DNA from: Psychromonas algarum
Lineage (GTDB): Bacteria; Pseudomonadota; Gammaproteobacteria; Enterobacterales; Psychromonadaceae
Direction of reading: 5' to 3'
DNA: 64,000 nt
Assembly: GCF_004376845.1 (NCBI RefSeq)
Contig: NZ_SNUW01000006.1
Location: forward strand, 62,001 to 126,000
Positions 1 through 64,000 of this stretch are shown here, one piece after another (positions within the stretch are counted from its first letter, which is position 1; each line of letters opens with the position of its first letter). The notes under the pieces were generated by a model. That model was not told where the DNA came from. It saw only the letters and a list, made by a program, of their open reading frames with translations, and ran no database searches. A program made the translations under genes and the position numbers.

Positions 1-900
1 AATTATCGTGGTTATCAAGTTTTTTCAATGCCCCCTCCTTCTTCAGGTGGAATACATATAGTACAAATATTAAATATGCTAGAAAACTATGATCTAGCTG
101 CAATGGGCCATAATAGCGCTCAACACATTCATACACTTGCAGAAACAATGCGCCGAGCATATGCAGATCGTAGCTTGCATTTAGGTGATAGTGACTTTGT
201 AAAAGTTCCTGTACAAGCTTTAATTAGTAAAGCTTATGCAAAGCAGTTAATTACCAATATTAATCCCGATAAAGCCACGCCAAGTAGTGAAATTAAACCA
301 ACAACTGATTTACCTTACGAAAGCGATCAAACCACACATTTTAGTATTGTTGATAAATGGGGAAATGCAATTTCAAATACATATACATTAAATTATAGCT
401 ATGGCTCGGGCATTGTTGCTAAAGGAACAGGGATATTATTAAATAATGAAATGGATGACTTTTCAGCCAAACCAGGACACCCTAATGGGTATGGATTAAT
501 TGGAGGTGAGGCAAATGCTATTGAATCTGGCAAACGCCCTCTTAGTTCCATGAGTCCTACTATTGTCTTAAAAGATAAAGAATTATTTTTGGTGACAGGG
601 ACTCCCGGTGGTTCTCGAATTATAACAACAACATTGCAAGTCATCTCAAATGTCATTGATTATAATATGAATATTGCAGAAGCAACATCTGCACCACGTA
701 TCCACCATCAGTGGTTACCTGATGTGATTAGAATCGAAGCTGGGTTAAGTGCAGACACCACTAGATTATTACAAGTAAAAGGTCATCAATTACAGTTAAA
801 ATCCACTATGGGGAGTACACAAAGTATTATGAGTACAGAGCGTGGTTTATATGGTGCTTCTGACCCTCGGACGCCTTCATCATCAAGTCTTGGTGACTAA
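1..900 (+). CDS. ggt: gamma-glutamyltranspeptidase, C-terminal part (5' truncated by window edge)
   Basis: Periplasmic N-terminal-nucleophile hydrolase that cleaves the gamma-glutamyl bond of glutathione and is made as a proenzyme that cuts itself into two subunits. The reading frame is open from base 1, so the large-subunit start lies outside the window. The visible fragment begins with the conserved YRGYQVFSMPPPSSGG stretch. The processing site and nucleophile are the first Thr of TTHFS (codon 331-333), followed by the substrate-binding PLSSMSPT and the GSPGG-like TGTPGGSR loops, all very like the E. coli enzyme. It ends in GASDPR plus a short tail, as usual. The stop overlaps the stop of the convergent next gene by four bases. 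Identification is secure; signal peptide and promoter cannot be seen. Confidence 0.95.
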   Translation, partial: NYRGYQVFSMPPPSSGGIHIVQILNMLENYDLAAMGHNSAQHIHTLAETMRRAYADRSLHLGDSDFVKVPVQALISKAYAKQLITNINPDKATPSSEIKPTTDLPYESDQTTHFSIVDKWGNAISNTYTLNYSYGSGIVAKGTGILLNNEMDDFSAKPGHPNGYGLIGGEANAIESGKRPLSSMSPTIVLKDKELFLVTGTPGGSRIITTTLQVISNVIDYNMNIAEATSAPRIHHQWLPDVIRIEAGLSADTTRLLQVKGHQLQLKSTMGSTQSIMSTERGLYGASDPRTPSSSSLGD

Positions 901-1883
901 AAGTGATAGGTAATCGAAATAGTGCCGAAACGGGTATCTTCCGTTTGTGATTTATATTGATCCGTTGAATAAATCAAAGTATAGATAAAGTTCCAATCAT
1001 ATAAATTAAGCTGTGCGCCTATAGAAGCCGCAGCTTGCCAATGGATTAAATCAACACTATGGCTATCACTAAAAGTATTACCATCCATAAAAATATCATT
1101 TAGAACATAAGAAGCTGAAGCATTAACAAAAACATACCAACCATTTGGACTGGTGGTTAAACCATTTAGTTTTTGTACTGCAAATGGAGAGCTTGATGCA
1201 AAGCTAGATTGTAATTCTTGTCCCCAACGTAACCCTACGCCAGCACTTGTATCAGATTTTAAATTACCTAATCCACCATTCACACCTGTAATCAAATCAA
1301 CTTCTGTTGGACCTATAGGTAAGACAGCATTACGCCAAATACGCTTAGCTTGCACACGAAAAACCGGTTCATTATTAATTTGATTATCCCAGCCCATTGG
1401 TTCACTTGCACCAATCCATCCATGTATATTTTTTTGAACATATTCACCACCAGCTAGAGGTCCAACAACACCTAAAGTTAAACTTAACTTATCAGCAACA
1501 TGCTCATTAAACGCAGTCACATCCACTTCCCATGCTAACAAACCAACATAAGGCGCATCTTCTGTGACTAAGTCTGGATCTTTAATTTCAACAGCTGTTT
1601 GAAGAAATTGTCCAAAGGTATAACTGATAGCATATTGTCTATCTTCAAGGGAAGGTAAATAGGTTTGATCTGCTAGAAAGGAAATCCAACGAGGTAAAGT
1701 TGTTTTATCTAAACCGGGAACATCATAATAACCCCAGCTAAAAACAAGGCCATTACTGTAACCACCGTCTTCATGGAAAAATACATCATTTTCAAAACTT
1801 AAACTAAAGTAATCCCGTTCATACTCAGAAGCGGCAATCGGCATACAGAAGGGAGTTAACATTAAAAGCTTTAAATATCGCAA
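897..1883 (-). CDS. LpxR family outer-membrane lipid A deacylase (DUF2219)
   Basis: Predicted outer-membrane beta-barrel enzyme of the LpxR/DUF2219 family, which in Salmonella removes the 3'-acyloxyacyl chain of lipid A. Family marks are FENDVFF near residues 30-36 (the Asn-Asp active-site pair), YSNGL at about 42-46, and NIHGWIG...GWDNQ at about 152-168, which supplies the probable catalytic His154. The chain ends in Phe, as outer-membrane barrels do for BAM recognition. A signal peptide runs to about residue 18. The chosen start is TTG, eight bases after AGGA; the first ATG at 1859 would shorten the signal peptide to an unlikely length. Its substrate in this organism is inferred only from the family. 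Confidence 0.82.
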   Translation of the reverse strand: MRYLKLLMLTPFCMPIAASEYERDYFSLSFENDVFFHEDGGYSNGLVFSWGYYDVPGLDKTTLPRWISFLADQTYLPSLEDRQYAISYTFGQFLQTAVEIKDPDLVTEDAPYVGLLAWEVDVTAFNEHVADKLSLTLGVVGPLAGGEYVQKNIHGWIGASEPMGWDNQINNEPVFRVQAKRIWRNAVLPIGPTEVDLITGVNGGLGNLKSDTSAGVGLRWGQELQSSFASSSPFAVQKLNGLTTSPNGWYVFVNASASYVLNDIFMDGNTFSDSHSVDLIHWQAAASIGAQLNLYDWNFIYTLIYSTDQYKSQTEDTRFGTISITYHF

Positions 1884-2097
1884 CGATTTTTCCTATACGA
1901 ATACCAATATCGTTTTAGCACAATATTAAAAGTAAAGTGGGATCAAAATAAGTAAGCTATTTTACATTTTGTGCCATAAATTAACACAATAAAAAACACT
2001 TTCAGTGGTTTTAGAATTAAAAAAGAACACTCTATTACAGACAAGTCATAACATGCTGAGTTATGCTCATTATTATAATTAATCACAGAGAAAAATA

Positions 2098-2409
2098 ATG
2101 ACACAACCTATTGTTACAAAAAAACAATTAATTGAAATTCTGACCCAATGGCAGCAACAAAAAATTAATAACGAACAATTGCAAGATTGGATGGTCACTC
2201 ATTTTGATCCACCTGAAACCTTAATTGGAGAAGATGAACCTGAACTAATACAAGAAGCAATGCATGTCATTATGAATGAATATGAATTAGCAAAATTAGA
2301 TAAGTTCAAACCTGAAGGTTATCAATATGCAATGCAGTTTTTACAATGTACAGAGGATAATTTTGTACAAGTAAGACAGCAATTTATCCATCAAGGGTTT
2401 AGTGATTAA
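2098..2409 (+). CDS. hypothetical protein, 103 aa, acidic and helical
   Basis: I do not recognise this protein. It is an ATG-started 103-residue soluble protein, rich in Gln, Glu and Leu, with no signal peptide, membrane segment or cysteine cluster. Its composition suggests a mostly alpha-helical fold. It stands alone between the lipid A deacylase gene (divergent) and the DUF748 gene (convergent) and is followed by a hairpin at 2445-2485. A purine-rich AGAG element lies about eight bases before the ATG. Codon use looks like that of its neighbours, so it is probably a real gene. No function is proposed. Confidence 0.7.
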   Translation: MTQPIVTKKQLIEILTQWQQQKINNEQLQDWMVTHFDPPETLIGEDEPELIQEAMHVIMNEYELAKLDKFKPEGYQYAMQFLQCTEDNFVQVRQQFIHQGFSD

Positions 2410-2444
2410 TTTAAATATTACAGCATCACTAACTTATCGTCGTC

Positions 2445-2485
2445 ACGCACTCTTATTAGCAAATAAGATGATATTAAGAGTGCGT
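2445..2485. terminator. bidirectional hairpin between convergent genes
   Basis: A perfect 11-bp stem (ACGCACTCTTA with its complement) has a 19-base loop. It lies between the convergent 103-aa gene and the DUF748 gene. The run of T after the stem is weak, so its efficiency is uncertain. Confidence 0.55.
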
Positions 2486-2507
2486 ATTAAATAGTCAATT
2501 ACCTAGG

Positions 2508-5500
2508 TCATTTACTATTTAAAGTGAATTTACTCTGCACTTTCTCCTGCTCTGCTTTACCTGTTAATAATGGGTTTAATACAAAGACTTGAGCATTAGG
2601 TACTTTATTAGTATTAATCAACTCTCGTTTGATAACACGGATACGTTGTTTTGCCAGTGTTGATAGCTCAATACTTGATAGAGATTCACTATCTACAACA
2701 GCATGATAAAGCACTTCTTGATAACGCTCCTCTTCCGTTGCTTCTACTTTTTCTTCGCTCCACTTATCTTCTGATTTTTGCTGTTCTATAACAACACTGT
2801 TATTACTTTCCTGCTGTAAATTCTCTAATGCCTGAGATGATTTTCGTTGAATATACAAATTTTCTAATTCATCAACATCTTGAATATCTATATCAGACTC
2901 AGTTAGGAATTGCTTTAACTGTTGCTCTTTTAATACATAACCTTCAGCTTCTTGATCAACAATCGCCCTTACTTCCAAAACAAGATTTGGACGCTCTTTT
3001 AATATATCAGCTAAGGTTTTTAAATTCTCTTTTTGCAGATCATCAAGTTCGCTGTTACCTAGAGAGAATGCAACAGAATTTAATTTACCAACGTCTCCAT
3101 CTACTAAACCTGCGACAGCAGAAAAAGGAGATATTGCAGCTTTAGTAATTAAATTTGAAAATGTTTTCATTAATACACCTGAAATTTTAAAATCAGGATC
3201 ATCTAAATTGCCTGATATGGGTAGATCAATATCGATTACACCATCTTTATCTTTAAACAGTGCTAGTGCTAGTTTGATCGGTAAATTCACAGCTTCTTTA
3301 CTTTTTACGGTATGTCCTAATTCAAATTGGTCTAAAATAACGCGATTATCAGCCTTCAGAGTATGTTTATCAATTTTATAATCTAACCCTAAACTTAGCT
3401 TCCCTTTATCTATTTGATAGCCCATAAAACGCCCTGAATAAGGGCTCCAAGTTGTTAGATCTATTTTATTAAATTTAACATTAACATCGGTATATAAGTT
3501 GCCAGAAAATGGATTAACTTGCCCTTTAATAAGCATGCTGCCATCATCTTCTACCTTACCTTTAATATCTATATTTGCTCGTTGTGTTTGCTTAGATGAA
3601 AGACCGCTAACTTTGCCATTTATATGCTCAACTCCTGTACTAAACTGAGGACGTAAAGATAAATCGGCAAAGAATGCACTACTTTCTTTTAAGCTAACTT
3701 CACCGATGCGAATAGGCACAACAGGTTCTTTTTTATCATGTTGTTTAGGCGCTGATTTTTTTTCTTTTGATTGCTTATCTTGCACACTTAATTTAGATAA
3801 ATTTAAGCTACGATCTTCTCCAACCACCACTCTAAAATACGCTTTAGAAAATGCTATTTTATCAATATCAATAGCCAATGGAGAGGTATTGATCTTCAAT
3901 GGTTTAATGGATAAATCTTGCCAACCAACTAATCGCTTATTCAATACCGTATCGCGAGTATTGAAGTTATTAATATTAATGCCACCAGCAAATTCACTGG
4001 TTATCTCACCATTTTTTTGTTCTTTTAATTTAAAATCTGCATTAACCGATAACAAACCTTTTTCAAGTTTTACTTTAGCAAGTTCACTAATGTAGGGTTG
4101 TGCCATAGTCAAATCAACATCATCTAATATTAAATGAGAATTAAATGTAAAAGGTTTAATAACAAGATCACCTTTTACTTGATTCTTTTTCGATTCATTA
4201 ATTAAGTAATCAATAGAGAAAGGCAACGTTGTAGCAAGATCTTGATTTAATTTATGCAGCTCAACATTAAGCTTTTTAATAGAGATAGTTGATGCTTGCT
4301 TAGGCTGTTTATCTAACCAATTAACCTGACTATTTGTCAGAGCAACTTTATCAATCGACCAAGTAAATGGCACATTGTTAGACTTTTCTGCTGTTACTTT
4401 TTTTGCATTAATAGGTGTTGAGGCGATCAGTTTATCAGTATCGCTCGCTTTAGCCTGAGAGCTTGTTGCTTCCTTACTTTTATCTAACTCTTTTAAAGGA
4501 GACAGCATAGTTAACTGCCCTTGTTTATCTCGTAAAACATTTAGCGTTAACTGATCAACAAGCAATTGTTTAATCGATAATGTTTTTGCCTGTAAATCAA
4601 AATGACTTGGACCAATATTAATATGTTGAATATCAATAAAACCATCAGGTAAAGATTCAGAAGTGAACTTAATTTTTTCAACATCAAGCACAGCTTCTTC
4701 AACTTTTAATGCTAATTGTTTATCTAATAAGCTCATCTCATACTTACCTGTAACGGAAGCTAAGCCATGAGCTAAATGGTAAGGAACAGAACTTTCAATA
4801 TAAGGCCAAAATTTATGAACTTTAATACCAGAAACGTTTAGAGAGCCTGAAGAGCGAACCGGATTAAGTGAGATCAAACCTTTCCAATGTAACGTTTGAC
4901 CTGTACCTAATGCAATATCAAGCTTATATTCACCATCTTCATCAGGTCGAGTTGAAAAATTTTGTAAGTTAAAAGTAATTGGTTTCACTTCATGAACAAT
5001 TGCAGTAGCTGGTTGATGGTTAGTAACGCTAATACCACCATTTTCAACAATAATATTGTCAATGAGTAAAGGGACAATAGCGCTATCTAGGTTATCTTCT
5101 TCAGGTTTAATTTCAGGAGCCGTTGTTACATGTGCAGCGAGTGCTTGTTGTATATTTGTTGAGCCATCTTTGTTGATTGTTAATTCAAAGCGAGGATCAA
5201 CCAATTCAATTTTTTCAAAAGTAAAAGCAAATTCAAATGCAGAGCGTAAGGTGAAATCAGTATATAAACGACTAAAGCCAATCACTTCGTTTTTATTTTC
5301 ATCAACAATACTGAGTTGCTCGATGTTTAAGGTAAAAGTATATGGATTGACTTGCACTTTTTCTACGTTTGCTTGCCAGCCTAAATTAGCTTCTACCTGT
5401 TCAACTAAGGTTTTTTTAATTAAATATGGGGCTAATAAAAAACCAACAGCACTGTATAAAGAGATTAAGAGTAATAACCAAAATGGAATATGGCGGTAAC

Positions 5501-5567
5501 AATGGCGACTAAATAAGTTTTTGATATGTTGCACAATAAATCCTTTAATTTTACAACTGATATTCAT
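2508..5567 (-). CDS. DUF748 domain protein (AsmA-like envelope protein)
   Basis: Large protein of 1019 residues with one N-terminal membrane anchor (about residues 25-50, a Trp-Leu-rich stretch) and a long, beta-rich periplasmic region. Alternating short strands such as those in ANVEKVQVNPYTFTLNIEQL and the ending around residues 730-850 match the DUF748 family, which is related to AsmA/TamB-type proteins thought to bridge the inner and outer membranes for lipid transport. Low-complexity Lys/Ser/Glu stretches at about 370-400 and 620-640 look like linkers. The C-terminal 150 residues are charged and predicted helical. It is monocistronic. A role in outer-membrane integrity is inferred from the family. 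Confidence 0.8.
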   Translation of the reverse strand: MNISCKIKGFIVQHIKNLFSRHCYRHIPFWLLLLISLYSAVGFLLAPYLIKKTLVEQVEANLGWQANVEKVQVNPYTFTLNIEQLSIVDENKNEVIGFSRLYTDFTLRSAFEFAFTFEKIELVDPRFELTINKDGSTNIQQALAAHVTTAPEIKPEEDNLDSAIVPLLIDNIIVENGGISVTNHQPATAIVHEVKPITFNLQNFSTRPDEDGEYKLDIALGTGQTLHWKGLISLNPVRSSGSLNVSGIKVHKFWPYIESSVPYHLAHGLASVTGKYEMSLLDKQLALKVEEAVLDVEKIKFTSESLPDGFIDIQHINIGPSHFDLQAKTLSIKQLLVDQLTLNVLRDKQGQLTMLSPLKELDKSKEATSSQAKASDTDKLIASTPINAKKVTAEKSNNVPFTWSIDKVALTNSQVNWLDKQPKQASTISIKKLNVELHKLNQDLATTLPFSIDYLINESKKNQVKGDLVIKPFTFNSHLILDDVDLTMAQPYISELAKVKLEKGLLSVNADFKLKEQKNGEITSEFAGGININNFNTRDTVLNKRLVGWQDLSIKPLKINTSPLAIDIDKIAFSKAYFRVVVGEDRSLNLSKLSVQDKQSKEKKSAPKQHDKKEPVVPIRIGEVSLKESSAFFADLSLRPQFSTGVEHINGKVSGLSSKQTQRANIDIKGKVEDDGSMLIKGQVNPFSGNLYTDVNVKFNKIDLTTWSPYSGRFMGYQIDKGKLSLGLDYKIDKHTLKADNRVILDQFELGHTVKSKEAVNLPIKLALALFKDKDGVIDIDLPISGNLDDPDFKISGVLMKTFSNLITKAAISPFSAVAGLVDGDVGKLNSVAFSLGNSELDDLQKENLKTLADILKERPNLVLEVRAIVDQEAEGYVLKEQQLKQFLTESDIDIQDVDELENLYIQRKSSQALENLQQESNNSVVIEQQKSEDKWSEEKVEATEEERYQEVLYHAVVDSESLSSIELSTLAKQRIRVIKRELINTNKVPNAQVFVLNPLLTGKAEQEKVQSKFTLNSK

Positions 5568-5715
5568 ATCACCAAATTATACGGAAGAAATATATAAATA
5601 GGTACGATAAAAAAGGAACATTATAGGATTAATAATGAAATATAAATGAGACATCAAATGATTAAGGTGAGCCGTTAGATAAAGATTAAAAAATATAAAC
5701 TACCAGGATACTTTC

Positions 5716-7308
5716 TTAATGATTTACTTTTAAATCACACCAATGTTTTATTACAAAACAGTTTCGCCCCGTATTTTTAGCTTCATACAATGCATTATCA
5801 GCGACTTTAAATATTTCATTTAATGGTAAATTAAAATTAACAACATCGCTAGGTTGTATCATTACAGCTCCCGCACTTATTGTTATGTGTCCCGCTACCG
5901 GGGATGATGGGTGTGTTAATTGTAAACCCTGAACAGCTTGTAAAGTTTGTATTAATTTTTGCTGTAAATCAGAATGATTCATTTCAGACAATAATAAAAC
6001 AAATTCTTCACCACCATAACGCGCACAAGTATCACCACCTCGTCGACATTGCTCTTTAAGCACTGTAGCCACTTCATATAAAGCAACATCGCCCTCTAAG
6101 TGCCCGACTGAATCATTAAAAGCTTTGAAATGGTCAATATCGATCATCACAATATTAAACCCAACATTCTTACGAATACACAACTCTTTATGGTGTTCCA
6201 TTGCACTGATTAAGCCGCGGCGATTTAATAACTTAGTTAATAAATCAGTATTTGCTTGTTGCGAAAGTATGTCGTTTTGCTCCTGTACGGTTTGCATCAA
6301 TTCGTTCACATTTTTTGATACTGTAACGAGTTCAGACAACATATATTGATCATTAATTGGTGTGTACATTTTCAAATTGTCATGTTGTTTAAGATCCTCC
6401 GCTAACCTTTTCACTGGGTTAATAATAATTATCGATAAGGTAAGATACACAACATAAAATAAAATACTAATCAGAACGATAAAAAGTAAGCTCTGTATAT
6501 TAAAAATATCGGGAATATGGCTAATACTATGAGTCATCCTTAAAACAGCAACAGGGTTATCAGTCATATCTCTCAACACTATATCTGTGTAAGGTTTAAT
6601 CTTAATTTTTTCAGTTTTATCATCCCAATTAGGTAGCCTAGATAATTCTTCTTTAGGAGGGATCTCTTGATAGGTAATGTTTGTTAAGGTGTATTTAGAT
6701 AATTGTTCCACAAACTTATCTTCAATGAGTTGGATCATAACGAGATAACCTCGAAAATCACCATTCATATCAGAATCTCTAATTTGCGTAGTACTAAATA
6801 TGGCAGGTCCATGTTGGGTATTAATAAAACCTGTTTTCCTTGGTGCACCGTTTTCAGTAATAGCTGGAGGTAGAATACTTTTATTTTCAGGATATTTATC
6901 AAAATCATAAAAAGAAAAGTCCATGTCTATTTGCTTAATATGATGAAACCCTTTTACTAATACCGCTTCTAAATCTTTATTTAAATAAAAAATGCCATCA
7001 ATTTCCATGCTGATAAACGTATTATCAACATTATTTTCTTGAATAAACTTGTCATCGGAAGGATTGTTAATAAAATCGTAAGTTGTTGTCCATACCGCAT
7101 AGTCAAAACTAACTCGTGATAAAATATTTAAATTACTTGAAATGCTAAAACTTAATGTATCAACCTCTCTTTCTGATAATTTAGCAATACTTTCTTCTAA
7201 TTTTGGGAGTTCAATAAAATAGCGGTAACTGCAAACAGTGCCAGTAAATAAAATGAATAAAATAAGAAGTAAACGTAGTTGTAATTGATTAAACGTTATT
7301 GACTTCAT
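5716..7308 (-). CDS. membrane-bound diguanylate cyclase with periplasmic CHASE-like sensor
   Basis: Makes cyclic di-GMP from two GTP. A first membrane segment lies at about residues 10-28 and a second at about 275-298. They bracket a periplasmic domain resembling CHASE4, with YAVWTTTYDF near residue 70. A short HAMP-like or coiled linker leads to the GGDEF domain (about 355-525). The catalytic motif is GGEEF near residue 432, with the inhibitory I-site RGGD placed exactly five residues before it, so product inhibition is expected. ATG at 7308 is preferred to GTG at 7311; either changes one residue. The gene stands alone, and the ligand of the sensor domain is unknown. Confidence 0.9.
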   Translation of the reverse strand: MKSITFNQLQLRLLLILFILFTGTVCSYRYFIELPKLEESIAKLSEREVDTLSFSISSNLNILSRVSFDYAVWTTTYDFINNPSDDKFIQENNVDNTFISMEIDGIFYLNKDLEAVLVKGFHHIKQIDMDFSFYDFDKYPENKSILPPAITENGAPRKTGFINTQHGPAIFSTTQIRDSDMNGDFRGYLVMIQLIEDKFVEQLSKYTLTNITYQEIPPKEELSRLPNWDDKTEKIKIKPYTDIVLRDMTDNPVAVLRMTHSISHIPDIFNIQSLLFIVLISILFYVVYLTLSIIIINPVKRLAEDLKQHDNLKMYTPINDQYMLSELVTVSKNVNELMQTVQEQNDILSQQANTDLLTKLLNRRGLISAMEHHKELCIRKNVGFNIVMIDIDHFKAFNDSVGHLEGDVALYEVATVLKEQCRRGGDTCARYGGEEFVLLLSEMNHSDLQQKLIQTLQAVQGLQLTHPSSPVAGHITISAGAVMIQPSDVVNFNLPLNEIFKVADNALYEAKNTGRNCFVIKHWCDLKVNH

Positions 7309-7385
7309 CACAATATATTTGCCTTAAATGAAAATGCTATTAATTGGTACCAATTGTATTAAGCACGAGATCTAAACTTCACGCA

Positions 7386-7500
7386 GAAAAACAATTAAAT
7401 TCGAGGCACAAATTGACGTAAAAGGTTGTTTTGATAACGAAATTTATCACAAAAATATGAACAGTTTTAATCAGCCCAATAAATCCGTTATTTACTGTAA
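7386..7500. repeat. dispersed intergenic repeat, copy 1
   Basis: One of three related intergenic elements (others at 23069-23183 and 49270-49375). Shared blocks are AAAACAATT at the left, ATTCGAGGC, GTAAA, the core ACGAAATTTATCAC and a right arm CAGTTTT, followed by TTATTTACTG. Left and right arms are approximate inverted repeats. This copy is the most diverged. No coding frame runs through it. Confidence 0.6.
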
Positions 7501-7623
7501 CCAGTATCACATCAAGCTTTTAACTATTCTATCTCAAAATAGGCAATAAAAAAATATTTCATAGACAAAAAAACATCACACAAAAAACAGTTGTTGATAG
7601 CTTCAATTTTTAAGCTAAAAAAT

Positions 7624-7654
7624 AATCAGCACCTTTATTGATAAGGTGCTGATT
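7624..7654 (-). terminator. strong hairpin with T-run on minus strand
   Basis: A perfect 12-bp stem (AATCAGCACCTT with its complement) has a 7-base loop. On the minus strand it is followed by ATTTTTTAG; on the plus strand only TTTT follows. It lies between two divergent genes, where no known transcript should end. Confidence 0.6.
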
Positions 7655-7818
7655 TTCCTATTATTAACTCAAGTTTTAGTAAATAAAAATCTCAATTAAT
7701 CTGTCATTTTTCTTGAAATTTAATTGTTCAAATATTATTCTAAACGCCCTATTTATTAGAAAGGATCTCTTGTATATAGCCTAAAAATACAACTCAACTA
7801 GTCATAGGAGCTCATATA

Positions 7819-8100
7819 ATGGACAGAAAACCCAATAGAGTCACTGCAATGCAACAAATTATTGATGCTGTTCAATTAGAATTCCCTATTTATCAAGAAG
7901 ACACATTCAAATGTGGACCAGATAATACTTGTACTGGTTGCCCTAAGAAGTTAATGGAATTAGTGGATACAGAGTTAACTTATTGGCAACATGAAATTAA
8001 TACAGGGTGTACACCAACGTTTGATGATATCGCCAAGTTTGGAAAAATGTGTAAAAACATTCGCCGCTCTCTTGTTCGTAATAATAGAATCCCCGCTTAA
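7819..8100 (+). CDS. small cysteine-motif protein, 93 aa, function unknown
   Basis: I do not recognise a named family. The protein is soluble and has five cysteines, three of them in the compact motif CGPDNTCTGCPKK (about residues 32-44), with two more at about 66 and 79. That spacing suggests a bound metal or an iron-sulfur centre, though this is inference. The N-terminus is helical (MQQIIDAVQLEF) and the C-terminus is basic (CKNIRRSLVRNNR), which could touch nucleic acid. TAGGAG sits at good distance before the ATG. It is followed at once by a hairpin and a convergent gene. Confidence 0.75.
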   Translation: MDRKPNRVTAMQQIIDAVQLEFPIYQEDTFKCGPDNTCTGCPKKLMELVDTELTYWQHEINTGCTPTFDDIAKFGKMCKNIRRSLVRNNRIPA

Positions 8101-8112
8101 ACAAAACATGCA

Positions 8113-8139
8113 GCGAATAGTTAACTGCTAACTATTCGC
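8113..8139. terminator. hairpin between convergent genes
   Basis: A perfect 11-bp stem (GCGAATAGTTA with its complement) and 5-base loop lie 12 bases after the stop of the 93-aa gene. The right arm overlaps the last codons of the convergent gene. T-runs are weak on both sides. Confidence 0.55.
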
Positions 8140-8530
8140 GAAGATGTTGCTTTACCCGCTGCAATTCAGATTGACTTAACTCTCCATACATACGAGGGTA
8201 AGACCATCCATAACCCCATCTGAAATTAGTAGGAAAAAATGGACTTCCTCCGAACCTAACTCCCACTTTCATCAATAAACCTATTGTTGCTTCATCAAGA
8301 TCAGACACACATAATTGTAACGCTTTATCTGCCTCAACTCGTTGCTGATAAGTACCTCCTTGCCAATATTTTAAGTCATGCTCATAACAACATTTCTGCC
8401 ACAAATCATGATCTTCGAAAGTACCATTAGGAAACAAACTGCATCCATCACTTTTAAAAGGCTTTAATGTATCGGCAAATACATTAAGAGAAGATAAAAA
8501 AAACACAATAAACAAAACAATGAATTTCAT
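8132..8530 (-). CDS. secreted small protein with phospholipase A2-like CCxxHD motif
   Basis: About 132 residues with a clear signal peptide (MKFIVLFIVFFLSSLNVFA). The mature part has the motif KCCYEHDLKYW, in which Cys47-Cys48 and His51-Asp52 match the CCxxHD signature of the phospholipase A2 active-site helix. An upstream SDGCSLFPNGTF segment and a downstream EADKALQLCV segment would supply further disulfides. Small PLA2-fold proteins of this layout occur in bacteria. Whether this one hydrolyses phospholipid cannot be told, since a classic calcium-binding glycine loop is not obvious. ATG at 8530 is preferred over the GTG at 8539 because it gives a clean signal peptide. Confidence 0.7.
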   Translation of the reverse strand: MKFIVLFIVFFLSSLNVFADTLKPFKSDGCSLFPNGTFEDHDLWQKCCYEHDLKYWQGGTYQQRVEADKALQLCVSDLDEATIGLLMKVGVRFGGSPFFPTNFRWGYGWSYPRMYGELSQSELQRVKQHLRE

Positions 8531-8710
8531 GATCGCCACTTTAATAGATTAAATGATCAAACTAAACGGATAAAATTTTAAGAATAGAGCAATTGAGAGG
8601 TAGTAGATAGAGTATAAGCTAACAAAATTACATAGGATAAAAAGCGAATGCTTGTAGCGACAAGCACTCTGCCAAATAACAGTTAAGTATTATGTCTAAA
8701 TTGAGAAAAG

Positions 8711-9187
8711 TTAATCAACAAAAATCTGCATTTCCTGACCAATTTTCTTACGCATATCCATGAGTTTTTTGGCTGTATCGTGTTGTTTAATATCTTCTTC
8801 TGTTTCAGGTACCCATTGTGGAACATGCTCAGAATGTCCATTCTGATCAACGGCAACCATGATCACTATACAATGTGTTGTTAAACGACGATTTAGAGAT
8901 TTTGGATCACAGGCATTAACTTCTAATGCAATATGCATTGATGATTTTCCTGTATAAATAACTTTTGCTTCAACTTCCACCAAACTACCAACATGGATTG
9001 GAGCAACAAAACGAATACCACCCGCATAAGCAGTTACACAATAACGACCACTCCAACCTGCGGCACATGCATAAGCAGCTAAATCAATCCATTTCATTAC
9101 CGCACCACCGTGCACCTTGCCACCAAAATTAACATCCTGTGTTTCAGCTAAAAATCTAAGGGTTATATCACGTTGCTGCTTTTTCAT
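8711..9187 (-). CDS. acyl-CoA thioesterase, hotdog fold
   Basis: Cytosolic thioesterase of the YciA/ACOT hotdog type, 158 residues, hydrolysing acyl-CoA to free acid and CoA. Typical features are NFGGKVHGGAVMKWIDLAAYACA (about residues 20-42), holding the conserved Asn, Gly-Gly and the Asp-Ala helix, and the central strand TAYAGGIRFVAPIHVGSLVEV. The C-terminal 30 residues are charged and helical. It stands alone. The preferred chain length cannot be read from the sequence. Confidence 0.88.
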   Translation of the reverse strand: MKKQQRDITLRFLAETQDVNFGGKVHGGAVMKWIDLAAYACAAGWSGRYCVTAYAGGIRFVAPIHVGSLVEVEAKVIYTGKSSMHIALEVNACDPKSLNRRLTTHCIVIMVAVDQNGHSEHVPQWVPETEEDIKQHDTAKKLMDMRKKIGQEMQIFVD

Positions 9188-9407
9188 AATTATTCTCTAA
9201 ATACCAAAGGGAAGCTAAACTTAGCTTTTAAAAAGATAATTGGCAAATAATTATTTATTTAATTGATGAACAATTTAGAATATTCAGAGGCTTGTATGCG
9301 ATTTAAAAGAAATCGATGTAACACGATAATGATGTGATTTATCTTCAATCAAGCCAATTACATCACTACATTTAATAGTGCCTGTTTTCAAGAAGAAGAA
9401 TACTTAG

Positions 9408-9439
9408 AAAATAGCAAAACTTGTTTTTACTGCTATTTT
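9408..9439. terminator. hairpin downstream of small frames
   Basis: A 9-bp stem (AAAATAGCA with its complement) is followed by T-rich sequence on both strands. It is placed to end minus-strand transcripts from the small frames at 9506-9736. Confidence 0.5.
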
Positions 9440-9505
9440 TTGACACTTTCTAGGAGATTTATCATCTCACTAGTTAAAGAAAGAAATACTTAATAAAAGT
9501 AATTT

Positions 9506-9607
9506 CTAGATTTTCATACATTTGCAGGGGTCAACATTGAAGTGCACAGGGATCGAGCAACCATCACCATAATAAGTGCAACTCGTATAACCATGAACTA
9601 GAACAAT
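9506..9607 (-). CDS. possible cysteine-rich micro-ORF with non-standard start
   Basis: An open frame of about 33 codons (ending TAG) would encode a peptide with four cysteines, including SCTYYGDGCSIP and DPCKCM. AAGGAGCC precedes it at the right distance, but the codon in start position is ATT. No ATG, GTG or TTG opens this frame near the binding site, and the TTG in another frame meets a stop at once. It may be a real peptide using a rare start, the 3' part of a decayed gene, or chance. It lies 30 bases after the 31-codon frame. Confidence 0.25.
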   Translation of the reverse strand: MVLVHGYTSCTYYGDGCSIPVHFNVDPCKCMKI

Positions 9608-9640
9608 AAGGCTCCTTTAAAATATTTTTCTTATCAATAC

Positions 9641-9736
9641 TCAGATACTGCCACTAGCCACTTGATAATAAATAATGCCAAAAAGAGCGGCAAAAATAAC
9701 TACAGTAACCAATAACTTAGCCCAAATGAATTTCAT
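9641..9736 (-). CDS. putative 31-aa single-span membrane peptide
   Basis: ATG-started 31-codon frame with a near-perfect AAGGAG placed five bases upstream. The peptide has a short basic start (MKFIWAK), one hydrophobic span of about 18 residues (LLVTVVIFAALFGIIYY) and a small polar tail, as expected for a small inner-membrane protein. It lies downstream of, and on the same strand as, the DUF3185 gene. Only the ribosome binding site and the hydrophobic pattern support it; conservation could not be tested. Confidence 0.5.
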   Translation of the reverse strand: MKFIWAKLLVTVVIFAALFGIIYYQVASGSI

Positions 9737-9906
9737 AAAGCTCCTTACCTATCATTTCAATTGCAATAAATAGCTTATCTATTTTACAGTACATAATTTA
9801 GATAAACTATTTATGTGTAATCACTATTATTGTATTTGTTAAAATTTATATCGCGATTATTTGCTGATAAAGATTGGCTAATAAACTAACCTACTAAGAA
9901 ATTATT

Positions 9907-10098
9907 TTATTTTAATTTTGTAATGCCAAATAAAACAGCAATTGCTCCTCCTCCCATACCAAGCCAAGCTTGAATAGGGCTATCTCCACTAAGTGTGCGA
10001 GTTACTTGAGAGCTAGCAGAGTCGTAAATATTGTAACCCCAAAGAATTAAAGCAATACCAGCAACGATAAGAATGATACCTAAAACTTTATTATTCAT
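9907..10098 (-). CDS. DUF3185 family small membrane protein
   Basis: 63 residues with two membrane spans (about residues 5-22 and 44-60). Between them, the periplasmic loop contains the DSASSQVTRTLSGDSPIQAW segment typical of DUF3185, a family of unknown function found in Proteobacteria. GGAG lies seven bases before the ATG. It is 50 bases downstream of the large GGDEF-EAL gene on the same strand, so the two may share a transcript. Confidence 0.8.
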   Translation of the reverse strand: MNNKVLGIILIVAGIALILWGYNIYDSASSQVTRTLSGDSPIQAWLGMGGGAIAVLFGITKLK

Positions 10099-10148
10099 AC
10101 TGACTCCAATGTTATTTATTAAATTAAGAAATAATACTTTGTTTTTTA

Positions 10149-13100
10149 CTATAGCGGACCGACTAAAAACTGCTGAACATCCTTAGCAGGAGAAGGTTTA
10201 TAAAAATAATACCCTTGTATTTCATGACATCCTAAACCTTTAATAAAGTGGTATTGCTCTAATGTCTCTACACCTTCAGCAATAACGTTTAAATTTAAGC
10301 TACGAGCAATCAAAACCATACCTTGAATAATTGCTTTGTTTTTAGGATTATCAACAGCATCTTTAACAAATGAACGATCAATTTTTATTGTATCGATAGG
10401 GTATAAATTAATACAATTAAGAGAAGAATATCCCGTACCAAAATCATCTAAGGCAATACTAACTCCGAAGTCTCTAAAACCTTGTAATACTTTTAAAGCG
10501 ATACGTTCATTTTCAATTAACGAATTTTCAGTAATTTCTAATTGAATATCACTAGGCTGCACATTATAACGTTCTAAAATTTCAATATACGTAGCTAAAA
10601 CAGCATCATTACGTAATTGAACAGCAGATAGATTAATAGATAAGCGAATATTTGTAAGCCCTAAATCTCGCCAAATGGCATATTGCGAACACCCTTCTTT
10701 AAAGACCCACTCATCAATTTGCCCAATTAACCCTAATTCTTCAGCTAATGGAATAAAATGATTCGGTGCAACAATTCCTTGTTTATCATTTTGAATACGA
10801 ACTAATGCTTCAAAACCAATCACATCACCTGTTTCAGTTGAAACTTGTGGTTGATAATGCAGAACAAAACCATCATTTGCTAATGCATCACGTAAAATAT
10901 CTTCATTTAAATTACGCAAATTATGCTTTTGCTCTAATAATTTATCGTAAAAAACATAATTATTACGTCCTTGAGATTTAGCTTGATACATTGCATTATC
11001 TCCCTTTTGCAGTAACGACTGGGCATCAGTTGCATCTGTCGGATATAAGCTAATGCCAAGGCTTAAGGTCGATAAAACAGGTTTACCTTTTAGCATGACA
11101 GGTTTTTTAAGATCATTAAAAATTCGCTCTGCAATATCGATAATGTTCGCTGTATCAAGTACATCAGGTAAAATAATAACGAACTCATCACCACCTAACC
11201 TAGCCAGCACATCACCAGAGCGAATTGAATTATTGAGACGCTTGGCTATTTCAATTAACAGTTTGTCACCAGCTGCATGACCTAATGAATCATTGATGTA
11301 TTTAAAATGGTCTAAATCGATAAACATTAAAGCAAATTTTTTCTTTTTAAGCGCGGACTCTTTAATCGTTTCTTCTAAGGTATCTTGAAATAAAGTTCGA
11401 TTAGGCAAACCTGTCAGCATATCTGAATACGCTAAATTTTTAATTTTATCAGCTTGCCGTTTTTGTTCTGTAATATCTTCAAATACGCCTCTATACCCAT
11501 AAAAAACACCTTCACTAATAATGGCTTTTGCAGATAATAATAAACAAACAACATGACCATTTTTATGACGAAACCAACATTCAATATTCGTTAAATCTTT
11601 CTGAGCAAGTATTCGTTTAATATAACCCTCCCCCTTTCCAACATCTAATTCACTCACCGTTTTATTCATCAATATATGTGGAGAATAGCCAATAATATCC
11701 TCGGAAGAAATAGAGCAGTAAGTGAATTGATGGTGAAGGTTTGTTTCCCATAACCAATTAGAAGTGCTGTGTGCAATATCACTAAAGCGTTTTTCTGCTT
11801 TTTTTAAGTCTTGTATTAGAATTTCATTTTTTAATGCGGAGCTGATAACGGCACGTAAATTTTCAAATGCGATGGCTTTGCAATTACTTAAATTAAGGGT
11901 CATAAAACCGATACGTTTATCTCGATGAGACAAAGGAAGAACCAGTAATGTATAACGATCTTTGAAAGTTTCAATACCGTCTGGTAATAATTTTTTAGCA
12001 TCAAAGCTTTTATTTTCTATGTTAATAAGCTCATTATGATGTACAGAAAGTATATTTTTTGCGCTTTGTTTATCAGTATTAACATCATCAAAGACTGAAA
12101 TATAAAACTCAGATAACTGTAATACATCAATGGTATATTCTTTAATAGTACTAAGATCAAAAGATGAATTGAGGTTATTAACAACAGATCTGAAATAGTT
12201 CATATAATATTCAGTCTCAAAACGTTGAAACTTAATGGCTATCTGCTCAAATTCATTTTTTAATGAAATCAATTGTGTGATGAACTTAACTAATGATTTT
12301 TTGCTGCGGTTTTTTGAATTATCTAAATAAGCTAAAGTGCTCAGTTGTAACTTACTTGTTAATGCCAACCACAACATAATGTCTTCAGTTTTTAGCGCCT
12401 TTTCTAATTTTTGTTGTAACAAGGTTAATAATTCATCGAAATGATTTTTCTGCATTGATTTTTGGTAAAGTGATAATAAAGAAGCAACCTCATTACATGC
12501 TATCCCCCCTTTGTATTGCTCAACAAGTCGTTTAAAATAGCCTTCGGTTTCATCATAGATTGGATCGTCCGATAGGTTTAAAGAAACAGAACTAACTTGA
12601 TTGCTCGCTTTACAATCTTGTAAATGCATTGATGACTCACAGCCACAAGATTGCCTTACAATTAAAGAGGTTGGATTATGTATTTCCGATAGCGCTTTTT
12701 TGCCTTCTATTTGAGCAATCAATTCAATGGCGGCAGTACGACCTAACTCAAATAGAGGTTCTTTAATACCAGTTAAGGAAGGTGTAGAAAATGCCCCTTC
12801 TAAAGTATCCATAGAGCCAATAACAGCAATGTCTTGCGGTACTTTAATCCCACGGCTTACACAAGCATCAATAATACCTAATGCTTGTTTATCATTAACT
12901 GTAATAATAACGTCAACGGGCTTGTTACTCTTATCGAAGAATTTTTCAATACGTGATTTAGCTGACTCTCTAGTTAAATTAGATTGAATGACCATGTCGT
13001 GATCAAAAGGTAGGTCATATTCATCTAATAATTTTTTATAAAGGGCAAAACGTTTTTGAGAAGAAGCATGGTATTCAGGCCCCCTCATTAACATAATATT

Positions 13101-13535
13101 ACGATAACCATGTACATGATGAAGGTGGGAAAATAACTCATAAAAGCCCGATTCATAATCGGTTAAGATATTAGTATGTTGCTCAATATAACTGCCTATA
13201 TTAATCACAGGCACACTTGAGAATCGATCTATAAATGTTTGACTAGCCTGTTCATCTAAAAATCGCATATGCGAACTAAAAGGACTTATGACCCCTGCAA
13301 TAAGATTGGTATCAACAAGATCAAATACTTTATCGCGTAATAATGTTAACGAATCTTGGGAATTTATTGCCCCACCGCAGAAACCGATAATATTATAATC
13401 GTTTTCTTCAGCAACATACGCAGCACCTCGCATAATACCTTCTTGGTATTCAGAGGTCATAGCCCCAACCAAAACCGCAATTGTTGGTCGACCATTTTTT
13501 AAAGCCTGTCGTTTATATTCAGAGTTTTCAAGCAC
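10149..13535 (-). CDS. LacI-type ligand-binding domain / PAS / GGDEF / EAL cyclic-di-GMP protein
   Basis: A 1128-residue cytosolic signalling protein. Residues 15-300 resemble the sugar-binding domain of LacI-type regulators (GRPTIAVLVGAMTSEYQEGIMRG...), but there is no N-terminal DNA-binding helix-turn-helix and no signal peptide. The domain ends in RQSCGCE, a motif seen in other such receptors. A helical or GAF-like region (340-570) is followed by PAS (about 580-700), GGDEF (GGDEF at 781-785, with I-site RSGD five residues upstream) and EAL (EAL at 909-911, DDFGTG at 1030). Both catalytic sites look intact, so it could make and break cyclic di-GMP. GTG start with AGGGA upstream. It lies next to the TRAP operon, which may supply its ligand; that link is inference. 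Confidence 0.9.
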   Translation of the reverse strand: MLENSEYKRQALKNGRPTIAVLVGAMTSEYQEGIMRGAAYVAEENDYNIIGFCGGAINSQDSLTLLRDKVFDLVDTNLIAGVISPFSSHMRFLDEQASQTFIDRFSSVPVINIGSYIEQHTNILTDYESGFYELFSHLHHVHGYRNIMLMRGPEYHASSQKRFALYKKLLDEYDLPFDHDMVIQSNLTRESAKSRIEKFFDKSNKPVDVIITVNDKQALGIIDACVSRGIKVPQDIAVIGSMDTLEGAFSTPSLTGIKEPLFELGRTAAIELIAQIEGKKALSEIHNPTSLIVRQSCGCESSMHLQDCKASNQVSSVSLNLSDDPIYDETEGYFKRLVEQYKGGIACNEVASLLSLYQKSMQKNHFDELLTLLQQKLEKALKTEDIMLWLALTSKLQLSTLAYLDNSKNRSKKSLVKFITQLISLKNEFEQIAIKFQRFETEYYMNYFRSVVNNLNSSFDLSTIKEYTIDVLQLSEFYISVFDDVNTDKQSAKNILSVHHNELINIENKSFDAKKLLPDGIETFKDRYTLLVLPLSHRDKRIGFMTLNLSNCKAIAFENLRAVISSALKNEILIQDLKKAEKRFSDIAHSTSNWLWETNLHHQFTYCSISSEDIIGYSPHILMNKTVSELDVGKGEGYIKRILAQKDLTNIECWFRHKNGHVVCLLLSAKAIISEGVFYGYRGVFEDITEQKRQADKIKNLAYSDMLTGLPNRTLFQDTLEETIKESALKKKKFALMFIDLDHFKYINDSLGHAAGDKLLIEIAKRLNNSIRSGDVLARLGGDEFVIILPDVLDTANIIDIAERIFNDLKKPVMLKGKPVLSTLSLGISLYPTDATDAQSLLQKGDNAMYQAKSQGRNNYVFYDKLLEQKHNLRNLNEDILRDALANDGFVLHYQPQVSTETGDVIGFEALVRIQNDKQGIVAPNHFIPLAEELGLIGQIDEWVFKEGCSQYAIWRDLGLTNIRLSINLSAVQLRNDAVLATYIEILERYNVQPSDIQLEITENSLIENERIALKVLQGFRDFGVSIALDDFGTGYSSLNCINLYPIDTIKIDRSFVKDAVDNPKNKAIIQGMVLIARSLNLNVIAEGVETLEQYHFIKGLGCHEIQGYYFYKPSPAKDVQQFLVGPL

Positions 13536-13691
13536 GTATTAGATCCCTTTCAGAGCACTATTCTAAACTTATACTTTCATAGTAATACAGTTTTGGTTTA
13601 CTTGATAAATAGAAAGCGAGTACCTTCATCATTACATGCACAAAGACTCATAACAATGACCAGCTTCACGAGTAAAATATAAACAATAAAA

Positions 13692-13714
13692 AAGCCAACA
13701 GTTAATGTTGGCTT
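13692..13714 (-). terminator. rho-independent terminator of TRAP operon
   Basis: A 9-bp stem AAGCCAACA/TGTTGGCTT with a 5-base loop is followed on the minus strand by TTTTTTATT. It lies 40 bases after the dctM stop. Confidence 0.85.
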
Positions 13715-13753
13715 CTAAGCAATTAGGTTCATTAAGTAAGGTACTTTAAATCA

Positions 13754-15061
13754 TTAAGAAATAAGACCAAAATAACGAGGTAAGAATAAGCTAATTTCAG
13801 GAATGAAGGTGATCAATAATAATGTCACTATCAGCACCGCACAGAATGGCATGATACTTCTTATTACATCTTCAATTTTTGATCCACTCACACTACAACC
13901 TACAAATAATGCAGTTCCTACAGGAGGAGTTGCAATACCAATACATAAGTTAAAGATAATCATCATTGCAAAATGAATTGGATCCATACCTAATGTCATC
14001 GCAATTGGCATAAAGATTGGAGTAAAGATTAAAACAGCGGGTGTTAAATCCATAAACATACCAACAATCAACAAGATCACATTCATTAAAATAAAGATGA
14101 TAATAGGATTGTCAGAGATAGATAACATCCAGTCACTGATCATCGTTGGCAGACCAGTAAATGCCATTGCCCATGACATGATGGTTGAAGCACCAATTAA
14201 GAACAACATAATCGCTGTAATTTGTGTTGTTTCTTTACAAATAATAGGGAAATGTGACCATTTAAGTGTTCGATAACAAAGAGACAAGGTAAAGGAGTAG
14301 AGCACCGCTATACATGCACCTTCTGTAGCAGTAAATACGCCACCAATGATACCGCCGATAACCACAAAAATAAGGCCTAAGCTTGGGATAGCTTGCCAAA
14401 CAATTCTTAGTACATCTTTCGTTGTGAATCCACTATTAGCCGTTGTTTTATAGCCTTTTCTTTTAGCAATAATATAAGCAACAAGCATACAACTTAAGCC
14501 CATTAAAATACCAGGAACATAACCCGCTATAAATAGTGCAGCAACAGATGTACCACCAGATACAACTGAAAAGACAATTAACGAATTACTTGGTGGAATT
14601 AATAAACCAGCAGGACAAGATGCAACATTAACAGCCGTTGCTAGGTTTTTATCGTAACCTTCCTTCTCTAATTCAGGACCTAAGGTTTTACCTACCGCAG
14701 CAGCTGCTGCAACTGCAGAGCCAGAAACGGCACCAAACATCATATTAGCAAAAATGTTAACGTGTAAAAGAGAACCAGGGATCCAACCAACCATCAGTTT
14801 TGCGAGGTTGATAAGACGACCAGCAATACCACCGACATTCATTATATTCCCGGCGAGAATAAAGAATGGGATGGCTAACAAACTAAAACTATCAATACCG
14901 GTAAAGATTTTTTGGCCAGCAGTAATGCTCGCCACATCAAACGGTAAAATGGAATACATAATGATTAAAGATGACATTGCAATTGCAATTGCAATTGGCA
15001 TGCTGATCGCAATCATGAATAAAAATAGGCATAACAGCCAAACACCAATGGACAAGTCCAT
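13754..15061 (-). CDS. dctM: TRAP transporter large permease (DctM)
   Basis: 435-residue inner-membrane protein with about twelve membrane spans, the translocating subunit of a tripartite ATP-independent periplasmic transporter driven by a sodium or proton gradient. Typical motifs are IPFFILAGNIMNVGGIAGRL, the CPAGLLIPPSN loop around residue 150 and IATPPVGTALFVG near the C-terminus. AAGGA precedes the ATG. It follows the small permease gene by 20 bases and ends the operon. Confidence 0.95.
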   Translation of the reverse strand: MDLSIGVWLLCLFLFMIAISMPIAIAIAMSSLIIMYSILPFDVASITAGQKIFTGIDSFSLLAIPFFILAGNIMNVGGIAGRLINLAKLMVGWIPGSLLHVNIFANMMFGAVSGSAVAAAAAVGKTLGPELEKEGYDKNLATAVNVASCPAGLLIPPSNSLIVFSVVSGGTSVAALFIAGYVPGILMGLSCMLVAYIIAKRKGYKTTANSGFTTKDVLRIVWQAIPSLGLIFVVIGGIIGGVFTATEGACIAVLYSFTLSLCYRTLKWSHFPIICKETTQITAIMLFLIGASTIMSWAMAFTGLPTMISDWMLSISDNPIIIFILMNVILLIVGMFMDLTPAVLIFTPIFMPIAMTLGMDPIHFAMMIIFNLCIGIATPPVGTALFVGCSVSGSKIEDVIRSIMPFCAVLIVTLLLITFIPEISLFLPRYFGLIS

Positions 15062-15081
15062 AATTTGAGTCCTTTTTGAAT

Positions 15082-15561
15082 TTAATTTTTATTAGGTTTA
15101 CAAAAAAGTTCAATCGTATTTAATGCCAAATAAATGAGAATAATAACGGCTGAAATAGGTAATATTGCATAAACACTAGACATCGGTAGTTGTAGTGCAG
15201 GAGATAATTGTTGTGTTGTTCTTCCCATCAATGCAAGCCCACCTTTAAGCATTGCTAAAGAAACAAATGCGCCAGAGATAACATTGATAAGTAAATGTAA
15301 TGCGGTGTGTGCTTTTCCTTTAAGGTAGCCATCTAACAAAGTGATTGCTAAATGTCCTTTAATGCCAAATAAATAACTGGCCCCTAACAATCCAAGCCAT
15401 ACCATCGTATAGCGAGCAAGTTCATCGGTCCAACTACTTGGATCATTTAACACGTAACGACTGAAAACTTGCCAAGTAACGGTTACTACCAGCAACATTA
15501 ATGCAAAAGAAGTAATAAATAGAATCAACCTATCAAGTAGGTTTCTGAAAGTTGTTAACAT
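15082..15561 (-). CDS. dctQ: TRAP transporter small permease (DctQ)
   Basis: Four-span membrane protein of 159 residues that pairs with DctM. It shows the family pattern VFSRYVLNDPSSWTDELARY near residues 33-52 and LGASYLFGIKGHL. ATG at 15561 is chosen because TGAGG lies nine bases upstream; the longer frame would start at a TTG inside that binding site. A terminator-like hairpin separates it from dctP. Confidence 0.93.
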   Translation of the reverse strand: MLTTFRNLLDRLILFITSFALMLLVVTVTWQVFSRYVLNDPSSWTDELARYTMVWLGLLGASYLFGIKGHLAITLLDGYLKGKAHTALHLLINVISGAFVSLAMLKGGLALMGRTTQQLSPALQLPMSSVYAILPISAVIILIYLALNTIELFCKPNKN

Positions 15562-15578
15562 GTAGTTATACCTCAAAA

Positions 15579-15609
15579 AATTTTGCTCCGGAAAAACCAG
15601 AGCAAAATT
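15579..15609 (-). terminator. intercistronic attenuator-type hairpin between dctP and dctQ
   Basis: A 10-bp stem (TTTTGCTC with its complement plus A-T pairs) is followed on the minus strand by TTTTTT. It sits inside the operon just before the dctQ ribosome binding site, so it probably acts as a partial terminator or protects the dctP message. Confidence 0.65.
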
Positions 15610-15628
15610 ATATTTTTACTAACACTAA

Positions 15629-16585
15629 TTAAAGTGCTTCAATTTTCTCAATGTAGTGAGCTAATTTAGGATCTTCTTTAGCTTTATCAATCATTGGTTT
15701 AACAGCAGCTCGGAAAGGGGCTTTATCTACTTCAACAAATGTAACACCTTCTTTGATTGCTTTTTCTTTGTTCATATTATCAGTCTGGTCCCAAATTTTG
15801 ATTTGCTCATCAAGAGACTCAGCCGCAGCTTCTTTTAAGATTTTTTGCTCTTCTGGAGTCAAAGAATTAAATGAATTTTCTGAGATAATAATTACATCAG
15901 GAGTCATTAAATGTTGATCCATAGAATAAAACTTAGCAACTTCACTATGTTTCATTTCAACTAAGCTAGAAATATTATTTTCTGCACCATCAATAACGCC
16001 TTGTTGTAGAGCAGTATAAACTTCATTAAATGGAACTGGAGTTGCTTTACCGCCTAATAGATTAACCATTTCCATCATTGTTGGAGAACCTGGAACACGT
16101 ACTTTCATACCAGCTAGATCTGCTGGAGAATTGATTGCTTTTTTAGCATAGAAACTACGAGTACCTGAATCATAGAAAGTTAAACCAATAAAGCCTTTAC
16201 CTTTACTTGAACCTAACATTTCTTGTGCAACGTCACTTTTCATGAATTTTCTCATATGTGCAACATCACGGAATAAGAAAGGTAGTGCATTAACTTTAAA
16301 CGTTGGTTCAAAAGATTCAGCTAAACCACCATTGATTTTAGCCATATCAATAGCACCAGTAACCACTTGCTCTGCCTGATCTCGTTCAGAACCAAGTTGG
16401 CCATTTGGGAAAATCTTAATAGTTAATTCACCATTCGATTTTTCTTTAACTTTTTCGGCCATGATCACCATACCTTGGTGAGCAGCACTTTCTAAAGACA
16501 TCGCATGACCCAGGTTTAACGTTTTAGCGTAAACACTTGGAGCCAGCAATAATGTAGTAATTAAAGGTATCAAGATCTTCTTCAT
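15629..16585 (-). CDS. dctP: TRAP transporter solute-binding protein (DctP family)
   Basis: 318-residue periplasmic binding protein with a signal peptide (about 20 residues, ending SVYA). The DctP fold is shown by LGHAMSLESAAHQG, the GSERDQAEQV segment, the conserved arginine motif AGMKVRVPGSP (about 157-167), which clamps a ligand carboxylate, and GVIDGAENN (about 208-216). Organic acids, including sugar acids and uronates, are the usual ligands. The two alginate lyases nearby make an alginate-derived uronate or unsaturated oligomer a reasonable guess, but the sequence does not prove it. First gene of the operon, with AAGGAAG before the ATG. Confidence 0.93.
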   Translation of the reverse strand: MKKILIPLITTLLLAPSVYAKTLNLGHAMSLESAAHQGMVIMAEKVKEKSNGELTIKIFPNGQLGSERDQAEQVVTGAIDMAKINGGLAESFEPTFKVNALPFLFRDVAHMRKFMKSDVAQEMLGSSKGKGFIGLTFYDSGTRSFYAKKAINSPADLAGMKVRVPGSPTMMEMVNLLGGKATPVPFNEVYTALQQGVIDGAENNISSLVEMKHSEVAKFYSMDQHLMTPDVIIISENSFNSLTPEEQKILKEAAAESLDEQIKIWDQTDNMNKEKAIKEGVTFVEVDKAPFRAAVKPMIDKAKEDPKLAHYIEKIEAL

Positions 16586-17154
16586 TATTTTTACTTCCTT
16601 ATTAAAAGTTTTTCTATATCAACTATCGATTAGCTATCATAGCCGCTCAATCTATTGTGAAGTGAGTGTTGGATGTTCTACAACAATGCCTGCATATTAC
16701 AAAGGCTAATGACTATTACAATCAGAAATTATTTCTGTATGACATTGGTCACGCTCACTCATTAGAAAATCAGACCTTTATCACTATTAGTTTATTTACA
16801 CGTCAAACATCAACATTAACTCTCAAAGCTATTCCTAGTTAGTTAGTTAATAATGGCAGTATTTTTTAATCAAAGTGAAGATTTTTTAGCGTAATTGTCA
16901 ATAGCACTAAAATACTAAAAAATAAGCACATGCCTAAGTTGCTTAGATTAACGGCAACATTTGTAAATAAAATGTGCTAAAAGTTCATTCTCACAAAATT
17001 CAGCTTTACTCCTAATATAAAGAAGGTTCAAATCATCGCGGGTCAAATTTATCTGAACTGGAACATAGCCTTCAAATTTATTTAAATCCTTCTAAATTAA
17101 AATCATTTGGTGATATAGTTTATGCAGTTCCATTAACAATAATAAGGTCACACC
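16586..17154. other. divergent regulatory region, TRAP operon / alginate lyase
   Basis: 569 bp between the divergently transcribed dctP and lipoprotein lyase genes. AT-rich, with no reading frame preceded by a ribosome binding site. Shared control of both sides from this region is plausible, but no operator could be recognised with confidence. Confidence 0.5.
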
Positions 17155-18138
17155 ATGTTTAATAAAAAAATGTTTAACGCTATAGATAATAAAGGCTTAA
17201 AAGTAGCCGCATTAGCGTGTTCTTTAGCATTAGTAGGTTGTGCAAACACTGCACCTGAAAATAATGCTGAGCCTATACAAGTTCAAGCAAAAGCTGGTAC
17301 TCCAGCAAGCAAGTTTGATCTATTAGGCTGGACAATTAGCGTACCTGTAGATCGTGATGGTGATGGAAAATCAGATCAAGTTAAAGAAAAGGACTTAGCT
17401 GCAGGTTACACAGATAAAGATTACTTCTACCTAGCTGACGATGGCGGCATGGTGTTTAAGTCTCCAGTTAAAGGTGCTAAAACATCTAAAAACACAACTT
17501 ATACTCGTTCAGAATTACGTGAAATGAACCGTCGTGGCAATACTTCATACGATACTAAAGGTGTAGGTCCTAACAACTGGGTATTTTCAACTGCTCCTCA
17601 AGCAGATCAAGATGCGGCAGGTGCTGTTGATGGTACATTAGATGCAACATTAGCAGTTAACCACGTAACAACAACGGGTGTTAGCTGGCAAGTAGGTCGA
17701 GTTATCATCGGCCAAATCCATGCAAACAACGATGAGCCAATTCGTCTTTACTACCGTAAATTACCTAATCAAGAAAAAGGTTCAATCTACTTTGCTCATG
17801 AACCACGTGGTGATGCAGCAGAGCAATGGTACAACATGATTGGTAACTCATTACCTAACTACTGGGAACAAGATGCAACACCAACTGAACCAGCAGACGG
17901 TATTAAACTTAACGAAAAATTCAGCTACCGTATTCAAGTCACTGGTGATGAATTAGCCGTTACAATCATGCGCCCAGGTAAAAAAGACATCGTTCAAAAA
18001 GTTGATATGTCTAAAAGTAAGTTTAACGAAAGTGGTCAATACATGTACTTTAAAGCAGGTGTATACAACCAAAACAAAACTGGCGATGCTAAAGACTACG
18101 CTCAAGCAACATTTTATGACCTAAAAGTAACTCACTAA
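17155..18138 (+). CDS. alginate lyase lipoprotein, polysaccharide lyase family 7
   Basis: 327 residues. Lipobox LVGC puts the lipidated cysteine at residue 29; the following Ala-Asn does not signal inner-membrane retention, so outer-membrane attachment is likely. The PL7 beta-jelly-roll carries all three family motifs: RSELRE (118-123), QIH (187-189) and YFKAGVYNQ (298-306). These hold the catalytic Arg, Gln, His and Tyr that cut alginate by beta-elimination. QIH, rather than QVH, is associated in this family with guluronate-containing blocks. A VDRDGDGKSD stretch near residue 65 resembles a calcium loop. No CBM is present. Monocistronic, with a terminator after it, divergent from the TRAP genes. 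Confidence 0.93.
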   Translation: MFNKKMFNAIDNKGLKVAALACSLALVGCANTAPENNAEPIQVQAKAGTPASKFDLLGWTISVPVDRDGDGKSDQVKEKDLAAGYTDKDYFYLADDGGMVFKSPVKGAKTSKNTTYTRSELREMNRRGNTSYDTKGVGPNNWVFSTAPQADQDAAGAVDGTLDATLAVNHVTTTGVSWQVGRVIIGQIHANNDEPIRLYYRKLPNQEKGSIYFAHEPRGDAAEQWYNMIGNSLPNYWEQDATPTEPADGIKLNEKFSYRIQVTGDELAVTIMRPGKKDIVQKVDMSKSKFNESGQYMYFKAGVYNQNKTGDAKDYAQATFYDLKVTH

Positions 18139-18523
18139 TTTATCACATTACTTAATATAGTAATGATATAAATAGAGCTAATATAAAATGATTAAAGGCT
18201 GGTTATCCAGCCTTTTTTATGCGTCTTCAATAAACAGATGCCTATCTATTTTCAATGAGATTCAGAACCGTCCCCCCCTATTGCTAACGACAGTTAAACT
18301 CCCCTTACTAGAAAGCAGCTTTATAGTGACTACAAAAATAAAACCACAGTCTGTTATTCATATTTAAGATGGAATAACTTAATCATTAAACAATGAGTCT
18401 GACCATACAAATAAAAAACTAACTATTTGATATTTAAAAATTAAATAGCTAGCATGTTATTGGTACTTTTTAAGACAAAATAGTAGAAATTGTATATTCC
18501 ACGAACTTAGAAGGAAGAATAAA
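18139..18523. other. 385-bp intergenic region
   Basis: Holds the lyase terminator (18194-18218) and a run of seven C at about 18271. The remainder precedes the YqjD-like operon. No reading frame with a ribosome binding site was seen. Confidence 0.5.
18194..18218 (+). terminator. rho-independent terminator of alginate lyase gene
   Basis: Stem AAAGGCTGG/CCAGCCTTT with a four-base loop is followed by a T-run. It lies 56 bases after the stop. Confidence 0.9.
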
Positions 18524-18826
18524 ATGGCACAGTCTAAAAAAACAACTAACACCGATGCAAAAGATGAGCATCCAGTGACTGATAAATTACAAGACTCTTT
18601 ACATAACTCAATTGATACATTAAGTGAAAAAGTAGCTTCAATCGAAGAAACACTTCGAGAAAAAGCACATACAAGTTCAGAAACGCTAGCTGAAAAGCAA
18701 GTTGAGATTGAAGATAAATGGAATAGCTCAGCGATCAAAAAATATGCAGCTGAAAACCCACTTGCCACTGCAGGTATTGCATTTACCGTAGGTATGTTGG
18801 TGTCATCACTTTTAAAAAGAAAATAA
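18524..18826 (+). CDS. YqjD/ElaB-like DUF883 protein
   Basis: 100 residues: a charged, coiled-coil-prone helical region (about 15-75) followed by the family ending YAAENPLATAGIAFTVGMLVSSLLKRK. That ending is a Gly-rich membrane helix at the C-terminus. In E. coli such proteins sit in the inner membrane and bind ribosomes in stationary phase. AGAAGGAAG precedes the ATG. It is the first gene of a trio laid out like E. coli yqjD-yqjE-yqjK. Confidence 0.85.
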   Translation: MAQSKKTTNTDAKDEHPVTDKLQDSLHNSIDTLSEKVASIEETLREKAHTSSETLAEKQVEIEDKWNSSAIKKYAAENPLATAGIAFTVGMLVSSLLKRK

Positions 18827-18839
18827 TCACAAGGTGTAA

Positions 18840-19265
18840 ATGGGCATGGAGAATCCACAGCAAAACGATACTTTTAACACACAATCTAATGATGAGTTCG
18901 ATGCTCAAGCAGCGTCATTCAAAAAAACTTATGAAAGTATTGAAGTTTCGTTTGCTAGTAAGGTTGCCAGACTAATTGCATCTAAAAACTTAATAGCAGC
19001 TGAGGCTAAACTTAGCCTTAGTGCTATATTACTAGCGCTTGCTATTAGTTTAATATTGGTGATTGTTGCAGTTATTATATGGACACTGCTAAATGTAGGA
19101 ATTGCTTTAATATTTTATCATTTTACCACTTCTATTGGCCTAACTCTTACATTCTTATTCATACTTAATATTTGTCTTGGTTTATATTTATTTTCACACC
19201 TTAAAAACACTTTAAAGTTAATAGGTTTTCCGGCAACCATGTCAGAAATAGAGGGGAGTAAATAA
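18840..19265 (+). CDS. phage-holin-family (YqjE-like) membrane protein
   Basis: 141 residues with two long membrane helices (about 62-92 and 95-122) after a soluble N-terminal helix that includes SKVARLIASKNLIAAEAKLSLSA. This matches the YqjE/holin-X group of small inner-membrane proteins, usually encoded beside DUF883 genes. It starts 13 bases after the previous stop with AAGG upstream. Function is unknown, and the holin name reflects topology only. Confidence 0.8.
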   Translation: MGMENPQQNDTFNTQSNDEFDAQAASFKKTYESIEVSFASKVARLIASKNLIAAEAKLSLSAILLALAISLILVIVAVIIWTLLNVGIALIFYHFTTSIGLTLTFLFILNICLGLYLFSHLKNTLKLIGFPATMSEIEGSK

Positions 19266-19266
19266 C

Positions 19267-19512
19267 TTGAGGTTTCTGCTAAAAAACGATATCAACTCGG
19301 TAGAAAATGCCAAACAAGCTTATATAACAACAAAGCTAATAGATAAACAAACAAGCTCAGTTGCGAAATCAAATATCAATACGTTATTAGCTTCAGATAA
19401 AGGTATATTGACAGCTTTTGGGGCAGGTTTTACTAAAGGTTTAATATCTCAGCCTAACAGTTCATCCAAATCCAACATATTGGAATTAATACAATTATTC
19501 ATGAAGCTATAA
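19267..19512 (+). CDS. YqjK-like small protein
   Basis: 81 residues. The start is a TTG one base after the previous stop, with GGGGAG upstream inside that gene. There is no ATG near the beginning of the frame. The segment GILTAFGAGFTKGLIS is a short hydrophobic Gly-rich helix like that of YqjK. Position as third gene of a yqjDEK-like operon is the main support; the sequence match is weak. Confidence 0.65.
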   Translation: MRFLLKNDINSVENAKQAYITTKLIDKQTSSVAKSNINTLLASDKGILTAFGAGFTKGLISQPNSSSKSNILELIQLFMKL

Positions 19513-19626
19513 TATTTTTTAGTATTAATTCCGCTCCCCTATCCTCCATAAAAAGCGAAATACATATATAAGCACACTACAACAGCGTAGGATGCACGAC
19601 ATAATACCATAAGCAGTGAGCTCATT

Positions 19627-20982
19627 ATGTCAATCGCAACAACAGAAGACACAATCACCCGTGCATTATTGATTTCTATTCGCACACCTAATGTGACGCT
19701 ACAAGAAGTTGATGAATCGTTATCTGAGCTAAGCCGACTCGTGACTACTCTAGGGTTTAGCGTTGTTGGAAGTACAACACAACGTCAAAAATCAACTAAA
19801 CAGCTCTCTGTATTAGGCTCAGGAAAACTCCAAGAATTGGCGACTTTAACTGATGATAGTGAGCAAGCAGCAATACAACAAAATGATATTGATTCAGTAG
19901 AGTTTGATCAAGATGAATTACAACAATTATTAACATCAAATAATAACCAGGTACAAGCTAATGTGGTTATATTTGATTGTGAGTTAAGCCCAAACCAATT
20001 ACATAACGTAGAAGCGGCTTTAGGCGTTGAAGTTTATGATCGCACTAGAGTAATCATCGAAATATTCAGTAAACATGCTCGTACTCGTACTGCAAAACTA
20101 CAAGTTGAAATTGCACGCCTCAACTATTTAACGCCTAGAGTACGTGATGAAAATAGCGGTGACCGCGAACGTCAAAAAGGTCGTTGGATAGGTGAAACAG
20201 CATTTGAAATTAACCGGCGTCGGATCCGAGATAAAATTGCTGATATCAAGAAAGAACTGAAAAAACTACAAAAAGAGATGCAAGGTAGACGTAGTGGTCG
20301 TATCGAACAGCAATGCGTTGCATTAGTTGGTTACACTAACGCAGGTAAATCATCTTTAATGCGTGCTTTAACTGAATCAGAAGTGCTAGTAGAAGATAAA
20401 CTCTTCGCTACGCTTGATACCACTGTACGTACCTTACAGCCACTAACTCAACCGCGTATTTTAATCTCTGACACAGTTGGTTTCATCAAAAAACTACCAC
20501 ACGATTTAGTCGCATCATTTCATTCTACATTAGCAGAAGCAAAAGAGGCCTCTTTACTTTTATATGTTGTTGATGCGTCAGATGAAAACTTTGTTTCCCA
20601 ACTCGCGACTGTAGATCATGTTTTAGAAGAATTGGGCGTTGATTTTGACAATAAGTTATTACTATTCAATAAAGCAGATTGTTTAAGTGAAGAGCAGCAA
20701 TTAACGTTATTAGATCAATACCCTGAAGCCCTGCAAATTAGCACTCGTAATCAAGCTGATGTCGCAATGGTACACCAAGAAATCCAAAACTTTTTAGAGA
20801 AAAAAATGTGCTCAGCTTGTTTTAATATTCCTTATACAGCAACCGGTATTATGGGAGAAATTCACAGTAAAATGTCAGTGAGTGAGGAGCAATATAATGA
20901 GGATGGTGTACGTATTACGTTAAAAGCGAGCCCTATTACATTAGAGCGATTACATAAAATGCTACAAATATCGACTTTTTAA
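19627..20982 (+). CDS. hflX: ribosome-associated GTPase HflX
   Basis: 451-residue GTPase that splits or rescues stalled 70S ribosomes under stress. The N-terminal HflX domain includes VFDCELSPNQLHNVE and YDRTRVIIEIFSKHARTRTAKLQVE. A coiled coil (about 195-220) follows, then the G domain with P-loop GYTNAGKSS (about 237-245), switch region DTTVRTLQP, G3 DTVGF and G4 NKAD. It is slightly longer than the E. coli protein because of an acidic, Gln-rich insertion near residues 75-105. It is not next to hfq as in E. coli and stands alone here. Confidence 0.95.
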   Translation: MSIATTEDTITRALLISIRTPNVTLQEVDESLSELSRLVTTLGFSVVGSTTQRQKSTKQLSVLGSGKLQELATLTDDSEQAAIQQNDIDSVEFDQDELQQLLTSNNNQVQANVVIFDCELSPNQLHNVEAALGVEVYDRTRVIIEIFSKHARTRTAKLQVEIARLNYLTPRVRDENSGDRERQKGRWIGETAFEINRRRIRDKIADIKKELKKLQKEMQGRRSGRIEQQCVALVGYTNAGKSSLMRALTESEVLVEDKLFATLDTTVRTLQPLTQPRILISDTVGFIKKLPHDLVASFHSTLAEAKEASLLLYVVDASDENFVSQLATVDHVLEELGVDFDNKLLLFNKADCLSEEQQLTLLDQYPEALQISTRNQADVAMVHQEIQNFLEKKMCSACFNIPYTATGIMGEIHSKMSVSEEQYNEDGVRITLKASPITLERLHKMLQISTF

Positions 20983-20994
20983 AACTAATGCATA

Positions 20995-21059
20995 TTAGCG
21001 TGTTATTTAACCTCAGTTCCGGATAATAGAATTGAAATATCAATGATTTAACACGCTAA
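20995..21059. terminator. long-loop inverted repeat between convergent genes
   Basis: TTAGCGTGTTA and its exact complement are separated by 43 bases, between hflX and the convergent AAA-like gene. Neither side has a strong T-run, so termination is possible but unproven. Confidence 0.4.
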
Positions 21060-21124
21060 AATAAGTTCCCAAATATTCATAGTGAACAACTAAAATAATA
21101 TCTTCCACAAAGAATAAATGAGCA

Positions 21125-21577
21125 TTATTTAAAACGAACAACAACATCCATTTTAGTTGACATTGATGCACTTAATATCTGTTTTTTTTCTGTTGCTAAA
21201 ATAACAATGCCGTTATGTTTTGCAATGCTTTTAAACAAATTATTTAAATTAAAACCATTATCACGCTCATGTGATTTTTTTACTGCCGTTTTCTTATTAA
21301 ATAACAAATCAGCATTTTCAAAAATCAAAGTATTTCGGCTGCAGCGCGCATCATGAAATAACTTTGTCACCGTTTCTTCAGAAGCTTTATCACCAATAGC
21401 AGTGGTATTAACTATTTTATTTTCTGTATAAGCCACTAAATCAGCAGAAGCAGCTGCTAAGTCATTCTCATTTGCACCATTAAAAGTGATTAAAAAACGT
21501 GTTTTATGATCTGCAATTTGCGGCATATCATTTAAAAAACGATGGTAACTCTTGCTTTGATAATCGACTATTAACAT
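21125..21577 (-). CDS. degenerate AAA+ domain protein (probable pseudo-ATPase)
   Basis: 150 residues that follow the AAA+ core from beginning to end but lack its catalytic residues. The segment LIFENADLLFNKKTAVKKSH (84-103) aligns with the Walker B region usually reading LLFDEADALFGKRTEVKDSH; Asp-Glu is replaced by Glu-Asn. The sensor-1 strand GIVILATE has Glu where Asn is usual, and the arginine-finger segment RRFDVVV has become TKMDVVV. The strand FLITFNGANENDL sits where Walker A should be, without GKT. ATP hydrolysis is therefore unlikely. AGGAATTTAG before the ATG supports expression. The family reading rests on remembered sequence patterns. Confidence 0.65.
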   Translation of the reverse strand: MLIVDYQSKSYHRFLNDMPQIADHKTRFLITFNGANENDLAAASADLVAYTENKIVNTTAIGDKASEETVTKLFHDARCSRNTLIFENADLLFNKKTAVKKSHERDNGFNLNNLFKSIAKHNGIVILATEKKQILSASMSTKMDVVVRFK

Positions 21578-21785
21578 CTAAATTCCTATTGATAAGTACT
21601 TCCAGCTAATTTTAGCTGAGTTATTTTCTGCTACTAGTTTAACAGTTTGTGCAAAAGAAAAGACAGCAAATAAATAGGCTAAAAAAATTATAAAGAAAGT
21701 AACCAATCTAACCTATTAATTTGATACGTTTCAACCTCACACTCTGATAACATGGTCAAAATTTTTTAATTACAGGGTTTCTGCT

Positions 21786-22982
21786 GTGAATTCAATATCT
21801 CCAACTCGAACTACCCTATCAACGGCTATTTTAGCCCTGGGTATTTTTTTAATTGCAGCAAATCTACGTGCGCCAATTACTACGATAGGCCCAGTCCTTG
21901 AACAGATCATTGTAAACTTTACATTAAGTCCATCTCAAGCAGGCATGTTGATCACTTTACCTTTATTAGCATTCTCCATTGCTTCACCGATGGCTGCTGC
22001 TTTAGCAAAAAGACAAGGCCTTGAAATATCATTATTTATTTCATTAATTCTCATTGGTTTAGGTTTAAGCTCTCGATTAATCGACTCGAGTATAATGCTT
22101 TATATTGGCACGGCAGTTATTGGTATTGGGATTGCCATTGGTAACGTATTATTACCTAGCTTAGTAAAACGTGATTTTCCACATAAAGTCGCAGTGATGA
22201 CTTCTGCTTATGTACTTGCAATGGGCATTTTTGCAGGCAGTTATTCTGCATTAATTATTCCTTTGGCTGCTTATAAAAATCTTGGTTGGCAAATCGCATT
22301 AGCCAGCTATGGTTTTGTGACTCTATTTAGTATCTTTATTTGGTTACCACAATTAAAGTCACGCACAAAACCGACTAAAACACTCACTGCAAATATTTCA
22401 CAAAGCAAGATTTGGCAACATGGTGTGGCATGGCATATTACTTTATGTTTAGGCCTGAATTCATTTTTTACTTATATTCTCATTGCTTGGTTACCTAATA
22501 TCTTAATAGAAAGTGGTCAAAGCCCTGAACAAGCAGGTGTAATACACGGTGCATTTCAGCTCGCTTCCGCTTTTCCTGGGATTGTACTAATTCCTTTATT
22601 ATCAAGATTAAAAGATCAACGCATACTGGCACTGACATTAGCGATATTAGCGGGTATTGGCTCATTTGGTTTATTATATTTACCAGGATTTTCATTTACA
22701 TGGGCCATTATTTTAGGTTTTTGTTCTGGTGCAATTTTTATTCTCGGTATGTCTTATATTAGCTTGCGCACTCATCATTCATTACAAGCAGCTTCTTTAT
22801 CAGGAATGGCGCAATGTGTCGGTTATTTATTAGCTGCTGTAGGTCCGATGTTTGCAGGGACACTACACACTTACTTTGCAAGTTGGGCCCCCGTATTATG
22901 GTTATGTGCTATTGCGAGCTTAATATCGGGTATATTTGGGTATCTAGGTGGACGTAATATTATGTTGAACGAAAATGTTTAA
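21786..22982 (+). CDS. MFS transporter, CynX/NimT (YeaN-like) family
   Basis: 398-residue inner-membrane protein with about twelve spans. The opening LGIFLIAANLRAPITTIGPVL and the second half (GAFQLASAFPGIVLIPLLSRLKDQR) match the cyanate/2-nitroimidazole group of the major facilitator superfamily. GTG start, preceded by an AGGG element. Substrate is unknown. It is monocistronic and is followed by a copy of the dispersed repeat. Confidence 0.85.
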   Translation: MNSISPTRTTLSTAILALGIFLIAANLRAPITTIGPVLEQIIVNFTLSPSQAGMLITLPLLAFSIASPMAAALAKRQGLEISLFISLILIGLGLSSRLIDSSIMLYIGTAVIGIGIAIGNVLLPSLVKRDFPHKVAVMTSAYVLAMGIFAGSYSALIIPLAAYKNLGWQIALASYGFVTLFSIFIWLPQLKSRTKPTKTLTANISQSKIWQHGVAWHITLCLGLNSFFTYILIAWLPNILIESGQSPEQAGVIHGAFQLASAFPGIVLIPLLSRLKDQRILALTLAILAGIGSFGLLYLPGFSFTWAIILGFCSGAIFILGMSYISLRTHHSLQAASLSGMAQCVGYLLAAVGPMFAGTLHTYFASWAPVLWLCAIASLISGIFGYLGGRNIMLNENV

Positions 22983-23068
22983 AAAATATGCTAAAAAGAA
23001 TATCAGCTTATTTTCTCAATCATTTATTGTTACCGATTACATTAAATAGGTTATCTAAATTTTACACT

Positions 23069-23183
23069 GATAAAACAGCCCAATTCAAGGCGTAAATTAA
23101 TGTAAATGGCTGTACCCTTTACGAAATTTACCACAAGGAAGTCGGCTGTTTTAACCAGTAAATAAGCTATTTATTTACTGGTT
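23069..23183. repeat. dispersed intergenic repeat, copy 2
   Basis: Best-folded copy. AAAACAGCC at the left and GGCTGTTTT at the right are exact inverted repeats flanking the shared core (ATTCAAGGCGTAAA ... TTTACGAAATTTACCAC). A second perfect 11-bp hairpin follows (CCAGTAAATAA, 23155-23165, with 23171-23181). It lies between the stops of two convergent genes. Confidence 0.7.
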
Positions 23184-23233
23184 AGTAATAGCATCATAAA
23201 ATACAAGGAATGATGCTAAATCATTCATCTCAC

Positions 23234-24511
23234 TTACTTTAACTGAGTCACTAAAACTTGTTCAATACGGACACCTTCCAGATCCAACACTTCAAATTTA
23301 TAACCTTGATAAACAAAATTATCGGTTCGTTTAGGCAAACGTTTTAAAGTATAAATAATAAAACCTGCAATGGTTTCATATTGACTGCGATTAGGTAGCT
23401 CTTCAATGCAGAGGCTACGCATAACATCATTGATTGGCGTCAACCCTTCCATTAACCAAGAACTATCATCTCTTTTTACAATTTGCTCTTCATCTTGCGG
23501 CGTAATTAATTCTCCCATAAAACCACTTAATAGATCTTTTACCGTTACCATACCAACAAGGGTTGCGTATTCATTAACGATCACTGCAAAAGGTTGTGTT
23601 GCGATTTTAAATGCATTTAGTGCCTCTGAAAGCGTTAATGTTTCAGGCAAGTAAAAAATATCTTTATCAACTTGTGTGGGAGCTATTTTAGTAAGCTCCC
23701 CTTTGAGAACTAAGCGTAAAATTTCTTTAGACTCAATACTGCCTTGTATTTTATCTAAACTGCCATCACAAACTAAAAAATCGTTATGAGGTTGCTCAAT
23801 AATTTTTTGGCTAATTTCATCACTACTATCATCTAAATCAAAATAGATTATTTGCTCTCTAGGAGTCATAACACTCGCAATTGTGCGCAGCTCTAAATCA
23901 AATACATTGCCAATTAGCTGGTATTCTTGTTTTTGCAAACTACCATCTTCAGCCCCTGCATCCATCATCGCGACAATATCTTCAGTGGTTACTAATTCGG
24001 TTCGTTCCGTTGGTAAATTAAATAAACGCAATAACATATTGGTTAAACCGTTAAACAGAAAAACCATTGGCATTAATAAAAAAGTAATTTTACGCATTAA
24101 CGAAACAATTCGTATCGCAACAATCTCAGGCATGATAATAGCCAAACGTTTTGGTAATAGATCTGCAAATAGAATAAACAAAGAGGTTAAGCAAACAAAA
24201 GAGAGTGTAAAGCTAATCTCAGCTAATAAAGGACCTTGATAAACTAAGCTAACTAGCTCTCGAGTATAAGGGGTCAATGCCTGCTCTCCTATAATACCTC
24301 CTAGAATGGAAATACCATTTAAGGCAATTTGCATCATGGCAAAAAAATTACCAGGTTGTTGCTGTAATTTTATCACTTCGAGTGCTTTTAAATTTCCTTC
24401 ATCAGCCATGACTCTTAACTTTATTTTTCTAGCTGCAGAGATTGCAATTTCAGACATGGCAAATAATGCACCCGCTGATATTAGTAAAATAATACTAAGT
24501 AATTCACTCAT
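23234..24511 (-). CDS. CNNM/CBS membrane protein (PaeA/YtfL-like, UPF0053)
   Basis: 425 residues. An N-terminal CNNM membrane domain (about 1-180, four helices, opening MSELLSIILLISAGALFAMSEIAISAAR) is followed by two CBS domains (about 205-325), with SVMTPREQI at their start, and a C-terminal CorC/HlyC transporter-associated domain (about 340-420). The E. coli relative YtfL/PaeA is implicated in polyamine export. Others in the family move magnesium or cobalt, so the substrate is open. ATG at 24511 is preferred because AAAGGA lies six bases upstream; the longer frame lacks a binding site. Confidence 0.88.
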   Translation of the reverse strand: MSELLSIILLISAGALFAMSEIAISAARKIKLRVMADEGNLKALEVIKLQQQPGNFFAMMQIALNGISILGGIIGEQALTPYTRELVSLVYQGPLLAEISFTLSFVCLTSLFILFADLLPKRLAIIMPEIVAIRIVSLMRKITFLLMPMVFLFNGLTNMLLRLFNLPTERTELVTTEDIVAMMDAGAEDGSLQKQEYQLIGNVFDLELRTIASVMTPREQIIYFDLDDSSDEISQKIIEQPHNDFLVCDGSLDKIQGSIESKEILRLVLKGELTKIAPTQVDKDIFYLPETLTLSEALNAFKIATQPFAVIVNEYATLVGMVTVKDLLSGFMGELITPQDEEQIVKRDDSSWLMEGLTPINDVMRSLCIEELPNRSQYETIAGFIIYTLKRLPKRTDNFVYQGYKFEVLDLEGVRIEQVLVTQLK

Positions 24512-24736
24512 TTTTAATCCTTTATTGGCCATACAGCCATGCTATCTAAGCTCAGTTAAGTACCTGTTTAACCTTATCAAGGTAAAGTCAGGCGCATTAT
24601 AGAACGAGTTAATAATTCAACAATCGTTATTTTAAACAACAGTTACAACAAAAGGGATAAATAAGGTAAGCATTTGAATATAAAGGATATAAAATGAAAT
24701 TTAAAATGACAACTTAGGCTGTTTAAATAATAAAAA

Positions 24737-24755
24737 AGTAGGTCATTGACCTACT
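24737..24755 (-). terminator. terminator hairpin, distal
   Basis: Stem AGTAGGTC/GACCTACT with a 3-base loop is followed on the minus strand by TTTTTT. Downstream of the 584-aa lyase gene. Confidence 0.8.
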
Positions 24756-24775
24756 CGAATAAGGAGTATGAGGAA

Positions 24776-24805
24776 TTTACTTGGTTAAAAAACTAACCAA
24801 GTAAA
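24776..24805 (-). terminator. hairpin just after the large alginate lyase gene
   Basis: Exact 11-bp inverted repeat (TTTACTTGGTT with its complement) with an 8-base A-rich loop, 13 bases after the stop. It has no T-run of its own and probably works with the stem at 24737. Confidence 0.5.
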
Positions 24806-24818
24806 CTTTCAAAGGATA

Positions 24819-26573
24819 TTATTGATGATCAACCCAGAAATCATAAACTACAACTTCACCGTAGTTATCTGGATTATCTGTTTCTTCACCTTCTTTATCA
24901 GGGTTACTTTGTGTGTAGTTACCAATTTTGAAGTATGACTGATCATAGTTAAGATCCATTACATAGTTACTAGAATCATCTTTCACTAAGTATTGGTCTG
25001 CATTACCAGCAGTATAAGCTGCATTTAGGTTTCCATCTTCACTGTAATAAACGTAATGTTTATCATTAACTACTTCAAAGATAACTTCATGTACTGTACC
25101 TAGCGTGTAGTTATCATTTACAGTCACATCAGATCTTAATTTACCACCGTTAAAGCTTAGGAATAAATGGTTACCTTCAAGTCTTAACACCATTGCATCA
25201 TCAATGCCATCATCTTTATTACCATGGATTTGAGTTGCAACTAGGTGATCTTTAACAATAGGTAAATGAGTAATTGCTTGTTTAGAGTAAGCAACATGAG
25301 TCCCTGTTGTTGTCCAGTAAATATCTGATTTACCATCAGCAGTTCTTTCGCGAAGTTCAGAACGAATGTAATCAGAATTCGGTGTACTACCGTTACTAGA
25401 TCTAATTGGTACTCTAAATACAATACCGTTAGCATCTTCATTTACATAGAAGTATTCATTGGTCTCTTCGAACAATGTTTTGTCTTCTACACCATCAGGG
25501 TAAGTAATTTTCCATTGATCATAGTTAGACATTAAATCAGAAGGATATACTGCAGTACCAGGATCTATTGTTGGTGGTTCAACAGGCTCTTCAGGATCCG
25601 TTGGTTCAGTTGGTACTTCCGGCTCAATAGTTGAACCATCATTACAACCTAAGATTTTCGTTTCAATAATACTGTTCCATGAAGAACCGGCAGAATTACC
25701 CGCTCCCGTTACTCGAACATAACGAGCTTCAGTATCAGTTACATCAATAGCTTCATAGCTAGAATCAGCACCAGATGAAATACCACCAGTGAATACTGAT
25801 GTCCAGTCACTATTATTTGTTGATGTATGAATATCAAAGTATGAACTACGAGAGCTGCCTTTGTACCATTGGATTGCTAATTCTTTAACAGCTACCTGTG
25901 AACCTAAATCATAAGTAATTGTTTTACCAATACCATTTGAAGACCAACGAGATTCATCAGAAGTATCTTTATCGATTGTATTTTCTGGTCCATGACCATC
26001 ATTTGTACCATCATCCGATGCAGAACTAATTACTAATGCAACATTATCTGAACATACTGCTGGATCAACCGGCTCTTCAGGATCAGTTGGTTCAATAGGG
26101 TCAACTGGTTCAGACGTTCCTACACTTTCAAGTGCAAAATCATCAAAACGTCCTTCTTTACTATCGTAGTTACCAAAAATAGTAATTGAAGTTGCAGAAC
26201 CTGAGTTGAAAGCAACAGAGACCTGCTCATACTCATCACCACCACCCGATTGTGTATAATTAGTACCGTCAACTGAAGCACCAATTTTACCGTAGCCTTC
26301 AATGTAAGCAGTTAGTACATAATCAGTATTTGCTTCAATAGCTACTTCTTGCTCAAATTTACCACCTGAACCAGTAATTTTAGCTGCTTTAGCTCCTGAG
26401 CGCTCATCACTTGAAATGGCAGAAGGGTCAGTATCAGACCAACCAGAAAAACTACTTTCAAAGCCTGCATTTTCAATCGTTACTGATGCCGCATTTGCTG
26501 CAGGAATTACTGACATTGATAATGCAGCAGCAACAAGTGCAGTAGTATATTTAAGATTTGTTTTTAGTTGCAT
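24819..26573 (-). CDS. secreted multidomain alginate lyase: CBM - CBM32 - PL7
   Basis: 584 residues with a signal peptide ending PAANA (about 28). Domains in order: an N-terminal carbohydrate-binding beta-sandwich (about 30-150, ENAGFESSFSGWSD, CBM4/16-like), an acidic Pro-Glu linker, an F5/8-type CBM32 domain (about 173-310, SRWSSNGIGKTITYDLG), a second near-identical linker, and a PL7 catalytic domain (about 340-584). Catalytic motifs are RSELRER (404-410), QIH (448-450) and YFKIGNYTQ (547-555). It cleaves alginate by beta-elimination, and QIH is associated with guluronate-containing substrate. No lipobox, so it is probably released outside the cell, complementing the lipoprotein lyase at 17155. 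Confidence 0.93.
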   Translation of the reverse strand: MQLKTNLKYTTALVAAALSMSVIPAANAASVTIENAGFESSFSGWSDTDPSAISSDERSGAKAAKITGSGGKFEQEVAIEANTDYVLTAYIEGYGKIGASVDGTNYTQSGGGDEYEQVSVAFNSGSATSITIFGNYDSKEGRFDDFALESVGTSEPVDPIEPTDPEEPVDPAVCSDNVALVISSASDDGTNDGHGPENTIDKDTSDESRWSSNGIGKTITYDLGSQVAVKELAIQWYKGSSRSSYFDIHTSTNNSDWTSVFTGGISSGADSSYEAIDVTDTEARYVRVTGAGNSAGSSWNSIIETKILGCNDGSTIEPEVPTEPTDPEEPVEPPTIDPGTAVYPSDLMSNYDQWKITYPDGVEDKTLFEETNEYFYVNEDANGIVFRVPIRSSNGSTPNSDYIRSELRERTADGKSDIYWTTTGTHVAYSKQAITHLPIVKDHLVATQIHGNKDDGIDDAMVLRLEGNHLFLSFNGGKLRSDVTVNDNYTLGTVHEVIFEVVNDKHYVYYSEDGNLNAAYTAGNADQYLVKDDSSNYVMDLNYDQSYFKIGNYTQSNPDKEGEETDNPDNYGEVVVYDFWVDHQ

Positions 26574-27251
26574 AATAATTATTTTCCTTGAAGATTATTA
26601 TCTCGTGGAGATTAAGTCTCTAATATCCAATCCGTTTAGCAGAGTTTCATCTTATTAGTACGTTAATTAACCAACATTAAGTGAATTATTTAATCAATGA
26701 TTTTTCTGCTGGTCGAAAGATTAGACAGGTTTTAACTTTAAGCAACGAAAAAAAAACAAATAAAGGCTATTAATGTCACATTATTTGCACAATAAAAAGA
26801 CACGTTCACATTTTTATAACATTAAAATATTACAGCTCACATTTTTATCAGTTACATTTTAAGTAACTGAATTTAAAGTACAAAACTTTAACACTTAAAT
26901 AAATAAAATAAATGGCCATGAATATTAAAGGTAAAAAACAGGTAATACATAATTAAAAAACTTAACATTGTCAGTAAAAACAGCTCATGAAAGCGAAGGT
27001 AAATTTGACTAGGGCAGAAAATAATGAGGAAAAGATCAGAATAATTAATTTAGCATCTAAATAGACTCAAAAAATAAACTGGCTTATATGATTTCCCCTG
27101 CTTTGCTATTAAAACAAATACTTTTTTCTAATCTTCTCAAAATACAACAGCATCAACAGATCACTTTTACTAGCTAATAGAGACTATTATTCGCTAAACT
27201 GCCCCCTCCAAAATTAATTACAAAATAAATAAGATATAAAGGTCAGAATAA
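26574..27251. other. 678-bp divergent intergenic region
   Basis: Very AT-rich region between the large lyase gene and cydD. No frame with a ribosome binding site, no RNA gene and no convincing palindromic operator were found. Promoters of both genes must lie here. Confidence 0.5.
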
Positions 27252-29063
27252 ATGGATAAACCTCTAGAAAAAGAATTAACTTCTTGGCTTAAAAAACAAA
27301 AAAAAGCATGCGGGTTTTATCTTCATTTGACAGTGGTATTTGGTCTATTAACCGGCCTTTCTTTAATTATTCAAGCTTATTTAATATCCACTATTTTGCA
27401 TGGCATTATTATGGAGCAGCTTCCTAAATCAGCGTTTAACTATGAATTTATAGCGTTAATTGCATTAATCCCGATACGCGCTTTACTCGCTTTTGCACGT
27501 GAACGTTGCAGTTTTGAAGCTGGAAAACGTTTGCGTTTACATATCCGTAACGCGGTATTAGATAAAATAAGTGAATTAGGCCCTGCTTTCATCAAAGGTA
27601 AACCAGCGGGAAGTTGGGCAAGCATTGTGCTTGAACAAGTTGAAGATTTACATGATTTTTATGCACGTTATTTACCGCAAATGTTATTAGCAGGTTTTAT
27701 TCCAATCACTATATTAATCGTTGTATTTCCACTCAATTGGGCAGCTGGTTTAGTATTATTAACAACCGCACCTTTGATTCCTATCTTCATGATATTAGTT
27801 GGCACAGGAGCGGCGGAAGCGAATCGTAAAAACTTCAAAGCATTATCTCAACTCAGTGGTCATTTTATGGATCGCTTAAAAGGATTAAATACATTAAAGC
27901 TATTTAATAGAGGAGAAGCTGAAGGTATAGAAATTGAAAAAGCATCTGAATCATTTCGTCAAAAAACCATGTCAGTATTACGACTCGCTTTTTTAAGCTC
28001 TGCGGTATTAGAGTTTTTTGCTGCTGTTTCAATTGCAGTTTTAGCCATTTATTTTGGTTTTAGCTTTTTAGGTGAATTGCATTTTGGTGGTTACGGTGCC
28101 GGTATAACTTTATTTACTGGTATGTTTGTCTTAATGCTTGCCCCTGAATTTTATCAACCTCTTCGAGATATGGGTACTCATTATCATGCCAAAGCTCAAG
28201 CCATTGGAGCCGCTGAAGAACTAATGGCTCTATTAAATTATCATGTAGAAAGTCATTCTAAACATTCTGATATTGCTCATCCTTCTTCTTTAAAAACAAT
28301 CAATAAAAAGGATGGTATTACACTTATTGCAACAGATTTTATTGTAAAAAGTCATTCAGGGATCACCTTAGCAGGCCCACTCACTTTTCAACTTAATAAA
28401 GGTCAACACATAGCCGTTGTTGGCCCTAGTGGAGCAGGAAAAAGTAGCTTATTAAATGCATTACTCGGTTTTTTACCTTATCAAGGTTCACTTAAAGTCA
28501 ATGGTATTGAATTAAATGAACTATCACTGGCTCATTGGCGTACTCAACTGACTTGGCTTGGTCAAGATCCACAGCTTTTTCATGGCACGGTACGAGATAA
28601 TGTTGCCATGGCAGTCCCAGATATATCTGATGAGCAAGTTAAATCATTATTAGAGAAAGCTAACATTCTCGATTTCATTGAACAACAACCGCTTGGTTTA
28701 GAGCATGTAATTGGCGAGCAAATGTCAGGACTTTCTGTTGGGCAAGCACAGCGAATTGCATTAGCCAGAGCATTAGCACAATCACCTCCCTTATTTTTAT
28801 TAGATGAACCAACAGCCAGTTTAGACAGACATAGTGAACAAGCCATATTAACGTCACTACAGGAAGCAATGAAATCGGCAACCTGTTTAATGGTGACACA
28901 TCGCATTGATCAACTAAGTCAAATGGATAATGTATTAGTGCTAGATAAAGGAGTCATTGTTCAGCAAGGTAAAGTAGAACAACTTAATAAACTTCCTGGA
29001 CTATTTAAACAAATGCAAACAGATAAAATTGAAACAATGACTACTATGATTAAAGGAGTCTAA
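27252..29063 (+). CDS. cydD: heterodimeric ABC exporter subunit CydD
   Basis: 603 residues, one half of the CydDC ABC transporter of the inner membrane. CydDC moves thiols (cysteine, glutathione) or haem-related cargo and is needed to assemble cytochrome bd oxidase. Six-helix membrane domain (about 20-320), then the nucleotide-binding domain with Walker A GPSGAGKSS (about 394-402), signature LSVGQAQR and Walker B LFLLDEPTASLD. The signature LSVGQ differs slightly from the LSGGQ consensus. AAGG precedes the ATG. The next gene begins three bases after the stop. Confidence 0.95.
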   Translation: MDKPLEKELTSWLKKQKKACGFYLHLTVVFGLLTGLSLIIQAYLISTILHGIIMEQLPKSAFNYEFIALIALIPIRALLAFARERCSFEAGKRLRLHIRNAVLDKISELGPAFIKGKPAGSWASIVLEQVEDLHDFYARYLPQMLLAGFIPITILIVVFPLNWAAGLVLLTTAPLIPIFMILVGTGAAEANRKNFKALSQLSGHFMDRLKGLNTLKLFNRGEAEGIEIEKASESFRQKTMSVLRLAFLSSAVLEFFAAVSIAVLAIYFGFSFLGELHFGGYGAGITLFTGMFVLMLAPEFYQPLRDMGTHYHAKAQAIGAAEELMALLNYHVESHSKHSDIAHPSSLKTINKKDGITLIATDFIVKSHSGITLAGPLTFQLNKGQHIAVVGPSGAGKSSLLNALLGFLPYQGSLKVNGIELNELSLAHWRTQLTWLGQDPQLFHGTVRDNVAMAVPDISDEQVKSLLEKANILDFIEQQPLGLEHVIGEQMSGLSVGQAQRIALARALAQSPPLFLLDEPTASLDRHSEQAILTSLQEAMKSATCLMVTHRIDQLSQMDNVLVLDKGVIVQQGKVEQLNKLPGLFKQMQTDKIETMTTMIKGV

Positions 29064-29066
29064 TCA

Positions 29067-30845
29067 ATGAAAAGCTTACTTCCTTTTATTAAATTGTTTA
29101 AACAACAATGGTTAATGATGCTGGCAGGTCTGGTTTTAAGTATTGTGTCATTAATGGCTGGAATTGGTTTGTTATCACTTTCAGGATGGTTTTTATCGGC
29201 ATCGGCTGTTGCTGGATTAACACTACTGACAACACAAGCATTTAATTACCTCACACCCAGTGGTGGTGTGCGTTTTCTTTCTATCGCACGAACCGCTAGT
29301 CGTTACGGTGAACGTTTAGCAACACATGAAGCGACTTTTAAATTATTAACACAATTACGTGTTTGGGCATGGAAAAAAATCATGCCTCTCAGTGCGCGCA
29401 ATATGCAAGGATTACGACAAGGTGAATTATTAAATCGTTTAGTGACTGATATCGACACACTAGATCATCTTTATCTAAGACTCATCACTCCTTTGTTGTC
29501 ATCTTTAATCATGTTGCTTTGTCTGTATCTATTTGTTGCTTGGATAGATCCTGCATTAGCCTTTATTTTATGTGGTAGTTTATTATTGGTGTGGTTATTT
29601 TTACCTTGGTTTTTCTACTTACTTGGCCGCAACTCCGGCATCAAACAATTAAAAAGCAAGCGCATACTACGTATTCAAATATTAGAGTTTGTACAAGGTT
29701 TAGCTGAAATATCATTATTTGCAGCCAGTGAACGTTTTCGTCTCAAACTATCACAATCAGAAGCAGCACTATTAGACAGCCAACGAGTAATGGCAAATAT
29801 CACCGCATTCAGCCAAGCAGCACTCATTTTATGCCATGGCACCATTATGGTATTAGTACTTTATGTTGCAGCATCAGGTGTTGGAGAGCATCAAATTGCC
29901 AGCCCAATGCTAGCGATGATAGCTTTTATGGCACTTGCTTGTATTGAAATGTTAATGCCGATTGCAGGTGCTTTTCAACATTTATCATCTTGCGTAGATG
30001 CCAGTAAACGTATCAACAATTTAGTCCAGCAAACACCTGACATTACTTTTAATAACCACAATACAGCTACTATTACACAAGGGGCATTACAGCTCAAAGA
30101 AATCAGTTTTGCTTACCAAAATCAAGGGGGAAATATTCTAGAAGGAATTAACTTAACCATTCCCGCAGGGAAAAAAGTCGCTCTATTAGGCCCAACAGGC
30201 TGTGGAAAATCAACGTTATTTGCGTTAATCACTCGAGAGTGGGAAAGCAGTATTGGCAACATATATATTGATAATGTGGCAGTAAATCAATATAGCCAAC
30301 AAGCTTTAACCGATGGGCTATCCATTGTCAGCCAACGTATTTATTTATTTACAGGCACACTAAGAGAAAATTTAACCTTAGCTCAAAAAGAGTTCCCTAA
30401 ATTTTCCACTTATGCTGAACAAAATGCCGCTCAAGCAGAAAATGATCAACACTTGCTCCAAATACTTGAAAAAGTAGGGTTATCAACATTAACACAAGGG
30501 GATAACCCACTGGATACATGGATAGGCGAAGGTGGAAGGCAACTTTCAGGTGGAGAGCAAAGACGAATTGGCGTTGCCAGAGTCTTATTACGCAATGCGC
30601 CATTACTGCTATTAGATGAACCAACAGAAGGTTTAGATAAACGTACAGAAAGGGAAATTCTTTTACTCTTATTCGAATTTGCAAAAGATAAAACAGTATT
30701 AATGATCAGTCATAGATTAACTGCAATCGAACAAATGGATAACATTTATTTAATGGAAAATGGAAAATTTCGTACTTCAGGGCAGCACAAAGAGTTATTA
30801 AGCAAAGATAAATATTACGCCAGTCTGTATCAAAAACTGAATTAA
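29067..30845 (+). CDS. cydC: heterodimeric ABC exporter subunit CydC
   Basis: 592 residues, partner of CydD. The membrane domain starts MKSLLPFIKLFKQQWLMMLAG and contains the family segment TPSGGVRFLSIARTASRYGERL (about 63-84). Nucleotide-binding domain: Walker A GPTGCGKST, signature LSGGEQRR and Walker B LLLLDEPTEGLD. About 20 extra residues between Walker A and the signature are rich in Gln and Ala. It closes the operon. Confidence 0.95.
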   Translation: MKSLLPFIKLFKQQWLMMLAGLVLSIVSLMAGIGLLSLSGWFLSASAVAGLTLLTTQAFNYLTPSGGVRFLSIARTASRYGERLATHEATFKLLTQLRVWAWKKIMPLSARNMQGLRQGELLNRLVTDIDTLDHLYLRLITPLLSSLIMLLCLYLFVAWIDPALAFILCGSLLLVWLFLPWFFYLLGRNSGIKQLKSKRILRIQILEFVQGLAEISLFAASERFRLKLSQSEAALLDSQRVMANITAFSQAALILCHGTIMVLVLYVAASGVGEHQIASPMLAMIAFMALACIEMLMPIAGAFQHLSSCVDASKRINNLVQQTPDITFNNHNTATITQGALQLKEISFAYQNQGGNILEGINLTIPAGKKVALLGPTGCGKSTLFALITREWESSIGNIYIDNVAVNQYSQQALTDGLSIVSQRIYLFTGTLRENLTLAQKEFPKFSTYAEQNAAQAENDQHLLQILEKVGLSTLTQGDNPLDTWIGEGGRQLSGGEQRRIGVARVLLRNAPLLLLDEPTEGLDKRTEREILLLLFEFAKDKTVLMISHRLTAIEQMDNIYLMENGKFRTSGQHKELLSKDKYYASLYQKLN

Positions 30846-31063
30846 TTATTTTCCTCTATTTTTAATAGACTCACAAAACATTAGGCGGCCCTTAGGGTCG
30901 TCAAATTAATGCTTTCGATTATATTTAAAAGTGTAATAGCCTCGCAATCACATAATAATTAGCTGCAATTACAAACTGTAAAAAATCTCCAAATACTTCA
31001 AATTAAACTTTTGAAATAAACAGTGCTAGTATCTGTATTTACTAATCCAAAAGAGGTAATAGT

Positions 31064-31708
31064 TTGAGCCCATTATTAGAGCGTGATGTTCACCTGTTTG
31101 ATCTTGATAATACTTTGTATCATCCTAAAAATGCTATTTTAGAACAGATAGCACCTAGAATGCGCAGCTTTATTAGCAATGAACTTGCAATCTCCATTGA
31201 AGAATCTAATGCACTATGTGACAGCTATTATCAGATCTATGGCGGCACAATCAGAGGCATTCAATTACATTATCCAAGTGTTGACCTCACTAAGTTTTCT
31301 GAATTCTCTCATCAGGTTAATTTAGAGAAAGTTGAAAAAGCAAGCAAACTCAAAGAAGCATTACATGCCTTAAAAAAATCACGTTATGTTTTTACTAATT
31401 CACCATTACCTTATGCGACAAGGGTCTTAAAACATATTGATTTATATGACTGTTTTGATGGTATTTTTAGTGTCGAGTTAACCGGTTATAAAATGAAACC
31501 TGATCCACATGCATTTAATACAATTTGCCAGCATTTTGGTTTTTCGGCTACAGATGCCGCTTTTTATGATGACCAAGTATCAAATCTATCTACTGCAAAA
31601 GCACTAGGAATGAGCACTATTTTAGTCAACAGAAGTGACATAGAAAAACACGATGCTTGTTATAAAACAGAAGACTTACCCAATTTTGTAGAAGCGTTAA
31701 CAAAGTAG
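31064..31708 (+). CDS. HAD-family pyrimidine 5'-nucleotidase
   Basis: 214-residue soluble HAD hydrolase of the pyrimidine 5'-nucleotidase group (related to yeast Sdt1). Motif I is DLDNTLYHP (nucleophile Asp15), motif II FTNSP, motif III lysine in YKMKPDP, and motif IV FYDDQVSN. It would dephosphorylate UMP/CMP-like nucleotides and clean up damaged ones. The start is TTG, supported by GAGG eight bases upstream; no ATG opens the frame. Confidence 0.85.
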   Translation: MSPLLERDVHLFDLDNTLYHPKNAILEQIAPRMRSFISNELAISIEESNALCDSYYQIYGGTIRGIQLHYPSVDLTKFSEFSHQVNLEKVEKASKLKEALHALKKSRYVFTNSPLPYATRVLKHIDLYDCFDGIFSVELTGYKMKPDPHAFNTICQHFGFSATDAAFYDDQVSNLSTAKALGMSTILVNRSDIEKHDACYKTEDLPNFVEALTK

Positions 31709-32060
31709 TCAAAAATAATTAGCAATTAGTAAGGTTTTTATTCAGGTTTAAATCGCATCAAGAAAATTAAACAGGTGCATTAAGAAAGGTTTTTATGGTT
31801 TGGATAAGAGAGTGAATGTCTCTTTAACAAAAGCAGGATAAATCCTGCACCCCATGTAAAAAGCATAAAATACAGAACAGCCACACATTAAACTGAAAAA
31901 CATCAATAAGTTAATAAAAAACAATACAAATTAAGATGGGAATAAAAGTTTGTTATTTTAAAAATGAGAACATATTCAGAAAGTATGAGTAGTAAAAGGT
32001 AGGGAATAAAAGAGAGCCTACTATACAAGTACGTAGGCTTTCTTTTTTAAAAGTTAATAT
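31709..32060. other. 352-bp region between convergent genes
   Basis: Contains only the terminator at 32008-32046. No frame with a ribosome binding site was seen. Confidence 0.55.
32008..32046. terminator. bidirectional terminator ending the ATP-grasp/alpha-E operon
   Basis: A 14-bp stem with one mismatch (core AGCCTAC/GTAGGCT) is flanked by A-tract and T-tract, so it can act in both directions. It lies 15 bases after the alpha-E stop. Confidence 0.85.
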
Positions 32061-33002
32061 TTACAAAGTGCTTTGTTCTGGTGGCTTTAAGAAATACAGT
32101 TCTGCAAGATCATTATGGATGCTAGCCAGTTTAATCTGAATTTGATCCATATAATCATGCAAATAGCCTTTTTTCAATACCCCAACATCATCTGCTTTTA
32201 ATTCATCAATTGCTTTATCAATAGATACCATTATTTCAGTTGAATTAGGCAAAGGCCCCACTAACGCTTTTACTTCCTGCAAACAATACATTATCGACCT
32301 TGGAAAAACCTGACTATGCAACACAAACTTAATTACATCAGGACGTTGAACGCGTACCCCCATCTCTTGGCGATACATTTGATAAGCACTTAATGAACGT
32401 AATAAACTGATCCATTGAATATTTTCAAACGGTTTAGCTTCTTCACTAACGATTAAAGTCTCGGAGCGAATGTCTAATATACGCGATGTCATATCAGCGC
32501 GCTCAATCATTAATCCAAGACGAATAAAGGTATACCCTACATCATGGTTAATGGTTGCATCTAAAGCGCCAAATATTTGGTGTGCTGCACCAATAATTTT
32601 TTTTAAATAAGCAAATCTTCCGCGCTTACTTAACCCCTCACTTTGATTGTCTTTTACATAATAATATAAGGTGTTTATCTCTTCCCAAACATCTCTAGGG
32701 ATCACGTCTCTGATTGTGCGAGCGTTTTCTCTGGCTGAGATAATAGAGTTTAAGATGGAAGAATAATTATCTTTTCCTACTAACAAGTAGCGTAAGGCTT
32801 TGGGCTCAGAAAAATCTGTATGTGTTTCTTGATAAGCAGTACGCGCACCAATAATATCAATTAAAGGCTCCCACCCTGTACTTACTCCTTTAGGTAAGTC
32901 CATCATCAACATATTATTTACATTAATTAAACGAGCTACGTTCTCTGCACGCTCAATGTAACGAGATACCCAATATAAAGTTTCACCAACTCTTGATAAC
33001 AT
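32061..33002 (-). CDS. alpha-E domain protein (DUF403)
   Basis: 313-residue, almost wholly helical protein. The opening MLSRVGETLYWVSRYIERAENVARLI is the signature of the alpha-E domain, whose Glu-Arg pairs recur in helices along the chain (for example LGLMIERADMTSRIL). Alpha-E proteins are encoded beside circularly permuted ATP-grasp ligases and transglutaminase-like proteins and are thought to work with them in making or attaching a peptide. No biochemical activity is established to my knowledge. It starts one base after the ATP-grasp stop, which suggests translational coupling. Confidence 0.9.
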   Translation of the reverse strand: MLSRVGETLYWVSRYIERAENVARLINVNNMLMMDLPKGVSTGWEPLIDIIGARTAYQETHTDFSEPKALRYLLVGKDNYSSILNSIISARENARTIRDVIPRDVWEEINTLYYYVKDNQSEGLSKRGRFAYLKKIIGAAHQIFGALDATINHDVGYTFIRLGLMIERADMTSRILDIRSETLIVSEEAKPFENIQWISLLRSLSAYQMYRQEMGVRVQRPDVIKFVLHSQVFPRSIMYCLQEVKALVGPLPNSTEIMVSIDKAIDELKADDVGVLKKGYLHDYMDQIQIKLASIHNDLAELYFLKPPEQSTL

Positions 33003-33003
33003 A

Positions 33004-34464
33004 TTATTTAGCCTCCTCGTCTACAATCCACGTATCTTTACTGCCACCACCTTGTGATGAATTTACCACTAAAGATCCTTTAACCATGGCAACACGTGTT
33101 AATCCGCCTGTTGTAATTTGAGTGTCTTTACCTGACGATAAAATAAATGGTCTGAGATCAGCATGACGACCATCAGGGGTAATACCATCTGACTCTAATG
33201 TTGGAACCGTTGATAAATCTAATGTTGGTTGAGCAACCCAGTTACGAGGATCTGCTTTTATTTGTGCGATAGTCGCTTGTTGCTCTTTTTTGGTAGATTT
33301 AGGGCCTATTAATAACCCATAACCACCCGATTCATTAGCGGGTTTGACCACTAATTTATCGATATTTTTAATCACGTGATCGCACTCAACAGGATCAAGG
33401 CATTTATAGGTTGGTACGTTTGCAATTTTTGCGTCTTCACCTAAGTAATATTTAATGATCTCAGGCACATAAGCATAAACCACTTTATCATCTGCAACCC
33501 CAGCGCCAGGTGCGTTGACTAATGCAACGTTACCTTTTGACCAAGCACGCATTAGTCCAGGAACACCTAATTGTGAATCAGGTAAAAACACTTCTGGATC
33601 TAAAAACAAATCATCAATTCGACGGTAAATAACATCTACACGCTGCAAACCTGTGATGGTTCTCATGTAAACACAATCATCTTTTTCTACCACTAAATCG
33701 CGGCCTTCCACCAGTTCACAGCCCATCTCTTGAGCTAAGTAACAATGTTCAAAATAAGCTGAATTAAAAACACCAGGCGTTAGCACTACAACTTCAGGTT
33801 TATCTTGAGGTCGAGGAGACATAGCAGCTAACATATCAAATAATTGGGAGGGGTAATCGTCGACGGGTAAAATAGACGCTTGTTCGAATAATTCAGGAAA
33901 AACACGCTTCATAACTGAGCGGTTTTCAAGCATATAAGACACACCAGAGGGAACACGGAGATTATCTTCAAGCACATACATGGTGCCATTACCGTCTCGA
34001 ACTAGATCGGAACCACAAATATGCGCCCATATTTTATTTGGAGGGTTGATACCAACACATTGTTGGCGAAAGTTTACAGACTTTTCTAATAAACCTTTAG
34101 GAAAGACACCGTCTTTGATAATTTTTTGGTCATGATATAAATCATCAATAAATAGGTTTAACGCTTCAACACGCTGTTTTAAACCAACTTCGACACCTTG
34201 CCATTCCTTTTTACCAATAGTGCGAGGAATGATATCAAAAGGCCAAGCCCTATCAATCATATTACCTTCATTGTAAACAGTGAAGCTAATCCCCATCTCT
34301 TTAATCGCTAAATCAGCGACCGATCTTGCTTTTGTTAACTCTTCTGCCGATAAATTAGAAAAAAACTGAGCTAACTGTTTTCCATGTGTCCTGACGTTTC
34401 CTTTGGCGTCAATCAATTCATCAAAAAAACCATTCGTTTGGTACGCTTTCCAATCAATTTCCAT
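33004..34464 (-). CDS. circularly permuted type-2 ATP-grasp protein
   Basis: 486 residues. Family marks include RTIGKKEWQGVEVGLKQRVEALNLFIDDLYHDQ (about 80-112), GSDLVRDGNGTMYVLEDNLRVPSGVSYMLENR (about 150-181) and KPANESGGYG (about 373-382), the ATP-binding loop. Such enzymes are predicted to form amide bonds using ATP, joining an amino acid or amine to a carboxylate, often on a peptide. This is the unfused partner of the alpha-E protein that follows. The same two domains occur fused in the gene at 35389. Confidence 0.9.
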   Translation of the reverse strand: MEIDWKAYQTNGFFDELIDAKGNVRTHGKQLAQFFSNLSAEELTKARSVADLAIKEMGISFTVYNEGNMIDRAWPFDIIPRTIGKKEWQGVEVGLKQRVEALNLFIDDLYHDQKIIKDGVFPKGLLEKSVNFRQQCVGINPPNKIWAHICGSDLVRDGNGTMYVLEDNLRVPSGVSYMLENRSVMKRVFPELFEQASILPVDDYPSQLFDMLAAMSPRPQDKPEVVVLTPGVFNSAYFEHCYLAQEMGCELVEGRDLVVEKDDCVYMRTITGLQRVDVIYRRIDDLFLDPEVFLPDSQLGVPGLMRAWSKGNVALVNAPGAGVADDKVVYAYVPEIIKYYLGEDAKIANVPTYKCLDPVECDHVIKNIDKLVVKPANESGGYGLLIGPKSTKKEQQATIAQIKADPRNWVAQPTLDLSTVPTLESDGITPDGRHADLRPFILSSGKDTQITTGGLTRVAMVKGSLVVNSSQGGGSKDTWIVDEEAK

Positions 34465-34513
34465 ACACTTACCGCCTTCGTATTAACTCATAATTTAATA
34501 TGTTGTCATAAAG

Positions 34514-35392
34514 CTACTCTAATCGAATCATATCTACTGCTACATCTAATAATTGTGATCCACCACCAAACACAACTCCTTTCAGTGGAGTGACATCAGA
34601 AAAATCACGTCCAACTGCCAAAGTAATATGTTGATTAGTCGGTAATACATTGTTCGTTGGGTCAAAATCAACCCAACCATAATTAGGAACAAAAATCGCA
34701 AACCATGCGTGTGTAGCATCCGCTCCTTCTAGCTTTTCTTCACCTTCTGGTGGAAGCGTTTCAATATATCCACTGATATATCTTCCCGCTAAGCCGATGC
34801 TTCTTAAACAAGCTAACGCAAAGTGTGCAAAATCTTGGCAAACGCCCCTTTTTTGTGCAAAAACGACACTTAAAGGTGTGCTAATCGTAGTAAAACCAGG
34901 ATCATAGTGAAACTCATGAAATATTCGTGCCATTAAGTCAGTACAGGCTTCAATTAAATTTAATCCCGGTGTAAATGACGTCAGCGCATACTCTTTAATG
35001 CCTGCTTCTAAAGGAGTAAATTGCGAAGGTAATACAAACTCAGAGACTTTTAATAAGGTGGGAGTATTGGCTACCGTTAATAAATCTCGGACGGTTTCCC
35101 ATGGCATATCAATGATACTTAAATCAAGGCTTTGAGGTGCGAACAGTTCCACTTCACTGACCATAGTCACGGTGAGCTTTTTATGCTGTTTAGCAATTTC
35201 AAAGACCGTTACCTTATTATTAAAATAATCAGTATATTCTTGTAAATAAGTCGTCGGTGGCAAAATCTCAATATGACTGTTATGACATATTTGTAAACGA
35301 TTAGATTTTGGTGTTAGGCGCGCCTGATTCTGACACAAGCTGACAAAATCTGCATACCGATAAGTAGTTGAATGTTTTATTTTATATTTCAC
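34514..35392 (-). CDS. transglutaminase-like cysteine protease-fold protein
   Basis: 292 residues with the bacterial transglutaminase N-terminal beta domain (MKYKIKHSTTYRYADFVSLC) and a papain-like transglutaminase core. The catalytic triad is visible: Cys185 in KRGVCQDFAH, His228 in DATHAWFAIF and Asp244 in WVDFDPTNN. It could cleave or transfer peptide amide bonds. GTG start overlaps the stop of the upstream gene by four bases (GTGA), a strong sign of coupling. Substrate is unknown. Confidence 0.9.
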   Translation of the reverse strand: MKYKIKHSTTYRYADFVSLCQNQARLTPKSNRLQICHNSHIEILPPTTYLQEYTDYFNNKVTVFEIAKQHKKLTVTMVSEVELFAPQSLDLSIIDMPWETVRDLLTVANTPTLLKVSEFVLPSQFTPLEAGIKEYALTSFTPGLNLIEACTDLMARIFHEFHYDPGFTTISTPLSVVFAQKRGVCQDFAHFALACLRSIGLAGRYISGYIETLPPEGEEKLEGADATHAWFAIFVPNYGWVDFDPTNNVLPTNQHITLAVGRDFSDVTPLKGVVFGGGSQLLDVAVDMIRLE

Positions 35393-37899
35393 GATTGAGC
35401 TTGCTCAATATTGGTCCAATTCAATTTATTAGCCGTTTGTGTATGAGAAAAATATTGTAGTAATAATACATCACAAAAAGTATCAAGATTACTACGAATA
35501 TGGTGATTGAATTCAATTAATTGCACACGCTTGCCATCAGTGCTTTTTTGAAGATAATCTTTCTCAGTAACGTAACAAGTTGTTTTAGAGAGTAAAATAG
35601 CCTTTTCATGTGCAGCAATTACACCTGGGCGTCGTTTAGTCGGTAAATGTTGACACAATAAACTAATTTGCTCTAGTTGATATAAGAGTGAACGAGGATA
35701 TTCCGCATCTAACAATAAGAGTTCAAGCCCCGTCCCGATACTTTGGTGCATTCTATAACGGCGTTTATGTGTTACCAAGCTAACTTGAGACGTTAAGATA
35801 GATTCCAATAACCCTATTTCAGCTGATTCTTCTAACTCATCGCTCAATAAAGCAGGACTTAAAGAAATGATTTGCAAACTACGCTCTACACGATGCCCCA
35901 TCTCTAAAAGGAACCAACCATTACTATTCGGCATACAATCCGTGATTGAACCATTAAATGCCATAATAGAGCCAATCACTTTATCTATGCTCGCTTGCAA
36001 AGCACGTGATGGTCTATTCACTGTGCATGCTTTTAATGCATCAATTTGCTCGTTAATATCATCAATAATACGGCGACTATCGTAAGACAATAATTCTTGA
36101 ATTTGCGCAGCCGCATTAGATAAGTATTTCAAACTATTAATAATGCTACCAGCACATTGCTCATCGGCTAATAACTGAAACGCCATCTCTTTTGCTTGTG
36201 CAAGCGTACATTCTTGTAAAACGAATTCTTGCTCAATATACGGATAAACAATTTGTTGTGAACGAATTGCGGTAAATAATCGTGTGATGATAGTTTGTCG
36301 CATTACATCTGAGTAAACAGACAGTTCGGTGTAACGATCAATAAAAACACGTAAAATGCGTACGGTACTTTCACATCGTTCTAAATAACGCCCTAACCAA
36401 AACAAGTGTTCCGCTGTACGGCTAGAAATAACACCTTCTAATAAGGTTACATCCATTCTTTTACGTACTGGAATAGGCGCAATGGGTTCAACAATATCAT
36501 CTACGGCATTGGTGTTAATCCAAGTATCTTTTATCCAACCAGAAACTTTAGAATAATGGCTAATATCATTAGAAAAACAGAATGCGGAAGGCAATACTTC
36601 TACGCCATGTTCTGTCGTTAATGCGTAGCATCGAAAAACTACCTGTTTTGAAATTAATTGGCCACCACTCCAAAATGGAGCGGTGCTTAAAGTGGGTCTG
36701 TCTTGAAAATAATAGTCTTCAGGCTGTTTATCAATTGCTAACTTGATCGCTTTAGCATCATCACTCCCATCCAATTTAAATGTGGGATCTTGATAACTTC
36801 TTAGTTCAAGTAAAGGCCAGTCTAGCGGCGTAACTTCTGTGCTTTCATAATAAGTCGATTGCCCTAATAACAGTGGTTCCTGAAGTAGCTTTTCTGATAA
36901 AAAGGCTAAATTACGCTGCACTGCTAACGATGATAAGACCCCACTACCAAAGGGATTTAATACTTTAACCGAATTTTCCCGTACCGCTTGTAATAAACCA
37001 GGAATACCATGTAATGAATATTCAGTTTGCTCTAATGAATCGATACAACGATCTGGTAACCAACGAAGAATTACGTTTATCTTACCTAAGCCTTGTAACG
37101 ATTTTAAACATACCTCCCCATTCCTAACCGTTAAGTCTGCACTTTGTACTAGCGTATAACCAAAGTAAGTTGAGAGAAAAGCATGCTCATTAAAATTAGG
37201 ATCGTCTATACCTTGGGTGAGAATAACAATTCGGGGATCATCCATGTAACGCGTATATTCATTAATGGTTTCTTGGAATGAGTTTAAAAAATTTTTAATC
37301 TGCTGTACATGGCATTCAGCAAACTCTTCAGCCATCACGCGGCGAGCAATAATACGACTTTTCAATAACAAACCAAGTCCCAGTGGACACTGACAATGAT
37401 CTTCTAACACCTTGAATTCACCTGTGGGTGTTCGATAGATATCAACGGCACTAAAAAATAACTTTAGTTCATTACTTGGTAAGCTAAAACCTTCTCTGAG
37501 GTAATTTTTATCTTGGAATAGTTGTTGTGCTGGGATCGAACCATCAATCAATAATTGCTGGTCACCGTAAAGATCTTCCTGAATTTTATTTAACAATATT
37601 GTTCTTTGTTTTACACCAGCTTCAATTGAACTCCAATCATCTTTAGAGAACATGAAAGGTAATGGATCAAATTGCCACTGTTGATTACGTTCATGCTTGA
37701 TGTTGCCATTTTGTAATAATTGACTGATTTCAATAGCGCGGCTATTTACATCTTCTGCGGTCAAGGAAGATAGGCTTTTAAATAAAATATTCCAATGCTC
37801 TAGGTTAACACCACTATGGTTAACTAACTCATCATGTTGATGTGATTTATCAAGATATAAGGATAACCATTCAGGCATAGTCGTATTGTTAATATACAA
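35389..37899 (-). CDS. fused circularly permuted ATP-grasp / alpha-E protein
   Basis: 836 residues. The N-terminal part (about 50-470) is a circularly permuted ATP-grasp domain (IEAGVKQRTILLNKIQEDLYGDQ, EFKVLEDHCQCPLGLGLLL). The C-terminal part (about 495-820) is an alpha-E domain opening GVISSRTAEHLFWLGRYLERCESTVRILR. The usual KPANESGGYG loop is not visible in the ATP-grasp half: around residue 380 the chain reads KLDGSDDAKAIKLA, so this half may be non-catalytic, while the gene at 33004 keeps the loop. The start is TTG with GGAG ten bases upstream; an in-frame ATG at 37878 has no clear binding site. Confidence 0.88.
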   Translation of the reverse strand: MYINNTTMPEWLSLYLDKSHQHDELVNHSGVNLEHWNILFKSLSSLTAEDVNSRAIEISQLLQNGNIKHERNQQWQFDPLPFMFSKDDWSSIEAGVKQRTILLNKIQEDLYGDQQLLIDGSIPAQQLFQDKNYLREGFSLPSNELKLFFSAVDIYRTPTGEFKVLEDHCQCPLGLGLLLKSRIIARRVMAEEFAECHVQQIKNFLNSFQETINEYTRYMDDPRIVILTQGIDDPNFNEHAFLSTYFGYTLVQSADLTVRNGEVCLKSLQGLGKINVILRWLPDRCIDSLEQTEYSLHGIPGLLQAVRENSVKVLNPFGSGVLSSLAVQRNLAFLSEKLLQEPLLLGQSTYYESTEVTPLDWPLLELRSYQDPTFKLDGSDDAKAIKLAIDKQPEDYYFQDRPTLSTAPFWSGGQLISKQVVFRCYALTTEHGVEVLPSAFCFSNDISHYSKVSGWIKDTWINTNAVDDIVEPIAPIPVRKRMDVTLLEGVISSRTAEHLFWLGRYLERCESTVRILRVFIDRYTELSVYSDVMRQTIITRLFTAIRSQQIVYPYIEQEFVLQECTLAQAKEMAFQLLADEQCAGSIINSLKYLSNAAAQIQELLSYDSRRIIDDINEQIDALKACTVNRPSRALQASIDKVIGSIMAFNGSITDCMPNSNGWFLLEMGHRVERSLQIISLSPALLSDELEESAEIGLLESILTSQVSLVTHKRRYRMHQSIGTGLELLLLDAEYPRSLLYQLEQISLLCQHLPTKRRPGVIAAHEKAILLSKTTCYVTEKDYLQKSTDGKRVQLIEFNHHIRSNLDTFCDVLLLQYFSHTQTANKLNWTNIEQAQS

Positions 37900-37981
37900 G
37901 CTGATCGCACTCCATATTTAAGAAAAATGTTGAGTAAATAATTGTCATTATATAGTACGGATTGGAAAGAATTGATCATTC

Positions 37982-38003
37982 CACTTTAATTAATTTTAAA
38001 GTG
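37982..38003 (-). terminator. intercistronic hairpin within the operon
   Basis: Inverted repeat CACTTTAA/TTAAAGTG with A-T extensions lies between the DUF2126 gene and the fused gene. No T-run follows, so it may be an mRNA-processing or stability element rather than a terminator. Confidence 0.35.
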
Positions 38004-38024
38004 AAATGATACAATTATTAATGC

Positions 38025-41000
38025 TTATTTAAAGGCTGGTTGTCGACGTAAATCCAAGGTATTTGGATAATCTTGATTAGTGCTTTCCTCTTCAGGAGCG
38101 ACAAACTCACTAACTGCACCAGCATTTTTAAAGCTATGTGTCACAGCAGACGGTACCCAACTTGGCTCATCCGAGCTCAATAACGATGGTGTATGGCCAT
38201 ACTCCCAAAAACGTGCAACTCGTCGTCCTTCTGCTTCAAAAGCATTCACCGGTAATGTTTCAGGGTTACGTCCACCAGCATGACTTACATGATAAACAAA
38301 ACCACCTAATGAACGGCCTTCCCACGTATCAATCAAATCAAAAGTCAACGGAGCATGTACGCCAATGGTTGGATGTAATGCTGTTGGAGGTTGCCATGCT
38401 CGATAACGAATACCTGCAACCATTTCATCTTTTGCTTTACCTTTAACTGCTTTCAACGGAACTCGACGACCATTACAAGTCACTATATAACGATCACTCA
38501 TAGTGCCTTGTACTTTTATCTGTACCCTTTCTAATGATGAATCAACATAACGTGCTGTACCAGACCCTGTCGCTTCTTCACCTAATACATGCCAAGGCTC
38601 AATAGCAGTCCTTAACTCTAACGTTACATTATCAAGTTCACGTGTACCACAAACAGGGAATCTAAATTCAAAGAAAGGATTTAACCAACTTAATTGAAAG
38701 CCAAAGCCTGCTTGCTGTAAATCACGGGTCACTTCTGCTAAATCATTTTCAACATATTGTGGTAGTAAGAATTTATCATGTAATTCTGTGCCCCAACGTA
38801 CTAGTGGTTTGTGATAAGGTTTTTTCCAGAACCAAGCAAGTAAAGTACGCAATAATAGCATTTGTACCAAACTCATTTGTTCATGAGGAGGCATTTCAAA
38901 TCCCCTAAATTCCACAATACCTAAACGCCCAGTCGCAGAATCTGGTGAGTATAATTTATCAATACAGAACTCGGCTCTGTGTGTATTACCCGTTAAATCC
39001 ACCAATAAATTACGTAATAACCTATCCACTAACCAAGGTTCAGGTACTTCGCCTTCAGGCATGTGTGAGAAGGCAATTTCCAACTCATACAATATTTCAT
39101 CACGGGCTTCATCTACTCGTGGCGCTTGACTCGTTGGGCCAATAAACAAACCAGAAAATAGGTAAGATAATCCCGGATGATGCTGCCAATAAGTAATGAA
39201 ACTTCTTAAGATATCAGGTCGGCGTAAAAATGGACTTTGATCAGGCGTTTCACCACCTAAGGTTACATGGTTCCCCCCCCCGGTCCCCGTATGACGACCA
39301 TCAGCCATAAACTTATCAGTGCCTAAACGTGACTGTTTAGCTAAACCATATAAGGTTGTGGTTCGTTCAACTAATTGCTCCCACGATTTAGACGGATGAA
39401 TGTTCACTTCAATAACACCCGGATCAGGTGTCACTGCATATTTATCAACACGGCTATCTTTAGGGGGAGTATATCCTTCAATAACGACAGGGATTGATAA
39501 TGCTTTAGCGACCTTTTCAACTTCCGTTAAAATCGCTAAATAATGTTCAAAATGACTTGTTGGTGGCATAAAAATATACAAACGTCCGCCTCTGACTTCA
39601 AGCGCCAGCGCGGTTTTAATCATCTCTTTACCAATAATCCCTTTTTTCGTTTTCTTGGTTTTAGCAAAACTATCAGGAATATCAAAAGGGTCGCGGTCGA
39701 TAATATTATCTGACCATTGCAAACTGTCTAACGGTAAGCGATAACCTAACGGAGATTCTCCGGGTAATAAGAAACAGTGACCACGTTTAAACTCCCAAAT
39801 ACAAGACTGCCAGCAATGTTTACTGTCATTCCACTGTAAAGGCAGCACATAACCAATTGGTTTTTCTATGCCTTTTTCCATTTTAGCCAAGAAACCTTTT
39901 CGGCTCATAGCATCTAATAGTTCAGGTTGTTTGGGACCAACTTCTTTTGGCAAAGACGCTTCTTGCCATAGATGATAGAGAATATCTTCATAAGCTGTAG
40001 TCAAGGCAGTTTTACCTAACCCTAATGCGTCGCTTAATTTTTCTGCAAATTTCTTTGTGTCGGTATGATCTAATTTATAGTCTTTATTGGGATCGGCTAA
40101 TAAGCTGGAATCTTTCCAGAGCGCCACGCCATCTTTACGCCAATAACAACCGTATTGCCAACGAGGTAAAGGTTCACCTGGATACCATTTACCTTGTCCA
40201 TAGTGGGTAAAACCACCTTTAGTAAAGACTTTATTCATTTCTAAAAATAGGTGGTGGGCTAATACTCTTTTTTCTTCGCCATCCGCTTCAGTATTCCATT
40301 GAGGGTGTTCCATGTCATCAATAGAGATGAAAGTTGGCTCCCCGCCCATGGTTAAATGAATACCCTCTTCATCATAAAGGTTATCGACCTTTTGGCCTAA
40401 ACGATTAATGGCAGACCACTGTGCTTCAGAATAAGGTTTAGTTACACGAGGATCTTCATGCACGCGTGTTACTTTGTTATAAAAACTAAATTCAGATTCA
40501 CAATCATCTATGCCGCCCGTTACCGGTGCAGCAGAGCTTGGCTCAGGTGTACAAGCTAATGGGATATGCCCTTCGCCAGCAAATAATCCAGAAGTTGGAT
40601 CCAATCCAATCCAACCAGCACCAGGGATATACACTTCAGTCCAAGCATGTAAATCAGTAAAATCTTCTTCTGGACCACTTGGGCCATCTAATGATTTTTG
40701 ATCGGAAGTTAACTGCACTAAATAGCCAGAAACAAAGCGAGAAGCTAAGCCTAAATGACGGAATAACTGTACTAATAACCAAGCTGAATCACGACATGAT
40801 CCGGTCTTTTTAGAAAGCGTTTCATTAGGTGTTTGTACACCCGGTTCTAAACGGATGCCATAACCAACAAGTTCATAAATAGCTTGGTTAACAGCAACTA
40901 GAAAATCAACACTACGAATAGGCTCCTTAGGTATTAAAGAAGCGATTAACTCTAATAATTTGGGACTGGCTTTACGTTTCTTTAAATAAGGCGCCAATTC

Positions 41001-41336
41001 AGCTTTTGATATTTTGTCATAAACAAAAGGGAACTCTTCCGCATACTCTTCTAAAAAGAAATCAAAGGGATTAATAACCGTCATTTCAGCCACTAAATCA
41101 ACAGTAAAGCTAAACTCAGTTGTTGGCTCATTAAACACGACTCGAGCTTGGTAATTACCAAACGGGTCTTGTTGCCAATTAATGTAATGGTCTTCTGGTG
41201 TTATTTTTAAAGAATAACTTTTAATTTTAGTACGACTATGAGGAGCAGGACGTAAACGAAATATATGCGGCCCCATATTCACAGAACGGTCATATTTATA
41301 TTCGGTATGGTGTGAAATACCAACAGTAATTGTCAT
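38025..41336 (-). CDS. transglutaminase / DUF2126 giant protein, first gene of operon
   Basis: 1103 residues. The N-terminal transglutaminase-like domain (about 1-290) has Cys181 in KTGSCRDSAW, His230 in DLHAWTEV and Asp246 in GLDPTSG. The rest is DUF2126 (about 310-1100), including GIHLTMGGEPTFISIDD, the Gly-rich turn GTGGGNHVTLGG and RRPDILRSFITYWQHHPGLSYLF. DUF2126 is related to amidoligase/glutamine-synthetase-like folds according to published domain analyses; I infer amide-bond chemistry. The length is usual for this two-domain family. GGGGAATTAG precedes the ATG. A nine-G tract lies within the gene (39273-39281 on the plus strand as C). Confidence 0.9.
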   Translation of the reverse strand: MTITVGISHHTEYKYDRSVNMGPHIFRLRPAPHSRTKIKSYSLKITPEDHYINWQQDPFGNYQARVVFNEPTTEFSFTVDLVAEMTVINPFDFFLEEYAEEFPFVYDKISKAELAPYLKKRKASPKLLELIASLIPKEPIRSVDFLVAVNQAIYELVGYGIRLEPGVQTPNETLSKKTGSCRDSAWLLVQLFRHLGLASRFVSGYLVQLTSDQKSLDGPSGPEEDFTDLHAWTEVYIPGAGWIGLDPTSGLFAGEGHIPLACTPEPSSAAPVTGGIDDCESEFSFYNKVTRVHEDPRVTKPYSEAQWSAINRLGQKVDNLYDEEGIHLTMGGEPTFISIDDMEHPQWNTEADGEEKRVLAHHLFLEMNKVFTKGGFTHYGQGKWYPGEPLPRWQYGCYWRKDGVALWKDSSLLADPNKDYKLDHTDTKKFAEKLSDALGLGKTALTTAYEDILYHLWQEASLPKEVGPKQPELLDAMSRKGFLAKMEKGIEKPIGYVLPLQWNDSKHCWQSCIWEFKRGHCFLLPGESPLGYRLPLDSLQWSDNIIDRDPFDIPDSFAKTKKTKKGIIGKEMIKTALALEVRGGRLYIFMPPTSHFEHYLAILTEVEKVAKALSIPVVIEGYTPPKDSRVDKYAVTPDPGVIEVNIHPSKSWEQLVERTTTLYGLAKQSRLGTDKFMADGRHTGTGGGNHVTLGGETPDQSPFLRRPDILRSFITYWQHHPGLSYLFSGLFIGPTSQAPRVDEARDEILYELEIAFSHMPEGEVPEPWLVDRLLRNLLVDLTGNTHRAEFCIDKLYSPDSATGRLGIVEFRGFEMPPHEQMSLVQMLLLRTLLAWFWKKPYHKPLVRWGTELHDKFLLPQYVENDLAEVTRDLQQAGFGFQLSWLNPFFEFRFPVCGTRELDNVTLELRTAIEPWHVLGEEATGSGTARYVDSSLERVQIKVQGTMSDRYIVTCNGRRVPLKAVKGKAKDEMVAGIRYRAWQPPTALHPTIGVHAPLTFDLIDTWEGRSLGGFVYHVSHAGGRNPETLPVNAFEAEGRRVARFWEYGHTPSLLSSDEPSWVPSAVTHSFKNAGAVSEFVAPEEESTNQDYPNTLDLRRQPAFK
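39273..39281 (-). repeat. nine-base homopolymer (G9 in the coding strand)
   Basis: Nine G in a row encode the Gly-Gly-Gly of GTGGGNH in the DUF2126 protein, near residue 687. It is the longest G/C run I noticed inside a gene in this AT-rich window. Gain or loss of one base would truncate the protein. Confidence 0.8.
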
Positions 41337-41863
41337 CGACTAATTCCCCTTTAATGATATACAGCTATATAAATAACATGAGCATACAATTTATATTGTC
41401 TTTATTGCACTGCAATATTTATTCCATTTAAATAAAATAGATATTTTGTCCTGCTAAATTGCTTAAATAGCCTATTTAAAAGCCTTTTCACTAGGATAGG
41501 CAATAATGAAAACTTAAACCTCGTCCTGAATGGTGCAAAGAACGCACTACAATAGCACTAAAATCCGTATGAAAAGCAAACGTTATAGCAATTCTTGCAA
41601 TTTAATCATTGCTTTATTGAATATAAATAACAAACCAAAAAAAATAAAAAATAGTTCACAATAAAACGGCGATTAAGCAGATGAACAATGCTATCATACG
41701 CACATATTTTAACCGCTTACTGTACATAAAACCGGTCATCATGGCATAGTATTTAAAACGTCTTTGTATTTCTTAATAAAGTCTTTTAAATAGTCACAAA
41801 GCGTATTAATTAATCCGCTTCTAAGGCCTTAACAGCCTACTCAATTTAATAGGATATTTCCTT
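41337..41863. other. 527-bp divergent regulatory region
   Basis: AT-rich region between the DUF2126 operon and the SHOCT protein gene. No frame with a ribosome binding site and no RNA gene were recognised. It must hold promoters for both directions. Confidence 0.5.
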
Positions 41864-42640
41864 ATGCAAAAGCTAACAAATACCGGTGAAAATTTAGTTA
41901 ACAATATAGTGTCACGTTATGGCTTAAGTCACGATGCAGTCGTTCACATGTTAGTTGCAGTTAATAATGGCGGTTGTTCAATGGCGCAATTCAATTGCCC
42001 TGAATTAGGTGGTTCAGGCCAATGGATGCAAGGTGGAATGACAATGGTTGGTGATATGTTTAATAGCAATTTAAAAAACACAGTTGATAATCTGTGTAAT
42101 GAACTCGCTAATATCTTAACCAACAATCAAATATTTCCAGCTGTCGAAGCAGGTACGCCTGGCAGTAATCAATGGTGGCCAATGGATTTAGGTAGCCCTT
42201 TTAGTAGCGGAGCACAAAACAATATACGTTATGCAGTTTTTCCTCAGCGATTAGCCGTTGAATTAAATGGGCAAGTATTAGTTTATGATACATTAGATCA
42301 CAATATTGGTGGTGTTAGCCAACAGCAAGGAGGCAATGATTCCCTGACGTTTAGTAGCCAATGGGGAACGATTAATGTAAACAGTTTGCCATTAGTATCA
42401 GGTCAACCTCAAGCACAGACTAATTTTGCAGATACAGTTCAACAGCCCTACGTAACACAAGCAGCAACGACAGCACCACAACAAATGCCAGAGCCGACAA
42501 GTGACATTAATAACACACAATATGAATCAGCGAATCAAATGATAGAGATCATCAAAAAACTAGCAGAGTTGCGTGACTTAGGGGTATTGACTGAAAATGA
42601 ATTTAATGCGAAGAAAACAGAACTATTAAAGCAAAGCTAA
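41864..42640 (+). CDS. SHOCT-domain protein with unassigned N-terminal domain
   Basis: 258 residues. The last 30 (MIEIIKKLAELRDLGVLTENEFNAKKTELL) are a SHOCT domain, a short C-terminal oligomerisation module. The first 190 residues are not recognised. They contain a Gly/Met/Asn-rich stretch (NCPELGGSGQWMQGGMTMVGDMF) and a beta-rich middle (RLAVELNGQVLVYDTLDHNIGG). A Gln/Thr-rich linker joins the two. There is no signal peptide or membrane span. AGGA precedes the ATG. It may be co-regulated with the metallopeptidase gene downstream. Confidence 0.75.
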   Translation: MQKLTNTGENLVNNIVSRYGLSHDAVVHMLVAVNNGGCSMAQFNCPELGGSGQWMQGGMTMVGDMFNSNLKNTVDNLCNELANILTNNQIFPAVEAGTPGSNQWWPMDLGSPFSSGAQNNIRYAVFPQRLAVELNGQVLVYDTLDHNIGGVSQQQGGNDSLTFSSQWGTINVNSLPLVSGQPQAQTNFADTVQQPYVTQAATTAPQQMPEPTSDINNTQYESANQMIEIIKKLAELRDLGVLTENEFNAKKTELLKQS

Positions 42641-42665
42641 TAAAACAACTCTAACCCGATAATAT

Positions 42666-42696
42666 AACCCTTTCTATCATCAGTAGAAAAAGGGTT
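42666..42696 (+). terminator. hairpin after SHOCT gene
   Basis: Stem AACCCTTTCTA/TAGAAAAAGGGTT with a bulge and a 7-base loop lies between the SHOCT and metallopeptidase genes. The following T-run is poor, so read-through is possible. Confidence 0.5.
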
Positions 42697-42729
42697 AATA
42701 ACCTTAAGCGTATATGGTTGGTATTAACA

Positions 42730-43911
42730 ATGAAAACGTTCCAGTGTACTTGTGAAGACAAACCTATTTTATTTTTTGAAAGTAATCGTTGTCTACGTTG
42801 CGATACAACAGTAGGTATTGATGATAATTTCAATCACGTAGAACCTTATCAATTTAATACGACAACAGGTCTATTTTTTAAAGCAAAGCAACCTGATGTA
42901 CATTACAAAAAATGTGATAATAATGAACAGTTCAATGCTTGTAATGGCATGGTGAATATCAGCACATTGGTAGCCGATCCTGATAATAACGAAATACTAT
43001 GTTTTGCTTGTCGTTTTAATGAAACAATACCAGACCTCAGTATTGCAGAACATATTCCTTTATGGAAGAAAATGGAAACGGCAAAACGTCGTGCACTTTA
43101 TACACTCAAATCATTAAAAGTCCCGTTGCAAACTATTACTGAAAATCCAGAAACAGGTTTAAGTTTTGACTTTATTACCGACCGAAATGTTAAAGATCAC
43201 TTTGCGAGTCCAATAGAAGGACAAGAAATGGTGTTTACGGGACATGATTGTGGTCATATCACCATCAACCTAGCTGAAGCAGACGATGTAGCCCGCTCTC
43301 AAACAAAGAGTGCAATGGGTGAACGATACAGAACATTATTGGGTCACTTTCGCCATGAATTAGGGCACTATTATTTTGACCAACTGATTGTGCCATCGCC
43401 AGAAAAATGGGCTTTATGTAAACAATACTTTGGTGATGATGAACTAGATTACCAAGAAGCGCTTGAACATCATTATGAGCATGGTGCTCCTAATAATTGG
43501 CGAGGCACTTTTATAAGCCAATACGCGACCATGCATCCTTATGAAGATTGGGCTGAAACATGGGCGCATTACATGCATATCATCGACACACTAGAAACAG
43601 CACAAAATTTTTCAATGACAGGATCAACAACTAGCGTTGAAGAAACAACTGAAGAAGTTAATGACTTAAACTTACCTCAAGATACACGCTATTTTAGAAG
43701 GCAGACCGACATTACAAGTATTTTGGATACCTGGGTAGATTTCTCCGTAATGCTCAATTCGTTAAATAGAAGTATGGGATTGCCTGATGCTTACCCGTTT
43801 CTATTAACTCAAGCCGTTCGCACCAAGTTGACTTTTATTCATCACGCGATACACGATAAATTACATTTATTGCCAACGATTGAAGTGATAAAAGAAGAGC
43901 AAGAAAAGTAG
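42730..43911 (+). CDS. zinc-ribbon metallopeptidase of the putative zinc-binding peptidase family
   Basis: About 393 residues. The N-terminus is a zinc ribbon (CTCEDKP...NRCLRCDT, with more Cys at about 60-100, including CNGM and CFAC). The catalytic centre is FRHELGHYYFD, an HExxH motif, followed about 60-65 residues later by EDWAETWAHY, which probably supplies the third zinc ligand. This matches a family annotated only as putative zinc-binding metallopeptidase. There is no signal peptide, so it acts in the cytosol. ATG at 42730 is preferred to a TTG four codons upstream; no good binding site decides it. Confidence 0.82.
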   Translation: MKTFQCTCEDKPILFFESNRCLRCDTTVGIDDNFNHVEPYQFNTTTGLFFKAKQPDVHYKKCDNNEQFNACNGMVNISTLVADPDNNEILCFACRFNETIPDLSIAEHIPLWKKMETAKRRALYTLKSLKVPLQTITENPETGLSFDFITDRNVKDHFASPIEGQEMVFTGHDCGHITINLAEADDVARSQTKSAMGERYRTLLGHFRHELGHYYFDQLIVPSPEKWALCKQYFGDDELDYQEALEHHYEHGAPNNWRGTFISQYATMHPYEDWAETWAHYMHIIDTLETAQNFSMTGSTTSVEETTEEVNDLNLPQDTRYFRRQTDITSILDTWVDFSVMLNSLNRSMGLPDAYPFLLTQAVRTKLTFIHHAIHDKLHLLPTIEVIKEEQEK

Positions 43912-43969
43912 AAAATACAACACTCTAAAACGAAAAAACCCCTGTTTATATAAAATAAAAAGAGACTAG

Positions 43970-44050
43970 AATGGTTGGAGTTAGCCGATAAGCCCGAGGC
44001 CTGTCATGTACCGTCATTCGCATACGTCGGTAAATACCCTGCAATCACCA
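43970..44050 (-). repeat. decayed duplicate of the rnpB 3' end
   Basis: Starting ATGGTTGGAGTTAGCCGATA, this stretch copies the plus-strand sequence at 44111-44180, which is the 3' end of rnpB. Further matches are CGTCATTCG and CCTGCAATCAC, with a short insertion between them. It lies just past the rnpB terminator, in the same orientation. Confidence 0.75.
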
Positions 44051-44075
44051 AGAAATTTAAATTTTAGATGTAAAA

Positions 44076-44105
44076 AAACGCTACCTAATTACTTAGATAG
44101 CGTTT
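44076..44105 (-). terminator. rnpB terminator
   Basis: A 12-13 bp stem (AACGCTACCTAA with its near complement, one G-U) and 4-base loop are followed on the minus strand by TTTTTTT. It begins seven bases after the RNA 3' end. Confidence 0.93.
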
Positions 44106-44111
44106 CTTATA

Positions 44112-44482
<371 letters not shown>

Positions 44483-44489
44483 GCGGCGG

Positions 44490-44519
44490 ATTATACGGCA
44501 AAGCGGATACAGATCACAA
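44490..44519 (-). promoter_or_regulatory. sigma-70 promoter of rnpB
   Basis: On the minus strand, TTGTGA and a perfect TATAAT are 18 bases apart. The TATAAT ends seven bases before the RNA start. The GC-rich discriminator CCGCCGCG between them is typical of stringently controlled stable-RNA promoters. It lies between rsmI and rnpB. Confidence 0.85.
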
Positions 44520-44522
44520 GTG

Positions 44523-45383
44523 TTATAAGTTCTCTAATCCCCACTTATATAAGTCATTTTTCTTCAAATGATGAATTTCAGCAGTTATTGCTGCTGCCTT
44601 TTTAAGCGGTAACTCTTTTTTTAATAAAGTCAGTGTTTTAATCGCTTCAACAGACAAGGCATCTTGCTCTTTGCTTGCCCCTGCCACCATCAATACAAAT
44701 TCTCCACGACAATGATTGCTATCTTGTGTTAACCAATCAAGCATTTCACCTGCAGGTAAAACATAATAAGATTCAAACATCTTGGTTAATTCACGCGCAA
44801 TAACTAATTTACGTTCTGCTCCCATGATATTGATAATGTGTTTAACAGTATCTTGAATACGACGTGGAGATTCATAAAAAATCATGGTTTGTGTTTCTTC
44901 AGCTAACGTTGTCAGCTTTTCTGTTTTTGCTTTTTCTTTTACTGGTAAAAAACCTTCAAATGAGAATCTATCTGAAGGTAACCCTGCAGCAGACAAGGCA
45001 GTAATTGCAGCACAAGCTCCCGGGACAGGCACTACATCAACTCCCGCTTCGCGACATTCATTTACTAAATGATAACCAGGATCACTAATTAATGGTGTGC
45101 CGGCATCTGAAATGAGTGCAACGGATTGCCCTGCTTTAATTTTTTCAATTAAAACATTACCGCGTTGACGTTCATTATGATCATGCAACGGGAAAGTGGG
45201 TTTGCTGATTTGATAATAGCTTAATAATTTACCGCTGTGACGTGTATCTTCTGCAGCAATTAAATCAACCCCTTTTAATATTTCAACAGCACGGTAAGTA
45301 ATATCACTAATATTGCCCAAAGGAGTGGCGACAATGTACAATTTTGCACTTACTTCGTTATTTAATTGATCATTTTCAGACAT
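44523..45383 (-). CDS. rsmI: 16S rRNA C1402 ribose 2'-O-methyltransferase RsmI
   Basis: 286-residue SAM-dependent methyltransferase of the tetrapyrrole-methylase fold that modifies C1402 in the ribosomal P site. Typical motifs are LYIVATPLGNISDITYRA (about 11-28), LIAAEDTRHSGKLL, ALISDAGTPLISDPGYHLV (about 92-110) and PGACAAITALSAAGLPSDRF. It is divergent from lpoA, as in E. coli and relatives, and is directly followed by rnpB. Confidence 0.96.
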   Translation of the reverse strand: MSENDQLNNEVSAKLYIVATPLGNISDITYRAVEILKGVDLIAAEDTRHSGKLLSYYQISKPTFPLHDHNERQRGNVLIEKIKAGQSVALISDAGTPLISDPGYHLVNECREAGVDVVPVPGACAAITALSAAGLPSDRFSFEGFLPVKEKAKTEKLTTLAEETQTMIFYESPRRIQDTVKHIINIMGAERKLVIARELTKMFESYYVLPAGEMLDWLTQDSNHCRGEFVLMVAGASKEQDALSVEAIKTLTLLKKELPLKKAAAITAEIHHLKKNDLYKWGLENL

Positions 45384-45502
45384 AATACGCTCTAATAAAG
45401 TGTTAAGGATTGTTTAACTATGTCGTCAATATTACACTATAGACATCTTGATACCTATCTGAAAACTGATATCGAATTAGCTTGATTAAAAAGGACAAAA
45501 AT

Positions 45503-47707
45503 TTGAACACTGCAATCTTATCTAAACGTACCTTACACCTTCCCTTTATTGCGGTTAGCCTTTTGCTTCTTCTTTCTGCTTGTTCTGGTCTTGGCGGTAA
45601 AGCAAAAACACCACCAGTACTTTTTAGTCAATTTTCTGAAAATGCAGAATATCTATTAAAAGAAGCTGATCTAGTTGATGAAAAAGAAAATAGTGATTGG
45701 CAATTAGCTGCTGTACAAGCATTAACGAAAGAAAAAAAATTCGTGTTAGCTGATTCTGTAATTGAACATTTACAGAAAAAAGTACTGACTGCACAACAGA
45801 AAAATAATTTATTCCTACTAATTGCAGATAATCAATACGCACAAAATAAATTAGTAGAAGCAATGAAGTCACTTAAAAATGTTGATGCACGTTTATTGTC
45901 TATGCCAGCGAATATTCATTATTTAAAGCTAAAAGCACAATTACAAATACGTAATAAACAATATCAAGAAGCTTCAGATACTTTATTAAAATTAACGCCG
46001 TTATTAACGGATGATGTCGATAAACAAAAATATAATGACATGTTATTCAATCAATTGATCATGTTAGATCCTGCCGTGTTAAATCAATTTGAAAAGAAAA
46101 AACTAAGCACTGATACAAAAGCAAGTCAGCAACAGAGTGATAATAAAACAAACAAAAAGGGCGCTAGCAGTGATGCAGCTTTAGCTGAAGAATTAGCGAA
46201 AATAGAAGCTGAAATGAATACGGAAACAGACAAAGAGTCTAAACCTGCATTAAGTAAAAATGAGATTTTTGTACAAGGTTGGTATTCATTAGCAGCTCTT
46301 TATCAACGAGACCGATTACGCACAAACCGTTTACTGCGCGCATTAGAAATATGGGAAGAAACATACCCAACTCATCCTGTTCTTGAATTTATGCCAACGC
46401 CTTTACGTAATATTCCAGAGGCAAGTCCATATCAACCAGCCAAAGTAGCGGTTTTATTACCTTTATCAGGGCGATTCCAAAAACCAGCACAAGCATTACA
46501 ATATGGTATTAGCCATGCGTTTTATAATCAAGTCGCTTTAAAACAACAGCTAAAAATAGAAGAGGCAAAATTAAAAGAGCATAACGAGCAACTCGCCATA
46601 GCGAATGGAAGTAATAAAGGTAAAACTGGGTCTCAAGGTTCAGGTGATATAGCCATTAATGAAAATGTAGACACTGAATTAGCACCACCAAGTTTATTGT
46701 TCTTTGATACTCAAAAAATGACCATGCAAGAGATTGCAGATCAAATGTATGCTCAGAATATTGATTTTATTCTTGGGCCTTTGTTAAAACCAAATTTAGA
46801 AGCATTTTTACCTTTAGTAGAAGATATTCCGGTTTTAGCATTAAATGCTTTCCCAACGTCTGAATTAGCAAATGAAGATAATAAACAAGGTTCATCATTA
46901 CATTATGCTTTTCCACTTTCACCAGAAAATGAAGCAGAACAAGCCGCTGATATTATTTTCCAAAATCAACATAAAAAACCACTTATCCTAGCGCCTAAAT
47001 CTGATTTTGGACGTCGAGTAGCAAAAGCATTTGAAGATCGTTGGCAAGTACTTAATCAAGAGCAACAAGAAAAATCAGATGAAACAATAGAAAGCTACCC
47101 TGCTGAAACACATTTATTTTCAGCGAAATCACAATTTGCTAAATTCACCGCAGATGCAATGCAAACAGATGAAAGCCAACAACGTATTAATCAGATGAAA
47201 GCAATCGTATCTAGTTCTCTTGAAACAGAAGTAAGAAGCAGACGTGATGTAGATGCCATCTATATAGTAGGTCGACGCAGTGAGTTAATTTTATTAAAAC
47301 CTTTTCTTGCTGTAACAATCAGTCCATTTGCAAAATCAATTCCGCTATATGCAAGTTCACGTAGCCATGATGCTGATTTAACACAAACTCAAAACAAAGA
47401 ACTAACAGGTTTAACCTTCTCTGACATCGCTTTTTTAATGAATGATAAAGGACAGATAAATCAACAAATTCAAGCGATTTGGCCTAAACAACGCTTCCGT
47501 ACTTTGCGTTTATTCGCATTAGGTTACGATAGTTACAATTTAATAGAGCAATTAAAACAATTACAAATGATTGATGGTTACCATTACCAAGGATTAGTAG
47601 GTGAATTAACCCTAGATAAAAGTAATAGTTTAAACAGTAAGTTAGATTGGGCACAGTACAAAGAAGGTAGTTTAGTTGAAGTTACCGCGCCTACTTCAAG
47701 CCAGTAA
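45503..47707 (+). CDS. lpoA: penicillin-binding protein activator LpoA
   Basis: Outer-membrane lipoprotein that reaches through the periplasm to activate PBP1a in peptidoglycan synthesis. Lipobox LSAC puts lipidated Cys at residue 27. An N-terminal TPR-like helical region (about 40-260) is followed by a periplasmic-binding-protein-like domain (about 300-730, KVAVLLPLSGRFQKPAQALQYGI). The two are joined by low-complexity Ser/Lys/Glu sequence, and a second such insertion lies near residue 370. About 734 residues, longer than E. coli LpoA mainly through these insertions. TTG start with AAGGA seven bases upstream is preferred over the TTG seven codons earlier. Confidence 0.93.
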   Translation: MNTAILSKRTLHLPFIAVSLLLLLSACSGLGGKAKTPPVLFSQFSENAEYLLKEADLVDEKENSDWQLAAVQALTKEKKFVLADSVIEHLQKKVLTAQQKNNLFLLIADNQYAQNKLVEAMKSLKNVDARLLSMPANIHYLKLKAQLQIRNKQYQEASDTLLKLTPLLTDDVDKQKYNDMLFNQLIMLDPAVLNQFEKKKLSTDTKASQQQSDNKTNKKGASSDAALAEELAKIEAEMNTETDKESKPALSKNEIFVQGWYSLAALYQRDRLRTNRLLRALEIWEETYPTHPVLEFMPTPLRNIPEASPYQPAKVAVLLPLSGRFQKPAQALQYGISHAFYNQVALKQQLKIEEAKLKEHNEQLAIANGSNKGKTGSQGSGDIAINENVDTELAPPSLLFFDTQKMTMQEIADQMYAQNIDFILGPLLKPNLEAFLPLVEDIPVLALNAFPTSELANEDNKQGSSLHYAFPLSPENEAEQAADIIFQNQHKKPLILAPKSDFGRRVAKAFEDRWQVLNQEQQEKSDETIESYPAETHLFSAKSQFAKFTADAMQTDESQQRINQMKAIVSSSLETEVRSRRDVDAIYIVGRRSELILLKPFLAVTISPFAKSIPLYASSRSHDADLTQTQNKELTGLTFSDIAFLMNDKGQINQQIQAIWPKQRFRTLRLFALGYDSYNLIEQLKQLQMIDGYHYQGLVGELTLDKSNSLNSKLDWAQYKEGSLVEVTAPTSSQ

Positions 47708-48044
47708 TTCTCGAGGTGTTAAATACGAGCAACAAGCCTTAGCATTTTTAAAGCAACAAGGCTTGTCACTCGTGTGTCAAAATTTCTATTGTCGATTTGG
47801 TGAAATTGATTTAATTATGTCAGATCAAGATACATTAGTTTTTATTGAAGTACGCTATCGGAAAAATCAAGACTATGGCGGTGCAACAGCTTCCGTCACA
47901 CTGCAAAAACAACATAAATTAATTAAAACAGCAAAACATTATTTATCACAGCTTGATAATGAACCCTATTGTCGTTTTGATGTGGTTGCTATCAGTGAGC
48001 AAACAACTCAACCGCAATGGATACAAGATGCCTTTCAAGAGTAA
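47676..48044 (+). CDS. yraN: YraN family protein (UPF0102), endonuclease-like fold
   Basis: 122-residue protein with a restriction-endonuclease-like core: GVKYEQQALAFLKQQG, the FGEIDLI Asp and the FIEVRYR Glu-x-Arg motif. The family is assumed to cut or bind DNA, but its role is unproven. Its TTG start lies 32 bases inside the end of lpoA. Position between lpoA and diaA is conserved in many Gammaproteobacteria. Confidence 0.9.
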   Translation: MKLPRLLQASNSRGVKYEQQALAFLKQQGLSLVCQNFYCRFGEIDLIMSDQDTLVFIEVRYRKNQDYGGATASVTLQKQHKLIKTAKHYLSQLDNEPYCRFDVVAISEQTTQPQWIQDAFQE

Positions 48045-48052
48045 TAATTAAG

Positions 48053-48640
48053 ATGATTAACGAAAAAATTCAAGCACACTTTGCAGAAAGTATTCAAACT
48101 AAAATTGTCGCAGCAGAAGCTTTACCTGAACAAATTGAAGCAGCAGCAACATTATTAAAAGATTGCCTGATTAATGGACATAAATTATTAATTTGTGGCA
48201 ATGGTGGTGCCGCAGGACTCGCACAAATTTTTGCTTCTCATTTGCTCAATAAATATGAAACAGAGCGCCCTGCACTGCCTGCTATCGCTATTACCTCTGA
48301 TTCATCATTAGTCTCAGCTATTGCAAGTGATAGCCACTTTGATCAGATATATGCTCGACAAATATCAGCACTAGCACAGCCGGGTGATGTGTTAGTCACT
48401 ATCAGTCATGGTGGTAATAGCCGCAATATGGTGAAAGCCGTTGAAACAGCGTTAAGTAAGAACCTACAGATTATTGCAATGACGGGTGTTGATGGTGGTG
48501 AAATTGCAGGCTTATTAGGAACTGATGACATAGAAATACGAGCACCAAGTGATAAAGGTGCTCGTATTGAAGAAATTCACCTGTTGGTCGTGAACTGTTT
48601 AAGCGATTTGATAGACCAACAGTTATTCCCACAGTATTAG
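48053..48640 (+). CDS. diaA: DnaA initiator-associating protein DiaA
   Basis: 196-residue SIS-domain protein that forms tetramers and promotes DnaA assembly at oriC. SIS motifs are LLICGNGGAAGLAQIFASHLLNK (about 44-66) and VLVTISHGGNSRNMVKAVE (about 110-128). ATG at 48053 gives the usual N-terminus MINEKIQAHFAESIQ; the longer frame overlaps yraN and is not used. Operon lpoA-yraN-diaA-dolP. Confidence 0.95.
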   Translation: MINEKIQAHFAESIQTKIVAAEALPEQIEAAATLLKDCLINGHKLLICGNGGAAGLAQIFASHLLNKYETERPALPAIAITSDSSLVSAIASDSHFDQIYARQISALAQPGDVLVTISHGGNSRNMVKAVETALSKNLQIIAMTGVDGGEIAGLLGTDDIEIRAPSDKGARIEEIHLLVVNCLSDLIDQQLFPQY

Positions 48641-48647
48641 GAAAGTT

Positions 48648-49250
48648 ATGAAAGCAACACGTATTATTTTACCTCTTTTATTAAGTTTATTATTACAAGG
48701 CTGTGCAAGTGGTTTGATTGTGGCAGCAGGTGCAGCTGTGACGGTCAGCAGTGATGAACGTAGCGTATCGCAGCAAGTTCATGATGATAATTTATCGGTT
48801 AAGGCTATTGATACTGTTGTCGCTTTAGATAGCTACAACAATAAAAATATACGCATTAATATTGTGACAAATAATGGTTATATTTTATTGATTGGTCAGG
48901 TTAATGATCAAGCAACGAGCAATAAAATTGAAAATGCATTAAGTCAATTAAAAGAAACAAAAGGTGTTTATAACCAATTACGCATTGGATCTCCTATTGG
49001 CGTACTGCAACAGACTAAAGATAGCTGGTTAACGACTAAAGTAAAAACCCAATTAACTAGCCATGACAAAGTGAATCCACTAAAAATTAAAGTAGTTACT
49101 GAAAATTCAGAAGTCTTTTTAATTGGGCAAGTCACTCAAGAGATGTCTAATTATGCAACAAATATTACGCGTAATATCGATGGTGTTAAACAGGTGATCA
49201 GAGTATTTGAGATCATTCCACCTAAACCTTCAAAGGCTGTAAATAAATAA
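48648..49250 (+). CDS. dolP: BON-domain outer-membrane lipoprotein DolP
   Basis: 200 residues. Lipobox LLQGC puts the lipid on Cys19. Two BON domains (about 48-118 and 122-192) bind anionic phospholipid. In E. coli DolP/YraP supports outer-membrane integrity and the BAM complex. It begins seven bases after diaA, with AGGAAAG before the ATG. The only oddity is a Lys-rich tail. Confidence 0.94.
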   Translation: MKATRIILPLLLSLLLQGCASGLIVAAGAAVTVSSDERSVSQQVHDDNLSVKAIDTVVALDSYNNKNIRINIVTNNGYILLIGQVNDQATSNKIENALSQLKETKGVYNQLRIGSPIGVLQQTKDSWLTTKVKTQLTSHDKVNPLKIKVVTENSEVFLIGQVTQEMSNYATNITRNIDGVKQVIRVFEIIPPKPSKAVNK

Positions 49251-49269
49251 GACTAAGTCACTTGTATAC

Positions 49270-49375
49270 AGAAAAAACAATTCAATTCGAGGCGTAAATG
49301 GTTGTTTCCTTTACGAAATTTATAACGAAAAAGTGAGTTGTTTTTAGCCAGTGAAATAGATTAGCTATTTACTTT
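49270..49375. repeat. dispersed intergenic repeat, copy 3
   Basis: Left arm AAAACAATTC and right arm GAGTTGTTTT pair with one G-U. The core ATTCGAGGCGTAAATGG ... TTTACGAAATTTATAACG is closest to copy 2. The same position relative to the arms holds GCCAGTGAAATA and TAGCTATTTACT. It lies between the convergent dolP and der genes. Confidence 0.65.
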
Positions 49376-49434
49376 GATTGTTATTACTATTACGACTATG
49401 GGTGTAATGGCATAACCTCAAATTCAAGATATAA

Positions 49435-49460
49435 AAAAGGAGTGATAATTCACTCCTTTT
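49435..49460. terminator. bidirectional terminator between dolP and der
   Basis: Stem AAAAGGAGTGA/TCACTCCTTTT with a 4-base loop is flanked by A-run and T-run. Confidence 0.9.
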
Positions 49461-49507
49461 TCGTTTGTCATTTTTATATTCGTTGCTTATGAAAACAAAA
49501 TAACTTA

Positions 49508-50968
49508 TTACTTTTTATGGTAACGCATCATACGTTGACGCTTATACATTTGATGTGGTGTTAATTTATTACGACGCCCTTCGAATGGATTAGATCCCTC
49601 TCTAAATTCTATACGAATAGGTGTTCCCATAATGCCTAATGTACGGCGGAAGTAATTCATTAGATAACGTTTATACGAGTCTGCTAGTTTCTTCACTTGA
49701 TTACCGTGGATAACAATCAATGGTGGATTATAGCCACCTGCATGAGCATAACGTAATTTAACACGACGAGCGCCAACCATTGGAGGCTCATGATCATCGG
49801 TAGCCATACCCATAATACGCGTCAGCATAGCCGTAGAGATACGTTTAGTTGAAGACATATAAGCTTCTTCAACTGACTCAAATAAATGTCCAACGCCGGT
49901 ACCATGTAATGCAGAAATAAAGTGAATTTTGGCAAAATCAATAAAGCCTAAACGGCGATCTAATTCTGTTTTAACACGCTCTTTATCATACTCTGTCATA
50001 CCATCCCATTTATTAACCGCAATCACTAACGAGCGGCCAGAGTTTAGGGTATAACCTAATAAGCTTAAATCTTGATCTGAAATGCCATCACGAGCATCAA
50101 TGATCAACAATACAACATTTGAATCTTCAATGGCTTTTAATGTTTTAATAACAGAAAATTTTTCCACTGTTTCATTCACTTTTTTACGCTTACGAACACC
50201 AGCGGTATCAATTAAGATATATTCACGACCGTCGCGCTCCATAGGAATATAAACACTGTCACGAGTAGTACCTGGCATATCAAATACTAATACACGCTCT
50301 TCACCTAAAATTCGATTTGTTAGCGTAGATTTACCTACATTCGGTCGACCAATCAGAGCTAATTTGATTGGTAAAGCTGCTAAACGCTCTTGCTCTTTAG
50401 CAATTTTATCTTCATCTTCGTCGTCGTATTCCAGTGCAAATTCATATTCATCAACTTCGTCTGAAACAGGGTTTTCTTCTTGGAATTCTTCTAAAGCTGC
50501 ATCAATCATCTGACGCACACCTTTACCGTGTGCAGCAGCAATATGGTAAACTTCACCTAATGCTAAGGCATAAAACTCACCACACATAGAGTCAGCATCA
50601 ATACCATCTGTTTTATTTGCAACAACCATGACTTTTTTATTTTGTTTGCGTAGATGAGAAGCAATAGCTTCGTCTGCAACCGTTAAACCTGCACGCGCAT
50701 CCACAAGAAATAAAACTGCATCAGCTTCTTCAATGGCAATTAATGACTGCTCAGCCATTAAAGCATCAATTCCTTCTTCATCACCTTGAATACCTCCGGT
50801 ATCAATGACGATAAATTCAAGTTCTTCAACTTTAGCTTGACCATACTTACGGTCACGCGTTAAACCGGGGAAATCGGCTACTAACGCATCTCGGGTGCGT
50901 GTTAAACGATTAAAAAGCGTAGATTTACCTACATTCGGGCGACCTACTAAAGCGATGACTGGTAACAT
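49508..50968 (-). CDS. der: ribosome assembly GTPase Der (EngA)
   Basis: 486 residues with two GTPase domains in tandem, needed for 50S assembly. First P-loop GRPNVGKST at about 8-16 with DTGGI and NKTD; second P-loop GRPNVGKST at about 207-215 with DTAGV and NKWD. The KH-like C-terminal domain ends in the basic tail [20 protein letters not shown]. The acidic linker [15 protein letters not shown] joins the G domains, as in gammaproteobacterial Der. Last gene of the rlmN-to-der cluster. Confidence 0.97.
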
Positions 50969-50992
50969 ATTGGAATCCTATAAAACTAAAAA

Positions 50993-51015
50993 AGCCCCGT
51001 GCACAGCAAGGGGCT
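50993..51015 (-). terminator. terminator between bamB and der
   Basis: Stem AGCCCC/GGGGCT is followed on the minus strand by TTTTTT. Der is therefore at least partly uncoupled from upstream transcription. Confidence 0.8.
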
Positions 51016-51041
51016 ACAGTATAACGTAAAAATGAATTAAA

Positions 51042-52241
51042 TTATTCTACATTTAAGATTGGTTTTTCAATGGCAACTAATTTACCACTACGTGTTTGTA
51101 AATATAGATGTGTAGCAGTAACAACAGGCTCAATATAAAGACCATCAGAATCAATATCTTGTTGTGCAACAAAGTCACCCGTTTCTCTATCAATCCAATG
51201 TAAATACCCTTCTTCATCACCAACCACTATAAATTGGTTGGCAATAGCAACCCCCGACACATTACGATATGAAAGCTCTTTATTCACCCAACGTTGTTTA
51301 CCATCACTACGGTTAACGGCATAAACGTAGCCTCGATAATCAGTTAAGAAAATATCTAGTCCGGCTACGGCCATATTTTTAAAACCAGAATATTTACGAG
51401 ACCAAAGTTCCACACCTTTTAATAAATCGATCGCAACAAGGTTACCGTTATACGCTAACGCATAAATAGTGCCATTCACTATGATGGGATCCATATCGAC
51501 GTCAACCAAGCGTTCTAGTTCTGTTGCACCATAAGGTCTAGCAACTGGAAGTTGCCATAAAGGTTGACCATTTTTAAGCAGTGCAGCTGTCACATAACCA
51601 TCTGAACGACCATAAATCACGCCGCCCTGTGAAATACTTGGTGTAGAACTGCCTCGAAGTGTTAACTTAGGTTGAGCATGGGCTAAATTCCAAACTTCAT
51701 CACCCGTTTCACTATCTAATGCAATTAAATCACCGCGAGAAGTATGAACGACAACAAGTCCAGCATCATAAATAGGCTGAGCAATCACTTCACCTGAGAC
51801 TAAACTCATCCATTTAATCTCACCTGTTTCTGTATCTAATGCAAAAACTTGCGCATTTTCAGTGCCAATATATATTGCACCAACACCTAAACCTACACCA
51901 CCCGATACACGAGCAGAAGTATTCAATATATTTACATCATCATCATTTAAATCAGTAGTCCATAAACGACTGCCACCTTCAACTGAGAATGCTTTTACTT
52001 TCCCATCACGTTCGGCAACATATACCGCATCACTATCAACAGCAGGTTTTAGTTGAGAATAATAATCCCCAACACCATCACCAATACTATTAGTCCATGC
52101 AATTTGAGGCTCATAAGTGGCTTCGAACTCAGGTAAGTCTGCCATTTTAACCACATCTTCTTCGCCACTAAAAAGCGAACAACCACTTAAAACTAAAGTG
52201 GTTGTTGTGATGATGGTTAATTTTTTAACCCATTTAATCAT
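51042..52241 (-). CDS. bamB: outer-membrane protein assembly factor BamB
   Basis: 399-residue lipoprotein (lipobox LSGC, Cys21) forming an eight-bladed beta-propeller of PQQ-type repeats (GGSRLWTTDL, TGEIKWMSLVSG, TGDEVWNLAH and so on). It works in the BAM complex that inserts beta-barrels in the outer membrane. It lies 13 bases after yfgM, the usual order in the hisS-yfgM-bamB-der cluster. Confidence 0.97.
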   Translation of the reverse strand: MIKWVKKLTIITTTTLVLSGCSLFSGEEDVVKMADLPEFEATYEPQIAWTNSIGDGVGDYYSQLKPAVDSDAVYVAERDGKVKAFSVEGGSRLWTTDLNDDDVNILNTSARVSGGVGLGVGAIYIGTENAQVFALDTETGEIKWMSLVSGEVIAQPIYDAGLVVVHTSRGDLIALDSETGDEVWNLAHAQPKLTLRGSSTPSISQGGVIYGRSDGYVTAALLKNGQPLWQLPVARPYGATELERLVDVDMDPIIVNGTIYALAYNGNLVAIDLLKGVELWSRKYSGFKNMAVAGLDIFLTDYRGYVYAVNRSDGKQRWVNKELSYRNVSGVAIANQFIVVGDEEGYLHWIDRETGDFVAQQDIDSDGLYIEPVVTATHLYLQTRSGKLVAIEKPILNVE

Positions 52242-52254
52242 CTTTCTTCTCAGT

Positions 52255-52935
52255 TTATTGCGCAGCGTCTAACTTAGGAGCCGCCGCAACCTCTGCTTTA
52301 GCAACAGCTAAATCATTTAGCTGTAATTGTAAAATTGGGTCGACACGTCCTTTGCTTGCATCAACTGCAGCTTGAAATGCACCACGAGCAGACTCAAGAT
52401 CACCCTTTTGAAGGTAAATAGCACCTTTAGTTTGATTCGATTTCACTAAAAAACCTTCTGCGCTAATTTTATCTAATAAAGCAATAGCAGAATCAAATTC
52501 ACCTAGTTGAGCTTCAACACGTGCTAGGCGTAGTTGAATAACAGGCATTAAAGGTTCATATGTATTCGCTTTTAATAATGCTTCTAACTGTGTTTTAGCT
52601 AACGCAAAATCATTTTCTGCAACGGCTTGTTTAGCTAATAATAATGAAGCTAATGTTGCATAATTACTGTCTTTGTTAGCATCAACAAATGCTTGCATCT
52701 CTGCAGCGCCTTTAACTGCACTGTCTGCTTGAAACTTAACTAAAGTTGCATCAAATGCTGTTGAAGCTTGCTCTTGGCTGGTCACAACAGACTCTCCATA
52801 GTAGCGCCATCCCCATAAACCAGCGAAGCCTACTACAATAGCAACGATCAGCATGGTGCCATTATCGTTCCACCATCTTTTAATCGCGTCAACTTGTTGC
52901 TCTTCTGTTTCGTACCCTTCGATAATATCAACCAC
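52255..52935 (-). CDS. yfgM: YfgM, ancillary SecYEG translocon subunit
   Basis: 226 residues with a short cytosolic start, one membrane span (about 29-47, LIVAIVVGFAGLWGWRYYG) and a periplasmic TPR-like domain (about 60-205). It associates with SecYEG and PpiD in E. coli. It starts MVDIIEGYETEEQQVDAIKRWW, a well-conserved beginning. Confidence 0.95.
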   Translation of the reverse strand: MVDIIEGYETEEQQVDAIKRWWNDNGTMLIVAIVVGFAGLWGWRYYGESVVTSQEQASTAFDATLVKFQADSAVKGAAEMQAFVDANKDSNYATLASLLLAKQAVAENDFALAKTQLEALLKANTYEPLMPVIQLRLARVEAQLGEFDSAIALLDKISAEGFLVKSNQTKGAIYLQKGDLESARGAFQAAVDASKGRVDPILQLQLNDLAVAKAEVAAAPKLDAAQ

Positions 52936-52975
52936 GTGTGTTCCTTATACTTAATCTATTTTTAAATGAATATTG

Positions 52976-54253
52976 TTATGCAAAGTAGGTAGGTAATACC
53001 TTAATTAAGCTATCAATTGCAATGGTTTGTTGCTCAGAATTACTGTGTAAGTCTTTAATTGTGACACAACCACTCTCAAGTTCGCTTTCACCTATTATCA
53101 AGGCTATTTTTGCACCACTTTTATCAGCACGTTTCATCTGCTTTTTAAAGTTACCAGCGCCACAATGATGCATCATTTTTAATTCAGGTAGCTGGTCTCG
53201 GATCTGTTCAGCCACTTTAAATCCAGCAACATCAGTACCTTCACCGACTAAAATACTATAGATATCAACATCAGGTTTAACATCAGCATTCAGCTCTAGT
53301 GTTTCAAGCATTAAAATAATACGCTCAAGCCCCATTGCAAAACCTACTGCAGGTGTTGCTTTACCGCCTAGTTGTTCAACTAAACCATCATAACGACCAC
53401 CAGCACAAATAGTACCTTGAGCCCCCAGACTTGATGTTACCCACTCAAATACGGTGCGATTGTAATAATCTAATCCACGTACAATTTTTTCATTAATGAC
53501 GTATTTAATACCAGCAGCATCTAAATACGCTTGTACCTTTGCAAAATGCTCAGCAGTTTCGTCACCAAAATAATCAGATAGTTTCGGCGCATCAACTAAA
53601 ATAGCTTGAACAGCTTCATTTTTACTATCTAAAACACGTAAAGGATTAGTTAACATGCGACGTTTACTATCTTCATCTAGTTTGTCTTCATGTTGTTGTA
53701 AAAATTCAACTAATTTAGCTTTATATGCATTACGTTCTTCATTACTACCTAATGAATTTAACTGCAGCTCCACATGCTCTTCAATGCCTAACGCTTTCCA
53801 CAAACGAGCAGATAACAAAATGACTTCTGCATCAATATCAGCACTAGCAATACCAAAAGTTTCAATCCCTACTTGGTGGAATTGGCGGTAACGGCCTTTT
53901 TGTGGGCGTTCATGACGAAACATAGGACCGATATACCACATTCTGCGTTCTTGGTTATATAACAAACCATGTTCATTACCTGCGCGCACACAAGAAGCAG
54001 TACCTTCAGGACGTAAGGTTAAACTATCACCATTACGATCTTCAAAGGTGTACATCTCTTTTTCAACGATATCAGTCACTTCGCCAATTGAACGTTTGAA
54101 AAGATGAGTACTTTCAACAATTGGCATACGAATTTCAGAATAACCATAACTACTAACGGTTTGTCTAATTAATGACTCTAATTTTTGCCAAACAGGAGTT
54201 TGTTCAGGAAGGGTATCGTTCATACCACGAATAGCTTGTATCTTCTTTGCCAC
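52976..54253 (-). CDS. hisS: histidine--tRNA ligase
   Basis: Class II synthetase that charges tRNA-His, 425 residues from the chosen start. Motif 2 covers [24 protein letters not shown] and motif 3 [13 protein letters not shown]. The histidine-specific [12 protein letters not shown] loop and the anticodon-binding domain (about 330-425) are present. GTG at 54253 is chosen because it gives the universal opening [16 protein letters not shown]; the ATG twelve codons earlier would add a non-conserved tail. Confidence 0.96.
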
Positions 54254-54385
54254 AATGATTTCCGAATTCTGTCGATGGATAAAATACATACTTAATGTAT
54301 TTTAATAAAATTGACGCTTATTATAAGGAAGTTTACTGACAGATGGAACAATGCGGATCTGCTTTGCAGCCTTTAACACAAATAA

Positions 54386-54420
54386 AAAGCTCAAATATTA
54401 GAAACATTTAGGCTTTTTAT
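54386..54420 (-). terminator. terminator between ispG and hisS
   Basis: AAAAAGC...GCTTTTT stem extended by AAAT/ATTT with two mismatches and a 9-base loop. The T-run is present on both strands. Confidence 0.65.
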
Positions 54421-54499
54421 TTATTTTGCTACAAAGAGTAAGACTTTTACAAAAACGACAAATGATTTCTTGTTCACTAAATAAGCAACTTTCAATTAT

Positions 54500-55609
54500 T
54501 TAGCTTTTAATAATAATTTGGCTTTGATCACTTCGGCTAATACGTGCGCGTATTTTTGCTTCTAATTGATCAATAACATTGTTGTTATCAAAACGTTCAC
54601 GCTGACGTGTGCCATCTTCATAAAAACCACTTTTATTTTTACCGCCTGTAATACCAATATCTGAAATCAATGCTTCACCTGGTCCATTTACAACACAGCC
54701 AATAATAGAAACATCCATCGGCATCACCACATCTTCTAATCGTTCTTCTAATGCGTTTACTGTCGCGATGACATCAAATTCTTGACGAGAACAAGTTGGG
54801 CAAGCAATAAAATTAATACCTCGGCTACGAATACGCAATGATTTCAAAATATCGAAACCCACTTTTATCTCTTCAACCGGGTCTGCGGCTAATGAAACAC
54901 GTAAAGTATCACCAATACCTTGTGATAATAACATGCCTAAACCAACGGCAGATTTAACACTGCCACTACGTAAACCACCTGCTTCGGTGATCCCTAGGTG
55001 TAAAGGTTGCACAATTTGTTGTGCAAGTAGTTGATATGATTCTACTGCTAATAATGCATCAGACGCTTTAACACTAACTTTAAATTGATCAAAGTTTAAA
55101 CGATCTAGAATATCCACATGACGTAAGGCAGAATCAACTAACGCTTGTGCGGTTGGCTCTCCATATTTTTCCTGAATATCAGTCTCTAAAGAACCACCAT
55201 TCACACCAATTCGAATAGGGATATTGTTATCACGAGCACAATCAACAACACTACGAATACGTTGCTCATTACCAATATTACCAGGATTGATACGTAAACA
55301 ATCTACCCCATATTCCGCCACTTTTAATGCAATGCGATAATCAAAATGAATATCGGCAATTAAGGGTATGTTACATTGTTTTTTTATTTCTCGAAAAGCT
55401 TCAGCAGCATTCATTGTGGGCACTGAAACACGCACCATATCTGCACCAACCGCTTCTAAACGTTTGATTTGTGCAACGGTTGCTGCAACATCAGTAGTTA
55501 GTGTATTTGTCATTGACTGAACCGTGATTGGTGCACCTCCACCAACAGGAACATTTCCCACCATTATCTGTTTAGATACGCGGCGTATAATCGAAGAGGT
55601 ATGACTCAT
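54500..55609 (-). CDS. ispG: 4-hydroxy-3-methylbut-2-en-1-yl diphosphate synthase IspG (GcpE)
   Basis: 369-residue iron-sulfur enzyme of the MEP isoprenoid pathway that converts the cyclic diphosphate MEcPP to HMBPP. The three 4Fe-4S cysteines are visible in CPTCSR (about 270-273) and CVVNGPGEA (about 305). [17 protein letters not shown] at the N-terminus and ITEAGG in the TIM barrel are typical. Oxygen-sensitive chemistry is expected to need flavodoxin. Confidence 0.97.
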
Positions 55610-55635
55610 TATTAGTTACTCTTAAAAGTTAAAAA

Positions 55636-55662
55636 TGATTTGACTATTAAATTGCCAAATCA
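55636..55662 (-). terminator. weak hairpin between rodZ and ispG
   Basis: TGATTTG/CAAATCA stem is followed on the minus strand by TTTTTAA. Short and AT-rich, so partial termination at best. Confidence 0.45.
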
Positions 55663-55676
55663 CTTTTAATATTAAA

Positions 55677-56597
55677 TTATTCTGGCAGTTTAAAATTAGC
55701 AGTTCGACCTGCTCTGAATGATTTTTTATACAATTTATCTTGATAAAAAACATCAGCTGCAATTGGATTGCCTAATTTTAAGTTAAATGGTGGAGTTCCT
55801 GCAAGTTTTAACTGTTCACCTTTTGTGTATAACCCAAACGCAAGACGCTTTCCTGTTGCATCAAAAATTTCAGTCCAACACTCATCTTTGAATTTTAACG
55901 TTAATGTTTGTTCTGTAAGAACAGTCTTTTCAGGACTATCTGTTATTTCAACCGATTGTTCAGAAGTGCTAGAAAGCGCTTCTAGACCGTTATTATCAAC
56001 ATTTTGTTGTGTTGTTTGTGCACTAGATAACGCATTATTTTTTTCAATTTGTACGCCTGGTTGTGCTTGTTGCTGAATATCTAATGTCGAAGTTTCAACA
56101 TCCTGACTTGCTGTTTCAGGCAAGCGCATCTCTACATTATCGGTTTTAGATGCAGACCCAGCACTTGCTTTAGTACTGTCTGGAGATGTTTTCCAAAATA
56201 CAGTCACACCAACAACCATAGCGACAAATAACAACAAAAGAATAATAAGCGACTTATTATATGATTTTTCATCATAGGTCATTATATGAGGATTTTTTAA
56301 TCCTGTAGCTGACTTTTCTGGCCCCAATAATTGCTGATATTGAGGGAATGATTCAAGGTCATCTAATCCAATCTCTTTACTATAATTAACTAAATAACCA
56401 CGTAAATAAACTTTTGGATAAGCAGCCTCAGCTATCACTGTATCTAAGCTATCTTCGATATCTCGAATCACTGTTTTTTTCAAATTCAATCTTAATGCAA
56501 TATCTTCAACAGATAATTGAGCGGCTAAACGACCATCTTTTAGCGCTTGTTCAAGAGGAATTTGCTGTTCATTTTTATCTTTAATTTGATCACTCAT
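55677..56597 (-). CDS. rodZ: cytoskeleton protein RodZ
   Basis: 306-residue bitopic protein linking MreB to the cell wall machinery for rod shape. N-terminal helix-turn-helix (about 12-80, LKDGRLAAQLSVEDIALRLNLK), a membrane span (about 118-137, LIILLLLFVAMVVGVTVFW), a Ser/Thr/Gln linker and a C-terminal beta domain (DUF4115, about 220-306, LTLKFKDECWTEIFDATGKRL). Its ATG overlaps the end of pilW, as is usual. Confidence 0.94.
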   Translation of the reverse strand: MSDQIKDKNEQQIPLEQALKDGRLAAQLSVEDIALRLNLKKTVIRDIEDSLDTVIAEAAYPKVYLRGYLVNYSKEIGLDDLESFPQYQQLLGPEKSATGLKNPHIMTYDEKSYNKSLIILLLLFVAMVVGVTVFWKTSPDSTKASAGSASKTDNVEMRLPETASQDVETSTLDIQQQAQPGVQIEKNNALSSAQTTQQNVDNNGLEALSSTSEQSVEITDSPEKTVLTEQTLTLKFKDECWTEIFDATGKRLAFGLYTKGEQLKLAGTPPFNLKLGNPIAADVFYQDKLYKKSFRAGRTANFKLPE

Positions 56598-57375
56598 AAT
56601 GTTCATTATTTAAATAATTTAAAGCTTGTTCTGATTCAGGAAATTCACCCAAAAGCTGTTTACTGTATTTGTTTAAGCTCGCTTTCTTTCCTGTAGCATA
56701 ACTCAAACGTACCCACTGCCATAAACTTTCTGCTGTTTGCGGGGAAGCTCTTTGAAATGAAAATAAATTTAATTTTGCTGCATCATAATTTTTTTCATCT
56801 ATATTCAACCTTGCCAAATCTAAATTCAAATAATTACTGTTTGGACTATGTGAAAGTGCATATTGGTAGTAATAAATCGCTTTTTTATTACTTTTAGCTT
56901 CTTCTGCACATACTGCTGCATTTTCATAAGTACTAGCAACACGCGTATAATTAGGTAATGCAACAGCACTCAAGAAAGCTTCTTCAGCTTCTTTATAATC
57001 GCCTTTTGCACATAAAAACGTACCATAATTATGATATGTATCACCACTCTTACGATTGAGTGAAATTGCTTTTTTATAAAACTCATCGGCCTTTTCATCT
57101 TCATTTACTTTTTGGTAATAGTAAGCAAATATTCGATATACTTTAGCGCTTTTAGGTTGATACTCTAGGGCTTTATCTAAGTTTTCTTTAGCCTGTTGCA
57201 TTTGTCTTTGTTCTAAATATAACAAAGCTAATTGAATACGGGTGTTGGCAGCAGCTTTTGGGTCGAATGCCATTTTTTCACTGCTTGGATTATTAGTCGT
57301 GGTTTGGCTTGTTTCACTTGAAACACATGCTGAAATAAAAAATAAAGATAATAAAACAATAAAGATAAAACGCAT
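56590..57375 (-). CDS. pilW: type IV pilus biogenesis lipoprotein PilW (PilF)
   Basis: 261-residue TPR lipoprotein, the outer-membrane pilotin that lets the PilQ secretin assemble. Lipobox ISAC puts lipid on Cys17. About six TPR repeats (ALLYLEQRQMQQAKENLDKALEYQPKS, GDTYHNYGTFLCAKGDYKEAEEAF). ATG at 57375, with GAGGA upstream, replaces a 16-codon longer frame that would destroy the signal peptide. Confidence 0.92.
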   Translation of the reverse strand: MRFIFIVLLSLFFISACVSSETSQTTTNNPSSEKMAFDPKAAANTRIQLALLYLEQRQMQQAKENLDKALEYQPKSAKVYRIFAYYYQKVNEDEKADEFYKKAISLNRKSGDTYHNYGTFLCAKGDYKEAEEAFLSAVALPNYTRVASTYENAAVCAEEAKSNKKAIYYYQYALSHSPNSNYLNLDLARLNIDEKNYDAAKLNLFSFQRASPQTAESLWQWVRLSYATGKKASLNKYSKQLLGEFPESEQALNYLNNEHYE

Positions 57376-57466
57376 AAATTCCTCAATGGACAAAAAGCAC
57401 TGTAGGAAGTTCCTTTCAGGCACGCCTATTGTGAAGTAACTTTATGCTCGATGCATGTTTTTTTTA

Positions 57467-57504
57467 ACTGTTCTTGAACTTCGATCATCTTGTTTAAGAA
57501 CAGT
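57467..57504. terminator. hairpin between rlmN and pilW
   Basis: Exact stem ACTGTTCTT/AAGAACAGT with a 20-base loop. On the minus strand it is followed by an A-run rather than T, so it is more likely a processing or pausing element. Confidence 0.35.
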
Positions 57505-57521
57505 TTTAATATTTTATTGTG

Positions 57522-58640
57522 TTAGCTCTGTTGAATGCTGATATTTTCGCCATGTTTACGTTTATTCATCGTACGTTTAGTACGGTCAATAACATCCCCT
57601 ACTAACTGACCACAAGCGGCATCAATATCATCACCACGAGTTTTACGTACAATCACAGTATAACCATATTCCATTAATACTTTGTTAAAGCGATCGACAC
57701 GGCTATTACTTGGTTTTGTATAATCATTTCCTGGGAAAGGATTAAATGGGATCAAGTTGATTTTACATGGTGTATCTTTTAAAAGGTGTGCTAACTCATG
57801 AGCTTGATCTGTTGAGTCATTGACATGATCGAGTAATAAATATTCGATGGTAACTTTGCCGCGATTTGCATTTGATTTACTAATATAACGTTTCACACCA
57901 GCTAAGAAATCAGCAATATTATATTTATCATTAATGGGCATCATTTTTGAACGTAACTCATCATTCGAAGCATGTAATGAAATCGCTAATGCCACATCAA
58001 TACGGTCACCTAAAATATCTAATGCAGGTACAACACCTGATGTTGATAAGGTTACTCGACGCTTTGATAATGCATAACCTAAATCATCCAACATCAATTC
58101 CATCGCTGGAATAACATTATTTAAATTCAATAAAGGTTCGCCCATTCCCATCATCACAACATTAGTAATAGGTCGAGTACCGCTTTCTCCCATTACGCCA
58201 ATAATTTTAGCTGCACGCCATACTTGACCAATGATTTCTGACACCGTTAGATTACGATTAAATCCCTGCTGAGCTGTTGAGCAAAAATCACATGCTAATG
58301 CACAGCCTACTTGCGAAGAAACACATAATGTTGCTCGGTCTTTTTCTGGAATATATACGGTTTCAATTTCTTGATCGCCTACTGTCATCGCCCATTTTAT
58401 GGTGCCATCATCACTACGTTGTTCCACTTTAACTTCAGGTGCAATGATCACTGCACGCTCTTTCAGTTTTTCACGTAACGCTTTATTGATGTTAGTCATT
58501 TGATCAAAATCATCACAACCAAAATGATAAATCCATTTCATCACCTGCTCAGTACGGAATGGTTTTTCATTCATTTCAGTGAAAAAATCACGTAAACCTT
58601 GACGGTTTAAATCTAACAGGTTTACTTTTTTCTGACTCAT
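57522..58640 (-). CDS. rlmN: 23S rRNA/tRNA adenine C2-methyltransferase RlmN
   Basis: 372-residue radical-SAM enzyme methylating A2503 of 23S rRNA and A37 of several tRNAs. Radical-SAM cysteines are in [11 protein letters not shown] (about 121-131). The MGMGEPLLN motif (about 164-172) and the C-terminal catalytic cysteine in [10 protein letters not shown] are present. ATG at 58640 has GAGG seven bases upstream; the longer frame begins with TTG inside that site. Confidence 0.96.
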
Positions 58641-58733
58641 GGGATGCCTCAACTAGACTGATTCTGCTATAAATTCGGAGGTGGATTGTACATATTTTGA
58701 ATAACCGATGCTAGTCACAAATTTTAACTAAAA

Positions 58734-58766
58734 AAATACCTGAGCAAATTATTGCTTCAGGTATTT
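58734..58766 (-). terminator. terminator of feoABC
   Basis: Stem AAATACCTGA/TCAGGTATTT extended by GCAA/TTGC with one bulge, followed on the minus strand by TTTTTTT. Confidence 0.92.
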
Positions 58767-58821
58767 GTTGTTTAAGGTTAATTAGTACTTAATATAAATA
58801 ATATTTATATTGCTTTAAGGC

Positions 58822-59052
58822 TTAAATCACCGTTGTCATTGGTATCACTTGTGTTTTCTGCCAGCTATAAAAAACTTGCGGCGCTAATCGTTCACCACGT
58901 CCGTTAACTGTTTTTTGTACATGCCCAGAGCGAATAAGTATTTCCACCATAGGAGCCAATCCACTCTTTTGTAGCCTAAAGGTTTTTAATAATATGCTTT
59001 CTTCAACACGTTGATGTGTTTCAATATAAGTCGATAAACGTTTTAATATCAT
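58822..59052 (-). CDS. feoC: FeoC-like winged-helix regulator
   Basis: 76-residue predicted winged-helix protein (ILLKTFRLQKSGLAPMVEILIRSGHVQKT). FeoC is thought to stabilise or regulate FeoB. It has no cysteine at all, so unlike the E. coli protein it cannot bind an iron-sulfur cluster. GGAGG lies four bases before the ATG at 59052. It is nine bases after the feoB stop. Confidence 0.85.
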   Translation of the reverse strand: MILKRLSTYIETHQRVEESILLKTFRLQKSGLAPMVEILIRSGHVQKTVNGRGERLAPQVFYSWQKTQVIPMTTVI

Positions 59053-59061
59053 CACTCCTCC

Positions 59062-61350
59062 CTATACTAACTTCGCTTCAGAAATCGATATATCTGCCAA
59101 TATGTTACCTTTACGTTTTAACTTATAAAGCACGGTTAAAATAATAAGCAGCGAAACTAATAAATATGCCAAGCTAGACATTGGATGCTGAGAAAAAGTA
59201 GCAATTTGGTAATAAGCAACCGAGACGATATAAGCAATTGCCGTTGACCAAATGGCAATAAAACGAGCCCAGTTAGTTCCAACTTCTCTTACAATTGCCC
59301 CCATAGCCGCTGCACATGGTGCATATAAAAGAATAAACAAAAGATAAGCAAAAGCGGCTTCTTGGCTCACAAATGATTTTTTGATATTGCTATAAATTGT
59401 TAAATCAACCCCTTGTTCTTCAGCAGAGGCCTCTAAATCAGCTACATCCCCAACATTAATTCCTAATGGATCTGTTACATCAATTCCCATTAAGTTTTCT
59501 GGGATAGTTGCAACGGCAGCATTCAATTTATCTAATAATGTGAGTTCTGCTTCATCATCACTTTCTAAACCAGAGTAAAGATTATTTAATGTACCAACAA
59601 CCGCTTCTTTTGCGAATATACCAGTGACAATACCCACTGTTGCAGGCCAATTGTCATTAGTTATCCCTAATGGAGATAATACCGGCGTGACAATTTGAGC
59701 ACCTCTACTTAATAGAGAGCTATCACTATCTTGATGGCCAAATGTTCCATCAACACCTACTGAATTAACAACATTTAAAATCGTTACAACTAAGACAATG
59801 GTTTGACCTGCGCCAAATACAAAACCTTTTAACTTTTGCCATGTTTTGATTAATGTGTTTTTAATCGTTGGCAGTTCATAATCCGGAATTTCTAAAAACA
59901 TGCTTTCACTTTTGCCCGGTAGAATTGTACGGCTTAGTACAAAACCTGTTAGTACTGCTACTAAAATACCAATTAAATAAAGTAAAAAAACAATATTTTG
60001 TCCATGCTCAGGAAAGAACGCACTAGCAAATAAAGCATAAACAGGTAGTCGAGCTCCACAAGACATAAAAGGAGACATAACCACTGTTAATAAACGTTCA
60101 CGCTCTTTTTCCAAGGTTCTAGCTGCCATCACCGCGGGTACAGTACAGCCAAAACCAACGATCATAGGAACAAAGGATTTCCCTGGTAATCCGATATATT
60201 GCATTGCACGGTCAATAACGAATGCAGCTCTTGCTAAGTAACCAGAACTTTCAAGCATCGCTAAAAATAAATACAAACAAGCAATAACAGGAATAAAGGT
60301 CATTACTGTTTGAATACCATTTCCGGCTCCGTAAGCAAGTACGTTGATTATCCAATCAGGAGTATTGATGACACCTAACCAATGAGCCGCTTCATCAACA
60401 AAAATAGCACCCGATGCAATATCAAAGAAATCGATAAAAGCGCTACCAATGTTAATAGCAAACATAAACATTAAATACATCACTAATAAAAAGACAGGAA
60501 TACCGGTATAACGATTTAAAGTAATTGCATCAATTTTTTCTGTTAATGTTTTACTCAAACGCCCTTTGGTACGAACTGCATTTTGAGTTAATCCGTAAAT
60601 AAAGGTGTAACGAACATCGGCTACCTGTAAATCAATATCAATACTTAATGTATTGCGTAGTTGCGATATTTTAACTTGATCTTTCTCTGAACACTGCTGT
60701 ATTAAGGTATGATCATTCTCAATACATTTAATGGCTAAAGCCGTCTTATTTAAAGTAGAGTCGACTGAGACAAGTTCAGTAACTTGATTAATAACCGGTT
60801 GTAGTTTTGTCCCATAATCAAGCGAGAAATCTTGAGATAACTCATCTAAATTTTGTGTAGATAAAGCACGCGTTAATTGTTTTACAGCTTTTTGATCATG
60901 CGCTGATAAAGAAATAACCGGACAGCCTAATTGCTGACTTAATAATTTTTCATTTATAACAAGGTTCTGTTTATCAGCGAGATCCATTTTATTAAGCACA
61001 ACTAATACAGGCAAGCCTAGCTCTAAAAGTTGTAACGTTAAATACAAGCTTCTTTCTAAACAACTTGCATCAATTATGTTCATCACAATATCTGGGTTGC
61101 TTTGCATAATATATTCAAAAGCAACTCGCTCATCTAATGATGAGCCTAAGTGGTCATAATCAAGGTTATAGATACCAGGTAAATCAATCACTTTTACAGG
61201 TTTATCGTTGTCTAATGTAAATTGCCCTGTTTTTTTCTCTACAGTTACACCACTCCAGTTACCAACACGTTGATGGCTACCAGTAAGTGCATTAAATAAC
61301 GTTGTTTTACCTGAATTGGGGTTGCCAATTGTTGCAATGTTTAAAGTCAT
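59062..61350 (-). CDS. feoB: ferrous iron transporter FeoB
   Basis: 762-residue inner-membrane iron(II) transporter. N-terminal G domain with P-loop GNPNSGKTT (about 8-16), DLPGIYNLD and NKMD, then a GDI-like helical region (about 165-265). The membrane part (about 280-745) has two Gate-type repeats, including the conserved GFGCTVPAVMAARTL and CGARLPVYALF cysteine segments. It starts one base after feoA. Confidence 0.97.
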   Translation of the reverse strand: MTLNIATIGNPNSGKTTLFNALTGSHQRVGNWSGVTVEKKTGQFTLDNDKPVKVIDLPGIYNLDYDHLGSSLDERVAFEYIMQSNPDIVMNIIDASCLERSLYLTLQLLELGLPVLVVLNKMDLADKQNLVINEKLLSQQLGCPVISLSAHDQKAVKQLTRALSTQNLDELSQDFSLDYGTKLQPVINQVTELVSVDSTLNKTALAIKCIENDHTLIQQCSEKDQVKISQLRNTLSIDIDLQVADVRYTFIYGLTQNAVRTKGRLSKTLTEKIDAITLNRYTGIPVFLLVMYLMFMFAINIGSAFIDFFDIASGAIFVDEAAHWLGVINTPDWIINVLAYGAGNGIQTVMTFIPVIACLYLFLAMLESSGYLARAAFVIDRAMQYIGLPGKSFVPMIVGFGCTVPAVMAARTLEKERERLLTVVMSPFMSCGARLPVYALFASAFFPEHGQNIVFLLYLIGILVAVLTGFVLSRTILPGKSESMFLEIPDYELPTIKNTLIKTWQKLKGFVFGAGQTIVLVVTILNVVNSVGVDGTFGHQDSDSSLLSRGAQIVTPVLSPLGITNDNWPATVGIVTGIFAKEAVVGTLNNLYSGLESDDEAELTLLDKLNAAVATIPENLMGIDVTDPLGINVGDVADLEASAEEQGVDLTIYSNIKKSFVSQEAAFAYLLFILLYAPCAAAMGAIVREVGTNWARFIAIWSTAIAYIVSVAYYQIATFSQHPMSSLAYLLVSLLIILTVLYKLKRKGNILADISISEAKLV

Positions 61351-61351
61351 C

Positions 61352-61576
61352 TTATCCTTCCACTACTATTTTTTTTGCAATACTTTTACGTAAAGCGATA
61401 GAACTATTTGCACAACGAATAGCAATCGGATCTCCTAATGGAGCTACGCGTAATAATTGAATTTCTGCTTTTGGCAAGAACCCTAAATTAAGTAATTTTT
61501 TGCGCATGATAGGTTCAATTGCATTGATATTCACGATATTTGCAATTTGCCCTACTTTTAATTCTGACAATAACAT
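61352..61576 (-). CDS. feoA: ferrous iron transport protein FeoA
   Basis: 74-residue SH3-like cytosolic partner of FeoB. It shows the family pattern LKVGQIANIVNINAIEPIMRKKLLNLGF and PLGDPIAIRCANSSIALRKS. First gene of the operon, downstream of a likely Fur site. Confidence 0.95.
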   Translation of the reverse strand: MLLSELKVGQIANIVNINAIEPIMRKKLLNLGFLPKAEIQLLRVAPLGDPIAIRCANSSIALRKSIAKKIVVEG

Positions 61577-61720
61577 TGATAACCCTTAGTCTGACTCAAA
61601 CGGCATTATTAATATGCAATGCCTACATTTACCGCCTAAGTTAATACAAACCATTATCATTTACAATAAAGTTTACCTGTATTAATTAGGTATAAACATG
61701 AGTATTGTTTTAGATCAATT

Positions 61721-61739
61721 TATAATGATTATCATTATT
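61721..61739. promoter_or_regulatory. Fur box
   Basis: TATAATGATTATCATTATT matches the 19-bp consensus GATAATGATAATCATTATC at 16 positions. It lies 145 bases upstream of feoA and 79 bases upstream of yciH. A second, weaker half-site (ATTATCATT) is at 61653-61661. Iron-dependent repression of feoABC is expected. Confidence 0.8.
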
Positions 61740-61817
61740 TAGCTTTAACGCTATTCATTTAGTATTTTTAGTAACTTCAAGTATCATATGCAAAAGTATT
61801 AACAGATAGGAATCATA

Positions 61818-62144
61818 ATGGATTTTGGTGAATTAAATTTAGTCTACTCTACAGACGGCGGAAAAGTTGCAAAAACTAAACCACTGCAAGTTGCACCTGA
61901 AAGTGATGGCATTATTCGTTTACATCGAGAAACAAAAGGTCGGAAAGGAAAAGGTGTCACTTTAATTAAAGGATTACAGCTAGATGAAAAGGCAATTAAA
62001 TTATTAGCCAAAGAGATAAAAAAACGGACTGGCTGCGGTGGAACAGTAAAAGACTTTGTTATTGAAATTCAAACAGATAAGCGCGAAATCATTAAATCTG
62101 TCTTAGAAAAACAAGGCTATCAAGTCAAATTAGCTGGCGGTTAA
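61818..62144 (+). CDS. yciH: YciH, SUI1/eIF1-like translation factor
   Basis: 108-residue protein with the SUI1 fold of eukaryotic eIF1 (RETKGRKGKGVTLIKGLQLDEKAIKLLAKEIKKRTGCGGTVKD). In E. coli it is reported to influence start-site fidelity and to act under stress. AGGA precedes the ATG. It is divergent from feoA, and the Fur box between them could affect it as well. Confidence 0.93.
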   Translation: MDFGELNLVYSTDGGKVAKTKPLQVAPESDGIIRLHRETKGRKGKGVTLIKGLQLDEKAIKLLAKEIKKRTGCGGTVKDFVIEIQTDKREIIKSVLEKQGYQVKLAGG

Positions 62145-62169
62145 CTTATTTCATGATCTCATACATCAA

Positions 62170-62189
62170 AAAGGGGCAATAGCCCCTTT
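62170..62189. terminator. bidirectional terminator, yciH / HopJ gene
   Basis: Stem AAAGGGGC/GCCCCTTT with a 4-base loop, flanked by A-run on the left and T-rich sequence on the right. Confidence 0.9.
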
Positions 62190-62211
62190 CTAATAAAGTG
62201 CCAATAAAGCT

Positions 62212-62556
62212 CTACTTACAAACTAACGCAACATTATCAAAATGAACACCTGACCAGCCATTAATCATAAATTGTCGAATATTTTGATGATCGCTTGCTT
62301 CTGGAAAGGCTAAAACATCATCACGATAGTAAGTCCCAAAACAAGCTAATGTTTGTTCTTCCGTTAATTTATTTAATTTAGCAAAAGAAAATAATTTACA
62401 TGAACCAGAGTTTTCTCCTGCTGCGTTATGTTGTTTGCCATTAGAGAATGCAGTTTCAGTGAAATGGTAATTTTCTTCAATCACGGCCATTGATTCATTA
62501 AATTCAATTTTTTTTGGTTGGTTTTTTAATTTGTTTAAAAAATCACTTAATGTCAT
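62212..62556 (-). CDS. HopJ type III effector family protein
   Basis: 114 residues of the HopJ family, named for a Pseudomonas syringae effector but widespread in free-living bacteria without type III secretion. Typical segments are IEFNESMAVIEENYHFTETAFSNG, the NSGSCKLFSFAKLNKLTEEQTLACFG stretch and GWSGVHFD. No secretion system is seen in this window, so a housekeeping role is more likely. Close to yacG and may share its transcript. Confidence 0.88.
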   Translation of the reverse strand: MTLSDFLNKLKNQPKKIEFNESMAVIEENYHFTETAFSNGKQHNAAGENSGSCKLFSFAKLNKLTEEQTLACFGTYYRDDVLAFPEASDHQNIRQFMINGWSGVHFDNVALVCK

Positions 62557-62571
62557 TGTATTTCCTTATAT

Positions 62572-62766
62572 TTAATCTTCTTCAAAATAAATTGTTTTGT
62601 TCTGAGGTAAATTTTCAGGGCTAACTGATTCACCTTTAATACGCTTTTCTTCATCAGCCCATTCACCTAAATCAATCAGCTGGCAGCGTTTACAGCAAAA
62701 TGGACGATATAAACTTTGCTTATCCCAAACAACCTGTTTTTGACAAGTTGGACAATTCACCTTCAT
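62572..62766 (-). CDS. yacG: DNA gyrase inhibitor YacG
   Basis: 64-residue zinc-finger protein. Four ligands are in CPTCQK (about 5-8) and the [13 protein letters not shown] segment (about 28-32). E. coli YacG binds GyrB and blocks DNA binding. It sits in the usual coaE-zapD-yacG order, starting about 50 bases after zapD. Confidence 0.94.
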
Positions 62767-62816
62767 TAATTTTCCTTGCTCATAACTATTTAATAATTAA
62801 CTTTAATATTGTACCT

Positions 62817-63548
62817 TTAACAAAGTACTTGCTCGAAATAAGTACAATCTGCATGACTATTTTCAGCATTTATATTCATAAAACGAATTGAATATCGTTG
62901 CTTATGACCGGATATCATAGGATAAATTTTTAAAGCGGGATCAACATTAACAATAATAAATAAAGCCTGTTCAACTTCACTCTGGAAAAAACCATTTTTA
63001 GCTTGTTGCTCAGATTTAACACCCTGATGGCGTTTTATTTTTAGAAATAGAGTCAATGCGCGTTCTAATATTTTAAAGTGTTCAAACCATTGTTTAGCAT
63101 CTTCTTGGCGCACAGTAATATCTTGGGATTGCCAGAAATGAAATTGTGGCAAATCAAAGCTGCAGCTGCCACCAGGAATAAAAAAGCGTTGTTTTAATGA
63201 GGTCAGAAAACGACTATCTTTAAAAAATTTAAGCTGTTTTGACATCACTAACAGTGCACTCATTAGCTCACTTATCTCTGAGATAATTTCTTCAACAGCT
63301 TTTTTATCAGCCTGTTCATAAGATAACCATGATTGCATTTGTTCAGACAATTTTCGTAAATCTTTAATTAAATCTAAACGAATATCACTGCGGTCGCTTA
63401 GCTCAATTAATTCAAATAATGCTTTAAAATAACTAACAGTATCACTTTCATTATTGAATAATATGCTTTGATTAATTTGTAAAAAAAGTGATTCGAAACG
63501 TAAATAACTACGGCTTTTTTCAGTGAGTGGATATTCAAAAGTGATCAT
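62817..63548 (-). CDS. zapD: cell division protein ZapD
   Basis: 243-residue dimeric protein that cross-links FtsZ filaments. It opens with FEYPLTEKSRSYLRFESLF and contains the GGSCSFDLPQFHFW (about 125-138) and family ending RYSIRFM. Order coaE-zapD-yacG is conserved in Gammaproteobacteria. Confidence 0.95.
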   Translation of the reverse strand: MITFEYPLTEKSRSYLRFESLFLQINQSILFNNESDTVSYFKALFELIELSDRSDIRLDLIKDLRKLSEQMQSWLSYEQADKKAVEEIISEISELMSALLVMSKQLKFFKDSRFLTSLKQRFFIPGGSCSFDLPQFHFWQSQDITVRQEDAKQWFEHFKILERALTLFLKIKRHQGVKSEQQAKNGFFQSEVEQALFIIVNVDPALKIYPMISGHKQRYSIRFMNINAENSHADCTYFEQVLC

Positions 63549-63627
63549 AAGGTTATCTATTTTTTGTTAAAGATTAAGAGTACATCAAAAATGTGAAACA
63601 CAACATTATAAAACCTAATAAGTACGA

Positions 63628-64000
63628 TCATAACAAGGTTAAAAATTGTGTATGTAATATTTTGATGTTGTGTTTTAAAGTATTAAGGTCTTCACTATTA
63701 TTATCAATAATATAATCAGCCTTTTCTAAGCGTTGTTCTCGTGTCAATTGAGCTTTCATAATTGCTTGGATTTGTGCTTTTGTATTACCATCTCGCAAGA
63801 TAGCTCGTTCTATTTGCACCTGCTCATTGACATCAACTAGCAAATTATATTTTGTATATTTCGTTAAATTATTTTCAAATAAAAGCGGTGCTTCTAATAT
63901 GGCATATTCACTTTTAGCGGCATTCAATTGAGCGAGCATAGTGTCGCGAATAAGAGGATGCAATAAAGCATTTAACCATTGTTTTTTTGCTTCGCATTTG
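63628..64000 (-). CDS. coaE: dephospho-CoA kinase, C-terminal part (cut by window edge)
   Basis: Last step of coenzyme A synthesis: phosphorylation of dephospho-CoA. The reading frame continues to the window edge, giving KQWLNALLHPLIRDTM, so the P-loop and true start lie outside. Visible parts include LEAPLLFEN (Asp/Glu-loop region) and TREQRLEKADYIIDNN, the lid and C-terminal helices of the family. The frame should not be started at the TTG at 63963. Confidence 0.95.
   Translation of the reverse strand, partial: KCEAKKQWLNALLHPLIRDTMLAQLNAAKSEYAILEAPLLFENNLTKYTKYNLLVDVNEQVQIERAILRDGNTKAQIQAIMKAQLTREQRLEKADYIIDNNSEDLNTLKHNIKILHTQFLTLL

What the first reader, a model, noticed from the sequence alone, without database searches (positions are those of the whole stretch)
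32061..41336. Five-gene ATP-grasp / alpha-E / transglutaminase / DUF2126 operon with a doubled ligase module
Seen: one minus-strand operon holds two ATP-grasp plus alpha-E sets, one split (33004 and 32061) and one fused (35389), and two transglutaminase-like proteins with intact Cys-His-Asp, one of them carrying DUF2126. Genes are overlapped or one base apart. Known: such clusters have been predicted by comparative genomics to make or attach a peptide or amide-linked modification, but the product is not established. The fused protein seems to lack the KPANESGGYG ATP loop that the split one keeps, suggesting an active/inactive pair. No separate precursor-peptide gene was seen.
Basis: partly seen in the sequence, partly recalled or inferred. 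Interest (0 to 1): 0.7.

Follow-up and report, generated by a model that had tools for sequence, protein, structure and literature searches.

The report
Nitrogen-starvation peptide-ligase operon with pseudoenzyme
Five neighbouring genes in a marine bacterium form a known but uncharacterised enzyme cluster, probably switched on when nitrogen runs short and predicted to join amino acids or peptides by amide bonds; one of its two look-alike ATP-using enzymes has lost its active site in every relative examined, which is interesting but largely anticipated.

Summary
The five genes are real and correctly placed, though only two of the four junctions are overlapping or one base apart. The order is conserved in 19 of 19 named relatives (Pseudocolwellia, Psychromonas, Colwellia, Pseudoalteromonas, Shewanella).

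The active/inactive idea holds far beyond this window. All 57 fused ATP-grasp/alpha-E proteins examined keep only 1-3 of 10 presumed ATP-site residues; 67 of 68 separate ATP-grasp proteins keep all 10. The alpha-E half of the fused protein keeps its ER motifs. The fused protein tracks DUF2126 (41 of 45 genomes) and is nested inside genomes holding the active ATP-grasp (44 of 45). So this is not a doubled ligase: the second ligase is more likely the DUF2126 protein, with the dead ATP-grasp as its partner.

New context: a conserved sigma-54 promoter with an NtrC-like site lies upstream, matching published NtrC/RpoN control of homologous clusters. There is no Anbu protease in this genome. A divergent gene pair (SHOCT protein, zinc peptidase) adjoins the operon in 16 of 19 relatives.

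The system was predicted in 2009. From memory, Pfam text already mentions inactive forms fused to alpha-E. Product and substrate remain unknown. Member of a known kind, modest interest.

The parts
32061..33002 (-). stand-alone alpha-E protein, 313 aa
   Evidence: PF04168 E=2.2e-81; ER motifs E17/R18 and E167/R168 conserved
33004..34464 (-). active-type circularly permuted ATP-grasp protein, 486 aa
   Evidence: PF14403 E=1.2e-161; closest solved structure 3n6x, E=6e-150; all 10 presumed ATP-site residues kept, as in 67 of 68 separate-type proteins
34514..35392 (-). transglutaminase-like protein, 292 aa, Cys185-His228-Asp244 intact
   Evidence: PF08379 and PF01841; triad conserved in the family alignment
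35389..37899 (-). pseudo-ATP-grasp fused to alpha-E, 836 aa
   Evidence: PF14403 and PF04168; E166 and R438 are the only two of 10 presumed ATP-site residues left; ER motifs of the alpha-E half intact
37975..38010 (-). 15-bp stem-loop just after the DUF2126 stop codon; possible processing site or attenuator
   Evidence: an equivalent hairpin folds in most of the 19 related loci, with changed but still paired sequence; terminator-like scan hit
38025..41336 (-). transglutaminase (Cys181-His230-Asp246) fused to DUF2126 putative amidoligase, 1103 aa
   Evidence: PF09899, PF08379, PF01841; triad and much of DUF2126 near-invariant in 54 proteins
41412..41426 (-). sigma-54 (-24/-12) promoter TGGAATAAATATTGC, about 75 bp upstream of the operon
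   Evidence: one mismatch to consensus; conserved in 18 of 20 related upstream regions; genome encodes RpoN
41531..41559 (-). NtrC-like half-site cluster AGTGCTATTGTAGTGCGTTCTTTGCACCA, possible upstream activator site
   Evidence: conserved columns in the upstream alignment; one relative (L017) has the canonical form GCACTATTTTGGTGC; position
41864..42640 (+). divergent gene: conserved protein with a C-terminal SHOCT domain, 258 aa
   Evidence: PF09851 at the cut-off; beside the operon in 16 of 19 relatives
42718..43911 (+). divergent gene: zinc-ribbon plus Peptidase_Mx metallopeptidase, 397 aa, HELGH motif
   Evidence: PF15887 E=2.7e-95; HExxH in nearly all complete homologues; 31 of 31 gammaproteobacterial genomes with it also hold a CP-ATP-grasp

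Best explanation
A nitrogen-limitation-induced amide-ligation (peptide synthesis or protein-tagging) operon. RNA polymerase with sigma-54, activated by NtrC or a similar activator, transcribes the operon (regulation inferred from conserved promoter sequence here, shown experimentally for homologous clusters elsewhere). The separate CP-ATP-grasp enzyme activates a carboxylate with ATP and makes an amide bond, working with the separate alpha-E protein (inferred; phosphate release from ATP has been shown for a Yersinia homologue). The DUF2126 protein, a putative amidoligase with its own transglutaminase domain, is the second ligase (inferred). The fused protein has no working ATP site and serves as a non-catalytic partner: a docking, substrate-holding or regulatory subunit that brings an intact alpha-E domain to the DUF2126 ligase (loss of the site strongly supported, role inferred). 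The transglutaminases transfer or hydrolyse side-chain amides, and the neighbouring zinc peptidase trims or removes the product, taking the place that Anbu has in other clusters (speculative).
For: Site loss: 57 of 57 fused proteins keep 1-3 of 10 presumed ATP-site residues, 67 of 68 separate ones keep all 10. The alpha-E ER motifs on the same polypeptide are kept at about 98%. Fused and separate forms make one bipartition with 100% support. dN/dS of about 0.04 over the pseudo-ATP-grasp part indicates it is still used (few unsaturated pairs). Fused protein and DUF2126 co-occur: 41 of 45 against 5 of 105 genomes, p=1e-26. DUF2126 implies the active ATP-grasp: 46 of 46, p=2e-16. Sigma-54 site: 18 of 20 near relatives; upstream of the separate ATP-grasp in 24 of 67 distinct loci, against 2 on the reverse strand and 0.6 in shuffles. 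Published: B. cenocepacia I35_5080-83 (DUF404/407, DUF403, transglutaminase, large transglutaminase protein) depends on NtrC and sigma-54 (PMC5491218). P. [quoted passage not shown] The Y. bercovieri ATP-grasp releases phosphate from ATP (PMC6376114).
Against: No substrate or product is known for any member. ATP-site residues were assigned by family conservation and general ATP-grasp motifs, not from a ligand-bound structure; one Arg (R438) is kept in all fused proteins, so some ligand may still bind. Both AlphaFold models failed (pLDDT about 41), so neither the fold of the fused protein nor a glutamine-synthetase-like fold of DUF2126 was confirmed. Three complete genomes have the fused protein without DUF2126 (G024, G114, G126), and five genomes have DUF2126 without the fused protein. 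The window's NtrC-like site is degenerate in one half.
Confidence: 0.55

Rival explanations
1. The pseudo-ATP-grasp is the partner of the active ATP-grasp (an unequal active/inactive pair in one complex), and DUF2126 is a separate downstream enzyme.
For: The fused form is never found without the active form except in one 74%-complete genome (44 of 45 and 17 of 17). Both are co-transcribed here and in relatives (inferred from gene order). In G126 the fused protein sits directly after the separate ATP-grasp and alpha-E with no DUF2126 in the genome.
Against: The active form occurs without the fused one in 38 of 82 and 46 of 63 genomes, so it does not need it. The fused protein's tightest companion in gene order is DUF2126.
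Confidence: 0.25
2. The fused protein is still an enzyme: its ATP-grasp-like domain has been re-used for a different reaction or ligand, keeping the Arg and scaffold residues.
For: 45 of the positions invariant in the separate form are kept in the fused form, R438 in all 57. Purifying selection is strong.
Against: The presumed metal ligands, both lysines and the phosphate loop are gone, and the loop region varies freely in length and sequence among lineages, unlike a remodelled active site.
Confidence: 0.12
3. The cluster is mainly catabolic: it helps use or recycle an amide or amine nitrogen source under nitrogen limitation (gamma-glutamylation-like activation followed by hydrolysis), rather than making a tag or peptide product.
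For: Sigma-54/NtrC control. These domains cluster with urea-metabolism domains in marine metagenomes (PMC3597751). A zinc peptidase is linked to the cluster.
Against: No transporter or catabolic gene was seen beside it here; nitrogen regulation alone does not tell synthesis from breakdown.
Confidence: 0.3
4. The operon makes a ribosomal peptide product whose precursor gene was missed, or uses the adjacent SHOCT protein as its substrate.
For: The SHOCT gene is divergent and conserved beside the operon in 16 of 19 relatives, and the 5 of 229 class genomes that have it all hold a CP-ATP-grasp.
Against: No conserved short ORF in any gap. Outside this lineage the SHOCT gene is not next to the cluster, and most genomes with the ligases lack it.
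Confidence: 0.08

Closest known systems
CP-ATP-grasp / alpha-E / transglutaminase / circularly permuted COOH-NH2 ligase peptide-modification system (Iyer et al. 2009, PMC3268129; paper not held, cited through PMC5666114 and PMC3597751, details from memory)
   Same: all four domain types, including (from memory of the Pfam PF04174 text) active and inactive ATP-grasp forms with the inactive form fused to alpha-E
   Different: here both sets lie in one five-gene operon; the Ntn-hydrolase (Anbu) is missing; a zinc peptidase and a SHOCT protein are divergent neighbours
Anbu operon (Y. bercovieri, P. aeruginosa, P. putida PP_2685-2688)
   Same: ATP-grasp, alpha-E and transglutaminase; nitrogen-limitation control (PMC7801951)
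   Different: no Anbu in this genome, and none detected in the 19 related genomes; DUF2126 and the pseudo-ATP-grasp are added
B. cenocepacia H111 I35_5080-5083 (BCAM1233-1236)
   Same: DUF404/407, DUF403, transglutaminase and a large transglutaminase protein under NtrC and sigma-54 (PMC5491218)
   Different: no fused pseudo-ATP-grasp/alpha-E is listed in that cluster
PDB 3n6x, 'putative glutathionylspermidine synthase'
   Same: only solved relative of both ATP-grasp proteins; much closer to the separate one (503 bits against 120)
   Different: name is a homology label; no alpha-E part, and the fused protein lacks its ATP loop

Membership tests
Predicted CP-ATP-grasp/alpha-E/transglutaminase peptide-modification system (Iyer 2009) | circularly permuted ATP-grasp with intact ATP site | tested here: met
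   33004-34464: PF14403/PF04174 and all 10 presumed site residues
Predicted CP-ATP-grasp/alpha-E/transglutaminase peptide-modification system (Iyer 2009) | alpha-E protein with ER motif in the same cluster | tested here: met
   32061-33002 and the C-terminal half of 35389-37899
Predicted CP-ATP-grasp/alpha-E/transglutaminase peptide-modification system (Iyer 2009) | transglutaminase, stand-alone and fused to the DUF2126 ligase, with catalytic triad | tested here: met
Predicted CP-ATP-grasp/alpha-E/transglutaminase peptide-modification system (Iyer 2009) | amide-bond-forming activity on a peptide or protein | not testable with these tools
   needs biochemistry; not shown for any member in the papers read
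Anbu operon | Anbu Ntn-hydrolase in the cluster | tested here: not met
   only one proteasome-family gene in the genome, HslV next to HslU; no Anbu ORF in related loci L006-L024 and none detected in the 19 related genomes (which had no positive control in that run)
Catalytically inactive ATP-grasp fused to alpha-E | loss of ATP/Mg-binding residues with alpha-E domain kept | tested here: met
   57 of 57 fused proteins
NtrC/sigma-54 nitrogen regulon | -24/-12 promoter with upstream activator site | tested here: met
   41412-41426, conserved in 18 of 20 relatives; NtrC-like site degenerate in the window
NtrC/sigma-54 nitrogen regulon | expression depends on rpoN and ntrC | not testable with these tools
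   shown for a homologous cluster in B. cenocepacia (PMC5491218); nitrogen induction in P. putida, assigned there to NtrB/NtrC (PMC7801951)
RiPP / graspetide cluster | short precursor peptide gene beside the ATP-grasp gene | tested here: not met
   no conserved short ORF in 20 loci
Anti-phage defence system | match to a known defence model | tested here: not met
   no PADLOC hit for seven proteins

The most novel reading that the evidence does not exclude
The pseudo-ATP-grasp/alpha-E protein is a universal, obligatory non-catalytic subunit of the DUF2126 ligase: the ligase activity has moved from an ATP-grasp to a different fold while the dead ATP-grasp stayed as the subunit that presents the alpha-E domain and substrate. 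With a zinc peptidase in the place of the Anbu protease, this would be a nitrogen-stress protein- or peptide-modification pathway with its own remover.
Probability: 0.25. Interest if true: 0.7.

Novelty: new member of a known kind. Interest (0 to 1): 0.38.

Why it matters
The ATP-grasp core of the system was present in 83 of 150 sampled Pseudomonadota genomes, yet it has no known product, although a role in tagging proteins has been discussed since 2009. The results narrow the question. They say which of the two ATP-grasp proteins can be catalytic and which one probably cannot. They point to DUF2126 as the ligase to test. They give an inducing condition (nitrogen limitation) under which to look for the product, and they add a zinc peptidase that nearly always occurs with the ligase as a candidate remover or processor.

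Tried and rejected
AlphaFold models of the fused protein and of the DUF2126 part had mean pLDDT of about 41 with the shallow permitted alignments and were not used for fold searches. Short precursor ORFs: none conserved; apparent hits were the two strands of a DNA hairpin. Anti-phage defence: no PADLOC model matched. Anbu replaced by the zinc peptidase as a general rule: rejected, since many gammaproteobacterial clusters hold both side by side. A lineage-specific loss of the ATP site in the window's clade: rejected, the loss is family-wide in Pseudomonadota. Recent duplication of the ligase module: rejected, the two ATP-grasp types are deeply separate. One apparent inactive separate ATP-grasp (L022) was a frameshifted fused gene. 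The 2009 paper could not be read.
Full report
WHAT IS THERE. Five minus-strand genes lie at 41336-32061: transglutaminase-DUF2126 (1103 aa), fused CP-ATP-grasp/alpha-E (836 aa), transglutaminase (292 aa), CP-ATP-grasp (486 aa) and alpha-E (313 aa). The genome has no other CP-ATP-grasp or alpha-E. In 19 named loci from Pseudocolwellia, Psychromonas, Colwellia, Pseudoalteromonas and Shewanella the five genes keep the same order. In 16 of these the same divergent pair lies upstream: a SHOCT-domain protein and a zinc-ribbon/Peptidase_Mx protein, at 41864-43911 in the window.

THE DEAD ATP-GRASP. Fifty-seven fused and 68 separate ATP-grasp proteins were aligned (window, named relatives, unnamed Pseudomonadota genomes). 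Ten positions were picked from general ATP-grasp motifs: E166 and N168 (an ExN metal motif), K327, K374, G380, G381 and G383 of the SGGYG loop, D436, R438, N468. Sixty-seven of 68 separate proteins keep all ten. The fused ones keep one (43 proteins), two (12) or three (2); only R438 is universal. Nine of the ten positions are lost in the fused family, against 27 of 132 other positions that are invariant in the separate family (p=1.5e-5). The window's fused protein keeps only E166 and R438. As a control on the same polypeptide, the alpha-E half keeps both ER motifs at about 98%. The fused and separate forms are the two sides of one fully supported branch (one mislabelled row, L022, is a frameshifted fused gene). 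The pseudo-domain is still constrained: median dN/dS about 0.04, from only seven unsaturated pairs. It nevertheless evolves faster at the protein level (71-82% identity) than the separate ATP-grasp (91-96%) in the same genomes. The residue roles are inferred from motif knowledge; no ligand-bound structure was available (nearest solved chain 3n6x).

WHO GOES WITH WHOM. In 150 Pseudomonadota genomes the fused protein and DUF2126 co-occur (41 both, 4 fused only, 5 DUF2126 only, 100 neither; p=1.4e-26). DUF2126 never occurs without a separate active-type ATP-grasp (46 of 46), and the fused protein only once (44 of 45; the exception is a 74%-complete genome), while the separate form often occurs alone (38 of 82 genomes). 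In a class-level sample the fused protein again always has the separate one (17 of 17). The usual gene order of the add-on is transglutaminase-DUF2126, fused, transglutaminase, often next to the separate set. So this operon joins a core module (ATP-grasp, alpha-E) with an add-on module (DUF2126, pseudo-ATP-grasp/alpha-E, transglutaminase). It is not a duplication of a ligase.

THE NEIGHBOURS. Full-length Peptidase_Mx is found in 31 of 229 gammaproteobacterial genomes, all 31 with a CP-ATP-grasp (63 of 229 have one; p=4e-21), and in 21 of 22 in the phylum sample. In many of these it sits directly beside the separate ATP-grasp, alpha-E and Anbu. Its HExxH motif is conserved. This genome has no Anbu: its only proteasome-family gene is HslV beside HslU, and no Anbu was detected in the 19 related genomes (without a positive control in that run, although the same query finds Anbu ORFs in many fetched loci). 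The SHOCT protein is rare (5 of 229 genomes, all with a CP-ATP-grasp) and is adjacent to the operon only in this lineage.

REGULATION. A -24/-12 sequence, TGGAATAAATATTGC, lies 75 bp upstream of the first gene. In the window alone the motif count is not above chance, but it stands at nearly the same distance in 18 of 20 related upstream regions that otherwise diverge, against 2% expected per shuffled region at a laxer threshold. It is preceded by an NtrC-like half-site cluster, which in L017 is a canonical GCAC-N7-GTGC site. Across distant genomes, 24 of 67 distinct upstream regions of the separate ATP-grasp carry a sigma-54 site with at most one mismatch, against 2 on the reverse strand and 0.6 in shuffles. 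The genome encodes RpoN. This agrees with experiments on homologous clusters: B. cenocepacia I35_5080-83 depends on NtrC and sigma-54 (PMC5491218), and P. [quoted passage not shown]

HOW IT PROBABLY WORKS. Under nitrogen limitation the operon is switched on. The separate ATP-grasp, whose Yersinia homologue releases phosphate from ATP (PMC6376114), forms an amide bond on an unknown substrate together with alpha-E. DUF2126 carries out a second ligation, helped by the pseudo-ATP-grasp/alpha-E protein as a non-catalytic partner. Transglutaminases move or remove amides, and the zinc peptidase trims or reverses the product. Promoter conservation, site loss, co-occurrence and domain content are shown here; the chemistry, the partner role and the peptidase role are inferred.

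WHAT IS KNOWN. The system was predicted by comparative genomics in 2009 (Iyer et al., not readable here; summarised in PMC5666114 and PMC3597751). From memory, the Pfam text for PF04174 already says that the family has active and inactive versions and that the inactive ones are often fused to alpha-E. The central observation is therefore a confirmation with numbers, not a discovery. The near-obligate zinc peptidase link and the conserved sigma-54 promoter on a DUF2126-bearing operon in marine Gammaproteobacteria were not found in the papers searched, but the search covered only open-licence papers. One functional lead: a review lists an anti-nematode activity of a metagenomic clone carrying ATP-grasp, alpha-E, transglutaminase and protease genes (PMC7764037); the primary paper was not found.

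LIMITS. Only Pseudomonadota were sampled. Both structure predictions failed. The genome searched is a draft in 38 contigs.

Noticed in passing
window 44114-44482 (-): RNase P RNA gene (Rfam RF00010). The small ORF 44116-44325 (+) on its opposite strand is very probably a false ORF.
   Followed up: yes
window 37975-38010 (-): Stem-loop of about 15 bp after the DUF2126 stop codon; similar hairpins with different but paired sequence stand at the same place in most relatives. Possible mRNA processing site or partial terminator separating DUF2126 from the other four genes.
   Followed up: partly
L099, L101-L107, L124: In many Gammaproteobacteria the zinc peptidase, Anbu, ATP-grasp and alpha-E form a tight cluster without a detected transglutaminase, whereas clusters with a transglutaminase lack the peptidase; the sample was partly chosen by peptidase adjacency.
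   Followed up: partly
L091/L137 (G126): Fused pseudo-ATP-grasp/alpha-E directly after the separate ATP-grasp and alpha-E, with a transglutaminase but no DUF2126 anywhere in the genome; an exception worth testing.
   Followed up: partly
L022 (Shewanella sp. KJ10-1): Both the DUF2126 and fused genes are frameshifted in this assembly; could be sequencing errors or real decay.
   Followed up: no
L133-L135 (G076, G036, G064): DUF2126 in genomes with no fused protein; in G076 and G036 it lies beside an active-type separate ATP-grasp, and in all three beside Anbu; shows that DUF2126 does not always need the pseudoenzyme.
   Followed up: partly
PMC7764037, table entry 'clone jj117': A review lists an anti-nematode metagenomic clone whose genes are ATP-grasp, alpha-E, transglutaminase and protease; a possible functional lead for this system.
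   Followed up: no
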